Positions 1 to 64,000 of a stretch of 64,000 nt of DNA are shown here, piece after piece (position 1 is the first letter of the stretch; each line of letters begins with the position of its first letter). The DNA is taken from assembly GCA_022826965.1 (NCBI GenBank), contig JAJDTU010000011.1, forward strand, positions 1 through 64,000. Direction: 5' to 3'. The position numbers and the translations under genes were made by a program. Origin of the DNA: Dehalococcoidia bacterium (lineage in GTDB: Bacteria > Chloroflexota > Dehalococcoidia > Bin125). The notes beneath the pieces were generated by a model. The model was not told where the DNA came from. It did no database searches and worked only from the letters and a program-made list of their open reading frames with translations.

Positions 1-249
1 TCAAAGACGACAGAGGTGACGGGGGCAGATGCTCGCAATCGAGATCCCGCTGTATGGCGCGAGACCGTTGGTTGACACCTTACGCAGAGATTTCGACTTC
101 CCACGCAAAGGTTCGCAGTTCGGTACACGACGGTCCACCAATCTGCCACCTACTTGCCGCCAACCTGAATGCGATCTTGAGTCGTATCGGCGATCGAGGC
201 GCGGCTCGTGCCATCACCACCGATCGATCATGGCCCAGACGACGGCATC
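1..249. other. window edge, no gene recognised
   Basis: This stretch lies downstream of the histidine kinase stop codon. The open frames on the plus strand have no recognisable protein signature or ribosome binding site and look like chance frames in high-GC DNA. No tRNA, hairpin terminator or repeat was recognised. Confidence 0.5.
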
Positions 250-1707
250 TCATTCTCCACCACGCTCAGGCCCGCTTGAACTCGCACGCACCGCCGCTGC
301 GCCGCGTCCAACGGGCACTCTGATCGTCACCGTCGTGCCCTGACCCGGACCCGCGCTCGACGCTGTGATGGTGCCCCGGTGCGCTTCGACGATGGCGCGG
401 GCGATCGCGAGCCCAAGTCCGGAACCGCGGGTGCCTCGAGATCGAGTCTGTTCGGCCCGATAGAAGCGCTCGAAGATATGAGGCAGCTCCAGCGGATCGA
501 TCCCAATTCCGTCGTCGACGATGGATATGCTCACCACCTCATCCGAGTCTGCTCGTGCGCCGAGCACGACATTCCCGCCCGGATCGACACTGTTGATCGC
601 GTTGACCACGACGTTACCAAGAGCCTGGCTCATCCGTCCTCGGTCGACTTCGACCTCGGGACCGTCTGCCGGCATCTCTAGCGACAACGACACCTCGCGA
701 GCCTGCGCTTGAGGCTGCCAGCGCTCCAACTCGACGCCGATTACTTCCTCCAATGGCGTCGCCTCGAGCTTGAGCCGCAGTTCTCCGTGGTCTGTCTCCG
801 CGAGCCAGTCCAGGTCGGTCACGAGACCGCGCAATCTCTCTACCTCCTGGATGATGTGGTCGGATGCGGTCTCCGCCGACTGCAGTCCATCGCGCAGCCC
901 GGCCGCCTCCAGATGAATCACACTCAACGGGGTGTTCAGCTCGTGCGATACGTCGTTGACCAACCGTCGCCGCAGCTCGCGCTGGCTCTCTAGGGTCGAA
1001 CTCATCCGGTTGAAGGCGTCGCTCATCTGGCCCAACTCGTCCGACGTCGTGACCCGCAGTCTGGTCGCGTCTCCCTGTGCGACCGCCTGAGTCGCCTCGG
1101 TCAATGCCCGGACCGGGGCGGTAATGCGTCTCGACAACCAGATAGCGAGCACAACCGCCAGTCCGACCGTGACCAGGCCTCCAATCAGGATGATGTAGAG
1201 CAACGTGCTCAGAAATCCATGAGACTCGTTCGAAAGGAGTTCGTGGTTGACGTCGACATAGACGTGTCCGACCGATTGATTGGAAGCCAGAATGACAACC
1301 GGCTCGCGGTGTCCGTCCAGACTCGAGGCGCTGCCCCCGGGCGGTAGCTCGTCGAAGTTGTCCAGCACGACCTGCCCGTCTACGTCGACAATGACGACCC
1401 GAATCGGGTCTTGGTGAAGCAGCTCGACGTGGTTCTCCTCACCGCGCTCCGATTGATCTCGACGAGATGCCCCTCCGTAGCTGTAGCCGGCGTCCGCGAG
1501 CGCCGCATCAGCGGTCTGCCAGCCGCCCGCCTCCGTGTAGGCCTGACCGAGACGCTCGCCAAGCCGGCTCGCCTCATCCTCCCCGATCCGATCGACGAAC
1601 ACGCCGAGGCGCGACTCGGTGGCGAGATATGCCACCACGGAACTGATCAGAACCCCGAGGATCACCACGAGCACCGTCGCAGCCGTGATGCGACCGCGCA
1701 GCGACAT
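250..1707 (-). CDS. sensor histidine kinase, HAMP-HisKA-HATPase
   Basis: Membrane sensor kinase that phosphorylates the adjacent response regulator. In the GTG-1710 numbering (486 aa): first membrane helix at about residues 7-30, an extracytoplasmic sensor region at 31-165, second helix at about 168-192, and HAMP at 193-245. The dimerisation box SHELNTPL places the phospho-acceptor at His256, with N in place of the usual R. The ATPase domain shows an N box near 370, DDGIGID near 399-405 and RGSGLGLAIA near 428-437. The start overlaps the regulator stop: either GTG at 1710 or ATG at 1707 (TGATG overlap), and I prefer 1707 because of the GAGGAAG just upstream. Translational coupling and cognate pairing are therefore likely. 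The sensed signal is unknown. Confidence 0.95.
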   Translation of the reverse strand: MSLRGRITAATVLVVILGVLISSVVAYLATESRLGVFVDRIGEDEASRLGERLGQAYTEAGGWQTADAALADAGYSYGGASRRDQSERGEENHVELLHQDPIRVVIVDVDGQVVLDNFDELPPGGSASSLDGHREPVVILASNQSVGHVYVDVNHELLSNESHGFLSTLLYIILIGGLVTVGLAVVLAIWLSRRITAPVRALTEATQAVAQGDATRLRVTTSDELGQMSDAFNRMSSTLESQRELRRRLVNDVSHELNTPLSVIHLEAAGLRDGLQSAETASDHIIQEVERLRGLVTDLDWLAETDHGELRLKLEATPLEEVIGVELERWQPQAQAREVSLSLEMPADGPEVEVDRGRMSQALGNVVVNAINSVDPGGNVVLGARADSDEVVSISIVDDGIGIDPLELPHIFERFYRAEQTRSRGTRGSGLGLAIARAIVEAHRGTITASSAGPGQGTTVTIRVPVGRGAAAVRASSSGPERGGE

Positions 1708-2384
1708 CACTCTTCCTCCGACACAAAGCGATAGCCGGCGCCGTACACGGTCTGGATCGGCTGTGCGCCGCCATGGCCGATCCGTCTGCGCAGGCGGGCG
1801 ACCTGACTGTCAATCGCCCGGTCGAAGCCGTCGAACTCGTCCTGAAAGGTCAACGAGATCAACTGATCACGAGTCAGCACCTGATTGGGGTGCCGCATGA
1901 ACGTCGCGAGCAAGGCAATCTGCGCCTGGCTCAGGTCGACCGGTTCTCCATTGACGGTGACCGTGCCCGTCGTCTCATTCAGCCTGATGTTCCCGCTGGT
2001 CAACAGCTGCTGCACCTTGCCTCGCGCGCGCCGCAGCACGGCCTCCGAGCGCGCGATGACTTCCTTGGGATCGAACGGCTTGACGATGTAATCGTCGGCC
2101 CCGCTGTCCAGTCCAACGATTCGCTGGGCGGGAGCCTCCCGCGCGGTCAGCATGATGATCGGCACATCCGACTCCTGGCGAAGGATCCTGCACAGGTCAA
2201 CGCCGTCCAGGCGTGGCAGTGTGAGGTCCAGGATGATCAGGTCCGGCGCCAGGCGGCGGGCCTGATCCAGACCCGTCTGACCATCATGTGCGACCTCGGC
2301 CGTGTAACCGGCTCGCTCGAAGTAAATCTGCACCCATTCGGCGATTCTGGTGTCGTCTTCAATGATCAAAACTTGGCCGCTCAT
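1707..2384 (-). CDS. OmpR/PhoB-family response regulator
   Basis: DNA-binding response regulator of 225 aa. The receiver domain (1-120) has the acidic pair at 10-11, the phospho-acceptor Asp53 in DLTLPRLDG and the conserved Lys in YIVKPFD near 103. A winged-helix Trans_Reg_C domain occupies about 130-222 and ends in the typical VYGAGYRF motif. An AAGGAA site precedes the ATG. It is the first gene of the regulator-kinase pair and lies 123 nt downstream of a lipoprotein gene on the same strand. Members of this family bind direct repeats with about 11 bp period; such a repeat occurs at 7391-7434, but a link between the two is only inference. Confidence 0.95.
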   Translation of the reverse strand: MSGQVLIIEDDTRIAEWVQIYFERAGYTAEVAHDGQTGLDQARRLAPDLIILDLTLPRLDGVDLCRILRQESDVPIIMLTAREAPAQRIVGLDSGADDYIVKPFDPKEVIARSEAVLRRARGKVQQLLTSGNIRLNETTGTVTVNGEPVDLSQAQIALLATFMRHPNQVLTRDQLISLTFQDEFDGFDRAIDSQVARLRRRIGHGGAQPIQTVYGAGYRFVSEEE

Positions 2385-2411
2385 CGTCGTTCCTTGCGCC
2401 GATTCCGCAAG

Positions 2412-2440
2412 GACGCGACGCCCGGCGAGGGCGCCGCGTC
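2412..2440 (-). terminator. imperfect GC hairpin between lipoprotein and regulator genes
   Basis: An 11-bp stem with one mismatch and a 7-nt loop lies about 70 nt after the lipoprotein stop and before the regulator start. There is no T-run, so it may be a weak terminator or an intercistronic hairpin that lowers read-through into the two-component genes. Confidence 0.3.
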
Positions 2441-2507
2441 CGCCGAGTCGGAACTGCGCGGATTGTATTCCTTGCAGCTCCCGCTCATGCGCGTGGCAGG
2501 GTCGGTC

Positions 2508-3635
2508 CTAGTCGTGGCCGCCGCGCTCTCCGCGCGAGCCATGTTCGCCGCCCGACTCGCCATTGCCGCCGTGCTCCTCACCGGACTCACCCTCGCCGGA
2601 TGACTCGCGGCCCTCGCTGGACTCGCCGCCTTCACCCGAATGAGGCTGCGGGCCCGGACCATTGCAGTCGAAGACCTCGAGGTGCACGACGTAGCCGTCG
2701 AACGAGACGCCCGCTAGCCCTGGTTCACTGACCACCGACAGGCTGGTGGTCACCTCTTGTCCCGGCGTCAGGTCGCCGATCACGTCGGGTCCCAGCTCGC
2801 CCACGGTTCGCGTACCGGATTTCAGGTGCGGCTCCGATTGCACGAAGCAAAGCGTCTCGCTGAGCGTGTTGCGCACGGTCGTGTGAATCGTCCCCGCGGC
2901 CTGGTCGAAGCTCGCGTCCACGGCGATGCCGCCGAGCACACCACTCCAGCGTTCGTCAAGCGCCGTGATTGGGCTCGACATCTCCGCTTCGCGGCTCTCG
3001 CGGCCGCCTTCCCCGTGTTCGCTGCCGCCTTCGCCGCTCCCGACTTCGGCGTGCGTGGTCCAGGATTTGAACGTCTCCGGCGTCGAAGGCAGGACAATGT
3101 CGAGGGTCTCGCCTGGCGCGAGGTCGGTCGGCGTCGTCGGGCCGAGCTCCGCCCCGTTGTCGAGATGCACTTCGACCCGCACTCGGGTCAGGACGCGGTC
3201 ACTCGTGTTCTCGACGATGCCACGGAATGAGTTCGATGCATCATCGAACTTGAGTACCAGCCGTGCGCCGCCGCGGACTTCATCGAAGGTGGCCCCGCGA
3301 GCCAGCGCGTCGGCGCGGTTGGCCTCGCCGCCATCGGCGTCGCCCGACTCACGACCGCGCTCGCGCGCTTCGTCGTGTTGGCCGCTCTCGCCGCCGGATT
3401 CGCCCCGACTGCCGTGTTCGCCGCCGGCCTCGCGGCTCTGTTCTCCGTTGCGATCGTGTTCTCCTCCCGATTCGCTTCCTCTCTGTTCGGACGTTTCCTG
3501 GCTGGTCACGGCAGGCTCGTTGCCGCGGCCATCGTCCGCTCCGGAGGCGCAGCCGATCAGGACTGCCCCACCGACCACGGCTCCCAGGATTGGACCGATC
3601 ACGACGGTCCTCTTCAGCAGCTTCGCGAGTGTCAT
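2508..3635 (-). CDS. secreted lipoprotein with FxLYD-like domains and Glu/Gly/His-rich linkers
   Basis: Protein of 375 aa with an N-terminal signal (Lys/Arg then a hydrophobic stretch) and a lipobox-like VLIGC at about residues 25-29, so probably a lipid-anchored surface protein. Two related beta-domains resemble FxLYD domains (about 120-190 and 230-325): each has an RGIVENTS- or HTTVRNTL-type strand followed by DLAPGETL or DLTPGQEV. They are separated and flanked by low-complexity linkers built from Gly, Glu, Ser, His and Arg (about 38-105, 200-220 and 335-375). The start has AGGAG seven bases upstream. It may be co-regulated with the downstream two-component system. The acidic/His-rich tails could bind metal ions, but this is untested. 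Confidence 0.75.
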   Translation of the reverse strand: MTLAKLLKRTVVIGPILGAVVGGAVLIGCASGADDGRGNEPAVTSQETSEQRGSESGGEHDRNGEQSREAGGEHGSRGESGGESGQHDEARERGRESGDADGGEANRADALARGATFDEVRGGARLVLKFDDASNSFRGIVENTSDRVLTRVRVEVHLDNGAELGPTTPTDLAPGETLDIVLPSTPETFKSWTTHAEVGSGEGGSEHGEGGRESREAEMSSPITALDERWSGVLGGIAVDASFDQAAGTIHTTVRNTLSETLCFVQSEPHLKSGTRTVGELGPDVIGDLTPGQEVTTSLSVVSEPGLAGVSFDGYVVHLEVFDCNGPGPQPHSGEGGESSEGRESSGEGESGEEHGGNGESGGEHGSRGERGGHD

Positions 3636-3909
3636 TGCGCTCTCCTTTCATGAAGATGCTGCGTTGACACTCACAATCGAGAGGAAATGTTGCCGAAATA
3701 TGTCAGCCCCAGGATGAGCCCAGGCGGTCGTTACTTGACCGGTTCTGCGTTCCCGTACACCTATTGCTCACACGCCTGTAGGATTCAGTGCGGGAACGAC
3801 ACGTCAACTCGAGGACGATGCTCGGCGACGAACGGGTCCTGGCCAATCGCCAACGAGCTACAGCTATCGCCGACTGGAGCCCAACTGTCGACCCAGAGCG
3901 AACCGGTCC
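3636..3909. other. intergenic, divergent promoter region
   Basis: This is the 274-nt gap between the lipoprotein gene (minus strand) and a small membrane ORF (plus strand). Apart from the lipoprotein Shine-Dalgarno site next to 3635 I see no clear repeat, RNA or conserved promoter box. It presumably holds the two divergent promoters. Confidence 0.4.
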
Positions 3910-4083
3910 ATGTTCGAGTTCTTCCTCATTCTGCTCGTCGTCATATGGCTCGGCTTCGGCGCGGCCGCACTAGTCCGCCTCAACGGGCATCTGCACATCC
4001 TGCGATCCGTGGACATCGCCGTCCTGATGCTCGGACCGATGGGCTTGATGATTGCCCTCGCGGCCAGGCTCCGCGCTCAATGA
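3910..4083 (+). CDS. small hydrophobic membrane protein
   Basis: A 57-residue ORF. It begins MFEFFLILLVVIWLGFG, giving one membrane helix at about 3-22, then a short polar loop (RLNGHLHILRSVD), then a second hydrophobic segment at about 37-53, and ends with a basic ARLRAQ tail. This two-helix pattern is more coherent than the overlapping frames. No strong Shine-Dalgarno site is visible, which lowers confidence. Function unknown; it is convergent with the Anbu operon. Confidence 0.45.
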   Translation: MFEFFLILLVVIWLGFGAAALVRLNGHLHILRSVDIAVLMLGPMGLMIALAARLRAQ

Positions 4084-4124
4084 CGCAGTAGCGCTCGACC
4101 GCAGGTACGCCTGGGCCGCGGCTT

Positions 4125-4880
4125 CTACGTGACCCTGGAGCGCTGGCCACCGTCCGCGATTCCCAGCGATTCCGCCAGCGGAGCGACCGGAATCGCGGCT
4201 TGCACTACCGCATGCTCGATCGCCTGTTGCCAGGACTGTGCGACCGGTTCCAGCTCTTCGGCGTTGAATCGACCCTCCCGCATCGCGAACGAGTCGGCGG
4301 GATACACGACCGCATCCACCGGTGGGCCAACGTCGGCCGAGCTCGCCTCGGTGGAGTGAAACGAGAGCATCCCCAGTCGCAGCGCCTCTTCCAGCGAGGC
4401 TTCATAGCGCAGCGCGCGATCAAGAATCGGTTTCCCGAAGCGCGTTTCGCCGATGATCAGATACGGCGTACCCCGCGAGACTTCGACCCAGTTGCCTTGC
4501 GGATACAGCAGATACAGATGCGGCGATTCGTCCTCCGTCAATTGGCTGCCCACGATGCAATGAAGATCGAAATGAAGGCCGGCCTTGATCAGCCAGTCGT
4601 TGTCCTCGTTGTAGACGCGGCGGATCTCTTCGGCCAGGGCGTTCACGGCCTGGTACGAGCGCGAAATGTGGCTGCCGTTCTGTCGCAGCCGCTCCTCGAA
4701 ATAAGTAATCGCCTTGTCCCGAACCGAACGCAGTCCGCTCGAGAGCACGAACATCGAGTGCCGCTCGCCCTGGTGCACCGCGATCTTCTTCGCCGTCGAG
4801 ACCTCGGAACCGCTGGTGATCCGCGTATCGGCGATCGCGACGAGTCCATCCTCGCACTTGATCCCCAGGCAGAACGTCAT
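4125..4880 (-). CDS. Anbu-type proteasome-like peptidase
   Basis: N-terminal-nucleophile hydrolase of 251 aa, the usual Anbu length. After removal of Met1 the new N-terminus would be Thr2, the predicted nucleophile. The conserved ADTR (Asp18, Arg20) and a Lys pair at 31-32 match the catalytic Asp and Lys of proteasome beta folds. It is the last gene of a three-gene unit: its ATG follows the alpha-E stop by one base. Anbu is known to co-occur with ATP-grasp, alpha-E and transglutaminase genes and is thought to act in a peptide synthesis/degradation pathway. No transglutaminase gene is present in this window. Confidence 0.9.
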   Translation of the reverse strand: MTFCLGIKCEDGLVAIADTRITSGSEVSTAKKIAVHQGERHSMFVLSSGLRSVRDKAITYFEERLRQNGSHISRSYQAVNALAEEIRRVYNEDNDWLIKAGLHFDLHCIVGSQLTEDESPHLYLLYPQGNWVEVSRGTPYLIIGETRFGKPILDRALRYEASLEEALRLGMLSFHSTEASSADVGPPVDAVVYPADSFAMREGRFNAEELEPVAQSWQQAIEHAVVQAAIPVAPLAESLGIADGGQRSRVT

Positions 4881-4881
4881 C

Positions 4882-5859
4882 TCAGCCCCGTTCTATCGTC
4901 GCTTGTCGCTGTGTCTGGCCTCCGCTGGGCTCGGCGCGGAAGACGTCGTCCATGATCGCCCGGTCGATATCAATCAGTCGTGTCTGAAAGAAGTCCAGGA
5001 ACTCGTGCATGCCCTCGTCGATCAGCTGCTCCATATCCTTCACGCCAAGGTCCAGCCGCAACAGGGTGATACCCCGCTCGGCGGCGGCCCGCCGGCGCTT
5101 AGGCGTCTCCGCCGTCGCCTGCTGGAAGTGACGCTGGAGCGCCTGCACGCAGAACGACAGGCTGCGCGGGAACTCCTGCGAGAAGATCAACAACGCCGCC
5201 ACCTGGATCCCGTCGACTTCGCTGTTTCCCATTCGGCGGTACGCCTCCCGCGCCGATGCCGAACGCAGCACGGCCGTCCATTGGAAGCGGTCAAAGGCGC
5301 CACCGACAGAATCTTCACCGGGCAGCAGGATGTGGTACTTCGCGTCGATGATTCGGCTGGTCATGTCTGCCCGCTCGAGATACATCCCGCAGCGGAACCA
5401 CTCCCGCCCTTCATCTCTCAGCACGGTGTTGTCGTACAGCCCGAGGATCGTCTGGGTCCGTCGTTGGGTCTCGCTGCAGAACTCGTGAATGTCCCTCGCG
5501 ATGTATTGCTTGCGCAGCGCGAGAAACAGGTAGAGCGCGTTGATCTCCTCCCACACTTCCCGCGAGATGTGTTCCCGCAGTCCCCGCGCCAGCTCCCGAG
5601 CGCGGACGAGTGTCGAGCGCAGCGAGGCCGGGTTGTCCAGCGAGTAGATCAGAAACTCCGAGTGGGTCAGATCCGGAGCATCGACCAATGTGTCCCAGAA
5701 GAGCTGGTTCGACGCCGTCGTGCTGACCAGGCTGTGCCAGATCTCCTGACCGCTCTCGAGCATCACCTCGTGTTCCACCCGCGCCATGCGGGCGATGTTC
5801 TCGGCCCGCTCCAGGTAGCGCCCCAGCCAGTACAGGTTGTCGGCCACGCGACTGAGCAT
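4882..5859 (-). CDS. alpha-E domain protein (DUF403)
   Basis: All-alpha protein of 325 aa with the family start MLSRVADNLYWLGRYLERAE and a second typical segment, WFRCGMYLERADMTSRI. It matches the alpha-E family that is always found next to circularly permuted ATP-grasp proteins. Function is unproven; comparative genomics places it in a ribosome-independent peptide-forming pathway with the ATP-grasp partner. The start ATG overlaps the stop of the upstream gene (TAATG) and its own stop is one base from the Anbu start, so all three genes are translationally coupled. Confidence 0.92.
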   Translation of the reverse strand: MLSRVADNLYWLGRYLERAENIARMARVEHEVMLESGQEIWHSLVSTTASNQLFWDTLVDAPDLTHSEFLIYSLDNPASLRSTLVRARELARGLREHISREVWEEINALYLFLALRKQYIARDIHEFCSETQRRTQTILGLYDNTVLRDEGREWFRCGMYLERADMTSRIIDAKYHILLPGEDSVGGAFDRFQWTAVLRSASAREAYRRMGNSEVDGIQVAALLIFSQEFPRSLSFCVQALQRHFQQATAETPKRRRAAAERGITLLRLDLGVKDMEQLIDEGMHEFLDFFQTRLIDIDRAIMDDVFRAEPSGGQTQRQATIERG

Positions 5860-7319
5860 TAGCCGGGCTCCTCGTTCAGCACCCAGGTGTCCTTGCTGCC
5901 GCCGCCTTGCGACGAGTTGACGATGTACGACCCCGGTCGCAGCGCGACCCGCGTCAATCCCCCCGGGATCACCCAGGTCTCGTCGCCCGATAGAACGAAC
6001 GGACGCAGATCCGCGCGCCGTGCATGGAGTTCGTCGTCCTCGAAGGTGGGAATGGTGCTGAACTCGAGCAATGGCTGCGCGATCCAGTTGCGAGGTTCGG
6101 CCTCCACCTGCGCGAGCGTCTCCTCGAGTTCCGCGCTGGATGCCTGCTCGCCGATCAGCACGCCGTATCCGCCCGAGGCGTTCGCGGGCTTGATCACGAG
6201 CTCCCGCGCCTGAGCCCGGATGTGGTTCAGCTCGCTGGGAATCAGCGGCGAGTAGGTCTCGACGTTTGGCAGAATCGGATCCTCGTCCAGGTAGAAGCGA
6301 ATGATCTCCGGCACCCAGCGGTACACCACCTTGTCGTCGGCGACCCCCGCGCCCGGCGCATTGACCAGGGTCACGTTGCCCTTCAGGTAGGCCCGTATCA
6401 GTCCCGGAACGCCCAGTAACGAGTCCCCCCGGTACACCGTCGGATCGAGGAAATCGTCGTCGATCCGACGGTAGACGACGTCAATGCGCTCCAGACCGGT
6501 CGTCGACCTCAGGTAGACGTAGTCGTCCTCTCCGACCGTCAGATCCGAACCCTCGACCAGCGGAATCCCCATCTGGTTGCTGAGGAAGGAGTGCTCGAAG
6601 TACGCGGAGTTGTAGATGCCCGGTGTGAGCAGCACGGCGCGCGGCGGGTCGCCGCTGTTCGCCGGTCGCACCGAGAGCAACATGTCCATCAATTGGTGCG
6701 GATAGTCGGCGACGGCGCGCACGCCCCAGCGAGGGAACAGGTCAGGCACAACCCTGAGCATCACCGTGCGGTTCTCAAGCACGTAAGACACGCCCGACGG
6801 CGTTCGGAGATTGTCCTCCAGCACAACGAATCCGCGCTGCTTGTCGCGGACGAGATCGCAGCCGGCGATATGCGCGTAGACGCCGAGCGGAGGTTCGAAC
6901 CCGGCCATCTCCGGCTTGTAGCCCGGCGAACTCAGGACGATCTCGTCCGGAACCACCCACTCCTTGAGAATCCGCTGCTCGCCGTAGATGTCCAGCAGGA
7001 AGAGGTTCAGCGCTTGCAGACGCTGCTTCAGACCCGCCTCCACGCGTGACCACTCCCCCGCTCCGATGACCCTCGGGATCAGCGAGAACGGGAAGATTCG
7101 CTCAGTGCCCTCTTCCTCCGAGTAGACGTTGAAGGTGATCCCCGCGCTCAGCAGCGCGAGGTCTGCGCGCTCTTCGCGTTGCTGGTGCTCCTCCAGCGAC
7201 CAGCCCTGGAGGACTCCCCCCACTTCTCGGTAGTCGTCTCTGAACGCCCCGGCATCGTCGAACATCTCGTCGTCCGACGCGCCGATGGCCTCGTAGCCCT
7301 GCAAGAGATCATTGGTCAT
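5859..7319 (-). CDS. circularly permuted ATP-grasp protein (DUF404/DUF407)
   Basis: Protein of 486 aa carrying hallmarks of the circularly permuted ATP-grasp type 2 family: FPFSLIPRVIGAGEW, VYAHIAGCDLVRDKQ, VLEDNLRTPSGVSY, DVVYRRIDDDFLDP, KPANASGGYGVLIG and a C-terminal NSSQGGGSKDTWVL. These proteins are predicted to form amide or peptide bonds with ATP. It heads the three-gene Anbu operon. A GAGGAT site lies before the ATG, a TAGCCT box sits at 7346-7341 and a four-fold 11-bp direct repeat lies further upstream (7391-7434). Confidence 0.93.
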   Translation of the reverse strand: MTNDLLQGYEAIGASDDEMFDDAGAFRDDYREVGGVLQGWSLEEHQQREERADLALLSAGITFNVYSEEEGTERIFPFSLIPRVIGAGEWSRVEAGLKQRLQALNLFLLDIYGEQRILKEWVVPDEIVLSSPGYKPEMAGFEPPLGVYAHIAGCDLVRDKQRGFVVLEDNLRTPSGVSYVLENRTVMLRVVPDLFPRWGVRAVADYPHQLMDMLLSVRPANSGDPPRAVLLTPGIYNSAYFEHSFLSNQMGIPLVEGSDLTVGEDDYVYLRSTTGLERIDVVYRRIDDDFLDPTVYRGDSLLGVPGLIRAYLKGNVTLVNAPGAGVADDKVVYRWVPEIIRFYLDEDPILPNVETYSPLIPSELNHIRAQARELVIKPANASGGYGVLIGEQASSAELEETLAQVEAEPRNWIAQPLLEFSTIPTFEDDELHARRADLRPFVLSGDETWVIPGGLTRVALRPGSYIVNSSQGGGSKDTWVLNEEPG

Positions 7320-7340
7320 GCACGATCCTCATCGGGCCAA

Positions 7341-7346
7341 AGGCTA
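7341..7346 (-). promoter_or_regulatory. candidate -10 box of the Anbu operon
   Basis: On the minus strand this reads TAGCCT, the same hexamer seen upstream of the genes starting at 8641, 50587 and 52062. It would start transcription about 15 nt before the ATG at 7319, leaving room for the GAGGAT ribosome site. Confidence 0.4.
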
Positions 7347-7390
7347 CCGCAGCGCCGGTCTCGGACCAGGGTTGTCGCTATGCGATCCCA

Positions 7391-7434
7391 TCAACGTCAC
7401 GTCAACGTCACATCAACGTCGGATCAACGTGGGT
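7391..7434 (-). promoter_or_regulatory. four direct repeats, 11-bp period, candidate operator
   Basis: On the minus strand ACGTTGA occurs four times at exactly 11-bp spacing (7 conserved + 4 variable bases); on the plus strand TCAACGT begins at 7391, 7402, 7413 and 7424. This 7+4 arrangement is the format of PhoB/OmpR-family boxes. The array ends about 45 bp upstream of the candidate -10 box of the ATP-grasp operon, a position suited to an activator. Confidence 0.6.
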
Positions 7435-7528
7435 CCGGATCGAACCGGACAGCGTCGGCCTGAATCGGCAGACCGCTGTCCGCGCGACCTGCGCCGCGTT
7501 GACGGGACGGCTCGGGGTCGATGCCTCG

Positions 7529-8263
7529 CTAGCTGTCGGTCAATGCTCGCTCGGCGCACCAGAGCAACCCGTTGCGGACCAGCCGAGCGAAGGACGGGTG
7601 CTCCCACGTGCGCGGATCGTGGCCGAGCTGGCTGCAGAACACCCTCGAGTCTCGGTACTGGTGCGTCCAGGCAAGGGTGCGCATCGAGTTCACATTCTCC
7701 GTCGTCAGCAGCACGTCACACTCGTCCCCGCAGTCGGCGATCGCGTAGGTTTCGTCCTGTATCGAGAAGTCGGCCAGTCCTGCCGACGCAGGATGCTCGG
7801 CATTGACCTCGATCTCGTAGGTGCTCTCCCACGTGTCGTCGACCTCGATCCGTCGGTCGGGCATCCCGATCGCCTCCGACCACAACCCGCCCGTTCCCCA
7901 GTTGAGCAGCGCGTGATGCATGACGAATACCGGCATGCCCGAGTCAAACATGCGCTCCAGACTGCTCACCGTCTTCCCGTCGGGCTCGTCGCGCAGCATC
8001 GTGTAGAACAGCGTCACGTCGTAACCGTCGCGCATGTCCTGGTCGTCCGACGGCGGCTCGGTAATCCCGTGATCGCCGCGCAGGTCGGGTCGGCTAATGC
8101 GGTGTCCGTCCTCCATGAACGAGTCGTTGCCGGCCCCGAACAGCCACTGGTCGAAGTGGTGCACGTAGGCGTCGATGCCGTCGAGACCGTTGAAAAAGTC
8201 GATGAACGGCCGCACGTGGAAGTAGTGCCCACCGGTCAACACAGCGACTTTGAGATTGCTCAT
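7529..8263 (-). CDS. ThuA-like domain protein
   Basis: Protein of 244 aa of the ThuA / class I glutamine-amidotransferase-like superfamily. The start MSNLKVAVLTGGHYFHVRPF, the DVTLFYTM strand, the MHHALLNWG segment and a C-terminal LGHDPRTWEHPSF followed by RNGLLW are typical of ThuA-like proteins, some of which act in sugar metabolism or as amidotransferase-like hydrolases. Substrate unknown. An AAGGAA site lies upstream of the ATG. It follows the ABM-domain gene by 54 nt on the same strand and is probably co-transcribed with it. Confidence 0.8.
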   Translation of the reverse strand: MSNLKVAVLTGGHYFHVRPFIDFFNGLDGIDAYVHHFDQWLFGAGNDSFMEDGHRISRPDLRGDHGITEPPSDDQDMRDGYDVTLFYTMLRDEPDGKTVSSLERMFDSGMPVFVMHHALLNWGTGGLWSEAIGMPDRRIEVDDTWESTYEIEVNAEHPASAGLADFSIQDETYAIADCGDECDVLLTTENVNSMRTLAWTHQYRDSRVFCSQLGHDPRTWEHPSFARLVRNGLLWCAERALTDS

Positions 8264-8317
8264 CGCAGCATCCGTTTCCTTGATCTCTGCTGCCGAAGGT
8301 AGCGATTCCTGCGTGGT

Positions 8318-8641
8318 TCAGTCGCCGGACCAGTACCCCGGATCGGAAGGGAAGACCGTCGAAGTTCGAGTGATCTCAATGTCGCCCTCCAGCGTGTCCG
8401 CCGCCGCCGACCAGACGGCGTAGTGCGGTGCCGCACGGTGCGCGTCGAGCGCCGCCTCGTTCTCGTAGACCTCGTAGAAGTAGTAGGTCAGCTCGTCCGA
8501 GGCATCCTGCAGCACGTTGAATCGGTGGCAGCCGGGCTCGTCCCGTTCCGAGCCGAGGCAGTCGACCTCGATCGCATGGAGGAACCGCTCGCGCCCCTCC
8601 GGCTTAACCCGCACCTTGACCCAGATCGCGATGTTGCTCAT
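8318..8641 (-). CDS. antibiotic biosynthesis monooxygenase (ABM) domain protein
   Basis: Protein of 107 aa, the standard size of an ABM dimeric ferredoxin-like fold. The start IAIWVKVRVKPEGRERFLHA, the ERDEPGCHRFNVLQD segment and the YEVYENEAALDAHRAAPHY segment match the putative quinol monooxygenase/YgiN group. Such proteins oxidise quinol-type substrates or act as small oxidoreductases; the substrate here cannot be told. It is first in a two-gene unit with the ThuA-like gene. A TAGCCT box lies in the divergent gap shared with the esterase gene. Confidence 0.85.
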   Translation of the reverse strand: MSNIAIWVKVRVKPEGRERFLHAIEVDCLGSERDEPGCHRFNVLQDASDELTYYFYEVYENEAALDAHRAAPHYAVWSAAADTLEGDIEITRTSTVFPSDPGYWSGD

Positions 8642-8743
8642 GTGCTCCGCTCCCGTTCCTCAGTCGTGGCCGTTGCGGGGTTCAGGCTACCCGCTGGGCT
8701 GTAGCTTGTTGCCTACAGCGAATCCAAGCGGAAGGCGAAGAAG

Positions 8744-9784
8744 ATGAGCAAGCTCTCAGAAGACCCACGCATCGACCCAAGGCTCAAGGCCCTGTTCCGC
8801 GAGTTCGATCTCCCGCCTTCGCCCAACTTCGCCAACCGCGACGAGGTGCTGGCGCAAGCCAACAGTGCCGAGAGCGTGGCCATGCGGCAGGGCCTCGCCG
8901 ACTTCTTCGCCCTCTGCGACACCGAAGAGATCGCGCCGTCGGATGGCCTGACGATCACGACCGAGACCTTCACCTCGTCGCCCGACGGCAACACGATCAA
9001 CATCCAGCTGATCAAACCGCAGGGCAACGGACAGTCCGACGGACTGCTGCCCGCCGTCTACTACATCCACGGCGGCGGCATGGCCTCGATGTCCTGTTAC
9101 GACCCCAACTACAAGGCCTGGGGACGGATCATCGCCCAGAACGGCGTCGCCGTGGCCATGGTCGACTTCCGCAACTGCGTCACACCGTCCTCCGCGCCCG
9201 AGGTCGAGCCCTATCCCGCCGGTCTGAACGACTGCGTCGCCGGTTTGAAGTGGGTCTCCGCGAACGCGGATTCCCTGGGCATCGATGCCTCGAGAATCAT
9301 CATCGCCGGCGAGAGCGGTGGAGGGAATCTGACCCTTGCCACCGGGATGAAACTGCTGCGCGACGGCGATATCGGTCTCGTCCAGGGCCTCTACGCGCTC
9401 TGCCCCTACATCGCCGGAAGCTGGCCCCGTGACGACCTGCCCTCGACGATCGAGAACAACGGCATCCTGCTCGATCTGCACAATAATCAGGGAGCGATGG
9501 GTTACGGGATCGAGGCGTTCGAAGCCGAGGACCCGCTCGCTTGGCCGCTATTCGCCTCGTCAGAGGACGTGATCGGCCTGCCGATGACCGTGATCTCCGT
9601 GAACGAGTGCGACCCGCTGCGCGACGAGGGCATCGCCTTCTACCGCCTGCTGCTCGAATCCGGCCAGCCCGCCAGGTGCCGCCAGGTCATGGGCACGATC
9701 CACGGCACCGAGGTCTTCCCCATGGCTTGCCCGGACGTGTCGAGAGACACCGCCCGCGACCTCGCCGCCTTGGCGATTGGCTAG
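8744..9784 (+). CDS. alpha/beta hydrolase, HSL-type esterase
   Basis: Cytoplasmic carboxylesterase of 346 aa from the hormone-sensitive-lipase group. Seen in order: oxyanion-hole HGGGM near 107-111, nucleophile motif GESGGGN near 190, acidic residue in NECDPLRDEG near 286, and catalytic His in GTIHGTEVF near 325. There is no signal peptide. The start has GGAAGG upstream. It is divergent from the ABM/ThuA unit and converges on the TauD gene with a 5-nt gap. Natural substrate unknown; a short acyl ester is likely. Confidence 0.9.
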   Translation: MSKLSEDPRIDPRLKALFREFDLPPSPNFANRDEVLAQANSAESVAMRQGLADFFALCDTEEIAPSDGLTITTETFTSSPDGNTINIQLIKPQGNGQSDGLLPAVYYIHGGGMASMSCYDPNYKAWGRIIAQNGVAVAMVDFRNCVTPSSAPEVEPYPAGLNDCVAGLKWVSANADSLGIDASRIIIAGESGGGNLTLATGMKLLRDGDIGLVQGLYALCPYIAGSWPRDDLPSTIENNGILLDLHNNQGAMGYGIEAFEAEDPLAWPLFASSEDVIGLPMTVISVNECDPLRDEGIAFYRLLLESGQPARCRQVMGTIHGTEVFPMACPDVSRDTARDLAALAIG

Positions 9785-9789
9785 CCCGA

Positions 9790-10602
9790 CTAGAACGGCT
9801 TGTCGCCCTTGACCGTGACGCGGATCCCGCTTCGCGATTCCGGGTAGTAGTCCCAGATCGCCATGTGCTGCGTGCAGCGGTTGTCCCACAGCGCGACCGA
9901 GTTCGCCTCCCACTGGAAGCGGCACTGGAAGTTCACGTTCTTCACGTGCTCGTAGAGGAAGCCGAGGATCGCGTCGCTCTCCTCGATCGGCAGCTCGATG
10001 ATCCGCTTGGTGAAGCTCGAGTTGACGAACAGCGCCTTGCGTCCGGTCACAGGATGCGTGCGAGCGATCGGGTGCACCGCCCGCGGTGACTCACGCTGCG
10101 GCTGGTGATCGCCGTACTGCCCCGAGTAGTCGGACGCGTGCAGCGCGGTCAGCGGCTCGAGCAGCGCCTGCATCTGCGGCGACAGCCTGTCCCAGGCCGC
10201 GTACATATTCGACCAGCAGGTGTCCCCGCCCTGCGTCGGGATGCTGTGGATGTGCAGGATCGAGGCCATCGGCGGCTCTTCGTCGGCCGACACGTCGGAG
10301 TGCCAGCGTTCGCCGTTGTTGCGGAACGAGTCCTTGTCGGTGTGGATCCGCATCAGCTCCGGGTTCCCGTGCTCGTACGGCGCAGCCGGGTGAATGTGCA
10401 GGTCGCCGAACATCCGCCCGAACGTCAGGTGCTGTTCCGGAGAGATCGCCTGATCGCGGAAGAACAGCACCAGGTGCTCCATCCACGCGTCATGGATGAA
10501 CCGAAAGGTCTCCTCATCGATCGGCTGCGTCAGGTCGACGCCATGAACAGTGGCGCCAATCGTCGGCGTCAGCGGTTCAATTGAGATGGCGGACGTGGAC
10601 AT
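9790..10602 (-). CDS. TauD/TfdA-family Fe(II)/2-oxoglutarate dioxygenase
   Basis: Protein of 270 aa, usual length for the family. The iron-binding facial triad is visible: His and Asp in RWHSDVSADEEPP near 103-105 and the distal His in CTQHMAIWDYYP near 249; the 2-oxoglutarate-binding Arg is in SRSGIRVTV. A substrate-loop element GGDTCWSNMYAA is also present. Relatives hydroxylate taurine, 2,4-D or other small acids, releasing CO2 and succinate. The neighbours do not identify the substrate. GAGG lies 6 bases before the ATG. Confidence 0.92.
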   Translation of the reverse strand: MSTSAISIEPLTPTIGATVHGVDLTQPIDEETFRFIHDAWMEHLVLFFRDQAISPEQHLTFGRMFGDLHIHPAAPYEHGNPELMRIHTDKDSFRNNGERWHSDVSADEEPPMASILHIHSIPTQGGDTCWSNMYAAWDRLSPQMQALLEPLTALHASDYSGQYGDHQPQRESPRAVHPIARTHPVTGRKALFVNSSFTKRIIELPIEESDAILGFLYEHVKNVNFQCRFQWEANSVALWDNRCTQHMAIWDYYPESRSGIRVTVKGDKPF

Positions 10603-10647
10603 AATGTACCTCGATGATGCACTGATCTGGCTGAGACGAAGATAGCG

Positions 10648-11124
10648 CTACTCGTCCTCGGGCCGGATCAGCGTGACGGTGCCGTTGACGTAGCTGAGCT
10701 CAAAGTCGCCGCGTCGAATGGCGTCTCGTCCGAAGATGGAGGGCAGAGACCAGTTGCCTCCAGGCGCTTGATCTCGCGGGCTCGGTTCCGCCAGCCAAAG
10801 TGGCACCTCCAGGCGAATCTCGACACCTACTTCGTCAACGAGGATCAGTACGGCGTCCTCAAGCTCAACCGCGTAGCCGCCCGATTCGCCGACGCCTTCG
10901 ATCATCGTGGCATCGTTTACGCCGCGAAAGTTTGTCGCGGTCAAACCTGCGCCGAGCAACTCAAGGCTGTCCCTGGGCATGATGCAGGTGACGTCCGAGC
11001 CTGTATCGACAAAGAAATCAAGCTCATGTCGAATCCCGCTCAGTTCGACGATCGCATTGACGAACGGCGCCGGGTTGGCTGGGTCCCAGAGCGCGTTCAA
11101 CCAGCCGCGGACCTGTCTCGTCAT
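10648..11124 (-). CDS. retropepsin-like aspartic protease
   Basis: Protein of 158 aa. The catalytic motif FVDTGSDVTCI lies about 34 residues from the start, followed by a hydrophobic GGYAVELEDAVLIL strand and a LPSIFGRDAI segment (the usual LLGRD-like motif) near the C-terminus, all typical of single-domain retroviral-type aspartyl proteases in bacteria. I take ATG 11124 as the start because it overlaps the stop of the upstream gene (ATGA); a longer frame to 11187 exists but would overlap that gene by 67 nt. Target protein unknown. Confidence 0.8.
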   Translation of the reverse strand: MTRQVRGWLNALWDPANPAPFVNAIVELSGIRHELDFFVDTGSDVTCIMPRDSLELLGAGLTATNFRGVNDATMIEGVGESGGYAVELEDAVLILVDEVGVEIRLEVPLWLAEPSPRDQAPGGNWSLPSIFGRDAIRRGDFELSYVNGTVTLIRPEDE

Positions 11125-11429
11125 CGAGCTTCGGCCGGGGACCGTCCGATCAGCGTTCGCGGGCTTCTCTTGGGCGGCCAAGCCCAATTCATCCCGGCGC
11201 GTGTGAAATCGTCAAGTTTGCTGAGATGGTCAATGAGCGATTGACCGTCGGTGTATGCGACCACCTGATTGCCACCGTAGACGACGATCATGTGATCAGG
11301 AAACGCGGCCACTAACTCGTCCCGATGCGCCTCCCAGTACTCACGGTTGCTCTGACGTTCCGCGCGATGCTCCTCAAGCGTCCAGGAATCCGTCGGCCGA
11401 CCAGCCTTCGGCTTTGATTCTGTCGTCAT
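11121..11429 (-). CDS. small protein similar to DUF5678 partners of aspartyl proteases
   Basis: A 102-aa protein with a charged N-terminal region (EEHRAERQSNREYWEAHRDEL) and a C-terminal AAFPDHMIVVYGGNQVVAY beta segment of the type found in DUF5678-like proteins (Pro/Gly then a predicted hairpin asking for a small ligand or partner). The start at 11429 is fixed by GGGAGG six bases upstream; ATG 11435 would sit against the GGAGG. It overlaps the downstream protease gene by 4 bases, so the two are coupled. Function unknown; the family assignment is from recall and should be treated as tentative. Confidence 0.65.
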   Translation of the reverse strand: MTTESKPKAGRPTDSWTLEEHRAERQSNREYWEAHRDELVAAFPDHMIVVYGGNQVVAYTDGQSLIDHLSKLDDFTRAGMNWAWPPKRSPRTLIGRSPAEAR

Positions 11430-11532
11430 CTTCATCCTCCCGATCCCGATTCTAAGGTCTGGCCCGCCTGCGGCGCGTCGCCAATCCGCTATCTTTGACG
11501 CGCAAACCAGAGCGTTGGTGAAGGGAACGATC

Positions 11533-13395
11533 ATGGCACTTGGCGGCTTTGCGAATCACGTGGCGCGGGTCAATCTGACCGACCGCAGCGTCTCCTACGA
11601 AGGCATCAACGAAGACGACGCGCGCAAGTACATCGGCGCTCGCGGACTGGGCGTCAAGTACTTGCTCGACAACGGCCCCGAAACCGACGCCATGTCGGCC
11701 GACAACATGCTGGCCCTCGTCAACGGACCGATGACCGGTACCGAGGTGACCATGTCCGGACGCCTCGCGTTCGTGACCAAGTCTCCGCTGACCGGCACCG
11801 TGACCGACTCCCACATGGGCGGTTGGTCGGCGGCCCGCCTGCGCTGGGCCGGCTTCGACGCGATCCTGATCACCGGCAAGGCCGACTCCCCCGTCTACCT
11901 CGAGGTCGAGGACGGCGAGGTCGAGATCAAGGACGCCTCCGATATCTGGGGCAAGGGCATTCACGACACCGTCGCCCACTTCGGCTCCGGGAGCGGCAAC
12001 CGGACCGACGTCTCGGTCATGTCGATCGGCCAGGCCGGCGAGAACGGCGTGCTGTTCGCCTCATTCCTCAACGAGGACGACCGCGCCGCCGGCCGTGGCG
12101 GTACCGGCGCCGTCGCCGGGATGAAGAACCTCAAGTGCGTGGTCGTGCGCGGCACGCGCGCCGGTCGCTGGCGCCCCGAGCAGGGCGAGGCCCGGCAGAA
12201 GTTCCGCGAGGCCCAGGGTCAGCACCTCAAGCTGATCATGGAGTCGCCTGTTACGGCGCCGTCCTCGGTCAACGACGACGGTTCGCTCAAGGACGGCTCC
12301 GGTGCGCTCTCCGCGTTCGGCACCAACGTCCTGATGAACGTCGTCAACTCGATCGGTGGCCTCGGCACCAAGAACTCGCAGATGACCCAGACCTCCCCCG
12401 AAGCCGCCAACGCCGTCTCCGGCGAGACGATGCGCGACGACTTCCTCACCGCCGAACCGACCTGTCACGCCTGCCCGGTCGCCTGCAAGAAGGAGGTTGA
12501 AATCACCGACGGTCCGCACGCAGGCCTGAAGATGGAGTCCTTCGAGTACGAACCGGCCTGGTCGCTCGGCGCAAATTGCGGCAACGACGATCCCGCCGTA
12601 ATCGCCAAGGTCATCGACCAGTGCAACGACTACGGCATGGACGCCATCGAGATCGGCAACGTCCTCTCGATGTACATGGAAGCCTCCGAGCGCGGCTACG
12701 TCGACACCCCGCTCGACTGGGGCGACGGCGCGGGCATGGTCCGCGTGACCGACGAGATGGCCATGGGATCCTCCTTGATCGGCCAGACCCTGGGACAGGG
12801 CACGGCCAAGGCCGCCGCCGCCTGGGGACACTCCGAGATCTCCATGACCGTCAAGGGCCAGGCAGTGCCCGCCTACGACCCGCGCGGTCTCAAGGGCGAG
12901 GGCCTCGGCTACGCCACCTCAAACCGCGGCGCCTGCCACCTGCGCGGCTACACGCCCGCCTCCGAGCTGCTCGGCATCCCCGTCAAGACCGACCCGCTCG
13001 ACTGGGACGGCAAGGGTCCGCTGCTCAAGATCTTCCAGGACCTGCACGCCTTCTCCGACTCGCTCGACCTCTGCAAGTTCTCCGCCTTCGCGGTCGGCGC
13101 GCCCGAGTACGCCGCCCTCTACGAGAACGTCGTCGGCCTGCCGATGTCCGAAGAGGACGTCATGGTCGCCGGCGAGCGCATCTACAACCTTGAGCGCTAC
13201 TTCAACAACCTGGCCGGATTCGACGGCAGCGACGACTCGCTGCCCGAGCGCTTCCTCACCGAACCCGCGACCGGCCCCGCTGAAGGCCACATCTGCGAAC
13301 TCGACCAAATGAAGGAGCAGTATTACGACGCCCGCGGGTGGGACGACGGCGTCGTCGGCGAAGCCAAGCTGCGCGAACTCGAAATCATCTCGTAG
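11533..13395 (+). CDS. aldehyde:ferredoxin oxidoreductase, tungsten-pterin family
   Basis: Protein of 620 aa that should oxidise aldehydes to acids with ferredoxin as acceptor. The N-terminal domain has the family blocks GARGLGVKYLLDN, LVNGPMTGTEVTMSGR, SPLTGTVTDSHMGG and LRWAGFDAILITGKA. The [4Fe-4S] ligands are Cys311, Cys314, Cys318 (CHACPVAC) and Cys514 (LDLCKF). The start is ATG 11533, with GAAGGGA seven bases upstream, not the GTG at 11515. A MoaD-like gene follows, separated by a repeat element; such proteins help build the bis-pterin cofactor. The true substrate and metal (W or Mo) cannot be told. Confidence 0.93.
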   Translation: MALGGFANHVARVNLTDRSVSYEGINEDDARKYIGARGLGVKYLLDNGPETDAMSADNMLALVNGPMTGTEVTMSGRLAFVTKSPLTGTVTDSHMGGWSAARLRWAGFDAILITGKADSPVYLEVEDGEVEIKDASDIWGKGIHDTVAHFGSGSGNRTDVSVMSIGQAGENGVLFASFLNEDDRAAGRGGTGAVAGMKNLKCVVVRGTRAGRWRPEQGEARQKFREAQGQHLKLIMESPVTAPSSVNDDGSLKDGSGALSAFGTNVLMNVVNSIGGLGTKNSQMTQTSPEAANAVSGETMRDDFLTAEPTCHACPVACKKEVEITDGPHAGLKMESFEYEPAWSLGANCGNDDPAVIAKVIDQCNDYGMDAIEIGNVLSMYMEASERGYVDTPLDWGDGAGMVRVTDEMAMGSSLIGQTLGQGTAKAAAAWGHSEISMTVKGQAVPAYDPRGLKGEGLGYATSNRGACHLRGYTPASELLGIPVKTDPLDWDGKGPLLKIFQDLHAFSDSLDLCKFSAFAVGAPEYAALYENVVGLPMSEEDVMVAGERIYNLERYFNNLAGFDGSDDSLPERFLTEPATGPAEGHICELDQMKEQYYDARGWDDGVVGEAKLRELEIIS

Positions 13396-13410
13396 AAGCG
13401 CCCGATCCTA

Positions 13411-13466
13411 CTCTCCCCCCGCCTCAGGCGGGGGGAGATGTCGCGGAGCGACAGAGGGGGCGCGCC
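13411..13466 (+). repeat. REP-like half-element between AOR and MoaD genes
   Basis: Two adjacent hairpins: a C-run/G-run stem (CTCCCCCCGCC with GGCGGGGGGAG) and TGTCGCGGAGCGACA, followed by GAGGGGG. It is the right half of the composite element found repeatedly after 57.6 kb. It ends 10 nt before the MoaD-like ATG, so it lies in the leader of that gene. Confidence 0.85.
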
Positions 13467-13476
13467 CGAGCAGACC

Positions 13477-13749
13477 ATGATCATCCGCTTCTACGCGACG
13501 CTGCGGCCGCTGGTTGGCGGTCGCAGCGTCGAACTGTCTGACCCGCCCGAGACAATCGGCGGCATCCTCGAACGGCTCGCCTGCCAGTACGAGGGGCTCC
13601 AGAATCAGCTCTTCGACGATGACGGCGCCGTCCGCCGATTCGTCGCCATCATGGTCGACGGCCGAGACATCCGACACATCGACGGCCTGCAAAGCCGGGT
13701 CAACCCCGACAGCGAACTCGACATCTTCCCACCCGTCGCCGGCGGCTGA
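13477..13749 (+). CDS. MoaD/ThiS-family sulfur carrier protein
   Basis: A 90-aa ubiquitin-fold protein starting MIIRFYATLRPLVGG and ending PPVAGG, the C-terminal Gly-Gly that is adenylated and thiocarboxylated in molybdopterin/tungstopterin synthesis. The VDGRDIRHIDGLQ segment is typical. An earlier in-frame ATG (13438) would translate the repeat element, so I choose ATG 13477. Position directly after the aldehyde:ferredoxin oxidoreductase suggests a dedicated role in its pterin cofactor. Confidence 0.9.
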   Translation: MIIRFYATLRPLVGGRSVELSDPPETIGGILERLACQYEGLQNQLFDDDGAVRRFVAIMVDGRDIRHIDGLQSRVNPDSELDIFPPVAGG

Positions 13750-13765
13750 TCCCGAGACTTCTACA

Positions 13766-13771
13766 TACCAT
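13766..13771 (+). promoter_or_regulatory. TACCAT box 7 nt before ATG 13779
   Basis: TACCAT followed by 7 nt and the ATG, without a Shine-Dalgarno site, fits a -10 element that produces a leaderless mRNA. Confidence 0.4.
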
Positions 13772-13778
13772 CGAGCGC

Positions 13779-14189
13779 ATGAGAATCGGGTTGCCAAACC
13801 TACTCAGGGTGCAATCATGGCCACTGACCCTGCGCGCCTTTCTGTTCGGCTTCACGCTGGTCGCCATTGTGGTCGCCATCATTGCCGCGTTCGCAACTCC
13901 CTGGCCGACCGGTATCCCCGAGGCCTTTCGCACACAAGTGGAGGCCACCGGCGCGGCTCGCGGACGGTACCTGGCCCAGCAGGAGGCGAAACGCGACGCG
14001 ATCGACGAGGCGCGCCGCCAGGCACATGTGAAGATTGACGGCCTGATCGCCAGCGACAACTTCGAGCGCGGCTACCAACCCACGTATCGCTACGCCTGGA
14101 ACGACGCCATCGAACGGCTCAGTCGGCAAGTACCAAGGCAACGACTCCACGACGAGGAACACACCCAGTGGATTGAGTTACTGAGATGA
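13779..14189 (+). CDS. small single-pass membrane protein
   Basis: A 136-aa protein not assignable to a family. A hydrophobic helix at about 17-41 (LTLRAFLFGFTLVAIVVAII core) is followed by a charged, helical region rich in Ala, Arg, Glu and Gln, with GYQPTYRYAWNDAI near 100-115. The next gene has the same architecture (N-terminal helix then WNDA-type helical tail), and the two overlap by 4 bases, so they are probably paralogues made together. A TACCAT box lies seven bases before the start. Confidence 0.65.
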   Translation: MRIGLPNLLRVQSWPLTLRAFLFGFTLVAIVVAIIAAFATPWPTGIPEAFRTQVEATGAARGRYLAQQEAKRDAIDEARRQAHVKIDGLIASDNFERGYQPTYRYAWNDAIERLSRQVPRQRLHDEEHTQWIELLR

Positions 14190-14671
14190 GCCTCGGAGCC
14201 CCGCTCACACCGCCGCCGCACGGTCCGCGAAATCTCGTCAGGCTGGTCATGTGGCAGTCGCCGCAGGAGGCCGTGAAGCGAACGTTGGCCTGGTTCCTGA
14301 TCGGAGCGGCCATCGCCGCCTTGCTCGGTTGGGTGCTATTGGAGGCGTTGCCCGACGCCCTGCAGACGTCCGCGCGCGACATCCGCGAGATCAGACAACA
14401 GGCGCTTCACCATGCCTACGTCGCCGAATACGACGATGCCTACGCAGCTGCTGTGGCTGATCGAGTCACATTCGAGCTCGCGCAACTCGTGCTCGAGTCC
14501 CACCGTGACGCCGACTCAGCATGGGCCGAGGGCGTCCACGGAGGCTGGGCGGAGGGTTGGAACGATGCCCTCGATGCAATGCTCGCCGCTTCGATTGAGG
14601 CCGGGGCAGAGCCGGATTCGCTCGAGTTGAACGCCCTCGATGGTGCTGCAAGGCGAACCGCAGGCCGTTGA
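14186..14671 (+). CDS. small single-pass membrane protein, partner of upstream gene
   Basis: A 161-aa protein. A membrane helix at about 34-52 (LAWFLIGAAIAALLGWVLLE core) is followed by a helical, Ala/Glu-rich tail containing GWAEGWNDALDAMLAAS. The WNDA motif is shared with the preceding 136-aa protein, as is the overall plan, which suggests an ancient duplication. The start ATG overlaps the previous stop (ATGA). Function unknown; the tails probably lie on one side of the membrane and may pair. Confidence 0.65.
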   Translation: MSLGAPLTPPPHGPRNLVRLVMWQSPQEAVKRTLAWFLIGAAIAALLGWVLLEALPDALQTSARDIREIRQQALHHAYVAEYDDAYAAAVADRVTFELAQLVLESHRDADSAWAEGVHGGWAEGWNDALDAMLAASIEAGAEPDSLELNALDGAARRTAGR

Positions 14672-14738
14672 CTCCCGTCGTCGCCGGCGCTGCAAGTTGC
14701 ATCCACCACAGCGGTGCCATCGCGACCGGTCACGGGCA

Positions 14739-14744
14739 TACCCT
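14739..14744 (+). promoter_or_regulatory. TACCCT box 6 nt before ATG 14751
   Basis: TACCCT, six bases, then ATG; no Shine-Dalgarno site. Candidate leaderless promoter. Confidence 0.45.
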
Positions 14745-14750
14745 GACTCC

Positions 14751-16184
14751 ATGACCCGCATCCTCATCCTCGGAGCCAGCGGCTACGTCGGCGGACACCT
14801 CGCCCCGCGGCTCGCGTCCGAGGGCTATCACGTCCGCGCCGCCGCACGTCGGATTGATGCGTTGCGGGCCCGCGGCTGGGACGCCGTCGAGTGCGTGCGC
14901 GCTGACGCGCTCGAGCCCGACTCCCTGCACGACGCGCTCGAAGGCGTCGACCTGGCCTACTACCTCGTTCACTCCATGGCCGCCGGCAGCAACTTCTCCG
15001 ACCTCGATCGGCGCGCCGCCGCCAACTTCCGCGACGCGGCCGCACAGGCTGGTCTGAAGCGGATCATCTACCTCGGCGGCATCCAGCCCTCGAACGGCGC
15101 GTCGCCGCATCTGGCCTCGAGGATGGAAACCGGAGAGGTGTTGCGCTCAGGCCCGGTGCCCGTCACCGAGTTGCGAGCCGGGATTGTCGTCGGGCCCGGC
15201 TCTGCCGCGTTCGAGGTCATCCGCGACCTCGTCTACCACTTGCCCCTCATGCTCGCGCCGCGCTGGGTCAACTCGCGCAGTCAGCCGATCGCGCTCGACG
15301 ACCTGCTCGACTACCTCGTGGGCCTGCTTCGACTCGACGAACACGGCGACTCGCACATCTACGATGCCGTCGGCCCCGAGACCCTGAGCTACGGCGACCT
15401 GCTCCGTCAGTTCGGTCAGGTCGTCGGGCGCACGGTTCGCATCGTCTCCCTTCCGGTACTGACTCCAAGGCTGTCGTCCTATTGGTTGGATCTGGTCACG
15501 GCCGTGCCGGCGAGCATCGCCCGTCCCCTCATCGACGGTCTCAAGCACGACCTGATCTCCGAACGGCCGAACGAACTGCAGGACCTGATCCCGATCCGCC
15601 AGCGCTCGTACCGCGAGGCGGTCCAGCAGGCAATGGACCAGGAGCAGGCCGCCGCGCTCACGATCCGCTGGACCGAGGGCGGCTTCCGCTATCGCCGGCA
15701 GCGCCACGACGTGTCCTGGTACGACAAATCGGTCCGCGTGTCGGTCGACAGCTCACGCTCCACGGAGGAGGTCTGGCGCGACATCAGCTCGATTGGCGCC
15801 GATCGCGGCTGGTACGTCGCGACCTGGATCTGGAAACTGCGCGGACTCATCGACCGCGCCATCGGCGGCGTCGGGATGCGACGCGGACGCCGCCATCCGA
15901 CCGAACTGCGCGTCGATGACCCGCTCGATTTCTGGCGCGTCGCCGCCGTCGAGCCCGGACGCAGCCTGACCCTCGTCGCCGAAATGAAACTGCCCGGCTC
16001 GGCGGTACTGGAACTCTCGGTGGATCCCGACGGCGCGAAATCGACCACCTCGCTTCAGGCCCACTTCCATCCCGCCGGCATCTGGGGCCTGTGCTACTGG
16101 TTCGGCCTCTGGCCAATCCACATCCTCATGTTCAAGCGCCTGGCGGCGGCCCTCGCCCACGGGCCCGGGAACCGTCCACGCTAG
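14751..16184 (+). CDS. NAD(P)-binding protein with DUF2867 C-terminal domain
   Basis: Protein of 477 aa. The N-terminal half is an atypical short-chain/NmrA-like Rossmann domain (ILGASGYVGGHLAPRLASEG, then VDLAYYLVHSM and IIYLGGIQPS). The C-terminal half, from about residue 335, is DUF2867-like (SSRSTEEVWRDISSIG, ELRVDDPLDFWRV, GLCYWFGLWPIH). The same fusion is widespread in actinobacteria and Chloroflexota and is annotated only as a hypothetical oxidoreductase. ATG 14751 is chosen over a longer frame because GASGYVG must lie at the N-terminus. Confidence 0.88.
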   Translation: MTRILILGASGYVGGHLAPRLASEGYHVRAAARRIDALRARGWDAVECVRADALEPDSLHDALEGVDLAYYLVHSMAAGSNFSDLDRRAAANFRDAAAQAGLKRIIYLGGIQPSNGASPHLASRMETGEVLRSGPVPVTELRAGIVVGPGSAAFEVIRDLVYHLPLMLAPRWVNSRSQPIALDDLLDYLVGLLRLDEHGDSHIYDAVGPETLSYGDLLRQFGQVVGRTVRIVSLPVLTPRLSSYWLDLVTAVPASIARPLIDGLKHDLISERPNELQDLIPIRQRSYREAVQQAMDQEQAAALTIRWTEGGFRYRRQRHDVSWYDKSVRVSVDSSRSTEEVWRDISSIGADRGWYVATWIWKLRGLIDRAIGGVGMRRGRRHPTELRVDDPLDFWRVAAVEPGRSLTLVAEMKLPGSAVLELSVDPDGAKSTTSLQAHFHPAGIWGLCYWFGLWPIHILMFKRLAAALAHGPGNRPR

Positions 16185-16187
16185 GGT
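16182..16187 (+). promoter_or_regulatory. TAGGGT box 7 nt before ATG 16195
   Basis: TAGGGT overlaps the stop codon of the preceding gene; seven bases later comes the ATG. Candidate leaderless promoter. Confidence 0.35.
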
Positions 16188-16194
16188 TGAGCGC

Positions 16195-16512
16195 ATGACC
16201 CACGCAGTCCGCGAGCTGACCCTCCGCGCCGTCCCGATCTGGCTCCTGCGCCAGTACCTCGAGCAATTGGGAGCAACGGAAATCGAGCCGCCCGCTCCCG
16301 GCCCGACCGACCCGGACGGCGTCGTCCCGCCCGACGCCGCGATGTCCGGCGACGGCTGGACCGTGATCTGGCGCTCCGAACAGCGCCAGATGCATCCTCG
16401 ACTGCCGACCAAGATGGATGAGCACTACTTCGTCTTCACCGCCGAAACGGAACAGGCGGTGGAGGATCTGCTCGACCGCTTCATGATGAAGGCCCAGCGC
16501 GGCGGCGGGTAA
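16195..16512 (+). CDS. conserved small protein of unknown function
   Basis: A 105-aa acidic/basic mixed protein: RELTLRAVPIWLLRQYLEQL helix, a Pro-rich loop (EPPAPGPTDPDG), then a beta region GDGWTVIWRSEQ and a C-terminal helix EQAVEDLLDRFMMKAQRG. The codon use and spacing (10 nt after the upstream stop) support a real gene. I do not recognise the family with confidence. Confidence 0.65.
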   Translation: MTHAVRELTLRAVPIWLLRQYLEQLGATEIEPPAPGPTDPDGVVPPDAAMSGDGWTVIWRSEQRQMHPRLPTKMDEHYFVFTAETEQAVEDLLDRFMMKAQRGGG

Positions 16513-16606
16513 CGACTGTTCATTTGATCACACCGACGATCCTCGCTCGGACTCGAAACGCGATATAGTCAGAACACATGCGCTCAATGGCCGAGGAGGT
16601 GTCGAG

Positions 16607-16783
16607 GTGGCTCAGCAGAAGGACAGCGTGGTAGGGCGCCGTTCTCAAACCCAAATCCTTGCCGCGAACCAACAACCCGGCGTCGCGCGAAAACCGAACG
16701 TATCCGAACAGATCCGAACAAAGCCGAACAGGATCTCGCTGACGGAGCCGAAAGAACAACTGAAAGAAGCTGAAGAAACCTGA
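16607..16783 (+). CDS. possible small basic protein, GTG start
   Basis: A 58-aa frame starting at GTG with an exceptionally good Shine-Dalgarno sequence (GAGGAGG, 7-nt spacing). The product is hydrophilic: it starts MAQQKDSVVGRR, is rich in Gln, Asn, Lys and Pro, and ends in an acidic/basic helix KEQLKEAEET. The 10-bp DNA repeats run through its 3' half and past its stop, so the repeats are not a protein repeat. No homologue is recognised. It could be a real small protein or a chance frame. Confidence 0.35.
   Translation: MAQQKDSVVGRRSQTQILAANQQPGVARKPNVSEQIRTKPNRISLTEPKEQLKEAEET
16694..16733 (+). repeat. four 10-bp direct repeats, CCGAAC array
   Basis: CCGAAC begins at 16694, 16704, 16714 and 16724, i.e. 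once per helical turn with four variable bases between copies. Confidence 0.8.
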
Positions 16784-16799
16784 AAAAACCTGAAAGGCA
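16760..16799 (+). repeat. four 10-bp direct repeats, CTGAA array
   Basis: CTGAA begins at 16760, 16770, 16780 and 16790 with the same 10-bp period as the preceding array but a different core; the intervening bases are A-rich. Confidence 0.8.
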
Positions 16800-16963
16800 A
16801 AACCGACGATCCTCAGCGTATGACTGAAGATCCGCTCTTTTGCCCGTCAGGAAAAAAAGTTCCCTGAAACCTGAAAGCCGCGCGTACGTCGCTTGCGAAC
16901 GAACCAGGCCCCGACCGTCGGACCTATCATGGCCGCTGACGAGGACCGCTGACGGAGGCCGAC

Positions 16964-18181
16964 ATGCCCGGACCGCTTGACGGAGTACGCGTCTTTGACC
17001 TGACCCTGTGGATGGTCGGACCCTGGGCCTCGACGCAGCTCGGAGCCCTGGGCGCGGATGTCATTCACATCGAGCAGCCCTCCATCGACCCCCGCACCCT
17101 TGGCGCAGGTGTGCCGCCGACGATCAATGGCACGTCGATCGGTTACATGACCTGGAACCAGAACAAGCGCGGCCTGTTCCTCGACCTCAAGTCGCCCGCC
17201 GACCGGCAGACCGCCTACGAGCTCCTGCAGACCTGTGATGTGTTCCTGATCAACATGCGCCCCGGCGCTGCCGACCGCATGGGCGTCGGCTACGAGCAGG
17301 TCAAGGCGGTCAATCCCGACATCATCTACACCGCCATCACCGGCTGGGGCGAGATCGGCCCCATGCGCGACAAGCCCGGCGCCGACGTCCAGGCCCAGTA
17401 CTTCACCGGATTCTGGTCCGTCAGCGGCGCCGAAGGCCGCCGCCCCGAGGTCTATCGCCACATGGCCCAGATCGACGCCACGACCGGCAACGTCGCCGCG
17501 CAGGCTGTCCTGATGGGGCTGCTGGCGCGCAAGCGAACCGGCCAGGGGCAGCGCATCCACGTCGGCATGGTTCGCGCCGGCATGGCGCTGCAGAGCGGAC
17601 GGATCGCGGAGTACCTCAGCACCGGAGAACTGCACCAGCCGCAGGGCTCGGCCGCGTTTGCGACAGCGCCGGATCAGGCCTTCCAGTGTCAGTGGGGCGA
17701 CTGGATCGGCGTCTCCGTCACCAGCGAGGACGAGTGGCAGCGGTTCGCATCGGTGATGCGCGAGTCGGAAGCGGAAGTCGAGGGCATCAACGACCTGGCG
17801 AGCGACCCGCGCTGGAACACCAATCCCGATCGTGTAGTCCGACGCACAGAGTTGGCGGCACTGCTTCAGGCGGGGTTCCTGCAGCGACCCCGGCACTACT
17901 GGATGCTGCGACTCAGCGCGGCCGGTATCCCCTGCGGCTACCCGATCTCCTTCGAGACGCTCCAACACCACGCCCAGGCCATTGAGAACCAGTACCTGCG
18001 CGAGGTCGAGACCTCAGGCTGGGGCAAGGTCTGGACCGGCGGCGCGCCCTGGGAGCTTTCACGCACGCCCGCGCGCTGGTTCGGCGCCTGTCTGCCCGGC
18101 GAGCACACCGGCGAGATCCTCGATGAGCTGGCTGCTCAGAGGGCAACGGCCGACGAGCCGACGCCCGTGATCGGCGACTAG
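16964..18181 (+). CDS. CaiB/BaiF (family III) CoA-transferase
   Basis: Protein of 405 aa that moves CoA between carboxylic acids. N-terminal Rossmann-type block GPLDGVRVFDLTLWMVGP and LGADVIHIEQP; NKRGLFLDLKSPADR; GWGEIGPMRDKPG. The catalytic Asp is Asp171 in QIDATTGN, matching the known position near 169. The ATG has GGAGG upstream. A second family III gene starts one base after its stop; the two could form a heteromeric transferase or act on related acids. Substrates unknown. Confidence 0.92.
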   Translation: MPGPLDGVRVFDLTLWMVGPWASTQLGALGADVIHIEQPSIDPRTLGAGVPPTINGTSIGYMTWNQNKRGLFLDLKSPADRQTAYELLQTCDVFLINMRPGAADRMGVGYEQVKAVNPDIIYTAITGWGEIGPMRDKPGADVQAQYFTGFWSVSGAEGRRPEVYRHMAQIDATTGNVAAQAVLMGLLARKRTGQGQRIHVGMVRAGMALQSGRIAEYLSTGELHQPQGSAAFATAPDQAFQCQWGDWIGVSVTSEDEWQRFASVMRESEAEVEGINDLASDPRWNTNPDRVVRRTELAALLQAGFLQRPRHYWMLRLSAAGIPCGYPISFETLQHHAQAIENQYLREVETSGWGKVWTGGAPWELSRTPARWFGACLPGEHTGEILDELAAQRATADEPTPVIGD

Positions 18182-18182
18182 G

Positions 18183-19349
18183 GTGCCGGGACCGCTCGAC
18201 GGATATCGCGTCGTCGAAATCGCCGAGGGTGTCGCCGGTCCGTACACCGCGATGTCGCTCGGCGACGCGGGGGCGAACGTGATCAAGGTCGAACCGCCGC
18301 AAGGCGACCGGTCGAGGGGTTGGGCGCCGTCCCTCAACGGCGATTCTCCAGTCTTCCGCACTCTGAACCGCAGCAAGCGCGGAATCGTGCTGGACTGGTC
18401 GTCGGAAGACGACATCGAGACGGCCCGTCGCCTGCTCTCCCGCGCGGATGTCGCCGTGGTCGACAAGTACGGCCTGCCGCCGCAACTCGGCTGGGAACAG
18501 CTCGATGCTCCCGGTCTCGTCTACTGCGCAATCTCTGGCTTCGGCCCGCAGGGCCCGTGGGCCGACCGACCCGTATCCGAGATCGGCGCCCAGATGGCCA
18601 GCGAGGCGACGTCGTCGCTCGGCAACCTCGGCGAACCCCCGGTTCGTCACGGCAGCGACATCGGTTCCGTCTTCGCGGCCAACAACGCCATCCAGGCGAT
18701 CTGCGCCGCCCTCTACGCCCGCGACGACCGCGATCCGGCCAATCCCGCCGGCGGCCAGCGCGTCGAGGTCTCCCTCTTCGGCAGCCTCATCGCGATGCGC
18801 TCGACCTTGTGGGTCGCGTTATCGAACCCCGACGAGTGGTGGGGATTCCACCTCGACAGCTACGTCAAGCCCCCCGATCACGGATACCAGTGCCGCGACC
18901 TGCCGATCTACTTCTCCCTCGCCCGAATCCGCGGCGAGGCATTCGACGCGCTGATCGACGAGTTGAACATGGATTGGGCGCGTCGGCACCCCGACTACGA
19001 CAAGTTACGCACCGACAGTGCCGGCGGAGCCGGCCGCTACTCGGCAGAACTCAAGCCGCTCTGGGAGCGAGGCTTCGCCAACTTCGACGCCGAGCAGGTC
19101 ATGGAAATCGTCGAACGCCACGGAGGCTGGGCCTTCCCGATGCACGACTACGAGCGCCTCAGTCAAGACCCGCAGGTCGAAGCCGTCGGAGCGCTCTTCG
19201 ATCTCGAACAGGCCGACGGATCCGTCATGCGCCAGGTCGCCCCACCCTGGGACTTCGAAGGAACGCCAATCCCGACGCCAACGCGTCCCGCCCCGAGCCT
19301 CGGCGAGCATCAGGACGAGGTACTGGGCGAGCTGGCTGCCCGGTCGTAG
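18183..19349 (+). CDS. CaiB/BaiF (family III) CoA-transferase
   Basis: Protein of 388 aa with GTG start one base after the previous gene. Family blocks: GPLDGYRVVEIAEGVAGP, DAGANVIKVEPP, SKRGIVLDWSSEDD, GFGPQGPWADRP. The catalytic Asp is in GSDIGSVF (Asp159). It differs clearly in sequence from the upstream transferase, so this is not a recent duplication. The tight spacing points to co-expression, and perhaps to a mixed dimer, since family III enzymes form interlocked rings. It converges on the DUF35 gene. Confidence 0.92.
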   Translation: MPGPLDGYRVVEIAEGVAGPYTAMSLGDAGANVIKVEPPQGDRSRGWAPSLNGDSPVFRTLNRSKRGIVLDWSSEDDIETARRLLSRADVAVVDKYGLPPQLGWEQLDAPGLVYCAISGFGPQGPWADRPVSEIGAQMASEATSSLGNLGEPPVRHGSDIGSVFAANNAIQAICAALYARDDRDPANPAGGQRVEVSLFGSLIAMRSTLWVALSNPDEWWGFHLDSYVKPPDHGYQCRDLPIYFSLARIRGEAFDALIDELNMDWARRHPDYDKLRTDSAGGAGRYSAELKPLWERGFANFDAEQVMEIVERHGGWAFPMHDYERLSQDPQVEAVGALFDLEQADGSVMRQVAPPWDFEGTPIPTPTRPAPSLGEHQDEVLGELAARS

Positions 19350-19790
19350 CTACCTGCTCGCCGGGCGAAACACCGGCAGCGTGATCTCGTCATCCACCTT
19401 GCGGAAGTCCACCTCGACAGCCAGGTCGCAACTGACGTCCTTGTCCTCGATCCCCACCAGGGTCGAGTACATGTACGGACCCTCCTCGAGCTTGATCAGC
19501 GCGACGGTGTACGGATACTCGTCGGGCGACCAGCCGGGGAAGTACTTCTGCCACATGCGGATCCAGGACCAGACCGTGCCATGACCCGAGATCGGCCGCC
19601 ATTCCCAGTCGTCCTGGAGGCAGCGTGGACACGCCTCAGCCGGCGGGAACCAGGGCAGATCGCAGATGTTGCAGAACTGAATCTGCAACACACCCTCGCG
19701 GCAGCCGTCCCAGAACGGCTTGGTCAGTTCGAGCACCGGAGGCAACGGCTTCTCGTAGCTGAGTTCCGGTGTTTGCAGCTCGGTGGTCAT
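19350..19790 (-). CDS. Zn-ribbon/OB-fold protein (DUF35)
   Basis: A 146-aa acyl-CoA-binding DUF35 protein. The rubredoxin-like zinc ribbon is visible: CNIC near 48-51 and CPRC near 62-65, followed by the OB-fold segment SGHGTVWSWIRM and a typical YTVALIKLEEGPYM strand. In known systems (for example ChsH2 with Ltp2) a DUF35 protein partners a thiolase-like aldolase. Here it sits 12 nt downstream of such a gene, so the pair is probably one enzyme. It is the last gene of a five-gene minus-strand unit. Confidence 0.9.
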   Translation of the reverse strand: MTTELQTPELSYEKPLPPVLELTKPFWDGCREGVLQIQFCNICDLPWFPPAEACPRCLQDDWEWRPISGHGTVWSWIRMWQKYFPGWSPDEYPYTVALIKLEEGPYMYSTLVGIEDKDVSCDLAVEVDFRKVDDEITLPVFRPASR

Positions 19791-19802
19791 CGGTCGTCTC
19801 CC

Positions 19803-20978
19803 TTAGTCCCCGCGGCGCAAGATGTGTCCGGTGGCCAGCGGTGCGGCGCAGGCGTAGAGACCGTATTGCGCGTCGTCTACCTGGCGCTCGCCGCACTCCT
19901 GCCGGAGCTGTCGGACCGCCTCGACATGCAGCGCCCAGCCCTGCATGTAGGACTCGCTCGTGTGTCCGCCGCCGGTGTTGAGCGGCAGCTCGCCGTGCAG
20001 ACCGATCCGCTCCGGCGTAATCCAGTCGCCGCCCTCGCCCGGTTCGCAAAAGCCCATCCCTTCGAGCGTGAACAGCATCGTCGGCGTGAAGTTGTCGTAC
20101 AGCTGCGCGAACGCCAGATCATCTCGCTGCGCGTCGGAGATCGCAAACAGGTCGTCTGCGATCTGCGACATCGGCTCGTGCCAGAAGTCGTCGGCGACAT
20201 AGACCGGCGTGATGTCGGACGCCTGCGAGGTCGCGTGAATCAGCACCGGCGTGTGCTTCAGGTCGCGCGCCCGCTCGGCCGACGTGACGATGAAGCAGAC
20301 GCCGCCGTCGTTGATCAGGCAATAGTCGAGCAGGCACAGCGGCTCGGCGATGTAGCGAGCGCCATCGTAGTCGTCCATCGTGATCGGCCGCTGCATCACC
20401 GCGTTCGGATTGAGCGCCGCGTTGGCCCGGTTCGAGATGGCCAGGTGGCCGAGCGGCTCCGTCGTCGTGCCGTAGCGGTACTGGTGCCGGCGGAACATCA
20501 TCGAGGTCACCGCTCCCGGCGAGGTCATCCCGTACGGAGCCTCGAACATCGCCTGGGTCGAGATGCCGCGGCTCTCGCCGCCGTACTTCGCGCCCGCCGA
20601 GCGTCCGTTGTTGCCGTAGATGCAGGCCACCACGTCGGCCATGCCGTTCGCCACCGCCAGCGCCGCGTATTGCAACGCAATCCCCGATTGCCGACCCTCG
20701 CCCGGCAGCACATTGACGAACCGCGGATGACGCAGACCGATCATCTCGCACATCCGCCCGTAGTGCGGCAGCCGCGAGACGATCACACCGTCCACCTCCG
20801 TGCGCTTCAAGCCGGCGTCCTTGAGCGCTTCCCGGAAGGCGATCAAACCGAGCTCGTAAGCGGAGCGCTCGGGGTCGAGGTCGCGGTAAATCGCCCCAAA
20901 CTCGGTCGTGCCGACGCCGACGATCGCCGTCTTGTCCTGGAGATTGCGAAGATCGGTTCGGTCGGGTTGGCTGCTCAT
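19803..20978 (-). CDS. thiolase-like protein (SCP-x/Ltp2-type), probable lyase partner of DUF35
   Basis: Protein of 391 aa of the non-condensing thiolase/lipid-transfer-protein group. Seen: KTAIVGVGTTEFG, ALKDAGLKRTEVDGVIV, then VLPGEGRQSGIALQYAALAV where a classical thiolase has its nucleophilic Cys. The C-terminal region keeps NTGGGHTSESYMQG (the His-bearing loop) and LMY-type strands. Absence of the Cys argues against thiolysis and for an aldol cleavage role as in Ltp2. It has a TAGACT box six bases before its ATG inside the unit, so it may also be transcribed on its own. Confidence 0.87.
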   Translation of the reverse strand: MSSQPDRTDLRNLQDKTAIVGVGTTEFGAIYRDLDPERSAYELGLIAFREALKDAGLKRTEVDGVIVSRLPHYGRMCEMIGLRHPRFVNVLPGEGRQSGIALQYAALAVANGMADVVACIYGNNGRSAGAKYGGESRGISTQAMFEAPYGMTSPGAVTSMMFRRHQYRYGTTTEPLGHLAISNRANAALNPNAVMQRPITMDDYDGARYIAEPLCLLDYCLINDGGVCFIVTSAERARDLKHTPVLIHATSQASDITPVYVADDFWHEPMSQIADDLFAISDAQRDDLAFAQLYDNFTPTMLFTLEGMGFCEPGEGGDWITPERIGLHGELPLNTGGGHTSESYMQGWALHVEAVRQLRQECGERQVDDAQYGLYACAAPLATGHILRRGD

Positions 20979-20984
20979 GCCGCG

Positions 20985-20990
20985 AGTCTA
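20985..20990 (-). promoter_or_regulatory. TAGACT box 6 nt before ATG 20978
   Basis: On the minus strand TAGACT, six bases, then ATG. It lies in the 17-nt gap after the amidohydrolase stop. One of three identical TAGACT-N6-ATG arrangements in the window. Confidence 0.5.
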
Positions 20991-20995
20991 GGGCG

Positions 20996-21910
20996 TCAAT
21001 TGAGGCCCAGAACCGGTCGAGCGTTCTCCACGAGCACCCTGTCCAGCTCGCTGTCGGTCAGGCCGCTGCGCAGGAGTTGCAGGACCTGCGGCTGCTGATC
21101 CGCGCCCGGCGCGTCCGAGCCGAACAGAACCCGCTCGACGCCCAGCCTGCGGATCAGCCGCGCCGCATCTTCCAGCGCGCACGCCCGGCGGCCGTCGCGG
21201 CAGGTGAAGTGGCCGTCGTCGAACCCGCCGGCCGTATCGAAGATGACCTGCGGGAAGCGTCTGGCAATCTCAATCCGCTGATCCCAGTAGGCCCCTGGCA
21301 TGTGGGCCATGACGAACTGCAGCCGGGGGAAGCGTTCGAACACGGGGATGAAGTGGTCGGGCATCCCGTACACATCGTCTCCGGGACCCCCGCGCAATGC
21401 TCCGGTATCGCTCAGGATCGGCAGACCCAGCTCCTCCAGCCGCGCGTAGAGCGGCATCATCCGTTCGTCGGCCGGGAAGTAGCGGCCGAGACCGGGGTGC
21501 ATCTTGACCCCCCGCGCGCCCATCGCCACGCCGCGCTCGAGCTCCTCCATCAACAGGTCCGTCTCGACCCAGGTGCCGATGTCGCAGCAGAGGAACGTGC
21601 GGATCCGCGGATCCTCGGCCTGCCGACCGAGCGTCCATGAATTGAAACTGCGCACCCGGTCGTGGAGCATCGCCAGCAATTCCTCTGCTGTGGCGTCAGG
21701 CCGGCGCTCACGCTGCTGCTCGAACATCTCCGGTACGACCATGTAGTTCAGCCCGACGATCGCCTCGACGTCGTTGCGGGTCATGTATTCGCCGCAGGCG
21801 TCCCCGTTGGCCCAGCGCCACTCAAGCGGCAGGCCGCGCCGAGGGAAGACGATCGCCTCCTGCTCGGCCGTGCGGCAGAGGTGGACGTGGACATCGATCA
21901 CGGTCGGCAT
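20996..21910 (-). CDS. amidohydrolase-superfamily protein (amidohydrolase 2)
   Basis: Metal-dependent TIM-barrel hydrolase or decarboxylase of 304 aa. The N-terminal IDVHVHL (HxH metal ligands), the central GVKMHPGLGRYFP (third His), FVMAHMPGAYWDQ and the late LFGSDAP Asp are all present. Members of this branch include decarboxylases and lactonases such as ACMSD-like enzymes. It lies 9 nt after the Lut fusion gene and before the thiolase-like gene, fitting a catabolic unit. GAGGTGAG precedes the ATG. Confidence 0.9.
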   Translation of the reverse strand: MPTVIDVHVHLCRTAEQEAIVFPRRGLPLEWRWANGDACGEYMTRNDVEAIVGLNYMVVPEMFEQQRERRPDATAEELLAMLHDRVRSFNSWTLGRQAEDPRIRTFLCCDIGTWVETDLLMEELERGVAMGARGVKMHPGLGRYFPADERMMPLYARLEELGLPILSDTGALRGGPGDDVYGMPDHFIPVFERFPRLQFVMAHMPGAYWDQRIEIARRFPQVIFDTAGGFDDGHFTCRDGRRACALEDAARLIRRLGVERVLFGSDAPGADQQPQVLQLLRSGLTDSELDRVLVENARPVLGLN

Positions 21911-21919
21911 TGGCTCACC

Positions 21920-24094
21920 TCACGGATGCTTCGGGAGTCGGGCGGCGAGGAAGTCGGCGTAGTGCAGCGTCTGATGGCTGGCGCCGCTGGAGTCCGCGCC
22001 GGCCCGGAGATGAATGACACAGCCCGGATTATTGGTGATCAGCGTCTCGCACCCTGTATCCGCGATGCAGCTGAGCTTGCGTTCGAGGATGCCTGCTCCC
22101 ACCTCGGGCGCTGCGAGCGAAGTCAGACCGCCAAACCCGCAGCAGACATCCGGCTCGTCGAGCGGCAGCGCCGCCTCACCGGTCAGTCGTTCGACCAACG
22201 TGTCGATCCGCCCCCACGCGTCTCCCCGATTCGATGTCTGGCAAAACCGGTGCGCGGTCCATGCTGCAGCCTCGCCGTTGCTCAGACAGCCGTCGGGTAG
22301 CCGCCCCGGACCCTCGAGCCAGTCGGCGAGATCATGAACTCGCCGGCTCACGGCCGCGGCCCGACTTCGCCATTCAGCATCGTCGGCAAACAGGCGCGGC
22401 CAATGGTCCTGCATTGAAATGACGCAGCTCGGCGCCGGCGTGACGATCTCACGCTCGCTGTCTTCGAGCGCCTCGATCGTGTGCTTCGCCATTCGACGAG
22501 CGTTGTCCCAGTCGCCCGCGTCAAAGGCCGGAAGTCCGCAGCAGTGCTGCGACTCCGGCAACTGCACCGACGCGCCACCCGCTTCGATCAGCTTCGCAGT
22601 CGAGTCAACCGCAGTCGGCAAGAGTCGGTCGGCGAGGCACTGAGCAAACAGATCGACGGTCTGCCCAGCGGCGGGCGAATCGGCGAGCCGCGGTTCGGGG
22701 GCGCGACTCTCGACAAGCGACCGTCCCGGCCGCATCGGCAAGGCGGGGATGGAGCGCCAGCGGAGCCTCCTGGGCAACGGTGCGCGTAAGTGATCGCGCC
22801 GGACGAGACCAATGAGCCGCGCGAACCCTGACCCGAGGGCAGCGAGGCCCATCATGTGATGGAACAGTCGCGGCCTGGCCCAGAGCCGCAGCGCGACGCG
22901 CTCCCAGAGCGGCGCATGGCCTGCCTGATGTGATCGGTGTCGAATCTCGAGGATTTGTTTGGGCAGCGGTATGTCGACCGGGCAGACCGTGTGGCAGGCG
23001 CCGCAGGAGACGCAGAGGCCCTGCGGCCCCGCGGCGTCTGCGATCCCGTGGTGAAAGGTCGTGTTCACCAACCCGATCGCGCCGGTGTAGATGTGGCCGA
23101 ACGTGTGCCCGCCGACAACCTGGTAGGGCGGACACACGTTGGCGCAAGCGCCGCAGCGGATACAGCGCAGCGCATCTCCAATGACATCGCTGTTGCGCAT
23201 CGCGCGGCGACCGTTGTCGAGCAGGATGATGTGCATTTCCTTGCCCGGCTGGGCGCCGGTGATGCACGTCGTGTACGTGCTCAGGGTCTGCGCGGTAGCG
23301 GAGCGAGGTAGGAGTTGCAGCTGACGCTCGGCATCGTTCCAGGACGGGATCAGCTTCTCGATCCCCGCGGTCACGAAATGCACGTCGGGCAGCGAGGTCG
23401 CGAGCCGCATGTTGCCCTCGTTGGTCACGACCATGATGCTGCCGGTCTCGGCGACCAGCGCATTCGCGCCGGTCAGACCGGCGCCGGCCGAGAGATAGTG
23501 CCGACGCAATCCATCTCTCGCACTGGCAACCATCGTCGGGATGTCGTCGGGATCAAACTCGCGGCCCAGCTCTTCCCCCAGGATCTCGGCGACGTACTGG
23601 CGCTTCTGGTGGATCGCCGGCATGACCAGGTGAGACGGCCGCTCCTCGGCAAGCTGCAGCAGCCACTCCCCCAGATCGGTCTCGATCGCCGTAACGCCCC
23701 GTTGCTCAAGTTCGTGGTTGAGTTCGATCTCTTCCGACACCATCGACTTGCTCTTGACGACGAGGTCGATGCCACGTGACTTGCAGACCGCCGCGATGTA
23801 GTTGACGGCTTCCTCCGCGGTGGACAGCTCAATCACCGTTGCGCCGGCAGCCTCGGCATTGGCGCGAAACTCGGCGATGTAGTCGTCGATCCGCTTGAGG
23901 GTCGAATCCTTGACCGCGGCGAACTCCCGGCGCAGTTCGTCAAATGACCGCTCCGTGCGCTGTTCCAGCCGCCGGACCTGCGCATCGCGGCTCTCCCGCC
24001 ATGACCGCTGGAAGGCGAGCAGTCGCGGCTTGAGATCGGGGTCGCCGACCGACCGCCGATAGCGTTCCTTGAAGGGCGCGGTCGACGCGCTCAT
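21920..24094 (-). CDS. LutB-LutA fusion: LUD/ferredoxin plus CCG-domain protein
   Basis: Protein of 724 aa. Residues 1-300 form a LutB-type LUD domain (VVKSKSMVSEEIELN, ETGSIMVVTNEGNMR). Two [4Fe-4S] motifs follow, CIRCGACANVC (311-321) and CVSCGACHTVC (361-371). From about 480 a LutA-like region carries two CCG domains, HCCGLPAF (Cys518-519) and VCCGFGGL (651-653). In most bacteria LutA and LutB are separate genes, so this is a fusion with LutB first. With LutC it should oxidise L-lactate or a similar 2-hydroxy acid. The start ATG overlaps the LutC stop (ATGA). Confidence 0.9.
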   Translation of the reverse strand: MSASTAPFKERYRRSVGDPDLKPRLLAFQRSWRESRDAQVRRLEQRTERSFDELRREFAAVKDSTLKRIDDYIAEFRANAEAAGATVIELSTAEEAVNYIAAVCKSRGIDLVVKSKSMVSEEIELNHELEQRGVTAIETDLGEWLLQLAEERPSHLVMPAIHQKRQYVAEILGEELGREFDPDDIPTMVASARDGLRRHYLSAGAGLTGANALVAETGSIMVVTNEGNMRLATSLPDVHFVTAGIEKLIPSWNDAERQLQLLPRSATAQTLSTYTTCITGAQPGKEMHIILLDNGRRAMRNSDVIGDALRCIRCGACANVCPPYQVVGGHTFGHIYTGAIGLVNTTFHHGIADAAGPQGLCVSCGACHTVCPVDIPLPKQILEIRHRSHQAGHAPLWERVALRLWARPRLFHHMMGLAALGSGFARLIGLVRRDHLRAPLPRRLRWRSIPALPMRPGRSLVESRAPEPRLADSPAAGQTVDLFAQCLADRLLPTAVDSTAKLIEAGGASVQLPESQHCCGLPAFDAGDWDNARRMAKHTIEALEDSEREIVTPAPSCVISMQDHWPRLFADDAEWRSRAAAVSRRVHDLADWLEGPGRLPDGCLSNGEAAAWTAHRFCQTSNRGDAWGRIDTLVERLTGEAALPLDEPDVCCGFGGLTSLAAPEVGAGILERKLSCIADTGCETLITNNPGCVIHLRAGADSSGASHQTLHYADFLAARLPKHP

Positions 24095-24600
24095 GCGAGC
24101 ACCGCCACCACAAGTCGGCTCGGACCCTGCACGCCAATGGTCAGCGAACGCTCGATGTCGGCGGTGCGCGACGGCCCGGTGACGAAGGTGGCATAGGCGG
24201 CCGCGCGAGGCTGCTGTGCGAGCCAACGGAAACCATCCGCCAGTTCGTCAACGATGTCCGACTCGGCGACCGCGACAATCAGACGCCTGGTCAGAAGCGA
24301 AACGGCCCGGTCGATCGGCGCCGGCTCGAGTAGTAGTACTGATCCGGTTTCGGCCACGGCCAGAGTTGCAACAGTGATTCCTACTGATCGATCGGCGATC
24401 GAACGCAATGGTTCGTTCTCGTCGGGCAACTCGCCCTGTTGTAGATGTGCATAGGCGGCCGGCGCGACAACCGGCGTTTCGTCGCTGAGCGATATGGCGT
24501 ACTGCCAGATGTCGTCCCACGTTCGGCACGGCGCGAGTTCGCCCTGCGCGGCGCGCAGGCCGTCCGCGAACAGTGCGGTGCGCTCACTGGTCGTCGTCAT
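24091..24600 (-). CDS. lutC: LutC-like LUD-domain protein
   Basis: A 169-aa LUD-domain protein with the family signature VAETGSVLLLEPAPIDRAVSLL and a C-terminal FVTGPSRTADIERSLTIGVQ block, which matches LutC. It is the first gene of the unit and is coupled by a 4-base overlap to the LutBA fusion. A TAGACT box lies six bases before its ATG, so the whole unit may start with a leaderless message. Confidence 0.9.
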   Translation of the reverse strand: MTTTSERTALFADGLRAAQGELAPCRTWDDIWQYAISLSDETPVVAPAAYAHLQQGELPDENEPLRSIADRSVGITVATLAVAETGSVLLLEPAPIDRAVSLLTRRLIVAVAESDIVDELADGFRWLAQQPRAAAYATFVTGPSRTADIERSLTIGVQGPSRLVVAVLA

Positions 24601-24606
24601 GGGCGG

Positions 24607-24612
24607 AGTCTA
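24607..24612 (-). promoter_or_regulatory. TAGACT box 6 nt before ATG 24600
   Basis: On the minus strand TAGACT, six bases, ATG; no Shine-Dalgarno site. Candidate leaderless promoter for the Lut unit. Confidence 0.5.
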
Positions 24613-24686
24613 GCAGCCGACCCGATACGGGGATGTATGCTCAGGGCGGACCGACGGTCCCTTCAGCGATCGACGGAGGCCAGGCC

Positions 24687-25841
24687 ATGATTGAACTGAC
24701 CGAGGCGCAACAGTTAATTCAACAAACAGTACGCGACTTCGCGCGCGCCGAGATCGACCCCATTGCTGATGATATTGATCGCGAGGACCGATTTCCCACC
24801 CATCTGTGGCCCATGCTGGGTGAGCTCGGACTGTTAGGCGTGACAATCGAAGAACAGTACGGCGGCTCCAACGCCGGACTGCTGGCGGGCGTAATTGCTA
24901 CTGAAGAGATCGCTCGGGCGAGCGCATCAATAGCATTGTCGTATGGTGCGCATGCCAACCTGTGCGCCAACAACATCGAGACCAACGGCAGTGAGGCGCA
25001 GAAGGAACAGTATCTGCCCGGGCTCTGCGACGGCACCCAGATCGGCGCGCTGGCGTTGACCGAGCCGGAGGCCGGATCCGACGCGATGGGTATACGTACG
25101 ACCGCCGTGCGCGACGGCGACGTGTATCGACTCAACGGGTCGAAGATGTTCATTACCAACGGCTCCGTCGCCGACACGCTCGTGCTCTATGCCAAGACGG
25201 ATCTCGAGGCCGGCTCAGCCGGCGTCACGGCCTTCATTGTCGAATCGGCATTCGATGGATTCAGCGTCGGACAGGTGTTGGACAAGGTGGGACATCGCGG
25301 CTCACCGACCGCCGAGCTGCTCCTGGAGGACTGTATCGTCCCCGCCGCAAACGTGTTACGCGCTGAAGGCGCGGGCGCGGGCGTGATGATGCAGGGCCTG
25401 GCGGTCGAGCGCGCATTCCTGGCCGGAGAGCCATTGGGCATCGCCCAGGCGGCGCTGGACGAAGCGGTCGAGTACGCCCGAACCCGCAAGCAGTTCGGCC
25501 GGCGAATCGGCGACTTCCAGCTCATCCAGGCCATGCTCGCCGACATGTACACGGAACTCGAGGCCGCACGCTGGCTGGTTTACCGCACCGCACACGTGGT
25601 TGAGGAGTCCGCAGCGAAAGGCATGCGCAGCAACAAGGAGGCAGCCGCGGCGATCCTGTACTCAGCCGAGATGTCAAGCCGAGTGGCCGACAAGGCAGTC
25701 CAGGTCCACGGCGGCTACGGCTACATGAGCGAAAGCCGCGTTGCGCGCTACGTCCGAGACGCCAAACTGCTGGAGATCGGCGCTGGAACGTCCGAGATTC
25801 GCCGGATGCTGATCGGCCGGGAGCTGATTGGTCCGGAGTGA
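24687..25841 (+). CDS. acyl-CoA dehydrogenase, isovaleryl-CoA-dehydrogenase-like
   Basis: FAD enzyme of 384 aa that oxidises an acyl-CoA to an enoyl-CoA and passes electrons to ETF. Family blocks: ALTEPEAGSDAMGIRTTA, NGSKMFITNG, YARTRKQFGRRIGDFQLIQ, VHGGYGYMSE. The C-terminal motif reads EIGAGTSEIRRMLIGREL, which lacks the Glu of medium-chain enzymes (EGTSQI) but matches isovaleryl-CoA dehydrogenase, whose base is in GLDLERLVLAG; here GLAVERAFLAG supplies Glu241. ATG 24687 has GGAGG upstream. Branched-chain acyl-CoA is the likely substrate. Confidence 0.93.
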   Translation: MIELTEAQQLIQQTVRDFARAEIDPIADDIDREDRFPTHLWPMLGELGLLGVTIEEQYGGSNAGLLAGVIATEEIARASASIALSYGAHANLCANNIETNGSEAQKEQYLPGLCDGTQIGALALTEPEAGSDAMGIRTTAVRDGDVYRLNGSKMFITNGSVADTLVLYAKTDLEAGSAGVTAFIVESAFDGFSVGQVLDKVGHRGSPTAELLLEDCIVPAANVLRAEGAGAGVMMQGLAVERAFLAGEPLGIAQAALDEAVEYARTRKQFGRRIGDFQLIQAMLADMYTELEAARWLVYRTAHVVEESAAKGMRSNKEAAAAILYSAEMSSRVADKAVQVHGGYGYMSESRVARYVRDAKLLEIGAGTSEIRRMLIGRELIGPE

Positions 25842-25869
25842 CTAAAGACCTCGGTCGCGGTGGGATCCC

Positions 25870-26397
25870 TTAGGACCCGAGCAAGATCGTTCGGCCCTGC
25901 TGATATGCATCCAGCGCCCGTGTCTGCAGACCCTCAGTGCCGGCGCTCCCGATTGGATGATCGACGAGCGCGTAGCGAAAGTCCGGCATCCCAAGCGTCT
26001 TGGCGATCATCCGACCGGTCGGATCGAAGGGGTGAGTGCAGAGCACCAAGCCCGGCTTACCGGTCTGCTCGAACGTGATCCCGTCGTGCACACTGCACGT
26101 TGAGCAGGATCCTCAATCGCCCACCGCCGTGATCAGGAAATCGACGTCGTTGGCGATCCGTTCCAGGACCTGCGGATCGGCGATCCGACTGGCGTTGCGC
26201 TTGCCTGAGTCGATCACGATCTTGCAGCCCGCTTCACGCTCGAAGACCTCGGCGGTATAGCGCAACAATCTGTCGGCGTTGACCTTGCCGTTGGAGAACA
26301 GCCCGATGTTGAGGCCGTCCAGCCTGGTCAGGCGAGGGGCGGCCGCGTAGCCCGTCGGCGTTGGCTCGCCTGTTGGGTCAAACAGTTCCAGTGCCAT
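25870..26397 (-). CDS. UGSC-family selenoprotein, in-frame UGA at 26115-26113
   Basis: Translation runs from ATG 26397 (GGAG upstream) through TGA at codon 95 to the stop at 25870, 175 aa with selenocysteine at residue 95. Both sides of the TGA are in the same frame and form one protein: residues 1-94 end DFLITAVGD, then U-GSCSTCSVHDGITFEQTG and a C-terminal CTHPFDPTGRMIAKTLGMP. The U-G-S-C motif (U95, C98) is the signature of the UGSC (seleno)protein family, probably a redox site. A hairpin meeting the bacterial SECIS rules follows the UGA (26077-26111). A standard gene caller would split this gene in two. A nonsense mutation is the alternative but does not explain the hairpin. Confidence 0.85.
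26077..26111 (-). promoter_or_regulatory. bacterial SECIS-like element after the UGA
   Basis: Upper stem CGTGCA / TGCACG (six perfect pairs, 26085-26099) closes a GTG loop; the lower stem GATCC / GGATC (five pairs) starts two bases after the UGA, with an asymmetric internal loop between the two stems. The loop begins 19 nt after the UGA and has G as its first base, both within published bSECIS limits (16-37 nt; G among the first two loop bases). Confidence 0.7.
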
Positions 26398-26417
26398 GAA
26401 CGTCTCCGATATCAGGC

Positions 26418-27482
26418 TCAGCAGTCGAGGCAGACGCCGATCGCCTTGGTCTGGTAGATCGAGTTGCGCCCTCGGCTCCACGACGGCAGAAAGGCGGAGT
26501 GTCCTCCAGCCTCGCCGCCCGCGACGATCAGCAGAATGTCATCCGGGCTGCGTCCGCGATGGAAGCGTCCCAACGTGCGATCGTGGCCGCGCTCGCCTTC
26601 GGAGAGACCATCTCGGTCGAGACCCGCCGGCCACTTGCCCTTGCTCAGCATGTCGCCGGGATCCCGGCTGGCGTGCTCGAAGAGGTATGCCTGTACATCC
26701 CGCTTGGACATCCCGCCCGACGCAGCGATCTGCGCATGCTCCGGCGACATCACCACCAGCGATTGGCCATCGGTCAGCGCGCCCAGCGAGCCCATGGCGT
26801 CGGCGAAGGTGTCGAGCAGTCGCTCCGGGTCGCTGGTGTAGTGATTCTCGACGTTGTAGAAGCCCGACGCGGCGAAGACGGTTGCCGTCGAAACCTCCGG
26901 CGGGAAGCCCAACGACTCGTGCAGCGGCTCCCAGGGACTGTTAAGGATGTTCTCCGAGATGCAGCATGAGTACTTGCCCGGCCAGCCGGTGGTCGAGCGA
27001 TCGGAGATGCCGGGAATCATCTGGAAGATGTTCATGATCACCAGCCGGATCGCACGTCCGATCGTCGCATTGGCGCGATAGCCGGGTCCGAACACGTTGA
27101 CGCTGGCGTTCATCCCGATCTCGTCGCGGATATCGCCAGAGACGATCACGACCGGCGCCGAACCGCCGGTGCTGGCCGTCGATCCGTGGAAGTTGTACGC
27201 GTCCTCGTTCAGCCCCTCGAGCGCAGCGAGCACGGTGGGAAAGTACTGCGGTAGACAGCCCGCCATCACCGCATTGACAGCGGCCGACTGCACGCTGCAT
27301 TCCCGTCCGGTCGCCGGGTGACGGGCAACGATCTCCTCAGGCGGCCGTCCCGCCGCCATGAGGAGGCGCTCGACCCGCTCGCGTACCGGCGGAACAACCG
27401 GCAAGCCGTCGGTCCAACCCTGTTCATAGCAATAGTCGATGGCGGAGAGTTCGTCGTCGAGGATGTGAGTCTCGGTGGTCAT
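26418..27482 (-). CDS. conserved DGLPVVPP-motif protein, partner of UGSC protein
   Basis: A 354-aa protein with an N-terminal WTDGLPVVPPVRERVERLL motif, NAVMAGCLPQYFPTVLAA, GPGYRANATIGRAIRLV, WPGKYSCCISEN and a C-terminal CxxC (VCLDC). I recall this DGLPVVPP family being encoded next to, or fused with, UGSC proteins; here the UGSC gene follows after 20 nt. The function is unknown, and its own conserved Cys residues (CCISEN, CLDC) suggest a redox or metal role with the selenoprotein. A TAGACT box lies six bases before the ATG. Confidence 0.75.
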   Translation of the reverse strand: MTTETHILDDELSAIDYCYEQGWTDGLPVVPPVRERVERLLMAAGRPPEEIVARHPATGRECSVQSAAVNAVMAGCLPQYFPTVLAALEGLNEDAYNFHGSTASTGGSAPVVIVSGDIRDEIGMNASVNVFGPGYRANATIGRAIRLVIMNIFQMIPGISDRSTTGWPGKYSCCISENILNSPWEPLHESLGFPPEVSTATVFAASGFYNVENHYTSDPERLLDTFADAMGSLGALTDGQSLVVMSPEHAQIAASGGMSKRDVQAYLFEHASRDPGDMLSKGKWPAGLDRDGLSEGERGHDRTLGRFHRGRSPDDILLIVAGGEAGGHSAFLPSWSRGRNSIYQTKAIGVCLDC

Positions 27483-27488
27483 GGCCTG

Positions 27489-27494
27489 AGTCTA
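27489..27494 (-). promoter_or_regulatory. TAGACT box 6 nt before ATG 27482
   Basis: On the minus strand TAGACT, six bases, ATG. Candidate leaderless promoter for the DGLPVVPP/UGSC pair. Confidence 0.5.
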
Positions 27495-27614
27495 GGGCGT
27501 TGCCCTGGGAGGCCGGCACGTCAATCGAGTTGGTTCGTCCGTACGAAGTGAGCATCTAAACTGGCCTAGCGGCGCGTCCGGAGCGGCTCCTGACGGGTCT
27601 CTGAAGAGGCGGCG

Positions 27615-29279
27615 ATGGCGGAGCGAAACGGCTCGGGCGCTCGCGGCGCGGACGTTCGACGGCCGAGCGACGACCGACCGCTGGTCACCGGACCGTCCCT
27701 CGGTCCGATCCCCTATCACTGGGTCGCCGCGATCGTGGTCTGTGTGGGCACCTTCCTCGGTGTCATGGACAACACGATCACGAACATCGCCTTGCCAACC
27801 CTGAAGGACGAGTTCGACCGCTCCCTGGACGATGTCATCTGGGTCGCCCTTTCCTTCATCGTGGTCAGCACAGGCCTCTCGCTGACCATGGGACGCCTCG
27901 GCGACCTCTACGGTCGCAAGAAGCTCTACGCGTGGGGATTCGTGGTCTTCACGATCGCCACGTTCCTCTCCTCGATCTCCGGCTCCTTGGAGGAGCTGGT
28001 CGGAACGCGGGTGCTGCAGGCGATCGGTTCCTCGATGACCATCGCCAACGGCGCGGCGATCATCACCGCATCTTTCCCACCCTCGAAACGCGGGACGGGC
28101 TTGGGCCTGATCGTCTCCACCGTCGGCGCCGGCGCCGCGGCCGGACCGATCCTCGGTGGTCTGCTGATCGACCTGCTCGACTGGCGCGCGATCTTCTGGA
28201 CGCGCGTACCCTTTGGCCTGCTCGCCGCGTTGCTCGCCTGGCGATTCCTGAAGGACGCTCCCAGTCACCAGCGACCCAAGGGCCTCGATATCCCCGGTGC
28301 GGTGCTGCTCTTTGGGATGCTGGCCTGTCTCACGTTCGGCATCAACCGCGCTCGAGACCTTGGCCTGACTTCGACCCTGGTGACCGTGGTCATCGCCGCC
28401 GGGCTGGTCTTCCTCGTCTGGTTCGTCATCGTCGAGCGTCGCTCTCCGTCGCCGGTCGTCGATCTGGGCCTGTTCAAAGGACGGGGATTCTCGTTCGGCA
28501 TCCTGGCGGCAATCCTCCAGTTCTTCGGTATGAGTTTCACCTTCTATCTCGTGCCCACCCTGTTGCAGGACGGACGCGGCTTCACGGCGACCGAGACCGC
28601 CCTGATGATGATGCCGCTCTCCCTGATGATGCTGATCATGTCCCCGGTGTCGGGCCGCTTATCCGACCGCTTCGGATCACGCCCGCTGACGACCGTCGGC
28701 ATGGTTCTGGTCTGTCTCGCGCTGTTCCTGCTCTCGCGCACGACGGCGGACACCTCGCCGGTCGACTTCGCCATGCGCATGATGCTGCTCGGCATTGGCA
28801 CGGCGACCTTCGGTTCACCGAACACGTCGGTGATCATGTCGGCGGTGCCTCCCGAACGGCTCGGCACGGCATCCGCCTCCCAGACAACCGCACGCACCTT
28901 CGGCAACTCGTTCGGCACCTCCGTCGGCGTCGCGGTGATGACATCGGTCGCCGCCAGCTTCGCGCTCAACAACGGGGTCTCGGCCGAGAGCGGCGAAGCG
29001 ATCACGCAGGGCTTCCGAATGGCGCTACTGGTAGCGACCATCGCAGCTTCTCCGGCGATTCTGCTCTCATTGCTCGGGGGACAACGCGGCGTCCGGGTCG
29101 TCGCCCAGAAGGCCGCGGAAGGCGTACAGGTCGTGCGGGAAGCAATCGAGGTTGAGATATCGGCAATGGTGCCGCTGTTCCGTGGCCAGAAGACCCTGCC
29201 GCATCGCGAGATTGGCCTGAACGGCGTGCAAGATCAGCGACCGTCCGCCCCGGTCCCGGTGGAAGAGGAGACAACGTGA
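27615..29279 (+). CDS. MFS transporter, DHA2 (14-helix) family
   Basis: Inner-membrane proton antiporter of 554 aa, length and helix pattern typical of the 14-TM drug exporters. Motif D1 MDNTITNIALPTLKDEF near helix 1, motif A GRLGDLYGRKKLY after helix 2 and motif C GPILGGLLIDLLDW in helix 5 are visible. A TAAACT box lies about 60 nt upstream and AGAGG precedes the ATG. The stop overlaps the start of the flavoprotein gene (GTGA), so the two may serve one compound: oxidation or reduction by the flavoprotein and export or import by this carrier. Confidence 0.93.
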   Translation: MAERNGSGARGADVRRPSDDRPLVTGPSLGPIPYHWVAAIVVCVGTFLGVMDNTITNIALPTLKDEFDRSLDDVIWVALSFIVVSTGLSLTMGRLGDLYGRKKLYAWGFVVFTIATFLSSISGSLEELVGTRVLQAIGSSMTIANGAAIITASFPPSKRGTGLGLIVSTVGAGAAAGPILGGLLIDLLDWRAIFWTRVPFGLLAALLAWRFLKDAPSHQRPKGLDIPGAVLLFGMLACLTFGINRARDLGLTSTLVTVVIAAGLVFLVWFVIVERRSPSPVVDLGLFKGRGFSFGILAAILQFFGMSFTFYLVPTLLQDGRGFTATETALMMMPLSLMMLIMSPVSGRLSDRFGSRPLTTVGMVLVCLALFLLSRTTADTSPVDFAMRMMLLGIGTATFGSPNTSVIMSAVPPERLGTASASQTTARTFGNSFGTSVGVAVMTSVAASFALNNGVSAESGEAITQGFRMALLVATIAASPAILLSLLGGQRGVRVVAQKAAEGVQVVREAIEVEISAMVPLFRGQKTLPHREIGLNGVQDQRPSAPVPVEEETT

Positions 29280-30754
29280 GCCATGTGATTGTCGTCGGAG
29301 CTGGCAACGCCGCCCTCTGCGCCGCGCTCGCCGCCCGAGAACGCGGAGCCGACGTGACAGTCCTGGAGAAGGCGCCGCAGGGCGAGCGCGGCGGCAACAC
29401 CTACTTCACTGGCGGCGGCTTCCGCTTCCCCTACGACGGCATGGACGACATCCTGCGCATCATCACCGACCTGAGCGACGCGGAGATCGAGCGAGTCGAC
29501 GTCGGCGCCTACCCGAGCGCGCAGTTCCGAGACGACTTGGCGCGGGTGACCGATGGCCTGATTGACGATGGCATGGCCTCGGCTCTCGTTCGCGAGGCCG
29601 CGCCGACCATCGAATGGCTCCACCGTCAAGGCGTCAAGTTCACACTGATGACAGGACGGCAGGCGAACGACGTCGACGGCAAGCTGGTCTTCTACGGCGG
29701 ACTGACGGTCGAGGCGGTCGGCGCAGGCAAGGGACTGTCGGACCAGGAGTTCGCTGCCGCCGAGCGGGTCGGCGTTGACATCCGCTACGACGCAAAGGTC
29801 GTGAACCTGCTCCGCGACGGGCGCCGCGTTCGCGGCGTCGAGCTCTGGACCGAGGACGACGTTGAAGAGCTCGAGGCGGACGCAGTTGTCCTGGCGGCCG
29901 GTGGGTTTGAAGCGAACATCGAGATGCGCACCCGTTACCTCGGTCCCGGCTGGGACATGGCTAAGGTGCGCGGATCCCGGTTCAACACGGGCGACGCCAT
30001 CCAGGCTGCGATCGACGCCGGCGCGCAACCCTTCGGTAACTGGTCCGGCGCGCACGCGGTCGCCTGGGATCTGAATGCGCCACCCACCGGCAACCGGATC
30101 GTCGCCGATCTCTACCAGAAGCACTCATACCCGTATGGGTTGATCGTCAACCTCAACGGTGAGCGCTTCGTCGACGAAGGCGCCGACATCCGCAACTACA
30201 CCTACGCCAAGTACGGCCGCGCCATCCTCGCGCAGCCCGAGCGAGCGGCGTTCCAGCTCTTCGACCAGCGCACCGTGCATCTGCTGCGCGACGAATACCA
30301 CGTCCGACAGGTGACCATGGCCCAGGCCGACACCATCGCAGATCTCGCCGAGTCGCTCGGTGTCGATGCCGACGGCCTGCAGCGAACGATCGACGACTAC
30401 AACAGGTCCTGCCCCGAGCACGGAATCGAGAGCTTCAATCCGTCAACCCTGGACGGTGTCGGAACACGAGGTGTCAACCCACCGAAGTCGAACTGGGCGC
30501 TGCCCTTCGATTCCCCGCCCTACCTCGGCTACGCGGTGACCTGCGGCATCACCTTCACCTTCGGCGGCCTCAAGATCGATCCGCGCAGCGCACAGGTCCT
30601 GGACACCGAGGATCGTCCGATGGCCGGTCTCTACGCCGCCGGAGAGCTGGTCGGCGGATTGTTCTACAACAACTACGCCGGGGGCTCCGGTCTCATGGCC
30701 GGCAGCGTGTTCGGCCGGATCGCGGGAAGGAGCGCCGCCGTTGAACGCGTCTGA
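29276..30754 (+). CDS. FAD-dependent oxidoreductase, fumarate-reductase/TcuA-like
   Basis: Flavoprotein of 492 aa with GTG start overlapping the previous stop. The FAD Rossmann motif GAGNAALCAALAARERG leads, followed by EKAPQGERGGNTYFTGGG. The C-terminal half carries GGLKIDPRSAQVLD and GLYAAGELVGGLFYNNYAGG, typical of the succinate dehydrogenase/fumarate reductase flavoprotein family. Sequence character is closest to tricarballylate dehydrogenase TcuA-type and 3-ketosteroid-dehydrogenase-like members. Substrate unknown. Lack of a signal peptide puts it in the cytoplasm. Confidence 0.92.
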   Translation: MSHVIVVGAGNAALCAALAARERGADVTVLEKAPQGERGGNTYFTGGGFRFPYDGMDDILRIITDLSDAEIERVDVGAYPSAQFRDDLARVTDGLIDDGMASALVREAAPTIEWLHRQGVKFTLMTGRQANDVDGKLVFYGGLTVEAVGAGKGLSDQEFAAAERVGVDIRYDAKVVNLLRDGRRVRGVELWTEDDVEELEADAVVLAAGGFEANIEMRTRYLGPGWDMAKVRGSRFNTGDAIQAAIDAGAQPFGNWSGAHAVAWDLNAPPTGNRIVADLYQKHSYPYGLIVNLNGERFVDEGADIRNYTYAKYGRAILAQPERAAFQLFDQRTVHLLRDEYHVRQVTMAQADTIADLAESLGVDADGLQRTIDDYNRSCPEHGIESFNPSTLDGVGTRGVNPPKSNWALPFDSPPYLGYAVTCGITFTFGGLKIDPRSAQVLDTEDRPMAGLYAAGELVGGLFYNNYAGGSGLMAGSVFGRIAGRSAAVERV

Positions 30755-31478
30755 GCGAGGTGAGGCACTGCTGCGCGAAATCCTGGACTCGTCCGAAGTG
30801 CTGATGACGCCACAGTTGCGAAAGATCGCACGACGAGAGGCCAAGGAGCTGAAGTCGGCGTCCGGCGAAGAGGTGCTCGAACTCTGCAACCTGCTGATCG
30901 AACACGGCGGAGGCGGCCGCGTGCGACGCCAGGAACACGGTCCGGCGTACGAGACCCGCATGGTGGCCTTCAACCTCGTATCAATGCACCGCCCGGCGTT
31001 CGCGTTGTTGAACTGGCGCGAACTTGAGCGGCTGGGGCGTACCCTGGACGGCTGGGCCTCGGTCGATCACTTCGCCCGCAGACTCAGCGGTCCGGCCTGG
31101 CAACGCGGTCAGATCACCGACGCGAGAGTCCGTCGCTGGGCGACGTCATCCGACTTCTGGTGGCGACGCGCAGGCCTCGTCTCGACGATCGCCCTCAATG
31201 AACGTCACCTCGGCAAGGGCGACGCCGTGAGGACCCTGGCAATCTGCGAGTTCTTCGTCGACGATCGAGCGGACCTGCACGTCAAGGCCCTGAGCTGGGC
31301 CCTACGCGAGTTGGCAATCCGCGATCCGGACGCCGTGATCGAGTACATCGTCGATCGCGAAGATCGCCTCGCCTCACGAGTGCTCCGCGAGGTGCGGAAC
31401 AAGATCGAGACCGGTCACAAAATGGCCAGGCCCTCAGACGCCATGCAACGCCGGATGCGTGAGCGTCGCCCAGACTGA
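30741..31478 (+). CDS. DNA alkylation repair (AlkD-like) HEAT-repeat protein
   Basis: A 245-aa all-helical protein. The block DFWWRRAGLVSTIALNER and the C-terminal HVKALSWALRELAIRDPDAV resemble AlkD, a HEAT-repeat DNA glycosylase that removes positively charged alkylated bases. The start is TTG 30741, which overlaps the flavoprotein end; GGAAGGAG lies about 10 bases before it. The overlap suggests co-transcription with the MFS and flavoprotein genes, though no functional link is obvious. Confidence 0.82.
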   Translation: MNASERGEALLREILDSSEVLMTPQLRKIARREAKELKSASGEEVLELCNLLIEHGGGGRVRRQEHGPAYETRMVAFNLVSMHRPAFALLNWRELERLGRTLDGWASVDHFARRLSGPAWQRGQITDARVRRWATSSDFWWRRAGLVSTIALNERHLGKGDAVRTLAICEFFVDDRADLHVKALSWALRELAIRDPDAVIEYIVDREDRLASRVLREVRNKIETGHKMARPSDAMQRRMRERRPD

Positions 31479-31489
31479 GCCATCCCGCC

Positions 31490-31541
31490 CGGCGTGCTCA
31501 AACGGCGTGCTCAGACACCGCGCTCAGAAAGTGCGATCAGA
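31490..31541. repeat. four degenerate 13-bp tandem repeats
   Basis: Units CGGCGTGCTCAAA, CGGCGTGCTCAGA, CACCGCGCTCAGA and AAGTGCGATCAGA follow each other with exact 13-bp spacing between two convergent genes; the last unit covers the stop codon of the carboxylase gene. Confidence 0.6.
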
Positions 31542-33099
31542 CGCAGGTGGGCCAGCTGGCCAGCTCCCTCGTCTCGCCCCTCCGTGGTGGAATGACCGGG
31601 AAGCGTTGGAGGCTCTCGAGAAGCCAGCGGCGCGTGTCGGCGGGGTCAATGATCTCGTCAAGGTTCATGATTCCGGCCGCGCCCCAGGGCTCGTGGCCCA
31701 GGGTCCATTCGTCGATCAGCCGCTGGCGCTCGGTGTCGGGATCGGCGGCTTCGGCGATGTCGCGTGCATGGACAACGTTCACACCGACCCCGGGATCCAT
31801 GAAAGATATCTCTGCTCCGGGCCACGCCGTGATCAGTGAGTTGTCCATGCTGTTCCCCGACAGGGAGAAGTACGCCAGCCCAAACGCCTTGCGCAGCACA
31901 ACCGTCATCCGCGGGACCGTCATCTGGCCCAGCGCTTCCATGAACATGATTGCCTTGTTCAGCAGACGCGCATGCTCGGGCTGCGAGCCGACGATGAAGC
32001 CCGGCACGTCCTGCAGCCAGACCGTGGGGATGTTGAATGACTCGCACATGCACACGAACTGCGTGCCCTTGTCGCACGTGTTGGGGTCTAGTGCGCCCGC
32101 GTTGAACATCGGGTTGCTGGCCATGATCCCGACCGTGTGACCGCCGATCCGGGCCAGCGCAGTGATCAAGGAACGACCGAAGCGCGGCTTGAACTCAAGC
32201 ATGTCACCGTCGTCCACGATCCGCTGGATCACGCGGTGCATGTCGTACGCGCGCTGGCGACGCGTCGGTACGAGGTCGGCGATCCTCGGGTCGGGCTCGG
32301 CGTACTCGTACCCCGCGCGAATCGGAGGCAGTTCCCAGCAGTTCGACGGCAAGTACGAGAGAAACTGCTTGATCTGCTCAATCGCCTCCTCCTCTGTCTC
32401 CGCCGACTGGTCGATCTGACCGGTCAAATCGAGATGGATGTCGACCCCGCCCAGATCCTGCAGCGTGATCAACTCGCCCGTGGCGATCTCAATCACGCGC
32501 GGCGACGAAACGTTGAGCGCGGATCCGCGCACCTGGACGGTGAAGTCCGAGTAGGCGCTGTGGAAGCTGGAACCCCCGAACGACTCGCCAACGATCGCCG
32601 TCGCCATCGGAATTCTTCGGCGCCGTCGCGCGGATTCGATGCCCGGCGGGATCTTGCTGAAACCCTCCGAGCCGAGCGCGTCCGGCAGGCGGGCGCCGCC
32701 GGTCTCACCGAAGTAGACATGGGGCACGCCCTGCTTGAGCGAATGCTCATAGATGCGCTTCATGCGCTTGCCGCCGACGACCGATGATGATCCGTGCAGC
32801 ACCGTGACGTCGTCGCCAACCGCGGTCGCGGGACGTCCGTCGATCGTGCCCCACCCGCCGATCTTGCCGTCGCCGGGTGTCCGCTCGCGCACTCCCTCCT
32901 GTTCGGAGAAGGCAAAGGTCCCGATCTCGCGGAAGCTGCCCGCTTCAAACAGCTTGTCCAGACGCTCGCGTATCGTCAGCCGACCCTTGGCATGCTGGCG
33001 GGCGATGCGCTCGGTCGAGCCCATCTCCGAAACGATCTTCTGCCGCCGCATCAGGAGGTCTTCGCGGATTTGCTGCGGAGTGAGCGGGTTGACGGCCAT
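31537..33099 (-). CDS. acyl-CoA carboxylase carboxyltransferase (beta) subunit
   Basis: Biotin-dependent carboxyltransferase of 520 aa, the usual size for propionyl-, methylcrotonyl- or related acyl-CoA carboxylases. Two crotonase-like halves are seen: RLTIRERLDKLFEAGSFRE and GGARLPDALGSEGF in the N-terminal half, and FNIPTVWLQDVPGFIVGS, RKAFGLAYFSLSG and AWPGAEISFMDP in the C-terminal half. ATG 33099 is fixed by AGGAG six bases upstream; the longer frame is not coding. Biotin carboxylase and carrier subunits are not in the window. With the isovaleryl-CoA-dehydrogenase-like gene nearby, methylcrotonyl-CoA is a plausible substrate. Confidence 0.9.
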   Translation of the reverse strand: MAVNPLTPQQIREDLLMRRQKIVSEMGSTERIARQHAKGRLTIRERLDKLFEAGSFREIGTFAFSEQEGVRERTPGDGKIGGWGTIDGRPATAVGDDVTVLHGSSSVVGGKRMKRIYEHSLKQGVPHVYFGETGGARLPDALGSEGFSKIPPGIESARRRRRIPMATAIVGESFGGSSFHSAYSDFTVQVRGSALNVSSPRVIEIATGELITLQDLGGVDIHLDLTGQIDQSAETEEEAIEQIKQFLSYLPSNCWELPPIRAGYEYAEPDPRIADLVPTRRQRAYDMHRVIQRIVDDGDMLEFKPRFGRSLITALARIGGHTVGIMASNPMFNAGALDPNTCDKGTQFVCMCESFNIPTVWLQDVPGFIVGSQPEHARLLNKAIMFMEALGQMTVPRMTVVLRKAFGLAYFSLSGNSMDNSLITAWPGAEISFMDPGVGVNVVHARDIAEAADPDTERQRLIDEWTLGHEPWGAAGIMNLDEIIDPADTRRWLLESLQRFPVIPPRRGETRELASWPTCV

Positions 33100-33178
33100 G
33101 CGGGACTCCTGTGGGATACGACGCTCGGACGGGGGCGGGCCTGGTTCGCAGTGACGATATCGGCTGGCCGGGGTAGGT

Positions 33179-36145
33179 TCACTCAGCCGGTTCAGACAAT
33201 GGCGGCAGCACAACCGGTTCTGCGTCCCCGCTGGCGGTTCGAAGAATGTATGACTCCGCCACCTCGACTCCTGTTGCGCCGAGCGTCGAGGCGTAGTGCT
33301 GCACTTGGCGCTCGTACGCGTCCCGTCGTTCCGGAGGAATGTGCTCGTCGGACTTGTAGTCGACGAGAACCCAACCGGCCCGATCACGGAAGAGCAGATC
33401 GGCGACTCCTTCCGTGATCGTCGTCTCAGACCCGTCTGCCTCAATCGTGGCCAGGGGCAGCTCTCGATGAACAACGTCGGACTCTGCCGCCCGCCGGATC
33501 AGGCGCGAGGCAAGACATCGCTCGACATGTTCGAGAACTGGTTCGGCCGGGATGCGGTGTCTGCGGCAGATGCGCCGCGTTCGTTGCCGGCTGACATCGA
33601 GATCGTCGAAGTCGGCAGCTTCCAGCGATTCGTGCACAGTTCGGCCGAAGTCGAGCCCGTTGATGGACGAATCTCGGGGGTCAACGTCGTCGTCCGTCTC
33701 CTCCGACCAGTCGACCTGGTGCGTTCGAGACGGCGTCAGCGTCCGTATGGTCCGACCACCGCCAGATACTCCTGATTCGTGCCGCTGTCTCCATTGCTCC
33801 CTGAGTGTTTCATGGGGCGGGATGTGCAGCTCCGTTGCCGCGGCAGGGACGGCGTCGAACGCTCTCGGGGAGAGAACCAGGACGTTCGCATCGGATTCCT
33901 GCTCGAGCCAGTCCGGCGCGGCATCATCGATGAACGTATGGAACGATTCTCGTCGCGAAATGCTGTCGGCAGGGAACGACGGCAGGATCAACCAGTCGCG
34001 AGCCCGAGTCGCCGCGACGTAGAGCATGCGTCGCGCTTCGGCGTCGGAGTAGGCGCGGTCCCGGAGTTGTGCGGCGGCGTAGCCCGGCGTAAGGAACGGC
34101 GTACGGTCCTCGCCCAGCTTGAACTCCAGCCGCTCGTTGACTCGGTCAACGATGAAGTCACGACCGAACGCCGGCTGGTCTTGCAGCTTGGGCACGATCA
34201 CGATCGGGAACTCAAGCCCCTTGGCCTGGTGGATTGTGAGGATGCGAACGGCGTCATCGTCGGCCTCGGTCGTCGGTGACTCGGACTCGGGCAGGTTGCG
34301 CACGCCGCGCTGTGACAGCCAGCGGACAAACGGACGCAGGCTGTCGTCGTCGTTGTCGCAGAAGTGCGCCGCGCGTTGGACCAGCATGCGCAGGTTGGCC
34401 TGACGCTGACGCGTCTGTGCCGAGCGACCGCCGACCGCCTGGGCAAGGAGCAGTCCCGACGCTCGGATCACGTGGTCGATCAGCTCAGGCAGGCTCAGTC
34501 TGCGCAGATCCTCGCGCAGGACGGCGAGGTCGGCGATCGGCTCCCGCAACCGGCCTCCGTACTCGTCTGGAAGGAGTTCGTCGTCAAGCAGGATCGGCTG
34601 GTTCCCGAGTGCATCGCGCAGTTGCAACAACTCGTCATCCGACGCAGCGACGAGTGCTGACTTCAGCACCGCGACGGCCGCCGCCTGGTCGGTCGGTTCG
34701 TCGAGGGCCTGGAGCAGGTGAGCGACGGCGCGAATCTCCGGTTGCTGGTAGAAGCCCTGGCCGCTGTCGAAGTGATACGGTATGCCGGCCCGGTCGAGCG
34801 CGGCGGTGTAGAGATCAGCCCCGGTGCGTGTGCGCACGAGCATCGCGATGTCCCGGTACTGCGGAGACCGCACCTCTCGGTCGTGCGGAAGCTGACCCAG
34901 CGCGGAAGCCCCCGCGTGCATATGGCCAATCAGATTTGCGATCAGTCGTGCTTCAGCGCCTCTGGCCTCCGGAGCGCGGTCGAATGTGCGATTGCTGGGA
35001 ATTACGGCGACGGCCGGTCCACCCTCCGTTCGGTGCGGCGACGTCGACTCCCAGCGAGCCTGCGCGCGGGGATAGTCCTCGTTTGACTTGAGCACGCCGG
35101 TTGCGACGCGGTTCTGCCACTCGATGAGCTGCGGCCGCGCGCGGAAGTTCACGGTCAGGCTCGCCGCGGCGCAGGTCTCAGGAGCGGCCCGAAAGATGTC
35201 CCGCACCTGCTCGTAGATGTCGATGTCTGCCCGCCGGAACCGGTAGATCGATTGCTTGGGGTCGCCGGCCAGCACAAGGCGTCCCGGTCCCGGTCGCGCT
35301 TGGGTCCAGTCCTCCGTGTCCGGCTCGGACGCCAGCAGCAGCGCGATCTGCGCTTGCAGCGGATCGGTGTCCTGGAACTCGTCTATCAGGATGGCCCGAA
35401 ATCGCTCCCGCAGCTCGTGCCGCGCCTCTGCCGAGCGGACCAGCAGGTCCCGAGCCTCCAGCAGCAGGTCGTCATACGTCAGGACGCCCTCCTCCCGCCG
35501 CTGGGCTGCGTCCTGTGCGATGAATGCTTGCAAGGCGTCGCTGAGATCTGCCAGAGCCGAGTCACGCTGCCGTTGATCCGGCGCGAGGTCGTCTTCGGAT
35601 TCCGCGATTTTCCCTAACCACTGCAGATCGCGATTGCGAGACAGTTGCTCGGCGGCGAACTGCAGGTCGCCCAGCTCGAGACCGAGGTCCAGGATGCGTT
35701 GCAAGGGCTCCTGTGGCGCCGAGCCGCCCCACAGCCAGGTGCGCCATGACTGCGCGAATCGGAGGTCGGCCTGAAGTTGGTCGAGGACGCGGAAGTCGGG
35801 GTCAAGCCCGGCATCGATCGCCCGGCTTCGCAGGATGTCCGAGGCGAAGGCGTGGATCGTCTGGATGTGAGCCGCATCGACATCGCGCAGGGCGTCGTGC
35901 AGACCAGCAATCGCAAGTTCGGACCGAATGCGCTCGCGCAGCTCTCCCGCGGCCTTCTCCGTGAATGTGATCGCGACGATCTCGGACAACGACCGTCCGC
36001 TGCGCACGAGGTTGACCACACGCGCGACGATCACCGAGGTCTTGCCCGAGCCCGCTCCGGCCTCTAGGAAGAATGAAGTGGACAGCTCATTGACGAATCG
36101 CTCGCGCACATTCCGGTCGGCGGGAGCACGTTCAGGCGGGGTCAT
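33179..36145 (-). CDS. addA: AddA-type helicase-nuclease
   Basis: Protein of 988 aa that unwinds and degrades DNA ends during recombinational repair. UvrD-like helicase: Walker A GAGSGKT (30-36), motif TFTEKAAGELRERI near 60-74, DEFQD (255-259), GDPKQSIYRFRRAD, and HQAKGLEFPIVIV in the C-terminal helicase half. A RecB-type nuclease domain ends the protein with GWVLVDYKSDE. It overlaps the AddB gene by four bases (ATGA). It is shorter than Bacillus AddA (about 1230 aa) but has all parts. Confidence 0.9.
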   Translation of the reverse strand: MTPPERAPADRNVRERFVNELSTSFFLEAGAGSGKTSVIVARVVNLVRSGRSLSEIVAITFTEKAAGELRERIRSELAIAGLHDALRDVDAAHIQTIHAFASDILRSRAIDAGLDPDFRVLDQLQADLRFAQSWRTWLWGGSAPQEPLQRILDLGLELGDLQFAAEQLSRNRDLQWLGKIAESEDDLAPDQRQRDSALADLSDALQAFIAQDAAQRREEGVLTYDDLLLEARDLLVRSAEARHELRERFRAILIDEFQDTDPLQAQIALLLASEPDTEDWTQARPGPGRLVLAGDPKQSIYRFRRADIDIYEQVRDIFRAAPETCAAASLTVNFRARPQLIEWQNRVATGVLKSNEDYPRAQARWESTSPHRTEGGPAVAVIPSNRTFDRAPEARGAEARLIANLIGHMHAGASALGQLPHDREVRSPQYRDIAMLVRTRTGADLYTAALDRAGIPYHFDSGQGFYQQPEIRAVAHLLQALDEPTDQAAAVAVLKSALVAASDDELLQLRDALGNQPILLDDELLPDEYGGRLREPIADLAVLREDLRRLSLPELIDHVIRASGLLLAQAVGGRSAQTRQRQANLRMLVQRAAHFCDNDDDSLRPFVRWLSQRGVRNLPESESPTTEADDDAVRILTIHQAKGLEFPIVIVPKLQDQPAFGRDFIVDRVNERLEFKLGEDRTPFLTPGYAAAQLRDRAYSDAEARRMLYVAATRARDWLILPSFPADSISRRESFHTFIDDAAPDWLEQESDANVLVLSPRAFDAVPAAATELHIPPHETLREQWRQRHESGVSGGGRTIRTLTPSRTHQVDWSEETDDDVDPRDSSINGLDFGRTVHESLEAADFDDLDVSRQRTRRICRRHRIPAEPVLEHVERCLASRLIRRAAESDVVHRELPLATIEADGSETTITEGVADLLFRDRAGWVLVDYKSDEHIPPERRDAYERQVQHYASTLGATGVEVAESYILRTASGDAEPVVLPPLSEPAE

Positions 36146-39100
36146 ACGCGCTGCCGTCGCAGGGTCTCGAGCGGCCGCACCAGATCAGCATTCTGCCGCG
36201 ACTTGTGCTGGTAGCGCAGACCGATGTCGGCCGTACAGGACGACTCGACCGGACACCGTGCGCAGTTCGGCCGGTCGCGCGCTGGATTGCCGGGATAGGC
36301 GATGAAGTGGCCGGCCTCCAGTTGATCCGCGATCGTCGCCAGCACGTCCCGCAGACGTTCGCCATCGCTGGGCGCGCCGCGTCCGCCGGCGCCCGTCAAT
36401 GCCTCCCCGCGCAGCGTCTGCGACTCGAAGTTGCCCCGATGCGTCACCGATCGATGCTCAACCTCGGCTTGCGCGATCGGCACCCCTCGCTGTGCCATGG
36501 CGCTCAGCGCAGCCACCGACAGGAACGATGAACCGTTGACGAACCCGCGCACATCAGGCAGCGAGCGACCGGTGAAAAAGGACAGCGCTCGTTGACGCCC
36601 GCCCGCGTGCTCGTCGATCCGGTGAGTCAGCCCGTGTAATCGAATCTCCCGACCACCCGCGACCCGAATCGGCGCATCATCGAAGCTGACATTGACCTCA
36701 AGCGGGCGCCAACCCTCACGCGCGTCCGCAGCCTCGCGTCTCCGGGCGCGATCGAGATCACCCAGCGTCTCGTTGCGGATCGACGAGACGACCGCGGCCG
36801 GCCCCAGCAGCCCGGCCTCCGCGGCGTGGTCGAGGATCCGCCGCGCAATCGTGCCCATGAACTGTGGGGCGTCCGCGTATTCGTACCAGGTGTGGTCGGA
36901 CTTGTAGTGCTCGTACTCCCGAACCCAACTCGACAGGATCTGCCGGACGATGCGGCCGTGAGCGTCCCGTCGAGGCCGGTCCGGCCGTCCACCCTCGACA
37001 TACCCGCCGACTCCAACGATCTGCATCAGGAAGAAGCGGTACGGACAGACGACAAACATCTCCAGATCGCCCGCGCTCCAGGATCGATCGAGCGGTCGCC
37101 AGTCGTCAGGCAACGCAGATTCCCGCAGCAGGCCGTCGAACTCGGTGAAGCGGGGAGCGTTGCGCTGCAAACGCGCCTGCTCGGCCGGCTCGGCCCCGGG
37201 CCACATCTCCGCCAGCACCGCGCGGATGTCGACCCCCGATTCCGACAACAGCTCGAGGTCGAAACCACGCTCGTCGGGGATGTCGAGAACGCGGTCCAAC
37301 CCCCGATCGCCCCCCGCCTCCGAACTCTTTGAGGCCAACCGCGCAGCGTTTGAGATTCGCTCGATCCGGCCCTGTTCGGCGAGCGCGGCTTCACTCTGCA
37401 TCACACTTGAACCATCCTCGCCGCCGCTGGCGGATTCGAGGATAAGCGACGAGGCGCGTGCCGGACCGCCTGTCGCGCTGCTGCGCCGACTCCACGATGC
37501 AGTGAACCGGTCCGTCGCCGCTCGACGCATCAGCGCCCAGGCGTGGCGGTCGCTGTCGCCACGGTCCCGCTGCAGCGCGAGTGCATCGGGAATCCTGGCG
37601 TTGATCGCCGCTCGTTCGTCATCGGTGAGCAACGGATCCTCGCGTCCGACCGCGGGGAACACCCGCTCGGCGACGCCGGCCGCAAAGATCGCCCGGTAGC
37701 GGATGCCGCGCGCCGGCCCGGTCGCGGCCCCGACGTTCACGCCGCCGATCAACCGGCGAGGATCGCGAACGACCCGAGAACTGAACGCCCGATTGATCGC
37801 GGCCAATCCGCCGCGAGCCGACCAGGGCGTGTCCAGAGCGTCGTTTCCCGACAACTGCTCGAGGACATCGCGCGCCGCGAGTACCAGGGCATGCTCTTCG
37901 GACTCCTCGTCCGCTTGCGGCGCGACATAGTCGTCGAAGGCGTCGAGCAGCGTGTCGCTGGCTTCGTCCCACGAGCTTGCCTCTGCCAGCTCCCGACCGC
38001 GCTCGCTCAGGTCCCCGAGCACGTGCGCGAAGTCGGCCGCCTCGTCCGACGGGCTAGAGTCCCGCCAACGATCCAGTCGCTCGCGCATCTGGTAGAGCCC
38101 ACGCCCGAGTCCCGCATCCAATGCCACCCGCTCCCAGCTTCCCAGTCGCCGGTCGACCCCGACCAGCCCATCCCGCAGCGCCCGATGCGAGAGCCAATCC
38201 AGCAGCGCACCCCGTTCAACGGACTCGGGATCAAGCAGCACCCGGGTCAACGATCGCGCCGCATATCCGACCGGTGTCCGCAGGAGCTGCCGTCCGCCGA
38301 TCCGCCAGCTCGGGACGCCGGCGCGCTCGAGCGCGGCGCAGATCCGATCATCGGCCGCAGCGCCTTGCTGATGCAAAACGGCGACCCGGTGGAACGGCAC
38401 CTGCTCCCGTCCAAGCTGAAGGATTCTCGCCGCGATCTCTTTGGCTTCGTCGGTCGGATCACCGACGCTGAAGTACCGGTCCTCGGCCAACGCTTGAGGC
38501 GCGAGCGAGGAACGAATGACGTTCGGGCTGAGCTCCCGCTGAAGCGCCGCGAGCGCGTGTGCGGCGGGCGACGCGGGGTCCTCCGACGGCAGCACGAGCA
38601 GCATGCGGACGCTCGTCGACTCCGCCAGCCGGGCCAGCAGGAGACGCTGGATCCGGGTCAGGTCATAGATACCCGAGACCACCAGCGGCGCACCGCCGAG
38701 CGCTTCGCGGAATGCATCAGGAGGTGTCGCTCCGCCCACCGCATCCTCGTAGCGCGATGTCCGGTCGGCGCATTCGCGAACGAGCTCGCGCCAGGCCGCG
38801 AAGATGCGCTTCAGGTCGCCGTCGGGAAGGTCGTCCGGCGAGAGCGCAGCCTCGCGCAAATCGGTGAGCGTGCGCAGAACGGCTGTCGGGATCCCCGGCG
38901 CGTCCGGGTTGAGCCGTTCCAGCGGGATCGAGCGCAGCATCCGGCTGACCGCGGCGAGTTCGGCTCCGGGAGGCCAGGTCTGGCGTGGTGGGGCATCCCC
39001 GAGCTGTATCGCCGCACCGGCGAGGTCTACGGGAGTGAACCCGTACACGGCCGCCAACGCGCCGCCGTTCGCTTCGCTGAGCATGCGCTGCGCCGACAGT

Positions 39101-39225
39101 CGTTGCAGCGCCGACCCGTGGAGGATGTTGAGTCGTTCCAGCGGCCCGGACCGCTCCGAGACGAGTTGGCGCAGTCGAAGCTCGTTGGCCGAAGGATCCG
39201 GCAGAATCTCAATCGTCAGCGGCAT
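36142..39225 (-). CDS. addB: AddB-like PD-(D/E)XK nuclease subunit
   Basis: Protein of 1027 aa, second subunit of the AddAB enzyme. The conserved Cys in VCPYRFFL (about residue 727) and the C-terminal CARCPVESSC (about 988-997, C-x2-C-x5-C) match the four ligands of the AddB iron-sulfur cluster around the nuclease domain. A helicase-like fold is implied by DRICAALERAG and HRALRDG-type segments, but no Walker A is visible, so the N-terminal part is probably a non-motor, as in other AddB proteins. It is first in the pair and has a TACCCT box eight bases before ATG. Confidence 0.85.
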   Translation of the reverse strand: MPLTIEILPDPSANELRLRQLVSERSGPLERLNILHGSALQRLSAQRMLSEANGGALAAVYGFTPVDLAGAAIQLGDAPPRQTWPPGAELAAVSRMLRSIPLERLNPDAPGIPTAVLRTLTDLREAALSPDDLPDGDLKRIFAAWRELVRECADRTSRYEDAVGGATPPDAFREALGGAPLVVSGIYDLTRIQRLLLARLAESTSVRMLLVLPSEDPASPAAHALAALQRELSPNVIRSSLAPQALAEDRYFSVGDPTDEAKEIAARILQLGREQVPFHRVAVLHQQGAAADDRICAALERAGVPSWRIGGRQLLRTPVGYAARSLTRVLLDPESVERGALLDWLSHRALRDGLVGVDRRLGSWERVALDAGLGRGLYQMRERLDRWRDSSPSDEAADFAHVLGDLSERGRELAEASSWDEASDTLLDAFDDYVAPQADEESEEHALVLAARDVLEQLSGNDALDTPWSARGGLAAINRAFSSRVVRDPRRLIGGVNVGAATGPARGIRYRAIFAAGVAERVFPAVGREDPLLTDDERAAINARIPDALALQRDRGDSDRHAWALMRRAATDRFTASWSRRSSATGGPARASSLILESASGGEDGSSVMQSEAALAEQGRIERISNAARLASKSSEAGGDRGLDRVLDIPDERGFDLELLSESGVDIRAVLAEMWPGAEPAEQARLQRNAPRFTEFDGLLRESALPDDWRPLDRSWSAGDLEMFVVCPYRFFLMQIVGVGGYVEGGRPDRPRRDAHGRIVRQILSSWVREYEHYKSDHTWYEYADAPQFMGTIARRILDHAAEAGLLGPAAVVSSIRNETLGDLDRARRREAADAREGWRPLEVNVSFDDAPIRVAGGREIRLHGLTHRIDEHAGGRQRALSFFTGRSLPDVRGFVNGSSFLSVAALSAMAQRGVPIAQAEVEHRSVTHRGNFESQTLRGEALTGAGGRGAPSDGERLRDVLATIADQLEAGHFIAYPGNPARDRPNCARCPVESSCTADIGLRYQHKSRQNADLVRPLETLRRQRV

Positions 39226-39233
39226 GGGTCGTC

Positions 39234-39239
39234 AGGGTA
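39234..39239 (-). promoter_or_regulatory. TACCCT box 8 nt before ATG 39225
   Basis: On the minus strand TACCCT, eight bases, ATG; no Shine-Dalgarno site. Candidate promoter with little or no leader for addBA. Confidence 0.35.
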
Positions 39240-39267
39240 GTCGTGCCGGTTGCGTTAAACGCATGAA

Positions 39268-39297
39268 GCGGGGGCCGCTCTTGCGAGCTGCCCCCGC
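39268..39297 (-). terminator. GC hairpin after glnK-like gene
   Basis: GCGGGGGC and GCCCCCGC form an eight-pair stem around a 14-nt loop, 73 nt beyond the PII stop codon. No T-run is present, so it may be a weak or factor-assisted terminator. Confidence 0.45.
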
Positions 39298-39369
39298 CCC
39301 AACCGGTCCCCGCGGAGGGGGATGGGCCGTCGGTCAACCGCCTGCCCAGTGCCTGAGCAGCGGCAGGCT

Positions 39370-39708
39370 CTAGACGGCGGCCGGTCCCCGTTCACGGGTG
39401 CGCACGCGGACCGCGTCCTGGACGTCAAGCACAAAGATCTTGCCGTCGCCGATCTGGCCGCTGGCCGCGTTCTCGACAATCGCGTCGATCACGTCGTCTA
39501 ACGGCGTCGTGTTGATCACGATTTCGATCTTGATCTTGGGCAGGTAGTCGACCTGCACCTGCTGTCCGCGAAACTCCTGGACCACGCCCTTCTGGGCGCC
39601 CCGTCCGCGTACTTCCGAGATGGTCATCGAGACAATCCCGATGGCCTCGAGCGCCGTGCGAACGACCGATAGTCGCTCCGGCCGGATGATGGCGATCACC
39701 ATTTTCAT
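39370..39708 (-). CDS. glnK: PII nitrogen regulatory protein (GlnB/GlnK family)
   Basis: A 112-aa PII trimer subunit that senses ATP/ADP and 2-oxoglutarate and plugs the ammonium channel. Both PII signatures are clear, including the C-terminal GQIGDGKIFVLDVQDAVRVRT. Aligning the T-loop with E. coli GlnB, Tyr46 is Phe and Tyr51 is Val (RGQQVQVDYLPK), so the normal uridylylation/adenylylation Tyr is absent. The gene follows the ammonium transporter on the same strand, the classic amtB-glnK pair, hence the GlnK name. Confidence 0.95.
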   Translation of the reverse strand: MKMVIAIIRPERLSVVRTALEAIGIVSMTISEVRGRGAQKGVVQEFRGQQVQVDYLPKIKIEIVINTTPLDDVIDAIVENAASGQIGDGKIFVLDVQDAVRVRTRERGPAAV

Positions 39709-39734
39709 GATCGGTTGCCTTTCCTGTTTCTGCT

Positions 39735-39762
39735 CCCTACTCCCCGAGGGAGAAGGGCCCCT
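39735..39762. repeat. short palindromic repeat (CCCCGAGGGAG core)
   Basis: Contains CTCCCCGAGGGAG, the core also seen in the hairpins at 43997-44029 and 62621-62663. It lies upstream of the PII start and next to the REP-like element. Confidence 0.45.
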
Positions 39763-39792
39763 CTATTGTGCCGGTTCCCACTCTGCCCTTCC

Positions 39793-39848
39793 GCTCTCCC
39801 CCCGCGCAGCGGGGGGAGATGTCCCGAAGGGACAGAGGGGGGCACGCC
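39793..39848 (+). repeat. REP-like half-element in the amt-glnK gap
   Basis: CTCCCCCCGC with GCGGGGGGAG stem followed by TGTCCCGAAGGGACA and GAGGGGGG. Compared with other copies the inner pair is C-G instead of G-C or A-T, so pairing is kept. It sits about 10 nt beyond the transporter stop codon. Confidence 0.85.
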
Positions 39849-39857
39849 GACGGTGGC

Positions 39858-41372
39858 TCAGTCGCCTCCGCCGCCAGCTCCGCCGCCACCGGCCGAGCCG
39901 GCTGCCGGCAGCTCCTCGCCGGCCGAGACCTCCACGGCCACGCCGGGTGCGACCGTCGGGAACTCGGGGTAGGCGCCGATGCCGTGCTCCTGCACGTCGA
40001 GTCCGGCCAGTTCCTCGTTCTCCGGGACTCGGAGACCGATGGTGTTCTTGATGACGAAGAACAGGATCCCGGCGGTCACGGTGACCCAGCCGAGGATGGC
40101 GAGCACCCCGATCAGCTGCTCGAGCAGGGCGCGGAAGCCGCCGCCCATGAACAGGCCGTGGCCGGGTGCGCCCCAGGCCTCGGCCGCGCCGGCAGTCGCA
40201 AACAGGCCAACCGCCAACGTGCCCCAGACGCCGCAGGTGCCGTGCACGGAGATCGCGCCGACCGGGTCGTCAACCCTCACCTTGTCGAAGAACTCGACCG
40301 AGAACACGACGAGCGCGCCGCCGATGGCGCCGATGATCAGCGCGGCCCAGGGCTCCACGAAGCCGCAACCGGCGGTGATCGAAACTAGTCCGGCCAGCGC
40401 CCCGTTGAGCGTCAGACCGAGGTCGGCCTTGCCGTAGCGCAGCTTGGCGACCGTCACGGCGACAATGGCGCCTGCCCCGGCGGAGAGCGTGGTGTTGATG
40501 GCGATCCAGGCGGCCTCAGTTGCCAGTCCGCCCGAGAGTCCCAGGGTCGAGCCCGGGTTGAATCCGTACCAGCCGAACCAGAGGATGAACATGCCCAGGG
40601 TGGCCAGCGTCATGTTGTGGCCGGGGATGGCGCGGATTTCAGAGCCGACGTACTTGCCGATCCGAGGGCCAACCAGGATGGCGCCCATCAGTCCGGCCCA
40701 CGCGCCGACCGAGTGAACCAGCGTCGAACCCGCGTAGTCCATGAAGCCGCGGTCGCCGAGCCAGCCGCCGCCCCAGCCCCAGTGAATCACGATCGGGTAG
40801 ATGATCCCGGTCACGAACACCGTGTAGAACAGGTAGGCCGAGAACTTGGTCCGCTCAGCCAGCGCGCCCGAAACGATCGTCGCCGCCGTCGCGGCAAAGG
40901 CCCACTGGAAGAAGAAGACGGCCGCCTCGGAGACGCCGTCGGTCTCCGTCAGCCCGCCGAGCGCGGGGAAGAACGAGTCGCCGCCGATGAATCCGCCCTG
41001 CGAACCGCCGAAGGCGAAGCCGAAGCCGACGGCCCACCACACGACCGCGCCGAGCGAGGCGTCGAGTACGTTCTTCATCAGGATGTTTGCCGTGTTCTTG
41101 ACACGCACGAACCCCGCTTCGAGCAACCCGAAGCCGGCCTGCATGAAGAACACGAGGATGCCGGCGATCACGAACCAGATCGTGTCGACGGCCAGGATGA
41201 TGTCGGCCAGCGCGGCAGCGTTCTCTTCAACGCTCTGGCCATACGCAATGCCGAAGGTGGCCAGCAGGCCGGTGAGGATACCGAGGAACAACCCCAGTCC
41301 AGGTTTGCGGACCGCGCCAAATGAGAGCGACGGGGTCCTGACGTTACCGGCTAACGTGCGGGCTATTGTCAC
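39858..41372 (-). CDS. amt: ammonium transporter Amt
   Basis: Channel protein of 504 aa. The start is GTG 41372 (GGGAGG five bases upstream). An N-terminal signal-like helix (LGLFLGILTGLLATFGIAYG) precedes the 11-helix core. The twin pore His residues are His220 (STLVHSVGAW) and His377 (AISVHGTCGVWG), with the phenylalanine-gate region FFMQAGFGLLEAGFVR. The C-terminus ends in a Gly/Ala-rich tail (about 490-504). It is followed by the PII gene, which should regulate it by docking on the cytoplasmic face. Confidence 0.95.
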   Translation of the reverse strand: MTIARTLAGNVRTPSLSFGAVRKPGLGLFLGILTGLLATFGIAYGQSVEENAAALADIILAVDTIWFVIAGILVFFMQAGFGLLEAGFVRVKNTANILMKNVLDASLGAVVWWAVGFGFAFGGSQGGFIGGDSFFPALGGLTETDGVSEAAVFFFQWAFAATAATIVSGALAERTKFSAYLFYTVFVTGIIYPIVIHWGWGGGWLGDRGFMDYAGSTLVHSVGAWAGLMGAILVGPRIGKYVGSEIRAIPGHNMTLATLGMFILWFGWYGFNPGSTLGLSGGLATEAAWIAINTTLSAGAGAIVAVTVAKLRYGKADLGLTLNGALAGLVSITAGCGFVEPWAALIIGAIGGALVVFSVEFFDKVRVDDPVGAISVHGTCGVWGTLAVGLFATAGAAEAWGAPGHGLFMGGGFRALLEQLIGVLAILGWVTVTAGILFFVIKNTIGLRVPENEELAGLDVQEHGIGAYPEFPTVAPGVAVEVSAGEELPAAGSAGGGGAGGGGD

Positions 41373-41516
41373 AGAAGCCTCCCTTCCCGAGTTCCGGTAT
41401 GGACGCAACCTATGGAAGCTCCGACTTGCGGCGGTTTCACCTGAGTTGCGGTCAGATGTCGGTTCCGTTGCGCGTACGTTTCAGACGTGTGCCGGTTGTT
41501 TCGCTGGTGTTTCGGC

Positions 41517-41522
41517 TAGCAT
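41517..41522 (+). promoter_or_regulatory. TAGCAT box 6 nt before ATG 41529
   Basis: TAGCAT, six bases, ATG; no Shine-Dalgarno site. Candidate leaderless promoter. Confidence 0.5.
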
Positions 41523-41528
41523 CCGCAC

Positions 41529-41939
41529 ATGGGACCGCGACTGATCAAGGCCCTCACCCGCTTTCAGCAACCGATCTTCACGCTCATGCGTGGGCGCTAC
41601 CAGGGCCCGCCGACCCTTCGCCTCTGGACAACGGGACGCAAGACCGGCCGCGAGCGCTCAGTCCTGCTGCTCTACCTCGATGACGGGCCCCGGGTGATCG
41701 TGGTCGCCTCCTTCGGCGGACACTCCGAACATCCTGAGTGGTGGAAGAACCTGATTACCGAGCCGGCGTGTCGAATCTGGTCGGCGAAGCGCGGTTCCGA
41801 AGAAATGGTGGCCTCGGAATTGAAGGGCGAAGAGCGCGAAGAGGTGTGGCAGCGACTGCTCTCGATGTACTCGCCGTACGCCGCCTACCAGGAGAAGACC
41901 ACGCGTCGGATTCCGCTGATCGCCCTCACGCCACGATGA
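41529..41939 (+). CDS. deazaflavin (F420)-dependent nitroreductase-family protein
   Basis: A 136-aa split-beta-barrel protein of the DDN family. It shows LRLWTTGRKTGRERSVLLLYLDD, then HPEWWKNLITEPACRIWS and the C-terminal YAAYQEKTTRRIPLIAL, which are the hallmarks of F420H2-dependent quinone or nitro reductases. A second paralogue follows after 28 nt. The substrate is unknown; other members reduce menaquinone or biliverdin. Confidence 0.9.
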   Translation: MGPRLIKALTRFQQPIFTLMRGRYQGPPTLRLWTTGRKTGRERSVLLLYLDDGPRVIVVASFGGHSEHPEWWKNLITEPACRIWSAKRGSEEMVASELKGEEREEVWQRLLSMYSPYAAYQEKTTRRIPLIALTPR

Positions 41940-41967
41940 CGCCGCGCCAACAACACCGGAGTTGATG

Positions 41968-42381
41968 ATGAACCGTCGAGTGATGGTCGCGGCGATGCGA
42001 ATACAAAACCTGCTGTTCTCGCTCACGGGCGGGCGAGGAATGGGCATGCCCTTGCTCAGACTGACCGCCACAGGCCGCAGCAGTGGACAACCGCGTTCGG
42101 TCCTCCTGCTCTACCTCGACCACGAGAGTGGGCCGGTCGTGATCGCATCGGCCGCCGGGGCCGACGCTGATCCGCAGTGGTGGAAGAACCTGCAGGCCAA
42201 TCCGTCTGCAACAGTGCGCAGCGCCCGGCACGGTACGATCGCAGTGACCGCCAGCGAGCTCGACGGCGACGATCGTGAGCAAGCCTGGCAACAGCTGGTC
42301 TCGGACCGTCCTGTGTACGCTCGCTACCAGGAGCAGACAGAGCGACGCATTCCGCTCGTGACCCTGTCGCCATCCGAATGA
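41968..42381 (+). CDS. deazaflavin (F420)-dependent nitroreductase-family protein
   Basis: A 137-aa paralogue of the preceding protein with the same blocks (TGRSSGQPRSVLLLYLDHE, DPQWWKNLQANPSATV, YARYQEQTERRIPLV). GGAG lies about seven bases before ATG 41968; ATG 41965 or TTG 41962 are possible alternatives. The two tandem copies have diverged well beyond a recent duplication, so they probably act on different substrates or form a heterodimer. Confidence 0.9.
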   Translation: MNRRVMVAAMRIQNLLFSLTGGRGMGMPLLRLTATGRSSGQPRSVLLLYLDHESGPVVIASAAGADADPQWWKNLQANPSATVRSARHGTIAVTASELDGDDREQAWQQLVSDRPVYARYQEQTERRIPLVTLSPSE

Positions 42382-42438
42382 CGCCTGCTGATAAGCTTGT
42401 CATAACGTTCGGCAGGAACCGCGCGAGTCGCGCATAGT

Positions 42439-43989
42439 GTGGTGGACCGATTGAGTTTCATTCAGCGTTTGCTAGGTAAGTCGGGCGCCACGCAACGCGC
42501 CGAACCCTCTGGGCCAGCATCCCCGCCTCAAGCTCCCGAGTCCCGGGCGAGTTCCGCCAATGGCGCTGCGCCGCCCGATGCGCGTCCCCGACGCCGGCGC
42601 CGCAAACGCAAACCCCGTGCGGCTAATGCAGCGCAAACGTCAGGCTCAGCCCGACCCGCAGTTGCCCCAGCGCAATCGGCGACCGCCGAATCGCGGGACA
42701 CCGATGGTCCGCGCCCTCCACGGCGGCGCAGGCGCAACCGGCGCAAAGGAGGCGGTGGAGGCAGCGGCCCGCCGGCCCCGCAGAGCGCCACTCAGAAAGC
42801 GCTGCTCTCCGGCGGCTACAATCTCCCGGCGCTGGATGAACTCGACCAGGTCTCATCGCAGGACTGGCCGGCGGCCTTCTCGGCTTTGGGCCTCTCGGAT
42901 CGGATGCTCTCCGCATTGACCGCGCTCAGGTTCGAGGAGCCGACGCCGATCCAGGAGCAATCCATCCCCCTGCTCATGAATGGCCGCGATGTCGTCGGAC
43001 AGGCGCAGACTGGTACCGGCAAGACCGTCGCGTTCGGACTGCCGGCCGTCGAGGTCTGCGATCCCGATCTCGGTGAATGCCAGGCAATCGTCCTCACTCC
43101 GACTCGTGAGTTGGCCCAACAGGTTGGGTCTGTGCTCGACTTCTTTGCCCGGGCCGCCGGACTTGAGGCGACGGTGCTGATGGGCGGACGCCGGCTGTCG
43201 GACGACTTCGCCAACCTCGAGCGCCGCCCGCAGATCGTCGTCGGCACGCCGGGTCGGGTCATCGATCACCTCGAGCGGCGCACGCTCCGCCTCAACCGCG
43301 TGCGCATGGCAGTACTCGACGAGGCCGACCGGATGCTCGACATCGGCTTCTACCCCGACATGCGCCGAATCCTGCGTCGCAGCCCGGACGACCGTCAGAC
43401 AGCGCTCTTCTCCGCCACCATCCCAACCCCAATCAAGTCCCTCATCCACCAGTTCATGCACGAGCCCGAACACGTCCACATCGCCCCGGAAGTCGCCACC
43501 GCCGAGGGCATCTACCAGCGCTACTACGAGGTCGCCGACCGCGACAAAATTCGCGCAGTCGAGGAGCTCCTCCCCGAGTTGTCGGGCCGGACATTGGTGT
43601 TCTGCAACATGAAGGTCACCGTCGATCGGCTGGTCCGCCGCCTGCTCGACCGAGGGCTCAACGCCGACGCGATTCACGGTGATCGCGACCAGCGCAAGCG
43701 TGATCGCGTCATGGGTCAGTTCCGCTCAGGTGACCTCCAGTTTCTGATCGCCACCGACGTCGCCGCCCGCGGACTCGACATCCCCGATGTGCAGCACGTC
43801 GTCAACTTTGACCTCCCTCAGACCGCCGAGGACTACGTCCACCGGGTCGGCCGAACCGGCCGCGCCGGAGCCGAAGGCTCCGCCATCTCCTTCGTCGGAG
43901 AATGGGACTTCGATCAACTCGAGAAGATCCTCAAGCTCGTAGGGGACGACCTCCGACGCGGCGAACTGGAACTCTACTCATCGCAATAG
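42439..43989 (+). CDS. DEAD-box RNA helicase with basic N-terminal extension
   Basis: Protein of 516 aa. Residues 1-115 are a low-complexity Pro/Ala/Arg/Lys extension (RRRRRKRKPR and PPRRRRRNRRK), likely an RNA-binding tail. The helicase core has the Q motif EEPTPIQEQSIP, motif I AQTGTGKT, PTRELAQQ, DEADRMLD, SAT, HGDRDQRKRD and the motif VI HRVGRTGRAG. Most bacterial relatives carry the basic tail at the C-terminus, so the N-terminal position is unusual. GTG start at 42439 (or 42442). Likely role: RNA decay, ribosome assembly or cold response. Confidence 0.93.
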   Translation: MVDRLSFIQRLLGKSGATQRAEPSGPASPPQAPESRASSANGAAPPDARPRRRRRKRKPRAANAAQTSGSARPAVAPAQSATAESRDTDGPRPPRRRRRNRRKGGGGGSGPPAPQSATQKALLSGGYNLPALDELDQVSSQDWPAAFSALGLSDRMLSALTALRFEEPTPIQEQSIPLLMNGRDVVGQAQTGTGKTVAFGLPAVEVCDPDLGECQAIVLTPTRELAQQVGSVLDFFARAAGLEATVLMGGRRLSDDFANLERRPQIVVGTPGRVIDHLERRTLRLNRVRMAVLDEADRMLDIGFYPDMRRILRRSPDDRQTALFSATIPTPIKSLIHQFMHEPEHVHIAPEVATAEGIYQRYYEVADRDKIRAVEELLPELSGRTLVFCNMKVTVDRLVRRLLDRGLNADAIHGDRDQRKRDRVMGQFRSGDLQFLIATDVAARGLDIPDVQHVVNFDLPQTAEDYVHRVGRTGRAGAEGSAISFVGEWDFDQLEKILKLVGDDLRRGELELYSSQ

Positions 43990-43996
43990 AAGAGCT

Positions 43997-44029
43997 CCTA
44001 TCCCCTTTCCCCGAGGGAGAGGGGATAGG
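43997..44029. terminator. bidirectional terminator-like palindrome
   Basis: CCTATCCCCTTTCCC and GGGAGAGGGGATAGG form a 15-pair stem (one G-U) with a CGA loop between two convergent genes. The same CGA-loop core recurs at 62621-62663 and 39735, so it also belongs to a short dispersed repeat family. Confidence 0.6.
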
Positions 44030-44051
44030 GTGAGGGCTCTCACTCACCCGG

Positions 44052-44870
44052 CTAGCGAATCTGCCACCCCGAGTTTTGCCACATCCGGCGAGCCTCCCCG
44101 TGGATCTCCGAGCGGGCCGCAATCAGCCCCTTGACCGACGGCTCCGCCTGGTTGAACTGCAAGGTCTTCCCATCGATATCCGTCACGGTCGCGCCCGCTG
44201 CCGCAAGCAGCGCCGCGCCGGCGGCGAGATCCCACTCGCTCCGCCGCCCCGGTGTAAAGACCAGACAGCCCTTGCCCGTCGCCAATAGCGCCATCCGGTA
44301 GGCAATCGAGCCCACCGGCATCACCTTCGTCCCGTCGGGAACCGGCGGCAGGTCGCCGTACTGCCACTCGCCCCGTCCGACCAGCATGTAGCTCTCCGAG
44401 AGCGACGCAGCATCCTCAAGACCGAACCGTTCCTCCTCCGAGTCGACCGTCGCGGCATACATCTCGTTCGCGTCGGGGTTGTAGACCACCCCGAGCACGG
44501 CCTCGCCGTTGTAGGTCAGAGCGATGGAAACCGAGTACTCAGGCACTCCCTGGAGATACTCGCGCGTCCCGTCCAGCGGGTCGACAATCCAGACTCGCCG
44601 GTGCAGCAACCGCTCGCGGTCGTCGTGCGCTTCCTCCGACAGCCAGGCATCCTCGGGAAATGAGCCGAGTAGCGTCTCCCGCAGCGCGCCATCAACCTCG
44701 ACATCGGCTTCCGAGACCACCTCGTAGCCGAATCCCCGACCGCTCGAGTGTTGGCGATCGTTGCTCCGCTTCCAGCCGTAGCGCGCGCCCGACTCCTGGT
44801 AGCGCTTCAGGATCTCGCCGCCGCGGCGGGCAGCCTCCTGGGCGGCTTCGAGTTCGGCACGGAAGTCCAT
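44052..44870 (-). CDS. inositol-monophosphatase-family phosphatase (CysQ-like)
   Basis: Metal-dependent phosphatase of 272 aa. Metal ligands are visible in SEEAHDDRE (Glu), VDPLDGTREY (Asp, Asp) and EWDLAAGAAL (Asp). Members act on inositol phosphate or on 3'(2'),5'-bisphosphate nucleotides; the TREYLQG variant after DPLDGT is common in the CysQ branch. ATG 44870 is preferred over TTG 44876. It lies head-to-head with nothing and tail-to-tail with the helicase; a palindromic repeat follows its upstream end. Confidence 0.9.
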   Translation of the reverse strand: MDFRAELEAAQEAARRGGEILKRYQESGARYGWKRSNDRQHSSGRGFGYEVVSEADVEVDGALRETLLGSFPEDAWLSEEAHDDRERLLHRRVWIVDPLDGTREYLQGVPEYSVSIALTYNGEAVLGVVYNPDANEMYAATVDSEEERFGLEDAASLSESYMLVGRGEWQYGDLPPVPDGTKVMPVGSIAYRMALLATGKGCLVFTPGRRSEWDLAAGAALLAAAGATVTDIDGKTLQFNQAEPSVKGLIAARSEIHGEARRMWQNSGWQIR

Positions 44871-44884
44871 TGGCAAACAGTCGC

Positions 44885-44976
44885 TCCCTCGCCCTGTCCC
44901 TCTCCCTCGAAATGAGGAAAGAGGAGGATTCTTCTCGAGTTCCCTCTCCTCCTGGGAGAGGGTTGAGCTGAGGGTT
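44885..44976. repeat. palindromic repeat cluster between IMPase and dehydrogenase
   Basis: Several C-run/G-run stems (for example CCCTCTCC with GGGAGAGGG at 44940-44961) fill the gap between the two minus-strand genes. It is related to the CGA-loop hairpins but more degenerate. Confidence 0.5.
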
Positions 44977-44981
44977 CCCCG

Positions 44982-45950
44982 CTAGAAGCCCGCCTGCTTG
45001 TCGACCTCGCCGACGAGTTCTCGATTACCTCGGTAGCGGCGTAGGTTCTCGCAAAACCGCTCAAGGTTGCGGCCTGCTCGGAGCTGTGATGCGCCTGCCG
45101 TGTGCGGCGTCATCACGATGTTCTCGATCTCGAAAACACGGTGATCCGTCGGCAGCGGCTCGCCCTCCACGACATCGAGCGCCGCTCCGCGCAGGTGGCC
45201 GGACTCGACCGCGTCGATCAGCGCCTCGAGTTCGATGATCTCGCCGCGCGTCACATTCACAATCACGGAGCCGGGCTTCATCTTGGCGAACGTCTCAGCG
45301 TTGAACAGGTGCCGTGTTTCGGACGTCAGCGGCGTGCAGACGGCGACAATGTCCGACTTCTCCAGCAGCGTGTCGAGCTGGTTCATGTGGCCCACCACCG
45401 GAACGATCGGCGTGCCGCGGACCGCGATCGCGTCCACGGCGCGGACGTTCATCCCGAATCCATTCGCGCGCTCGGAGATAGCGCGTCCGGTGCCCCCGAA
45501 ACCGACAATCCCCATGGTCAGGCCTGAGAGCTCGAACGCGGCCCGTCGCATCGGGACGCGGCCGCCCCAGGCCTCGCCCTTGAGCGTCATCGCCGGCTTC
45601 AGCGAACGCGCCAACGCCAGCAACAGCGCGAACGCATGATCCGCAAGGTGCGGACCGACAAGGCCCTTCTCGCCGGTCAGCGGGATGTCGGCGTTCTTGA
45701 AGTCGTCGAACAGGTAGCCGTCGACTCCGGACGCCGTCGCATGGACCCACTTGAGCTCCTTCGCCTCCGCAAACAGCTCAGGCGTCAGATAGCCGAGCAG
45801 CACCTCCGCGTCGGCGATCATCTCCATCGCGTCCTCGCGATTGTTCGCGACCACCACATCGGCATCCGGGCCGGCGGCGGCGCGGATCGTCTCCAGTTGC
45901 GCCTCGCTGACCTCGGGCAGCGTCAGTCCGGGCATCACGAGTACGCGCAT
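44982..45950 (-). CDS. D-2-hydroxyacid dehydrogenase
   Basis: NAD(P)-dependent 2-oxoacid reductase of 322 aa. The cofactor motif GIVGFGGTGRAI is near 140-150; catalytic Arg in VNVTRGEIIE, Glu in DVVEGEPLP and His in MTPHTAGAS follow in the expected order. ATG 45950 gives the normal length; the longer frame upstream is not coding. Glyoxylate/hydroxypyruvate reductase is one likely activity. It is divergent from the luciferase-like gene across a 153-nt promoter region. Confidence 0.92.
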   Translation of the reverse strand: MRVLVMPGLTLPEVSEAQLETIRAAAGPDADVVVANNREDAMEMIADAEVLLGYLTPELFAEAKELKWVHATASGVDGYLFDDFKNADIPLTGEKGLVGPHLADHAFALLLALARSLKPAMTLKGEAWGGRVPMRRAAFELSGLTMGIVGFGGTGRAISERANGFGMNVRAVDAIAVRGTPIVPVVGHMNQLDTLLEKSDIVAVCTPLTSETRHLFNAETFAKMKPGSVIVNVTRGEIIELEALIDAVESGHLRGAALDVVEGEPLPTDHRVFEIENIVMTPHTAGASQLRAGRNLERFCENLRRYRGNRELVGEVDKQAGF

Positions 45951-46103
45951 AATGGTCTTCGCTCCAGTGTTTGGTCGGGGCGCGCCATGTGTGCGCCTTG
46001 GGTGCGCTAGGACGGCGCCAGCGGTCAGGGTAACACCGGCAGCCATCCGGCAAGTCCCACGTAGACTGGCTCCCGAGTCCGATTTCGCAGATGAGGAGCA
46101 AGT

Positions 46104-47036
46104 ATGGCTGAGGTGCAGTTCGGGGCGCAGGTTTCGGCGTATCTGACCTCGTGGGACCAAATCCGCGCCGTCGCGCAGACCATGGACGCGGGTCGCTACG
46201 ACTCGATCTGGTTCGCCGACCACTTCGTTCCACCCAATCGCGGCAAGGAAGTCGAGGGCCGCGAGGCCTTCGAGGCCTTTTCGCTCGCAGCCGCGGTCGC
46301 CGTGGCGACCGAGACCCTGCGCATCGGTCACCTGGTGCTCGGCAACACATACCGAAATCCGGGACTGGTCGCGAAGATCGCCGGCTCCGTCGACAACATC
46401 TCGCACGGTCGCTTCACGCTCGGCATCGGAGCCTCCTGGTTCCTGCGCGAGCACCAGGCCTACGGCTGGGACTTTCCGCCAATGAAGGAACGCCAGGACC
46501 GCTTCGAGGAAGCGTGCAAGATGTTGCGCAGTATCATCCACAGCGATGGCGGCAACATCACATTCGATGGACAATACTATTCGCTCGACGACGCTCCGCT
46601 ATCGCCGGGAAGCTACAACAATCCAATCCCGATCCTCGTCGGTGGAACCGGGCCGAAGCGGACGTTAAGAACGCTCGCGTTATACGGTGACATCATGAAC
46701 CTCGACGGCTGGGCCGGCCGTGGCATGTCGGTCGAACTACTGAAGGAGAAAGTTGACATTCTGCACGCGCATTGTGAGGAGGTCGACAGAGACCCGGCCG
46801 AAATCAAGATCACGGCGCTCATGCCCTGTTTGTTGACCGACGACGAGGCAGCCGCTAAAGAGTGGGAAGAGCGTATCGGTCCCGGCACGCTAAACGGCAC
46901 AGCTGACAAGATCGTACAGCGTATCGGAGAGTTCCTCGACTTCGGTATCGACGAGATCATGTTCGGCCGTCGAGGAGATAACGATCCCGAGTACTTCCAA
47001 CGGTTGGATGATCAGGTGATTGCCCAGTTCCGCTGA
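46104..47036 (+). CDS. luciferase-like (F420-type) oxidoreductase
   Basis: TIM-barrel protein of 310 aa. It carries WFADHFVP, IGHLVLGNTYRNP (a bulge typical of the F420-dependent branch), LGIGASWFLREHQAYG and PILVGGTGPKRTLR. F420-dependent use is inferred from these blocks and the other F420-type genes nearby; an FMN-dependent monooxygenase remains possible. GAGGAG precedes the ATG and a TAGACT box lies about 39 nt upstream. The following aldo/keto reductase gene is on the same strand 51 nt further on. Confidence 0.9.
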   Translation: MAEVQFGAQVSAYLTSWDQIRAVAQTMDAGRYDSIWFADHFVPPNRGKEVEGREAFEAFSLAAAVAVATETLRIGHLVLGNTYRNPGLVAKIAGSVDNISHGRFTLGIGASWFLREHQAYGWDFPPMKERQDRFEEACKMLRSIIHSDGGNITFDGQYYSLDDAPLSPGSYNNPIPILVGGTGPKRTLRTLALYGDIMNLDGWAGRGMSVELLKEKVDILHAHCEEVDRDPAEIKITALMPCLLTDDEAAAKEWEERIGPGTLNGTADKIVQRIGEFLDFGIDEIMFGRRGDNDPEYFQRLDDQVIAQFR

Positions 47037-47087
47037 GTGACACCAGTAGTTGCAACCTCATCGGAGCTGGAAGTAGAGGAGAGCGGT

Positions 47088-48089
47088 ATGAAATTCCGAC
47101 GTATGGGACGCACCGGACTTCGTGTATCCGAGATCTGTCTCGGCACCATGACGTTCGGCTTCCAGACTGAGGCCGATGAGGCATTCCGAATCATGGACGC
47201 CGCCTTCGATGGCGGGGTCAACTTCATCGATACGGCGGATGTCTATCCTCTCGGTTCCGACGATGTCGGTACGACCGAATCGGTTGTCGGCCGTTGGCTC
47301 GCCGGACGACCGCGCGACCAGGTGGTGCTAGCCACCAAGTGCGTTGGCGCGATGGGTCCCTCGCCGAATCAGCGCGGTGCCTCCCGGCAACACATCCTCT
47401 CAGCGGTAGACGAATCGCTGCGCCGGCTCGGCACCGACTACATCGACCTCTATCAACTGCATTCACCCGATTGGTCGGTGCCGATCGAGGAGACGATGCA
47501 GGCGCTCGACGACCTCGTGCGCTGGGGCAAGGTGCGCTACGTCGGCTCGTCGAACTATCGAGCTTGGCAGCTCGCCCTGGCGCTCGGTGCCTCCGACCAG
47601 GCCGGAATCACGCGCTTCGACTGCGACCAACCCCGCTACAACATCCTCTGGCGCGATATCGAGTCCGACCTCCTGCCCCTCTGCCGAGACCAGGGCGTCG
47701 GCATCATCGCCTACAACCCGCTCGCCGGAGGCTTCCTGACTGGCAAGTACAGGAACACCGAAGACCTGCGCGACGACACCCGCTTCACCCTCGGCAGCGC
47801 CGGCCCCAGGTATCGAGCGCGCTACTGGCACGAGGTCCAGTTCGAGCAGGTCGCACGCCTGCAGACCTACTTCGCCGAGCGCGAGACCAGTATCACCCAC
47901 GCCGCCATCGCCTGGGTCCTCGCCCAGGAAGGAATCACTTCCGCCATCGTCGGAGCCTCAAGAGCCTCCCAGATCGAAGACTCCCTCAAGTACGCGGAGA
48001 TCGCTCTCACGCAAGACGATCTCGACTTCTGCGATCAACCCTGGTACGAAATCCCCCGCCCAACAGACCCCGAAGTGGCGATGCGGTAA
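47088..48089 (+). CDS. aldo/keto reductase
   Basis: NADPH-dependent aldehyde/ketone reductase of 333 aa. The catalytic tetrad is visible: Asp and Tyr in FIDTADVY, Lys in LATKCVG, and His in LYQLHSPD. The C-terminal cofactor motif IVGASRASQIEDSLKYAE is intact. ATG 47088 has GAGGAG upstream. Likely co-transcribed with the luciferase-like gene. Substrate unknown. Confidence 0.93.
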   Translation: MKFRRMGRTGLRVSEICLGTMTFGFQTEADEAFRIMDAAFDGGVNFIDTADVYPLGSDDVGTTESVVGRWLAGRPRDQVVLATKCVGAMGPSPNQRGASRQHILSAVDESLRRLGTDYIDLYQLHSPDWSVPIEETMQALDDLVRWGKVRYVGSSNYRAWQLALALGASDQAGITRFDCDQPRYNILWRDIESDLLPLCRDQGVGIIAYNPLAGGFLTGKYRNTEDLRDDTRFTLGSAGPRYRARYWHEVQFEQVARLQTYFAERETSITHAAIAWVLAQEGITSAIVGASRASQIEDSLKYAEIALTQDDLDFCDQPWYEIPRPTDPEVAMR

Positions 48090-48099
48090 GGAGAACGAA

Positions 48100-49146
48100 G
48101 TGTCAAGCAGCAGTGACTCGGCTTCGACGGTGTGGCTTCTCGCCCACGGGACTGAAGGTGAACACGAGAGCGCGGCCTTGGACCAAAACATCGCCCTTCT
48201 TGGATTCCAAGACGTGCCCGACTTGAGCGGATTGACTGCAGGGGATATTGACAAGCTGATTCCTAGCCTGCCCGACTACGCAACCAACTCCCCGACGTCC
48301 CAGGGCATCGTCGCAGGAATGATGAAGTCGTTCGCATTGCAAATGAAAGTTGGAGACGTAGTTGCGAATCCGCTCAAGACGCAGCAAGGTCAGATTGCAG
48401 TAGGCACGGTGTCTGGTGAGTATCAATATCGCGAGATAGACGGGGCATTGCGACACACTCGTCCCGTGGTTTGGATAAGTGGGACAACGGCTCGTGCGGA
48501 CTTCGGTGCGGATGCATTCCACTACCTCGTAACGAAGATGACGCTTAGCCGAATCCGCAATCCAGATGTAGCGGAGAAACTCCGAGCATACGTGGCGGGT
48601 CAGTTTAAGCCTGTAGAATCCGACCAAGAACAGGAGCCACTTGACGAAGTTACTCCAACATCAGTCGAAGAGTCCGCTCGTGATCAGATTGTCAAGCGCA
48701 TTCACGCACGTTTTCCTGGCAAGAAGCTGGAGCATTTGGTGGGTGCACTACTCGAGGCTCAAGGATTCGTGGTCCAGGAATCTGACCCGGGAAAGGACCA
48801 AGGCGTTGACGTGTTGGCTGGCCATGGACCCCTTGGATTCGATCACCCTCGTATCTGCGTACAAGTGAAACACACAGGAACACGGATAGGTCAGCCAGAC
48901 GTACAGCAGCTTCACGGAGCCATGCGCCAGTTTAGCGCTGATCAAGGATTGTTTGTGAGTTGGAGCGACTATACCGGCGACGCCAAACAGATGGCACGAC
49001 TCAATTTCTTCTCGATGAGGCTTTGGAACGCAAACGATCTTCTGGATGCAATCTTCAATCACTACGAGGAGCTACCTGAGGATATTCGAACGGAGATTCC
49101 CCTTAAGCAGATTTGGACGCTTGCGCTTGACGACCAAGGGGACTGA
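48100..49146 (+). CDS. Mrr-like restriction endonuclease-fold protein
   Basis: Protein of 348 aa with GTG start (AAGGAGA upstream). The C-terminal Mrr-type PD-(D/E)XK domain is at about 210-320: KKLEHLVGALLEAQGFVVQ, GKDQGVDVLAG (Asp) and ICVQVKHTG (Gln-x-Lys). The N-terminal 200 residues carry VGDVVANPLKTQQGQIAVGTVSG, resembling domains that read modified bases or nucleic acids, which I cannot name firmly. Base composition is clearly lower in GC (some stretches near 53-57 per cent against about two thirds around it), suggesting transfer. It may cut modified foreign DNA. No methylase is present. Confidence 0.85.
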   Translation: MSSSSDSASTVWLLAHGTEGEHESAALDQNIALLGFQDVPDLSGLTAGDIDKLIPSLPDYATNSPTSQGIVAGMMKSFALQMKVGDVVANPLKTQQGQIAVGTVSGEYQYREIDGALRHTRPVVWISGTTARADFGADAFHYLVTKMTLSRIRNPDVAEKLRAYVAGQFKPVESDQEQEPLDEVTPTSVEESARDQIVKRIHARFPGKKLEHLVGALLEAQGFVVQESDPGKDQGVDVLAGHGPLGFDHPRICVQVKHTGTRIGQPDVQQLHGAMRQFSADQGLFVSWSDYTGDAKQMARLNFFSMRLWNANDLLDAIFNHYEELPEDIRTEIPLKQIWTLALDDQGD

Positions 49147-49154
49147 CGCCGAAT

Positions 49155-49179
49155 GGATTCCCGCCTTCGCGGGAATGAC
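49155..49179. repeat. ATTCCCGC hairpin repeat, terminator-like
   Basis: ATTCCCGC-CTTC-GCGGGAAT, an eight-pair stem with four-base loop between convergent genes. This is a widespread REP-type sequence in many bacteria and can act as a terminator. Confidence 0.65.
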
Positions 49180-49192
49180 GGAGTTGTGGTTC

Positions 49193-50587
49193 CTACAACC
49201 ACACCGCCTCATGCGACCCAGGCTTCACCGTCCGACCCCACCTCGGCGTCATGTCGCTGAACTGGATCGGGAAACTCAGCCGAGTCAGCATCCCGTAGTC
49301 CGATTCCACGTCCTCGCTGTACTTGTCGGCTAGTCGATAACCCTCATCAGGGTCCGCGCCTTCTATCTGGTGAGGCGTCCCCAGCCTCAGGAACCACGCC
49401 GCAGTCTGACCCAGCGCGACCCTGACGTGCCAACTGCCTCCCTCGATCGACCGCTGCCTGAGCGCCTCCAGTGCTCCGTAGGCGCCCCAGTAGCCCGTGC
49501 CGTAATCGTTCAGCGCGATCGCTGGGCCGGCGCCCATCATGCTGCTCATGTCCTTCTGCTGGACATGATGAATACCCGACGCAGCCTGGACGTTGCCGTC
49601 GAAGCCTCGCCGCTCCTGCCAGGGGCCGAACTGTCCGTAGGCATTTTCGGATATGTAGATGATTCCTGGGCGACGCTCGGCCAGGGCTTCCGGACTGAGT
49701 CCTCGCCGAGCCAGCGACTTGGCGCGATATGACTGGCTGAAGATGTCCGCATCCTCAAGCAGATTCCAGAGCGTCTCGCGACCCTCCGCGGTGTCGAAAT
49801 CGACGTGAGCGCGACGTTTGCCGTGTCCGGTATCGGCCTGCGCCGCCTGAATGTCGGCGACATCGGGCGCGCCAATGTGCAGCACATCCGCGCCGAGCGC
49901 CGCGAGCGTGCGTGAGATGGTCGGCCCGGCCAGCACCTTCGTGTTGTCGATCACCCGCACGCCGTTGAGCGGCAGTTCGCCACCGGGGATCGGTGTTGGA
50001 GGCGCATCGCCAATCCGCTCGATGATCACGGCGGGCGAGTCGGCCAGCAACTTGCCTTGCGGGTGAACGTTCCACTCTTCCGGCGTCTTAACGACGACGC
50101 CGGGGAGTTGCGCCTCAGACAGTTGGCTTTCCATCTCGTCCGCGTCGCGCGCGGCGACATGCTCCGCAATGTTCTCGTACGTGCAGCCAAGGATTTCCAG
50201 GGTGCGTTCCGCGATGTGCGGGAATCCGCTCAGCAGGTAGAGAAAGCGACCGTCGCGTGTCGGGAAGATGCCCTGTCCGGGCGCCATCGAGTCGGGCATC
50301 GACTCCAGCGCATTCTGACCGTCGATTTTCAGCACCCACATCGAAGAGATGCCGACCGCGGCCTGCCCCATGTTGATCTCCGCCGTCTGGCGTTGGCCGG
50401 TCTGCCCGTAGCGGATGTCATCAACAACGCCGGCGATGTTGCCGAGGATCGAAGCCGTCCCCGCAGCGAGGCGTAGCGGCGATGGGTAGATTGGATCGCC
50501 GTCTCCGACGAACCGGATGTCGGACTCTCTCGGCTCGACCCCCGCCGCTCGTGTGATTGCTTCGAAATCGGCGCGCCCCAGCGACAT
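49193..50587 (-). CDS. family III CoA-transferase, permuted domain order
   Basis: Protein of 464 aa. The usual N-terminal CoA-binding block appears only at about residue 205 (LPLNGVRVIDNTKVLAGP, LGADVLHIGAP), followed by QFGPWQERRGFDG and Asp361 in LNDYGTGYWGAYGAL, which aligns with the catalytic Asp. Residues 30-200 look like the C-terminal half of another CaiB unit (GNIAGVVDDIRYGQTGQRQ, IFPTRDGRFLYLL, LPGVVVKTPEEW) but without a matching Asp. The chain thus reads half-domain, then Rossmann half. A paralogue lies 86 nt upstream. A TAGCCT box and CAGGAG site precede the ATG. Confidence 0.85.
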   Translation of the reverse strand: MSLGRADFEAITRAAGVEPRESDIRFVGDGDPIYPSPLRLAAGTASILGNIAGVVDDIRYGQTGQRQTAEINMGQAAVGISSMWVLKIDGQNALESMPDSMAPGQGIFPTRDGRFLYLLSGFPHIAERTLEILGCTYENIAEHVAARDADEMESQLSEAQLPGVVVKTPEEWNVHPQGKLLADSPAVIIERIGDAPPTPIPGGELPLNGVRVIDNTKVLAGPTISRTLAALGADVLHIGAPDVADIQAAQADTGHGKRRAHVDFDTAEGRETLWNLLEDADIFSQSYRAKSLARRGLSPEALAERRPGIIYISENAYGQFGPWQERRGFDGNVQAASGIHHVQQKDMSSMMGAGPAIALNDYGTGYWGAYGALEALRQRSIEGGSWHVRVALGQTAAWFLRLGTPHQIEGADPDEGYRLADKYSEDVESDYGMLTRLSFPIQFSDMTPRWGRTVKPGSHEAVWL

Positions 50588-50673
50588 GGTCTGCTCCTGC
50601 CTGACTCGGTGGTCGCGGGTCAGGCTAGCGAGTTGTAGCTCGGCCCAAGAGGCTTCGCGCCCTCATCGTGGCC

Positions 50674-52062
50674 CTACAACCACGCCGGTTCGTGCGTCCC
50701 CGGCTTCACCGTCCGACCCCACCTCGGAGCCATGTCGCTGAACTGAATTGGGAAGCGCAGCCGCGTCAGCGTTCCGTAGTCCGAGTCCACTTCCTCGCCA
50801 TATCGCTCCGCCAGGCGATAGGCCTCCCACGGATCGGCGTCCGACCCCCGGTGCGGGGCGCCCAGTCGCAGGAACCAGGCCGCGGTCTGGCCCAGCGCCA
50901 CCTTGACGTGCCAGCTCCCGCCCTCGATCGCTCGGCGTCTGAGCGCCTCCAGCACGCCGTACGCGCCCCAGTAGCCGGTGCCGTAGTCGTTGAACGCCGA
51001 GGCGAGGCCATTGCCGAATTGCTGTGTCGGGTCGTCGTGAGTTAACTGGTGAAGACCGCATGCGGCCTGGACGGAGTGGTCGTATCCGCGCTTTTCTCGC
51101 CAGGGACCGAACTGGCCGAAGGCGTTCTCGGAGACGTAGATAGTCCCCGGCCGCCGCTCCGCCAGCGCCTCGGGGCTGAGCCCGCGTCTGTCGAGCGAAC
51201 GCGCACGGTACGACTGGCTGAAGACATCGGCCCCGTCAATCAGGCTCCACATCGCCTCCATCCCCTCGGTGGTTTCGAGATCGATGTACGCGCGGCGCTT
51301 GCCGTGACCGGTATCGGCTTGCGACGACACGCCGTCCGGTACATGCGGCGAGCCCACATGCAACACGTCGGCGCCGAGCGCCGCGAGCGTCCTGCCGTTC
51401 ACCGGACCGGCGAGAATCCGCGTGTTGTCAAGCACCCGAACACCGTTCAACTGCAACCCGCCACCCGCGATCGGTTTCGCTGGCGAGTCACCGATCTTCT
51501 CGATGATCACCGCGGGCGAATCGGCCAGCAGCCGGCCCTGAGGATGGGTCAACCACTCCTCGGGCGCGCGGATCATCACGCCCGGAAGCTGCGCCTCGAC
51601 CAGTCGGGCTTCGAGGTCTCGCGCGTCATGGCCTGCGACATGCTCGGCGAGCGAGTCCACCGTGCAGCCCAGGGCCTCGAGCGAGCGCTCGATCAGGTGC
51701 GGGAAGCTGTTGAGCAGATGAAGATGGCGACCGTCTCGTGTCGGGAAAATCCCGTCGCCGGCGGGAAATCCATCCTCGGGAGGCTGGTAAGCGAGCTCGC
51801 CGTCGATCTTCAGCACCCACAGCGACGAAATTCCAACTACAGCATGGCCAATGTTGATTTCGACGGACTGGCGTCTTCCGGTCTGTCCGTAGTGGATCTC
51901 ATCAACGACGCCTGCGATGTTGCCGAGGATCGTCGAGATGCCGGCGCCGAGACGCAGCGGCGACGGGTAGATTGGGTCACCGTCGCCGCTAAACCGGATC
52001 TCCGACGACGTCGGCTCGATTCGCGCCGCTCGGGAAATGGCTTCGAACTCGGCGCGGTCCAC
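50674..52062 (-). CDS. family III CoA-transferase, permuted domain order (paralogue)
   Basis: Protein of 462 aa, alignable over its whole length with the next gene downstream: same permuted order, Rossmann block LQLNGVRVLDNTRILAGP, FGPWREKRGYDHS and catalytic Asp359 in FNDYGTGYWGAYGV. GTG start with AAGGGGA upstream. The two genes are a tandem duplication that has diverged moderately; the most conserved blocks include the C-terminal PRWGRTVKPGTHEPAWL (PRWGRTVKPGSHEAVWL in the paralogue). They may form a heteromer or have split substrate ranges. A TAGCCT box lies about 40 nt upstream, as for its paralogue. Confidence 0.85.
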   Translation of the reverse strand: MDRAEFEAISRAARIEPTSSEIRFSGDGDPIYPSPLRLGAGISTILGNIAGVVDEIHYGQTGRRQSVEINIGHAVVGISSLWVLKIDGELAYQPPEDGFPAGDGIFPTRDGRHLHLLNSFPHLIERSLEALGCTVDSLAEHVAGHDARDLEARLVEAQLPGVMIRAPEEWLTHPQGRLLADSPAVIIEKIGDSPAKPIAGGGLQLNGVRVLDNTRILAGPVNGRTLAALGADVLHVGSPHVPDGVSSQADTGHGKRRAYIDLETTEGMEAMWSLIDGADVFSQSYRARSLDRRGLSPEALAERRPGTIYVSENAFGQFGPWREKRGYDHSVQAACGLHQLTHDDPTQQFGNGLASAFNDYGTGYWGAYGVLEALRRRAIEGGSWHVKVALGQTAAWFLRLGAPHRGSDADPWEAYRLAERYGEEVDSDYGTLTRLRFPIQFSDMAPRWGRTVKPGTHEPAWL

Positions 52063-52144
52063 GTTGGGTCCCCTTCGCAGGCGTCGCGGCGCAGGCTAGC
52101 GATCGTGGCTCCATATGCTGCCAGCACACAGGCATCGGCCGAGG

Positions 52145-53395
52145 ATGGAATGCGTGGCTTTCGAAATCGACCCCGGCCGTGCCGATCCCCTCTGGGCTCT
52201 CGCGAGCAGTCGCGGGCTCAGCCGCCGCCGCTTCCTGGCGCTATTGCTGGCCGGTGGCGCAGCCGCCGTCCTGGCAGCCTGCGGCGACGAGATTCCTGAG
52301 TGGTCTGCTGATTCCCAACGGGCCCAGCCCGCGGAGTTCCCGCTGGTCTTCAAGGATTCGACCCCGTTCATCGACCACGGTCAAGCGGGACTGGAATCTC
52401 GGCTTGAACTGCAGTCCGGGCCGGCGACGCCGAATGAGCTGTTCTTCGTGCGCAACAACTCGCGAAGTGTCGATCTTGCTCTCAGCGCCTGGTCGCTGAG
52501 GATTGAGGGCGATGCGGTCGATCAACCAATGGAGCTGAGCCACGACGACATCCTCCGCTTGCCCCAACGCACCATGACTTCATATCTGGAGTGTGCCGGA
52601 AACCACCGGGTCATGTTCGACCTCCTGCACGGTCGAGCCGCCAGCGGCACGCAGTGGGGACGAGGCGCGATCGGCAGCGCCGAGTGGACGGGCGCATCGT
52701 TGGTCGACGTCCTCACGCTGGCCGGCGTCACCACCGATGCGCTCAGCGTGCTGCTGGTTGGTCTGGATCGGGAATCGCCCGAGGCTGGATTCCAGCGCGC
52801 CATGCCGATCGAGAAGGCATTGCATCCCGACACCCTGGTCGCACATCGGATGAACGGTGAGCCGCTGCCCAAGGACCACGGGTATCCCTTGCGCGCGATT
52901 GTGCCCGGCTGGGTCGGCTCATCGCAAATCAAGTGGCTCGGTCGGGTCGTCGTCTCCGCGAAGCCCCAATGGACACGGAACAACACCACCTCGTACGTGC
53001 TGATCGGCGACGAGTATGAGCCGCAGGGCGAGGCAAAGGGTCCAGTCGTGACGGTGCAGTCGATCAAGAGCGCCCTGGCGCTGCCTTGGCCGGCCGCGAT
53101 GGAGCGGGGACACCGCCAACTCAGCGGCTACGCGCATTCGCCCCATGGTGATATCTCGGTGGTTGAGTGGAGCGACGACTATGGCGCTTCGTGGCATCCG
53201 GCGGCACTGACAGGCCAACAGGTGGACTATGGATGGGCACAGTTCCACTTCGAATGGGAGGCGACCACCGGCGAGCACACCATCACGACCCGGGCGACCG
53301 ACGTTGAGGGCAATACGCAGCCGGCTTCGGTGCCCTTCAACGAGAAGGGCTACCTGTTCAATCAGCCGTTGCCGCACCCAGTTTCGGTGACCTGA
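52145..53395 (+). CDS. Tat-exported sulfite-oxidase-like molybdopterin enzyme
   Basis: Protein of about 416 aa. The N-terminus has a twin-arginine signal with a lipobox, LSRRRFLALLLAGGAAAV then LAAC, so it is probably a lipid-anchored extracytoplasmic enzyme. The sulfite-oxidase domain carries the Mo-binding Cys in YLECAGNHR (Cys150), followed by KDHGYPLRAIVPGW and a Mo-co dimerisation domain at the C-terminus (EWSDDYGASWHPA). Start is ATG 52145; GTG 52154 with GAGGA eight bases upstream is an alternative. Electrons would go to a cytochrome not encoded here. Substrate may be sulfite or another small oxyanion. Confidence 0.9.
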   Translation: MECVAFEIDPGRADPLWALASSRGLSRRRFLALLLAGGAAAVLAACGDEIPEWSADSQRAQPAEFPLVFKDSTPFIDHGQAGLESRLELQSGPATPNELFFVRNNSRSVDLALSAWSLRIEGDAVDQPMELSHDDILRLPQRTMTSYLECAGNHRVMFDLLHGRAASGTQWGRGAIGSAEWTGASLVDVLTLAGVTTDALSVLLVGLDRESPEAGFQRAMPIEKALHPDTLVAHRMNGEPLPKDHGYPLRAIVPGWVGSSQIKWLGRVVVSAKPQWTRNNTTSYVLIGDEYEPQGEAKGPVVTVQSIKSALALPWPAAMERGHRQLSGYAHSPHGDISVVEWSDDYGASWHPAALTGQQVDYGWAQFHFEWEATTGEHTITTRATDVEGNTQPASVPFNEKGYLFNQPLPHPVSVT

Positions 53396-53450
53396 GCCCG
53401 GCTCCCCTGCGTTACCCTTGCCCGAGCTACAAGCTCTGGGAGGGACTGCG

Positions 53451-54545
53451 ATGCGCGCTGCTGTACTTGAGGCTCCGAACACGCCGCTGCTAATCAAGGA
53501 TCTGGTCCAGGACGAACCGCACTACGGCGAAGTCCGGGTCAAGATGGACGCAGCCGGCATCTGTGCCTCCGACCACCACATCATGGAGGGCACGGCCTCG
53601 TTCCCGCTGCCCTCGGTGCTTGGCCACGAGGGCGCCGGCACCATCGAGGAGGTCGGCCCCGGCGTCACGAGTCTGAAGCCCGGTGACCGCTGCATCCTCT
53701 CCTTCGTCACCCCGTGCGGTCAGTGCCCAACCTGCCGCCGCGGCCAACCCCAACTCTGCGATCTCCATCAGGCCACAGGTTCACGTCTCCTCGATGGCAG
53801 CGTCCGTCTGCACGACGATGCCGGTCGTGAGATCTTCCAGATGGGCAAGCTCGGCGTCTTCGGTGAACACGTCGTGACCGCGCAGCAGGCCTGTTTCCCG
53901 ATCCCCGATCAGGTGCCGATGGAGGTGGCCGCCCTGATCGGCTGCTCCGTCACCACCGGCATCGGCGCGGTGATCAATCAACCGACCGCGCGGGCCGGCA
54001 TGACCGTCGCCGTGATCGGCGCCGGCGGCGTCGGACTCAACGCAATCCAGGGCGCGAGGATGCTCAATGCGAGCAAGATCATCGCCGTCGACATCCACGA
54101 CCACAAGCTCGAGTTCGCCCGCCGCTTTGGGGCGACGGACACGGTCAACGCGCGCAATGTGAACGCCGCCGCTGCCGTGGTGGAGCTCTCCAACGGCGGC
54201 GTCGACTTCGCCTTCGACACGTTCGGTTCCGACGTCACCGCCAACCAAGTCTTCGAGTCCCTGGGCAAAGGCGGCACCGGAGTGATCGTCGGACTCGCGC
54301 CAACCGAGACCGTCGGTTCGTTCGACCTCGTCGACATGGTGCGCAAGCAGAAGACGATGGTCGGCTCCTACTACGGCTCCGCCTCGCCGCATCGCACCTT
54401 CGAAGTCCTCGTCGACGCCTACGTCAGCGGCCGAATCGACATCGACCACATCGTCCAGCGCAAGTACGCGCTCGACGAAATCAACGAAGCCTTCCAGGCC
54501 CTCGAGCGCGGCGAAGACGGCCGCGGCGTAATCGTCTACGACTGA
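53451..54545 (+). CDS. zinc-dependent alcohol dehydrogenase
   Basis: Medium-chain NAD(P) dehydrogenase of 364 aa. Catalytic zinc ligands: Cys in AGICASDHH and GHEGAG; structural zinc lobe CGQCPTCRRGQPQLC. The cofactor motif VIGAGGVGLNAIQGARM is near 185. ATG 53451 is fixed by GGGAGG upstream. Sequence is closest to class III/aryl-alcohol-type dehydrogenases. Substrate unknown. Confidence 0.93.
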   Translation: MRAAVLEAPNTPLLIKDLVQDEPHYGEVRVKMDAAGICASDHHIMEGTASFPLPSVLGHEGAGTIEEVGPGVTSLKPGDRCILSFVTPCGQCPTCRRGQPQLCDLHQATGSRLLDGSVRLHDDAGREIFQMGKLGVFGEHVVTAQQACFPIPDQVPMEVAALIGCSVTTGIGAVINQPTARAGMTVAVIGAGGVGLNAIQGARMLNASKIIAVDIHDHKLEFARRFGATDTVNARNVNAAAAVVELSNGGVDFAFDTFGSDVTANQVFESLGKGGTGVIVGLAPTETVGSFDLVDMVRKQKTMVGSYYGSASPHRTFEVLVDAYVSGRIDIDHIVQRKYALDEINEAFQALERGEDGRGVIVYD

Positions 54546-54586
54546 GACGCAGAAGAAGCCCAAAGGATGGGAACAGAAGACCTCGA

Positions 54587-55690
54587 GTGAGGCTCGCCCA
54601 CACGACTGGGACGACACGAAACCGATGGCAAGGCTGGGCCTCTGGAGCAGTTGACACGGTGGTACGCACGGCCGGGGCTGTTGCCGTGTTGCTCGTAGTC
54701 GGCGCGCTCCTTGCACTTGTTGCGAGTTGCAACGGAGACCAAGCACAAGATGTGGCCGACGTTGCCGAGAAAGAGGCACCGGCCGATTCACCGCCTCACA
54801 GCCAAGAGGAACAGTCCAAGCAAGCCCAGTCGTCCGTCGAGATCGAAGAGCAGCAGCATCACGAATTCGAGCCGGTGCCGCCGCCTGAAGATGTCCCATT
54901 GCCAACGGGTCGATACTCCGTTGTGTCTGTCGGAGGTGCGACTCGTTGTGCAATCCGGACATCCGGAGAGACTGTTTGCGGCGGTCGACTTTGGGGCGCC
55001 GGGGTCTCGATTCCCAGCGTCCGGTTCTTAGCACTGACGACCGGACATGGCAATGCGTGCGGCTTGGACGCTAACGGCGAGATCAGGTGCTGGGGCCGAT
55101 ACGCTCCGCGACCGCTCAGTAGCGAGCGCGAGCTACGGTTCGCGTCGATCAGCCAGTACCACACTCGCTTGTGCGGCATCACGCTGGACGGCGATGTCGC
55201 TTGTTGGGGTCATGAGGAGTATGACGAGAACCAGGCGCCGCTGGGCGGGTTTGTCAGCCTGGACGTGCACTGGGGTCGCAGCTGTGGAGTGCGGGATAAC
55301 GGCACTCTCGTGTGTTGGGGAAGGGCATACCGACGTGGGCCTCCGACCACAGGCGGATTCGTCCAAGTGAGTGTGGGCGAAGGCTTCGCCTGCGCACTGA
55401 CCGCGGAAGGTCAAGCGGTCTGTTGGGGTGGCAACGCTACGGGGGCAACTGACCCTCCGAGCCAGGTGAGATTCAGGATGCTCAGCGCCGGTAGCACCCA
55501 TGTCTGTGGATTGACGACAGACGAAGAGATCCTGTGTTGGGGCGCTGATGCTCAAGGGCAGTTGGATGCGCCGTCCGGCCGGTTCGCTGCGATCGATGCG
55601 GGCGCAGACAAAACTTGCGCGTTGACGGCCGCGGGCCAACTGGTCTGCTGGGGCGATGACGAGGAAGCGTTCACCGAGTATGGGGCATAG
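54587..55690 (+). CDS. RCC1-like beta-propeller lipoprotein with paired Cys
   Basis: Protein of 367 aa. An N-terminal membrane/signal region ends in a lipobox LVASC (about 44-48), then a charged Glu/Gln/Pro linker (to about 105). Seven blades follow, each with a pattern C-[AG]-x6-[GE]-x3-C(WG), for example CALTAEGQAVCWG and CGVRDNGTLVCWG. RCC1 repeats are normally Cys-free, so two Cys per blade suggest disulfides in an exposed location. GTG start. Function unknown; surface binding or scaffolding is likely. Confidence 0.85.
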   Translation: MRLAHTTGTTRNRWQGWASGAVDTVVRTAGAVAVLLVVGALLALVASCNGDQAQDVADVAEKEAPADSPPHSQEEQSKQAQSSVEIEEQQHHEFEPVPPPEDVPLPTGRYSVVSVGGATRCAIRTSGETVCGGRLWGAGVSIPSVRFLALTTGHGNACGLDANGEIRCWGRYAPRPLSSERELRFASISQYHTRLCGITLDGDVACWGHEEYDENQAPLGGFVSLDVHWGRSCGVRDNGTLVCWGRAYRRGPPTTGGFVQVSVGEGFACALTAEGQAVCWGGNATGATDPPSQVRFRMLSAGSTHVCGLTTDEEILCWGADAQGQLDAPSGRFAAIDAGADKTCALTAAGQLVCWGDDEEAFTEYGA

Positions 55691-55704
55691 CCGGCAGTTC
55701 GCCG

Positions 55705-56799
55705 CTACTCCAGCGTCGCGATGTGCTGACTCTTGACCAGATCCCAGTCGATCTCGGAGCCCAGTCCCGGCTCCGTCGGCGCTGAGACCATGCCGCCCGA
55801 CATGTCGATGTCCTCGACCAGCCCGTAGAGAAAGCCGCCGGTCGAGGGGAAGTACTCGAAGAACTCGCAGTTCGGCACAGCCATCGTGACGTGCAGGTTC
55901 GCGACGTTGTTGAGGCTGTTGCCGCCGTGGTGAATCTCGCACTTCATCTGGAAGCCCTCGGCCAGATGGCAGAGACGCACCAGCGGCGTGATCCCGCCAG
56001 TCACCGCGACATCGCCGCGCAGGATGTCGGTCGCGTACTGCGTGATCCACTGAGTCATCCCGTAGTACCGACCCGGCGCGTACTCCGTCGACATGATTGG
56101 AATGTCCAGCTTCTGGTGCAGCTTCACGTAGCTGTACAGATCCTCCTCGACCAGCGGGTCCTCGTACCAGTAGAAGTCCAGATCCTCGATCGCCCGCCCG
56201 ACCCTCACCGCATCCTCGTACTGATACGACCACATGCTGTCCAGCATCAGGATCATCTCGTCGCCGACCGCCTCACGAACCGCCTGGCAGATCTTGATGT
56301 CCGCCTTTGGCTCGCCATGCGGATGCAGCTTGTGCGCGATCCAGCCGTCCGACTGAAACTCCAACGCCTCCTGCACGTACTCCTCCGGCGACTCCCACCA
56401 CGCGGTCGACGAGTAGATCGGTACCTCGTCCTTGCACGTCCCCAGCAACCGATGAATCGGCTGACCCGCCAGCTTCCCGTTGATGTCCCACAGCGCAATG
56501 TCGATCGCACCGATCGCCGCCGTCGACACCGCCCGATTCTGCTTGTAGCAATCCGCCCAGATCCGACCGATGTCCTGCGGATTCTTCCCAATCACCCGAG
56601 GCTTCAGCACATCGATCAGCACCTGAGCATGGTGCTGAGGCCGCGACAGGAACGCATTCCCGACAACCCCGGCGTCCGTCTCCACACTCACCACCGAGAG
56701 CTGGTTCGCTCCCCCAAACCGCATCCCCGATCCAACCCGCCAGTTCGGAGTCTCCCAGTTGAAGACATCAATCTTGACATCCGTGATCGTGGTGTTCAT
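55705..56799 (-). CDS. enolase-superfamily (mandelate racemase/muconate lactonizing) enzyme
   Basis: Protein of 364 aa with an N-terminal capping domain and a TIM barrel. Metal ligands: Asp in LMLDSMWSY, Glu in FYWYEDPLVEED and Glu in PIMSTEYAPG. A basic residue in IAHKLHPHG takes the KxK position as K-x-H, and MKCEIHHGGNS gives a late His. This pattern is found in acid sugar dehydratases and related racemases. It follows the enoyl-CoA hydratase gene by 15 nt. Substrate cannot be told. Confidence 0.92.
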   Translation of the reverse strand: MNTTITDVKIDVFNWETPNWRVGSGMRFGGANQLSVVSVETDAGVVGNAFLSRPQHHAQVLIDVLKPRVIGKNPQDIGRIWADCYKQNRAVSTAAIGAIDIALWDINGKLAGQPIHRLLGTCKDEVPIYSSTAWWESPEEYVQEALEFQSDGWIAHKLHPHGEPKADIKICQAVREAVGDEMILMLDSMWSYQYEDAVRVGRAIEDLDFYWYEDPLVEEDLYSYVKLHQKLDIPIMSTEYAPGRYYGMTQWITQYATDILRGDVAVTGGITPLVRLCHLAEGFQMKCEIHHGGNSLNNVANLHVTMAVPNCEFFEYFPSTGGFLYGLVEDIDMSGGMVSAPTEPGLGSEIDWDLVKSQHIATLE

Positions 56800-56814
56800 T
56801 CTCTTCTCGATTCT

Positions 56815-57627
56815 CTATCTGCCCCGGAACTGCGCCGGACGCTTCTCCAGGAAACTGTCGATCCCCTCCTGCCGATCCTCGCTCTGCCCCGTCACGCCCA
56901 GACCCCACGCCTCACGCTCGACCTGCATGTCGAACGTTGACGCCTGGTTGTTGACCAGGCGCTTCGTCAACTCGATCGCCAACGACGGACCACGCGCGAT
57001 CTTCTCCGCCAGCGCGATCGCCTCCTCGACCAGCGACTCCGGATCCAGCGTCCGGTTCGTCAACCCGTAGCGCTCCGCCTCGGCCGCGTGGATCGGCTCG
57101 CCCGTGTACATGAACTCCAGCGCCCGACCCTTGCCCAGCATCTGCGGCAGATAAAACGTGCTCCCCGTGTCCGGTGTGATCGCCCGATGCACAAACGCCG
57201 AGATGAACCGCGCATTCGTCGACGCCAGGCGGATATCGCAGGCCAGCGCCAACGACATCCCCGCCCCCGCCGCCGCACCATTCACCGCCGCCACGATCGG
57301 CTTCGGATAATCGTTCAACGTCGAGAACAGCACCCCGTAATGCCCGATCGGCGCCTCCTTGTGCCGCCGATACCCGCTCGCCTCGTCCAACTCATCCGAC
57401 AGCTTCCGCATCGCCGCCCCACCCGACACATCCGCCCCCGCACAGAACCCCCGCCCCGCCCCCGTAATCACCATCGCCTTCACCGAGTCGTCATGCCGAG
57501 TCGACTCCAACACATCCAAAAGCTCAAACACCAGCCGAGGCCCCATCGCATTCATCTTCTCAGGCCGATTCAAAGTCACCACCGCCACATCATGCTCAAC
57601 CACCAGCGTCAGATCCTCGTAAGCCAT
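56815..57627 (-). CDS. enoyl-CoA hydratase/isomerase (crotonase family)
   Basis: Crotonase-fold protein of 270 aa. The oxyanion-hole block GAGRGFCAGADVSGG is near 59-73 and the second block AAVNGAAAGAGMSLALACD near 106-124; the following region lacks an obvious classical second catalytic Glu (LASTNARFISAFVHR), so isomerase or other crotonase chemistry is possible. ATG 57627 has GGAGG upstream (GTG 57630 in frame). It is the upstream partner of the enolase-superfamily gene. Confidence 0.9.
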   Translation of the reverse strand: MAYEDLTLVVEHDVAVVTLNRPEKMNAMGPRLVFELLDVLESTRHDDSVKAMVITGAGRGFCAGADVSGGAAMRKLSDELDEASGYRRHKEAPIGHYGVLFSTLNDYPKPIVAAVNGAAAGAGMSLALACDIRLASTNARFISAFVHRAITPDTGSTFYLPQMLGKGRALEFMYTGEPIHAAEAERYGLTNRTLDPESLVEEAIALAEKIARGPSLAIELTKRLVNNQASTFDMQVEREAWGLGVTGQSEDRQEGIDSFLEKRPAQFRGR

Positions 57628-58027
57628 CACAGCCTCCTTCAGCTACGACCCCATACTATTGCCTACCGCTTTCCCCTCTCCCCCCGCGCCGGAACCCCTC
57701 ACCCGCTGCGCGGGAGCTCCCCTTCGAAAGGGGAGCAAATTCCGAATCCCGTCCTCGCAAAACGCCGAGCCGCCCCCTCCGAATTTCTCCCCCGTTCCAA
57801 GGGGGAGATGTCGCGAAGCGACAGAGGGGGTTCCCCGCCGGCGAACCCTCAACCCCCGCGCGGGAACCCCTCACCCGCTCCGCGGGAGCTCCCCTTCGAA
57901 AGGGGAGCAAATTCCGAATCCCGTCCCCGCACCGAGCCGAGCCGCCCCTCCGAATTTCTCCCCCGTTCCAAGGGGGAGATGTCCCGAAGGGACAGAGGGG
58001 GCTCCCCGCGACAGAGGGGCCTCCCCC
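57628..58027. repeat. two composite inverted repeats and fragments (57691-58026)
   Basis: Copies at 57691-57835 and 57862-58006 each contain CCCGCTNCGCGGG, then GCTCCCC-TTCGAAA-GGGGAGC and AAATTCCGAA, about 40 nt of variable spacer, then TTCTCCCCC-GTTCCAA-GGGGGAG and TGTCGCGAAGCGACA (or TGTCCCGAAGGGACA), ending GAGGGGGNTCCCC. A partial third tail (58009-58026) abuts the stop codon of the SDR gene. The array separates the SDR and enoyl-CoA hydratase genes. Confidence 0.9.
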
Positions 58028-58807
58028 TCACACCTTGTAACCACCATCCACCGAGATCACCTGACCCGTAATCCCCGCCGACTCCGGCGCCGCCAACAAC
58101 GCCGCCATCGGACCCAGCTCCTCCGGCTCCAACACCCGATTCTGCAGATTCTCCGCCGCCCGCATCGCGTGCGCCTCCTCCGCGCTAATCCCCGCCGCCT
58201 TGCCCATCGCCTCCCAGTCGACCAGCGCCGTGTTCGTCCAACCAGGACACAGACAGTTCACTGTGATCCCGTACGCCGCCGTGTCGTGCGCCAGCGCCCG
58301 AGTAAACCCGATCAACCCGTGCTTCGCCGTCGAGTACGCCAGCGCCCCGCCCGACCGCTTCGCATAGCCCGACCCGATCGTCAAAATCCGCCCATAGCCC
58401 GACTCCCGCATATGCGGCAGCGCCTCCCGAGTCGTCCAGTACGCCGACGTCAGGTTCAGCGCCAGGTTCGCCTCGAACACATCGTCGTCATGCGTGAACG
58501 GATCCTGCGACCCCCGCAAAGGAGCGCCGCCGCCCACATTGTTCACCAGGATGTCGCACGCCCCGAACTCCGCCACCGCCCGACGCACCGGCTCCTTCGA
58601 CGCATCCCGGTCCAGCGCATCCGCCACCACCGCCAACCCCCGACGCCCAATCGCCTCAACCTCCCCCACCACCCCCTCAAGCTGCCCCAGCGTCCGAGAC
58701 GACACCACCACATCCGCCCCCCACCGAGCCATCTCCAGAGCAATCGCCCGCCCAATCCCCCGTCCACCCCCAGTCACCACCGCCGTCTTACCATCCAGGC
58801 TCCCCAT
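58028..58807 (-). CDS. short-chain dehydrogenase/reductase (SDR)
   Basis: NAD(P)-dependent oxidoreductase of 259 aa. Cofactor motif TGGGRGIGRAIALEM at 12-26, NNVGGG near 90, catalytic Ser in IGSGYAKRSG and the Tyr-x3-Lys in AYSTAKHG. The C-terminus ends ISVDGGYKV. ATG 58807 is chosen because the in-frame extension upstream (to 58963) only translates a repeat element. It probably belongs to the same catabolic set as the downstream hydratase and enolase-type genes despite the repeat array between them. Confidence 0.93.
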   Translation of the reverse strand: MGSLDGKTAVVTGGGRGIGRAIALEMARWGADVVVSSRTLGQLEGVVGEVEAIGRRGLAVVADALDRDASKEPVRRAVAEFGACDILVNNVGGGAPLRGSQDPFTHDDDVFEANLALNLTSAYWTTREALPHMRESGYGRILTIGSGYAKRSGGALAYSTAKHGLIGFTRALAHDTAAYGITVNCLCPGWTNTALVDWEAMGKAAGISAEEAHAMRAAENLQNRVLEPEELGPMAALLAAPESAGITGQVISVDGGYKV

Positions 58808-58850
58808 ATCGCCCACCTTTCCTATCCGAAACTGGCCGCAGGATAGCGCC

Positions 58851-58999
58851 GGAGAACCCCTCACCCGCTCCGCGGGAGCTCCCCTTCGAAAGGGGAGCAA
58901 ATTCCGAATCCCGTCCGCGCACAACGCCAAGCCGTCCCCTTCCGAATTTCTCCCCCGTTCCAAGGGGGAGATGTCGCGAAGCGACAGAGGGGGCTCCCC
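58851..58999. repeat. composite inverted repeat
   Basis: Complete copy: CCCGCTCCGCGGG, GCTCCCCTTCGAAAGGGGAGC, spacer, TTTCTCCCCCGTTCCAAG then GGGGGAG, TGTCGCGAAGCGACA, GAGGGGGCTCCCC. It lies between the divergent SDR and small coiled-coil genes. Confidence 0.9.
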
Positions 59000-59037
59000 C
59001 CGTCGCGCTACCCTGATCCCGAGGAGAACCGCCGACC

Positions 59038-59340
59038 ATGGTCACCATGACGCGCGAACTGGAACGCGGCCTGATCGAGGCCGGCGTGCCCGAGGACCAG
59101 GCTGGGCGAGTCGCTGACGCGCTCGGCGAACAGTTCGATCAGCTCGCCACCAGGCAGGACGTGCACCATACGGAAGAGCGCCTGTACCAGCGAATCAACG
59201 ATGTCAATGACAACCTGCAGCGCCAGATGGAGTCAATGGAACGCACCATGTGGCGCATCTTCCTCGGTCTCGGCACGATCATGCTGGCCATGTTCGGAGC
59301 AGTCTTCGGCGCACTCATGTACGCCGTCTTCGGCAGCTAG
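59038..59340 (+). CDS. small coiled-coil membrane protein (DUF1640/CCDC90-like)
   Basis: A 100-aa protein: an N-terminal helical domain ending VPEDQAGRVADALGEQ, a coiled coil with heptads (LATRQDVHHTEERLYQRIND region) and one C-terminal membrane helix (FLGLGTIMLAMFGAVFGALM). This plan matches small bacterial proteins related to DUF1640/CCDC90, whose function is unknown. GAGGAG lies about ten bases before ATG 59038. A second member of the family follows after one composite repeat. Confidence 0.75.
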   Translation: MVTMTRELERGLIEAGVPEDQAGRVADALGEQFDQLATRQDVHHTEERLYQRINDVNDNLQRQMESMERTMWRIFLGLGTIMLAMFGAVFGALMYAVFGS

Positions 59341-59355
59341 GTAGCGCCCCCCACC

Positions 59356-59524
59356 GGAACCCCTCACCCGCTTCGCGGGAGCTCCCCTTCGAAAGGGGAG
59401 CAAATTCAGATCGCATCTACCGCGATGCATCGAAACGCCCCAACGAAACTTCTCCCCCCTCCGATCTCCTCTCCCCCCGCGCCAGCGGGGGGAGATGTCA
59501 CGTAGTGACAGAGGGGGGCACGCC
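59356..59524. repeat. composite inverted repeat, diverged copy
   Basis: Left half CCCGCTTCGCGGG and GCTCCCCTTCGAAAGGGGAGC; right half with a C6/G6 stem (CTCCCCCCGCGCCAGCGG) and TGTCACGTAGTGACA. The inner pair is A-T here. Confidence 0.88.
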
Positions 59525-59534
59525 CCTCCCGACC

Positions 59535-59540
59535 TATACT
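59535..59540 (+). promoter_or_regulatory. TATACT box 7 nt before ATG 59548
   Basis: TATACT, seven bases, ATG, just beyond the repeat end. Candidate leaderless promoter and the best match to a consensus -10 in the window. Confidence 0.55.
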
Positions 59541-59547
59541 CAACCCC

Positions 59548-59856
59548 ATGACCACCGAGACGCCGCCGGTCGACCCCGTCATTCATGACTGGTCCAACGA
59601 CCTGGAAGAAGAGCTTGTCGAGGCCGGCATGGACCAACCCCAGGCCCAGGCCTACGCGCGCGCCTTTGAACTGGGCATGACCCGCGTGCTCTCGGTCATG
59701 GCCACGAAACAGGAGTTGCGCGAACTCCGGCTGGAGTTGAAACAGGACCTCCAGCGCGAAATCGACCGCCTGCGCAGCGAAATGCGCTACCTCTTCCTCT
59801 TCCTCGGCGGCATCATGACCGCCCTCCTCAGCGCCATCCTCGCAATCGTCGCGTAG
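59548..59856 (+). CDS. small coiled-coil membrane protein (DUF1640/CCDC90-like), paralogue
   Basis: A 102-aa protein with the same plan as the upstream one: helical start (LEEELVEAGMDQPQAQAYA), a Lys/Glu/Arg coiled coil (MATKQELRELRLELKQDL region) and a C-terminal membrane helix (LFLFLGGIMTALLSAILAIV). The TRQDV/TKQEL junction aligns between the two. The pair, each bounded by composite repeats, probably arose by duplication with repeat spread. Oligomeric membrane anchoring is likely; function unknown. Confidence 0.75.
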   Translation: MTTETPPVDPVIHDWSNDLEEELVEAGMDQPQAQAYARAFELGMTRVLSVMATKQELRELRLELKQDLQREIDRLRSEMRYLFLFLGGIMTALLSAILAIVA

Positions 59857-59860
59857 CGAG

Positions 59861-60177
59861 GGAACCCCTCACCCGCTACGCGGGAGCTCCCCTTCAAAAG
59901 GGGAGCAAATTCCAAATCCCTCGCGTCCACCACTGCAATGCACCGAAACGCCCCCTTCCGAATTTCTCCCCCCGTCACAGGGGGAGATGTCGCGAAGCGA
60001 CAGAGGGGGCTCCCCGCCGAGGGAACCCCTCACCCGCTCCGCGGGAGCTCCCCTTCGAAAGGGGAGCAAATTCCGAATCCCGCCGCTGCGACATATCAAG
60101 ACGTCTAAAGAAGCCCCCTCCGAAATTTTCTCCCCCCTCTGGGGGGAGATGTCACGTAGTGACAGAGGGGGGCACTC
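59861..60177. repeat. two tandem composite inverted repeats
   Basis: Copy one at about 59861-60015 (GCTCCCCTTCAAAAGGGGAGC, TGTCGCGAAGCGACA) and copy two at about 60021-60177 (GCTCCCCTTCGAAAGGGGAGC, TGTCACGTAGTGACA). They follow the stop codon of the small membrane protein within a few bases. Confidence 0.9.
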
Positions 60178-60600
60178 CGAGGGCCGTTCCCCAACAACAC
60201 AACCCCACCAACACCACCTGCTACAGTGCCCCCATCGACCACTCCCCTCACCCCAAGACAGCCATTCGTTACGCGAGTGTAATTTCGATGCTCCGCCGGC
60301 CAATAATCGGTTGCGTAGCCGCTCTCCGATCCGCGAAGATCACGACGTGAGAACCACACCTATGGGGCGATCCATGCGCGGGCGGGGCTTGCGCAGGTCC
60401 CCAACCAGACCCCGAACAGCCTCGGGGAAGCGCGGGGGCAAGCTCCACCGCATGGAAAGCGAGGGCGCCATCGGCCAGAGAGACAGCGCACACCCGGTCT
60501 CGCACCGGGCTCACGCACCAGGCGAGTGGATACAGGCTCCACTCTCCGCACAGTCCCGCACTCCGTTGCGGGAACACTCCGCCCAGTGAAAGGGCAGAAG
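60178..60600. other. 423-nt leader/intergenic region before the surface protein
   Basis: No credible gene: the plus-strand frames carry no domain signature and are interrupted or in poor codon use. The stretch is rich in short GC stems, so the surface protein may have a long structured 5' region, but I recognise no known riboswitch. A GAAAGGGCAG site immediately precedes ATG 60601. Confidence 0.4.
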
Positions 60601-62604
60601 ATGATTGAAACTCTTGCGCGTAAGCGCACACACCTGGCGGCGCTGGCAGCGCTTGCCGGTCTGGTGGTCGCCCTGTTCGCGGTCATCCAGTCGGCCTCTG
60701 CGGCTCCTGCCCTGGTGGTTACGATTGATGACACGGACAACGTCGTCAAGGCGGGCTCATCGAACACCGTGTCGGTGCAGGTCACCGGAGAATCTGGCGG
60801 CGCGGCATACACCCAGTTGGACTTCGTCATTGGTTCGGCCGGCATCGTCGTTGATGAGCAAACCGCGGCTGACACCGCCACTGGCCAATTCAATGCCTCT
60901 CCCGCCGGTGTTACGCCGAACGTTGATGGCGCAACACCGACGCCGAAGAGTGTCGCCACCGTGGTGTTCCCACCTGGGACCGCCGGTGACTACACGATTT
61001 CGGTCCGCGTGACCCGCGGTGCTGGTACCGCCGATGAGAAGGTTCTTGACGGCTCCTTGACTGTCACAGTTGGCGACCCGGGAACCAACATCGCGTCGGC
61101 TGAGATCAAGCTTGGTAAGGCTGGTCACAACGCAGCGCGCACCGCCACTAGCGATACTGCGACCGCTCCAGCACACCCTGCTATTAGCACCACCGACGCG
61201 ACTTCCGACGGCGCCCCGGACTCATACGCCGACTGTGCGGTTAGCGGGGCGGACAACACGCGGGTAACTGGGGACGAGAGTCTGGACACCACAAATGTGC
61301 CGGACACGACGCCCCAGGAGACTTACGACGCTGCCTTGTCAGGGTGTGTCGCGCTCACTGTCACCGTCTCCAACTCGCTTGGCAAATTGGCCAACATGGA
61401 TGAGATCACGCAGATTGACGTGTACGCGCCGCTGGCAACCGTGATCTTCGACCCGGATAACACGGCCGACACGAACGACGACGGTGTTGACACCGACGGT
61501 GCCGCACGAGTGGCGGACTCCGCCAACACGGTGAAGTTCTTCATTGCCAAGCCCGCTGCGGGCGAGGTCCCGGTCACGGCATTCGTTCAGGGCAAGACCG
61601 GCTTCACAAGCGCGCAGGTGTTCACGCTGACCTTCACCGGCTCGGCGGACACAATCTCCGTCGGAGAGCCTGACAGCGCGCTCGCGCAGACCGGTACGGC
61701 TTACGAGGCCGAAATCGAAGACAACGACTCCACGACAGAAGTTGACGAGTCCAAGGACGAAGTCCTGTCCTCAGGTGAGGCCAAGATCGAAGTGACCGCC
61801 GTCGACAAGGCCGGCAATGTTGCGACCCTTGGTCCCACTGACATCAGCGTGGAGATCTTCGACGCGGATGACGAGTTGTACACCAAGATCGTCTCCACAC
61901 CGACGCAGCAGGTGAATTCAAAGGGCACGGCGATCCCGACTGCCGTTCGCATCACCCTGCGCGGTGAGGACGCGGATCCGGGCACGTACACCGTCAAGGT
62001 GACCTTCGGTGACAACGATCCCGAGGAAGCGACTGTTGTCGTGGCCGGCGATGTCAAGTCTGTGGAACTCGAAGCCAGCGCGACCACGGTTGCCATTGGT
62101 GACATCATCACTGTCACCGCGACTGTGACTGACGCAGACGGCAACCTCTCGCCTGACGTTGGCGAAGTCGACTTCCAGGCCGTTGGGGCACTGGTGCTGA
62201 ACGCGCTCGGTAAGGGTGCGGACGGCGGCTCGGTCTCGGTGGCCATCAATGATGGCGCAGCCAAGGCCCGATTCGTGGTCACTAACGGCAGCGGCACCTC
62301 AACCATCATCGGTAGCGTCGGTGGCGTTGACGGTGTGACCTCCGTCTCCACCGAGGCTGTTGAAGCGGTCGACCGTGGCCCGGCGCTGGGCGACTTCACC
62401 TCCTTCATGGGCGTGTCGGTCTACACCGGTCCGGACGCCTCGGCGAGCGACCTGATGGCCCTCCTGTCCGGCCGCGGCGCGAGCTCCATCTGGCTGTACA
62501 GCAGCGGAGCCTGGGTTCCCTACTTCACCATTGACGGTGCGATGGGTCCGGGTGCCGTGAACTTCACGGCGACCGCGAACGACGTGCTCTACATCAGCCC
62601 CTAG
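60601..62604 (+). CDS. large secreted surface protein with Ig-like beta repeats
   Basis: Protein of 667 aa. A signal peptide (AALAALAGLVVALFAVIQSASA) is predicted to be cut after ASA at about residue 33. The mature part is acidic, Thr/Asp/Val-rich and beta-structured, with strand patterns such as VVKAGSSNTVSVQVTGESGG, VTAVDKAGNVATLGPTDISV and TVTATVTDADGNLSPDVG resembling invasin/Ig-like domains. A distinct C-terminal segment (ALGDFTSFMGVSVYTGPDAS onward, ending VLYISP) may be an anchoring or assembly module. S-layer or adhesin role is possible. AGGG lies before ATG 60601; the frame to 60526 is not favoured. Confidence 0.8.
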   Translation: MIETLARKRTHLAALAALAGLVVALFAVIQSASAAPALVVTIDDTDNVVKAGSSNTVSVQVTGESGGAAYTQLDFVIGSAGIVVDEQTAADTATGQFNASPAGVTPNVDGATPTPKSVATVVFPPGTAGDYTISVRVTRGAGTADEKVLDGSLTVTVGDPGTNIASAEIKLGKAGHNAARTATSDTATAPAHPAISTTDATSDGAPDSYADCAVSGADNTRVTGDESLDTTNVPDTTPQETYDAALSGCVALTVTVSNSLGKLANMDEITQIDVYAPLATVIFDPDNTADTNDDGVDTDGAARVADSANTVKFFIAKPAAGEVPVTAFVQGKTGFTSAQVFTLTFTGSADTISVGEPDSALAQTGTAYEAEIEDNDSTTEVDESKDEVLSSGEAKIEVTAVDKAGNVATLGPTDISVEIFDADDELYTKIVSTPTQQVNSKGTAIPTAVRITLRGEDADPGTYTVKVTFGDNDPEEATVVVAGDVKSVELEASATTVAIGDIITVTATVTDADGNLSPDVGEVDFQAVGALVLNALGKGADGGSVSVAINDGAAKARFVVTNGSGTSTIIGSVGGVDGVTSVSTEAVEAVDRGPALGDFTSFMGVSVYTGPDASASDLMALLSGRGASSIWLYSSGAWVPYFTIDGAMGPGAVNFTATANDVLYISP

Positions 62605-62620
62605 CGAAAGGCGAAGGTTC

Positions 62621-62663
62621 CTCACCCCCACTCCCTCTCCCCGAGGGAGAGGGCCGGGGTGAG
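62621..62663 (+). terminator. long hairpin between surface-protein genes
   Basis: Outer stem CTCACCCC/GGGGTGAG encloses CCCTCTCCC-CGA-GGGAGAGGG. It may terminate or attenuate transcription after the large surface protein, and shares the CGA-loop core with the hairpins at 39735 and 43997. Confidence 0.55.
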
Positions 62664-62715
62664 GGCCCACCCCCCAGCTAGTGAGCATGACAAGCGACCT
62701 TGAAAGGAAGCTGAC

Positions 62716-63288
62716 ATGACCAAGATGAGCACGATGCCCAGGCTGGTAGCCGTTGCACTCGCAGCATTCATCGCGTTCGCTGCGCTAGGCGCATCCGCCC
62801 TCGCGCAGCCGGCGCCGCCGCACCGCTTCGCCGGTACCGGCTTGGAAGCGGGCGACGTCGTCGGCCTCGGCGACGCCTCCGCGACCGCCGACGCGAACGG
62901 CGACTGGTACATCGACGCCGCCGCCGAGGGCGTGGACGAGAACTCGTTCACCCTCAACGGCGCCTCCGCCTCCGCCACGTTGAGCGCGCACAGCGACAGC
63001 GTCACCCTGGTCACCCTCGAAGCGATGGCCATGGACGACTCCATGGGCGAAGGCGACCAGATGGGCGAAGGCGACGAAATGGGCGAAGGCGACCAGATGG
63101 GCGAAGACGAACAGATGCTCAACGAGGACGATGACTCGATGGGCGAGGACGTCGGAATGCCCTCCACCGGCAGCGGTGGACTCGCTGACTCCAGCGGCAT
63201 CTCGGCCGGCCTCATCGGCCTGCTGATCGCCCTGGGCGCAGCCGCCATCGCCGGCCTCGGCTACCGCCGAGTCCGCAACCGAGCCTAA
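62716..63288 (+). CDS. secreted protein with acidic Met-Gly-Glu repeats and sorting-like tail
   Basis: Protein of 190 aa with a signal peptide (VAVALAAFIAFAALGASALA, cut before QPAPP), a short beta domain (to about 105) and an acidic repeat MGEGDQ/MGEGDE/MGEGDQ/MGEDEQ encoded by four 18-bp units. The C-terminus reads MPSTG near residue 155, then a membrane helix (ISAGLIGLLIALGAAAIAGL) and RRVRNRA: the order of an LPXTG-type sorting signal. AAGGAAG precedes the ATG. It may be cell-wall or membrane anchored. It follows the large surface protein on the same strand. Confidence 0.8.
   Translation: MTKMSTMPRLVAVALAAFIAFAALGASALAQPAPPHRFAGTGLEAGDVVGLGDASATADANGDWYIDAAAEGVDENSFTLNGASASATLSAHSDSVTLVTLEAMAMDDSMGEGDQMGEGDEMGEGDQMGEDEQMLNEDDDSMGEDVGMPSTGSGGLADSSGISAGLIGLLIALGAAAIAGLGYRRVRNRA
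63043..63114 (+). repeat. four in-frame 18-bp units in the acidic repeat
   Basis: Units start at 63043, 63061, 63079 and 63097, each beginning ATGGGCGAAG. The exact 18-bp length makes copy number change possible without frameshift. Confidence 0.9.
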
Positions 63289-63330
63289 CCAGCTCAGCCG
63301 AGTCCCTCCTCCACCAGGAGGGACCGCATC

Positions 63331-63361
63331 AAGGGGCGGGGCCACCAGGCCCCGCCCCTTT
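63331..63361 (+). terminator. strong rho-independent terminator candidate
   Basis: AAGGGGCGGGGCC and GGCCCCGCCCCTT form a 13-pair stem around ACCA, 42 nt after the stop codon, followed by T. It is the best terminator in the window and would end the surface-protein transcript before the repeat array. Confidence 0.8.
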
Positions 63362-63372
63362 CGCATGTCGGA

Positions 63373-63775
63373 GGGGAACCCCTCACCCGCACCACGCGCC
63401 GAGATGTCCCTTCCGAATTTCTTTCCCTTCCCAAGGGGGAGATGTCGCGCAGCGACAGAGGGGGCTCCCCCGAGGGAACCCCTCACCCGCTGCGCGGGAG
63501 CTCCCCTTGGAACGGGGAGCAAATTCCGAACCCCTCACCCGCACCACGCGCCGAGATGTCCCTTCCGAATTTCTCCCCCTTCCCAAGGGGGAGATGTCAC
63601 GAAGTGACAGAGGGGGCTCCCCCGCCCGAACCCCTCACCCGCTGCGCGGGAGCTCCCCTTGGAACGGGGAGCAAATTCGGAATCGTTCGCACCGCCGCAC
63701 GGCATCGAGCCACCCCCTCCGAATTTCTCCCCCTTCCCAAGGGGGAGATGTCACGAAGTGACAGAGGGGGCTCCC
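63373..63775. repeat. array of composite inverted repeats and half-elements
   Basis: A truncated copy (63373-63470, TGTCGCGCAGCGACA), a left half (63475-63530), a truncated copy (63528-63622, TGTCACGAAGTGACA) and a full copy (63626-63775, TGTCACGAAGTGACA). Here the left hairpin loop has changed to GCTCCCC-TTGGAAC-GGGGAGC, the same heptamer as in the right-half stem read on the other strand. Confidence 0.9.
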
Positions 63776-63891
63776 AACCCCCCACATTGCCCCAACGTAA
63801 CGACCGTATCCCCATGACCGATTATCGGCTGGCCTTGCGACTCCCGGTTCGACACACTCGATCCACTTGCGAACTCGGGAAGGAATTGACG

Positions 63892-64000
63892 ATGAAGCTC
63901 TCGATGAACTGGCGGACTCTGCGGTGGGTCGTGCTGGGCCTGGCGGCGGTGATTGCGCTGCTGGCCTGGGCCTCGGCTTCGGCTCAGCCGGAGACTCCGT
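63892..64000 (+). CDS. start of a secreted protein, cut by the window end
   Basis: ATG 63892 with GGAAGGA eight bases upstream opens a frame that runs off the window: Lys and Arg near the start (MKLSMNWRTLRW), a hydrophobic core (VVLGLAAVIALLAWA) and a signal peptidase-like ASASAQ. It has the same N-terminal style as the two surface proteins upstream. Nothing is known of the mature part. Confidence 0.75.
   Translation, partial: MKLSMNWRTLRWVVLGLAAVIALLAWASASAQPETP

Follow-up and report, generated by a model that had tools for sequence, protein, structure and literature searches.

In aquatic metagenomes, UGSC proteins rank among the most abundant selenoproteins, and their fusion with a domain named ‘Unknown_1’ was mentioned in the 2008 GOS paper (PMC2398784). 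A thioredoxin-like fold has been suggested for them in print; no biochemistry on any family member was found in the literature. The family (PF24696/NF041046) is recognised by a full-length profile, the UGSC motif and a bacterial SECIS element, and occurs in selenocysteine (Sec) and cysteine (Cys) forms. The nearest described enzymes are the glycine and D-proline reductases, whose GrdB/GrdF/GrdH and PrdB proteins (PF07355, TIGR01917, TIGR04483) carry Sec in a UxxC motif at the matching position and belong to two-protein enzymes. Here we analyse a stretch of 64,000 nucleotides from a Dehalococcoidia genome (hereafter, the window), which encodes a further member of the already known, uncharacterised UGSC family. 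The gene itself has all of the family features listed above and none that sets it apart.

A UGSC gene with an in-frame UGA

The gene occupies positions 25870..26397 of the minus strand and, read from 26397 to 25870, comprises 175 codons and a TAA stop, with a sole in-frame TGA at 26115-26113 (26113..26115, minus strand; codon 95) within the motif D-U-G-S-C. The first-pass annotation had joined two frames of the same phase across this TGA into one 175-aa protein with a U-G-S-C motif; re-reading of the frame gave the same coordinates, and the proposed family membership is borne out by a full-length match to PF24696 (157.8 bits against a cut-off of 25 bits, positions 1-170 of 172). The NF041046 score of 119.1 bits is slightly below the NCBIfam cut-off of 125. 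Within U95-G96-S97-C98, position 95 (U or C), G96 and C98 are invariant in 105/105 proteins; Cys98, the putative resolving cysteine (codon at 26104..26106, minus strand), is also invariant in a set of 44/44. Sec95 and Cys98, both at positions invariant in the 105 proteins, may form a selenenylsulfide.

The window's own assembly (3.0 Mb, 97% complete) encodes tRNA-Sec with the anticodon TCA, along with selA, selB and selD, which is the complete selABCD set that the first-pass annotation had proposed to look for in this genome. It contains four UGSC genes, each carrying one TGA. Its selD (L019) is itself a selenoprotein gene, with an in-frame TGA within CGGUGSK.

Fifteen orthologues were compared, 14 from genomes of the same genus (the window counted) and one from a genome of the same family. 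All 15 retain the UGA and an intact reading frame before and after it, and the mean dN/dS of 0.15 upstream and 0.09 downstream of the UGA indicates purifying selection on both sides. Among the UGSC matches listed in 60 relatives, exactly one TGA was present in each. Close relatives in which the gene stops at codon 95 were looked for and none was found; all read through. Cys homologues were gathered by scanning named genomes with a Cys pattern, and the anticipated alignment of Cys with residue 95 was seen at 40 loci, in as many genomes of other groups (Actinomycetota, Pseudomonadota, Bacteroidota and others).

The SECIS hairpin

The UGA is followed by an apical hairpin, CGUGCA-GUG-UGCACG (26085..26099, minus strand), whose loop lies 19 nt after the UGA (it starts at the 20th nt) and has G as its first base. 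Both the position and a comparative test uphold this element of the first-pass annotation; the lower GATCC/GGATC stem drawn beneath it is not conserved, with GGCTCC in most orthologues. We counted hairpins with a perfect stem, a loop start 16-37 nt past the UGA, G among the first two loop bases and a free energy of −5 kcal/mol or lower. Of 116 Sec genes, 84% had such a hairpin. The figure was 24% both for 675 codons drawn at random from these genes and for the equivalent codon in 41 Cys homologues (p = 7e-37 and 5e-11 for the two comparisons). In Sec genes, the loop mostly starts at nt 18-20 after the UGA.

The wobble bases of the sixth and eighth codons past the UGA pair with each other, TGG occurring with GTC, ATC or GCC and TGC with GTG. 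In Sec genes, the counts were 60 for G-C, 39 for C-G and 11 for mismatched combinations (Fisher p = 3e-19), and this link is absent from the Cys homologues (p = 1.0). Relatedness among the sequences inflates the p-values of the hairpin and covariation tests, but the contrast between Sec and Cys genes persists. Selection for pairing at synonymous sites is what a SECIS element predicts, so the covariation supports the hairpin. Folding of the window sequence alone lends weak support (z = −1.7, with folding spans of other extents favouring other pairings), and an Rfam search at the hairpin returned no known RNA family. By comparison and covariation, the window gene has the bacterial SECIS hairpin of its family.

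Comparative evidence shows the UGA at 26115-26113 to be a putative Sec codon, which would be decoded by the organism's own Sec machinery under the direction of the downstream hairpin, and we consider the selenoprotein assignment of the window gene close to certain. Were the UGA a real stop or an assembly error, the locus would be a pseudogene or encode two separate proteins. This would agree with the two open reading frames delivered by a mechanical caller, but it is very improbable in view of the UGA and frame preserved in all same-genus orthologues, the purifying selection that persists beyond the UGA, the existence of Cys homologues and the covarying hairpin. Still less credible is a UGA read by suppression as Cys or Trp: the Cys homologues do indicate that Cys is tolerated at codon 95, but the genome has a complete Sec machinery, and conservation of the hairpin is confined to Sec genes.

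The first-pass annotation had further predicted that automatic pipelines would report two fragments or a pseudogene, and a case in point for the former is plasmid pFER4 of Paracoccus ferrooxidans, for which two hypothetical proteins are listed that join through the UGA. This UGSC selenoprotein gene (L199:5396-5965) resides in a cultured carrier beside a gene for the partner protein described below and near selB, and its UGA is followed by the same hairpin. UGSC genes can appear split or mislabelled in public records.

A constant partner protein

Twenty nucleotides upstream of the UGSC start lies a gene for a protein of 354 aa (26418..27482, minus strand), which matched no family in Pfam or NCBIfam; on plasmids, its counterparts are annotated as hypothetical or unannotated. 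With pairing defined as a partner gene on the same strand within 600 bp of UGSC, the partner adjoined 43/43 Cys genes, 25/33 Sec genes of relatives (of those without it, three lie at or near a contig end) and 28/28 UGSC genes in the regions examined in G045, a relative with an expanded UGSC complement (see below). As the sequences counted here are related, they do not represent independent events. In many homologues, UGSC and partner are fused into one chain of 530-590 aa, in both domain orders, and a natural fusion is modelled as one confident body (pLDDT 93.3, pTM 0.93). Foldseek and VIA searches with the fused model gave matches confined to the UGSC half, and PDB sequence searches with UGSC, partner and fused profiles found no relative. 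Association shows that the UGSC product works together with the protein encoded directly upstream; with a partner this constant, UGSC by itself probably makes up half of an enzyme.

The partner ends in a C-L-D-C tail (26421..26432, minus strand), found in 13/13 orthologues of this orthologous group, which may act as a thiol relay and recalls the one at the C terminus of ribonucleotide reductase. A second Sec at the terminal TGA of the partner, after CLDC, was considered and rejected, as TAG replaces TGA in orthologues.

‘Unknown_1’ is probably the same domain as the partner. Save perhaps for this mention in fused form (PMC2398784), the obligate partner of UGSC is undescribed in the literature found.

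Several variants of the arrangement were observed. A second UGSC copy of the window's genome (L191:9195-13794) is surrounded by two tandem partner genes and a partner-like gene of 566 aa. A UGSC-partner fusion on a plasmid of Vibrio europaeus (L201:5221-6906) has the motif DMGTS, which lacks both Sec and Cys at the active position, and is perhaps a non-redox paralogue. Two actinobacterial Cys-type UGSC proteins (L055, L056) have extra C-terminal sequence, and that of Arthrobacter (L196) has a long C-terminal extension. A NifU-like domain was matched in 2/44 aligned UGSC proteins; judging from their length, these are probably L055 and L056.

Relationship to glycine and D-proline reductases

The AF2 model of UGSC (pLDDT 94.9) consists of five alternating strand-helix units in a parallel α/β arrangement. 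The Sec residue is placed where strand three ends and the next helix begins. The structures that match this model best are flavodoxin-like, receiver and B12-binding domains. The model does not follow the β-α-β-α-β-β-α order of the thioredoxin fold. Matches to the de novo protein 8ju8 (Z 10.9) and to 8s7v_H (Z 10.2) were set aside as functional clues, as they reflect a common α/β arrangement.

Around the Sec, 27/44 UGSC members match GrdB (TIGR01917, best E 1.4e-6), 20/44 GrdF, 17/44 GrdH and 7/44 PrdB, with scores of single members of up to 17.6 bits, far below the curated cut-offs. An hhalign comparison with PrdB-like proteins of the same class aligned the Sec residues of the two families with each other, and likewise the Cys residues (E 0.002, probability 14%). 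PF07355 was absent from the UGSC profile matches, and a PDB sequence search found no GrdB or PrdB relative. These profile matches, weak but repeated, suggest that the Sec region of UGSC is homologous to that of GrdB/PrdB; a shared fold is not proven.

The likeness extends to the two-protein architecture and to thioredoxin genes close by in relatives of the window gene. In contrast to GrdB/GrdF/GrdH and PrdB, however, UGSC is recognisable as such a protein in its Sec region alone, and it also occurs in aerobes and haloarchaea. The partner is not detectably similar to GrdE or PrdA: run against the Grd/Prd models, it matched none of them, and a pyruvoyl mechanism is therefore unsupported.

The window's genome also encodes four PrdB-like (PF07355) UPxC selenoproteins (L113, L119, L121 and L122), a second group of the GRDB superfamily. 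They share superfamily and genome with UGSC but differ in the UPxC motif and in their greater length, and form a separate family.

Gene neighbourhoods

Genes for thioredoxin reductase or thioredoxin (trxB and/or trxA) were found within the flanks examined of about 10 of the 40 Cys loci, and near the pair in three of the annotated plasmid loci as well. The gene order in Arthrobacter is ABC transporter, hydrolase, phosphosulfolactate synthase, trxB, trxA, partner, UGSC; in Roseovarius, TRAP transporter, CoA-transferase, partner, UGSC, trxB; and in Variovorax, TTT binding proteins, trxB, partner, UGSC, where the UGSC product carries CGSC and is annotated as ‘hypothetical protein’. Haloarchaeal neighbours are a CoA-transferase, a CoA ester lyase and a TRAP binding protein, and in Methylobacterium and Bradyrhizobium there is a dicarboxylate symporter, with trxB upstream. 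Across relatives, the neighbour classes comprise TRAP, TTT, dicarboxylate and ABC carriers together with CoA-transferases.

The window pair faces an MFS transporter and an FAD enzyme across an intergenic region, and its opposite flank encodes an acyl-CoA dehydrogenase and Lut-type proteins. Neither trxB or trxA nor an uptake carrier adjoins the pair, whose neighbours do not point to a particular substrate.

Proposed enzyme and alternatives

We propose, with a probability of about 0.7, that UGSC and its partner make up a single enzyme of the type represented by the GrdB/PrdB (glycine/D-proline reductase) superfamily, with UGSC as the Sec/Cys catalytic subunit, fed by thioredoxin and acting on imported acids. 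Among the models considered it is the best supported, on the grounds of homology and gene neighbourhood. Sec95, at the end of the central strand of a parallel α/β domain, would attack or reduce a substrate held by the partner and would then be locked with Cys98 as a selenenylsulfide. Thioredoxin, or alternatively in this clade the partner's own CLDC tail, would reduce this bond again. A small carboxylate brought in by import, or a derivative of one, is the probable substrate, and different paralogues would serve different substrates.

The pair could instead be a detoxification or resistance enzyme, acting on organometals, organohalides or xenobiotics, and not catabolic. The MFS transporter across the window's intergenic region, the plasmid location of several homologues and the suitability of Sec for attacking C-metal or C-halogen bonds would all fit, but elsewhere the pair lies mostly among catabolic genes, namely those for carboxylate uptake, CoA-transferases and lyases, and we hold this role to be unlikely. 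The published guess of a general thiol oxidoreductase with a thioredoxin-like fold and a housekeeping or antioxidant function, to which the UxxC motif lends itself, appears more doubtful again: the confident model (pLDDT 94.9) alternates strands and helices in five units and matches flavodoxin-like, receiver and B12-binding domains, homology around the Sec points to GrdB/PrdB, and an obligate partner and up to 150 paralogues next to transport genes are unlike a housekeeping protein.

Expansion in relatives

UGSC is present in 99/294 genomes of the class, with at least 46 copies in one of them (G046). The genome G045 (5.0 Mb, 96% complete, 7% contamination) has 208 UGSC candidates; 150 were scored, and 150/150 were above the cut-off. 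All but four of these have an in-frame TGA, which amounts to at least 146 Sec-type UGSC genes. Two contigs of ~350 kb hold 18 and 20 copies, and many copies are partner fusions interspersed with SBP_bac_5 genes (L123-L151, L156-L175, L184-L190); in the regions examined, a gene for an SBP_bac_5 binding protein lies within 400 bp of 16/28 modules. Open frames of ~550 aa in this genome were considered as further fusions, and for most of those tested this was rejected, as they encode SBP_bac_5 binding proteins.

Seventy distinct G045 sequences all have Sec. Identity to the closest paralogue has a median of 70% and, apart from one locus sampled twice, none exceeds 85%; with identities this low, strain mixing is an unlikely cause of the copy number, and redundant strains were rejected as its source for these 70 sequences. 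SelB is present in G045, and no tRNA-Sec was above the cut-off among the 150 of 734 candidates scored.

The largest published bacterial selenoproteomes comprise 57 and 63 genes (PMC13188914), and at least 146 Sec-type copies in one genome would more than double that maximum of 63. The odds appear evenly balanced for the wider proposal that UGSC and partner make up a widespread and hitherto unrecognised class of Sec/Cys reductases that depend on thioredoxin and have interchangeable substrate specificity, with an expansion in one Dehalococcoidia lineage to ~150-200 selenoprotein genes per genome, many of them with their own uptake protein. The partner, the link to Grd/Prd and thioredoxin, and the cultured carriers now make it possible to test the function of this abundant, uncharacterised family. 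An expansion on the scale of G045 would suggest that the carbon diet of an entire lineage is shaped by its selenium supply and, if the wider proposal is true, it would represent a scavenging metabolism based on selenium, with a selenoproteome larger than any other known from bacteria.
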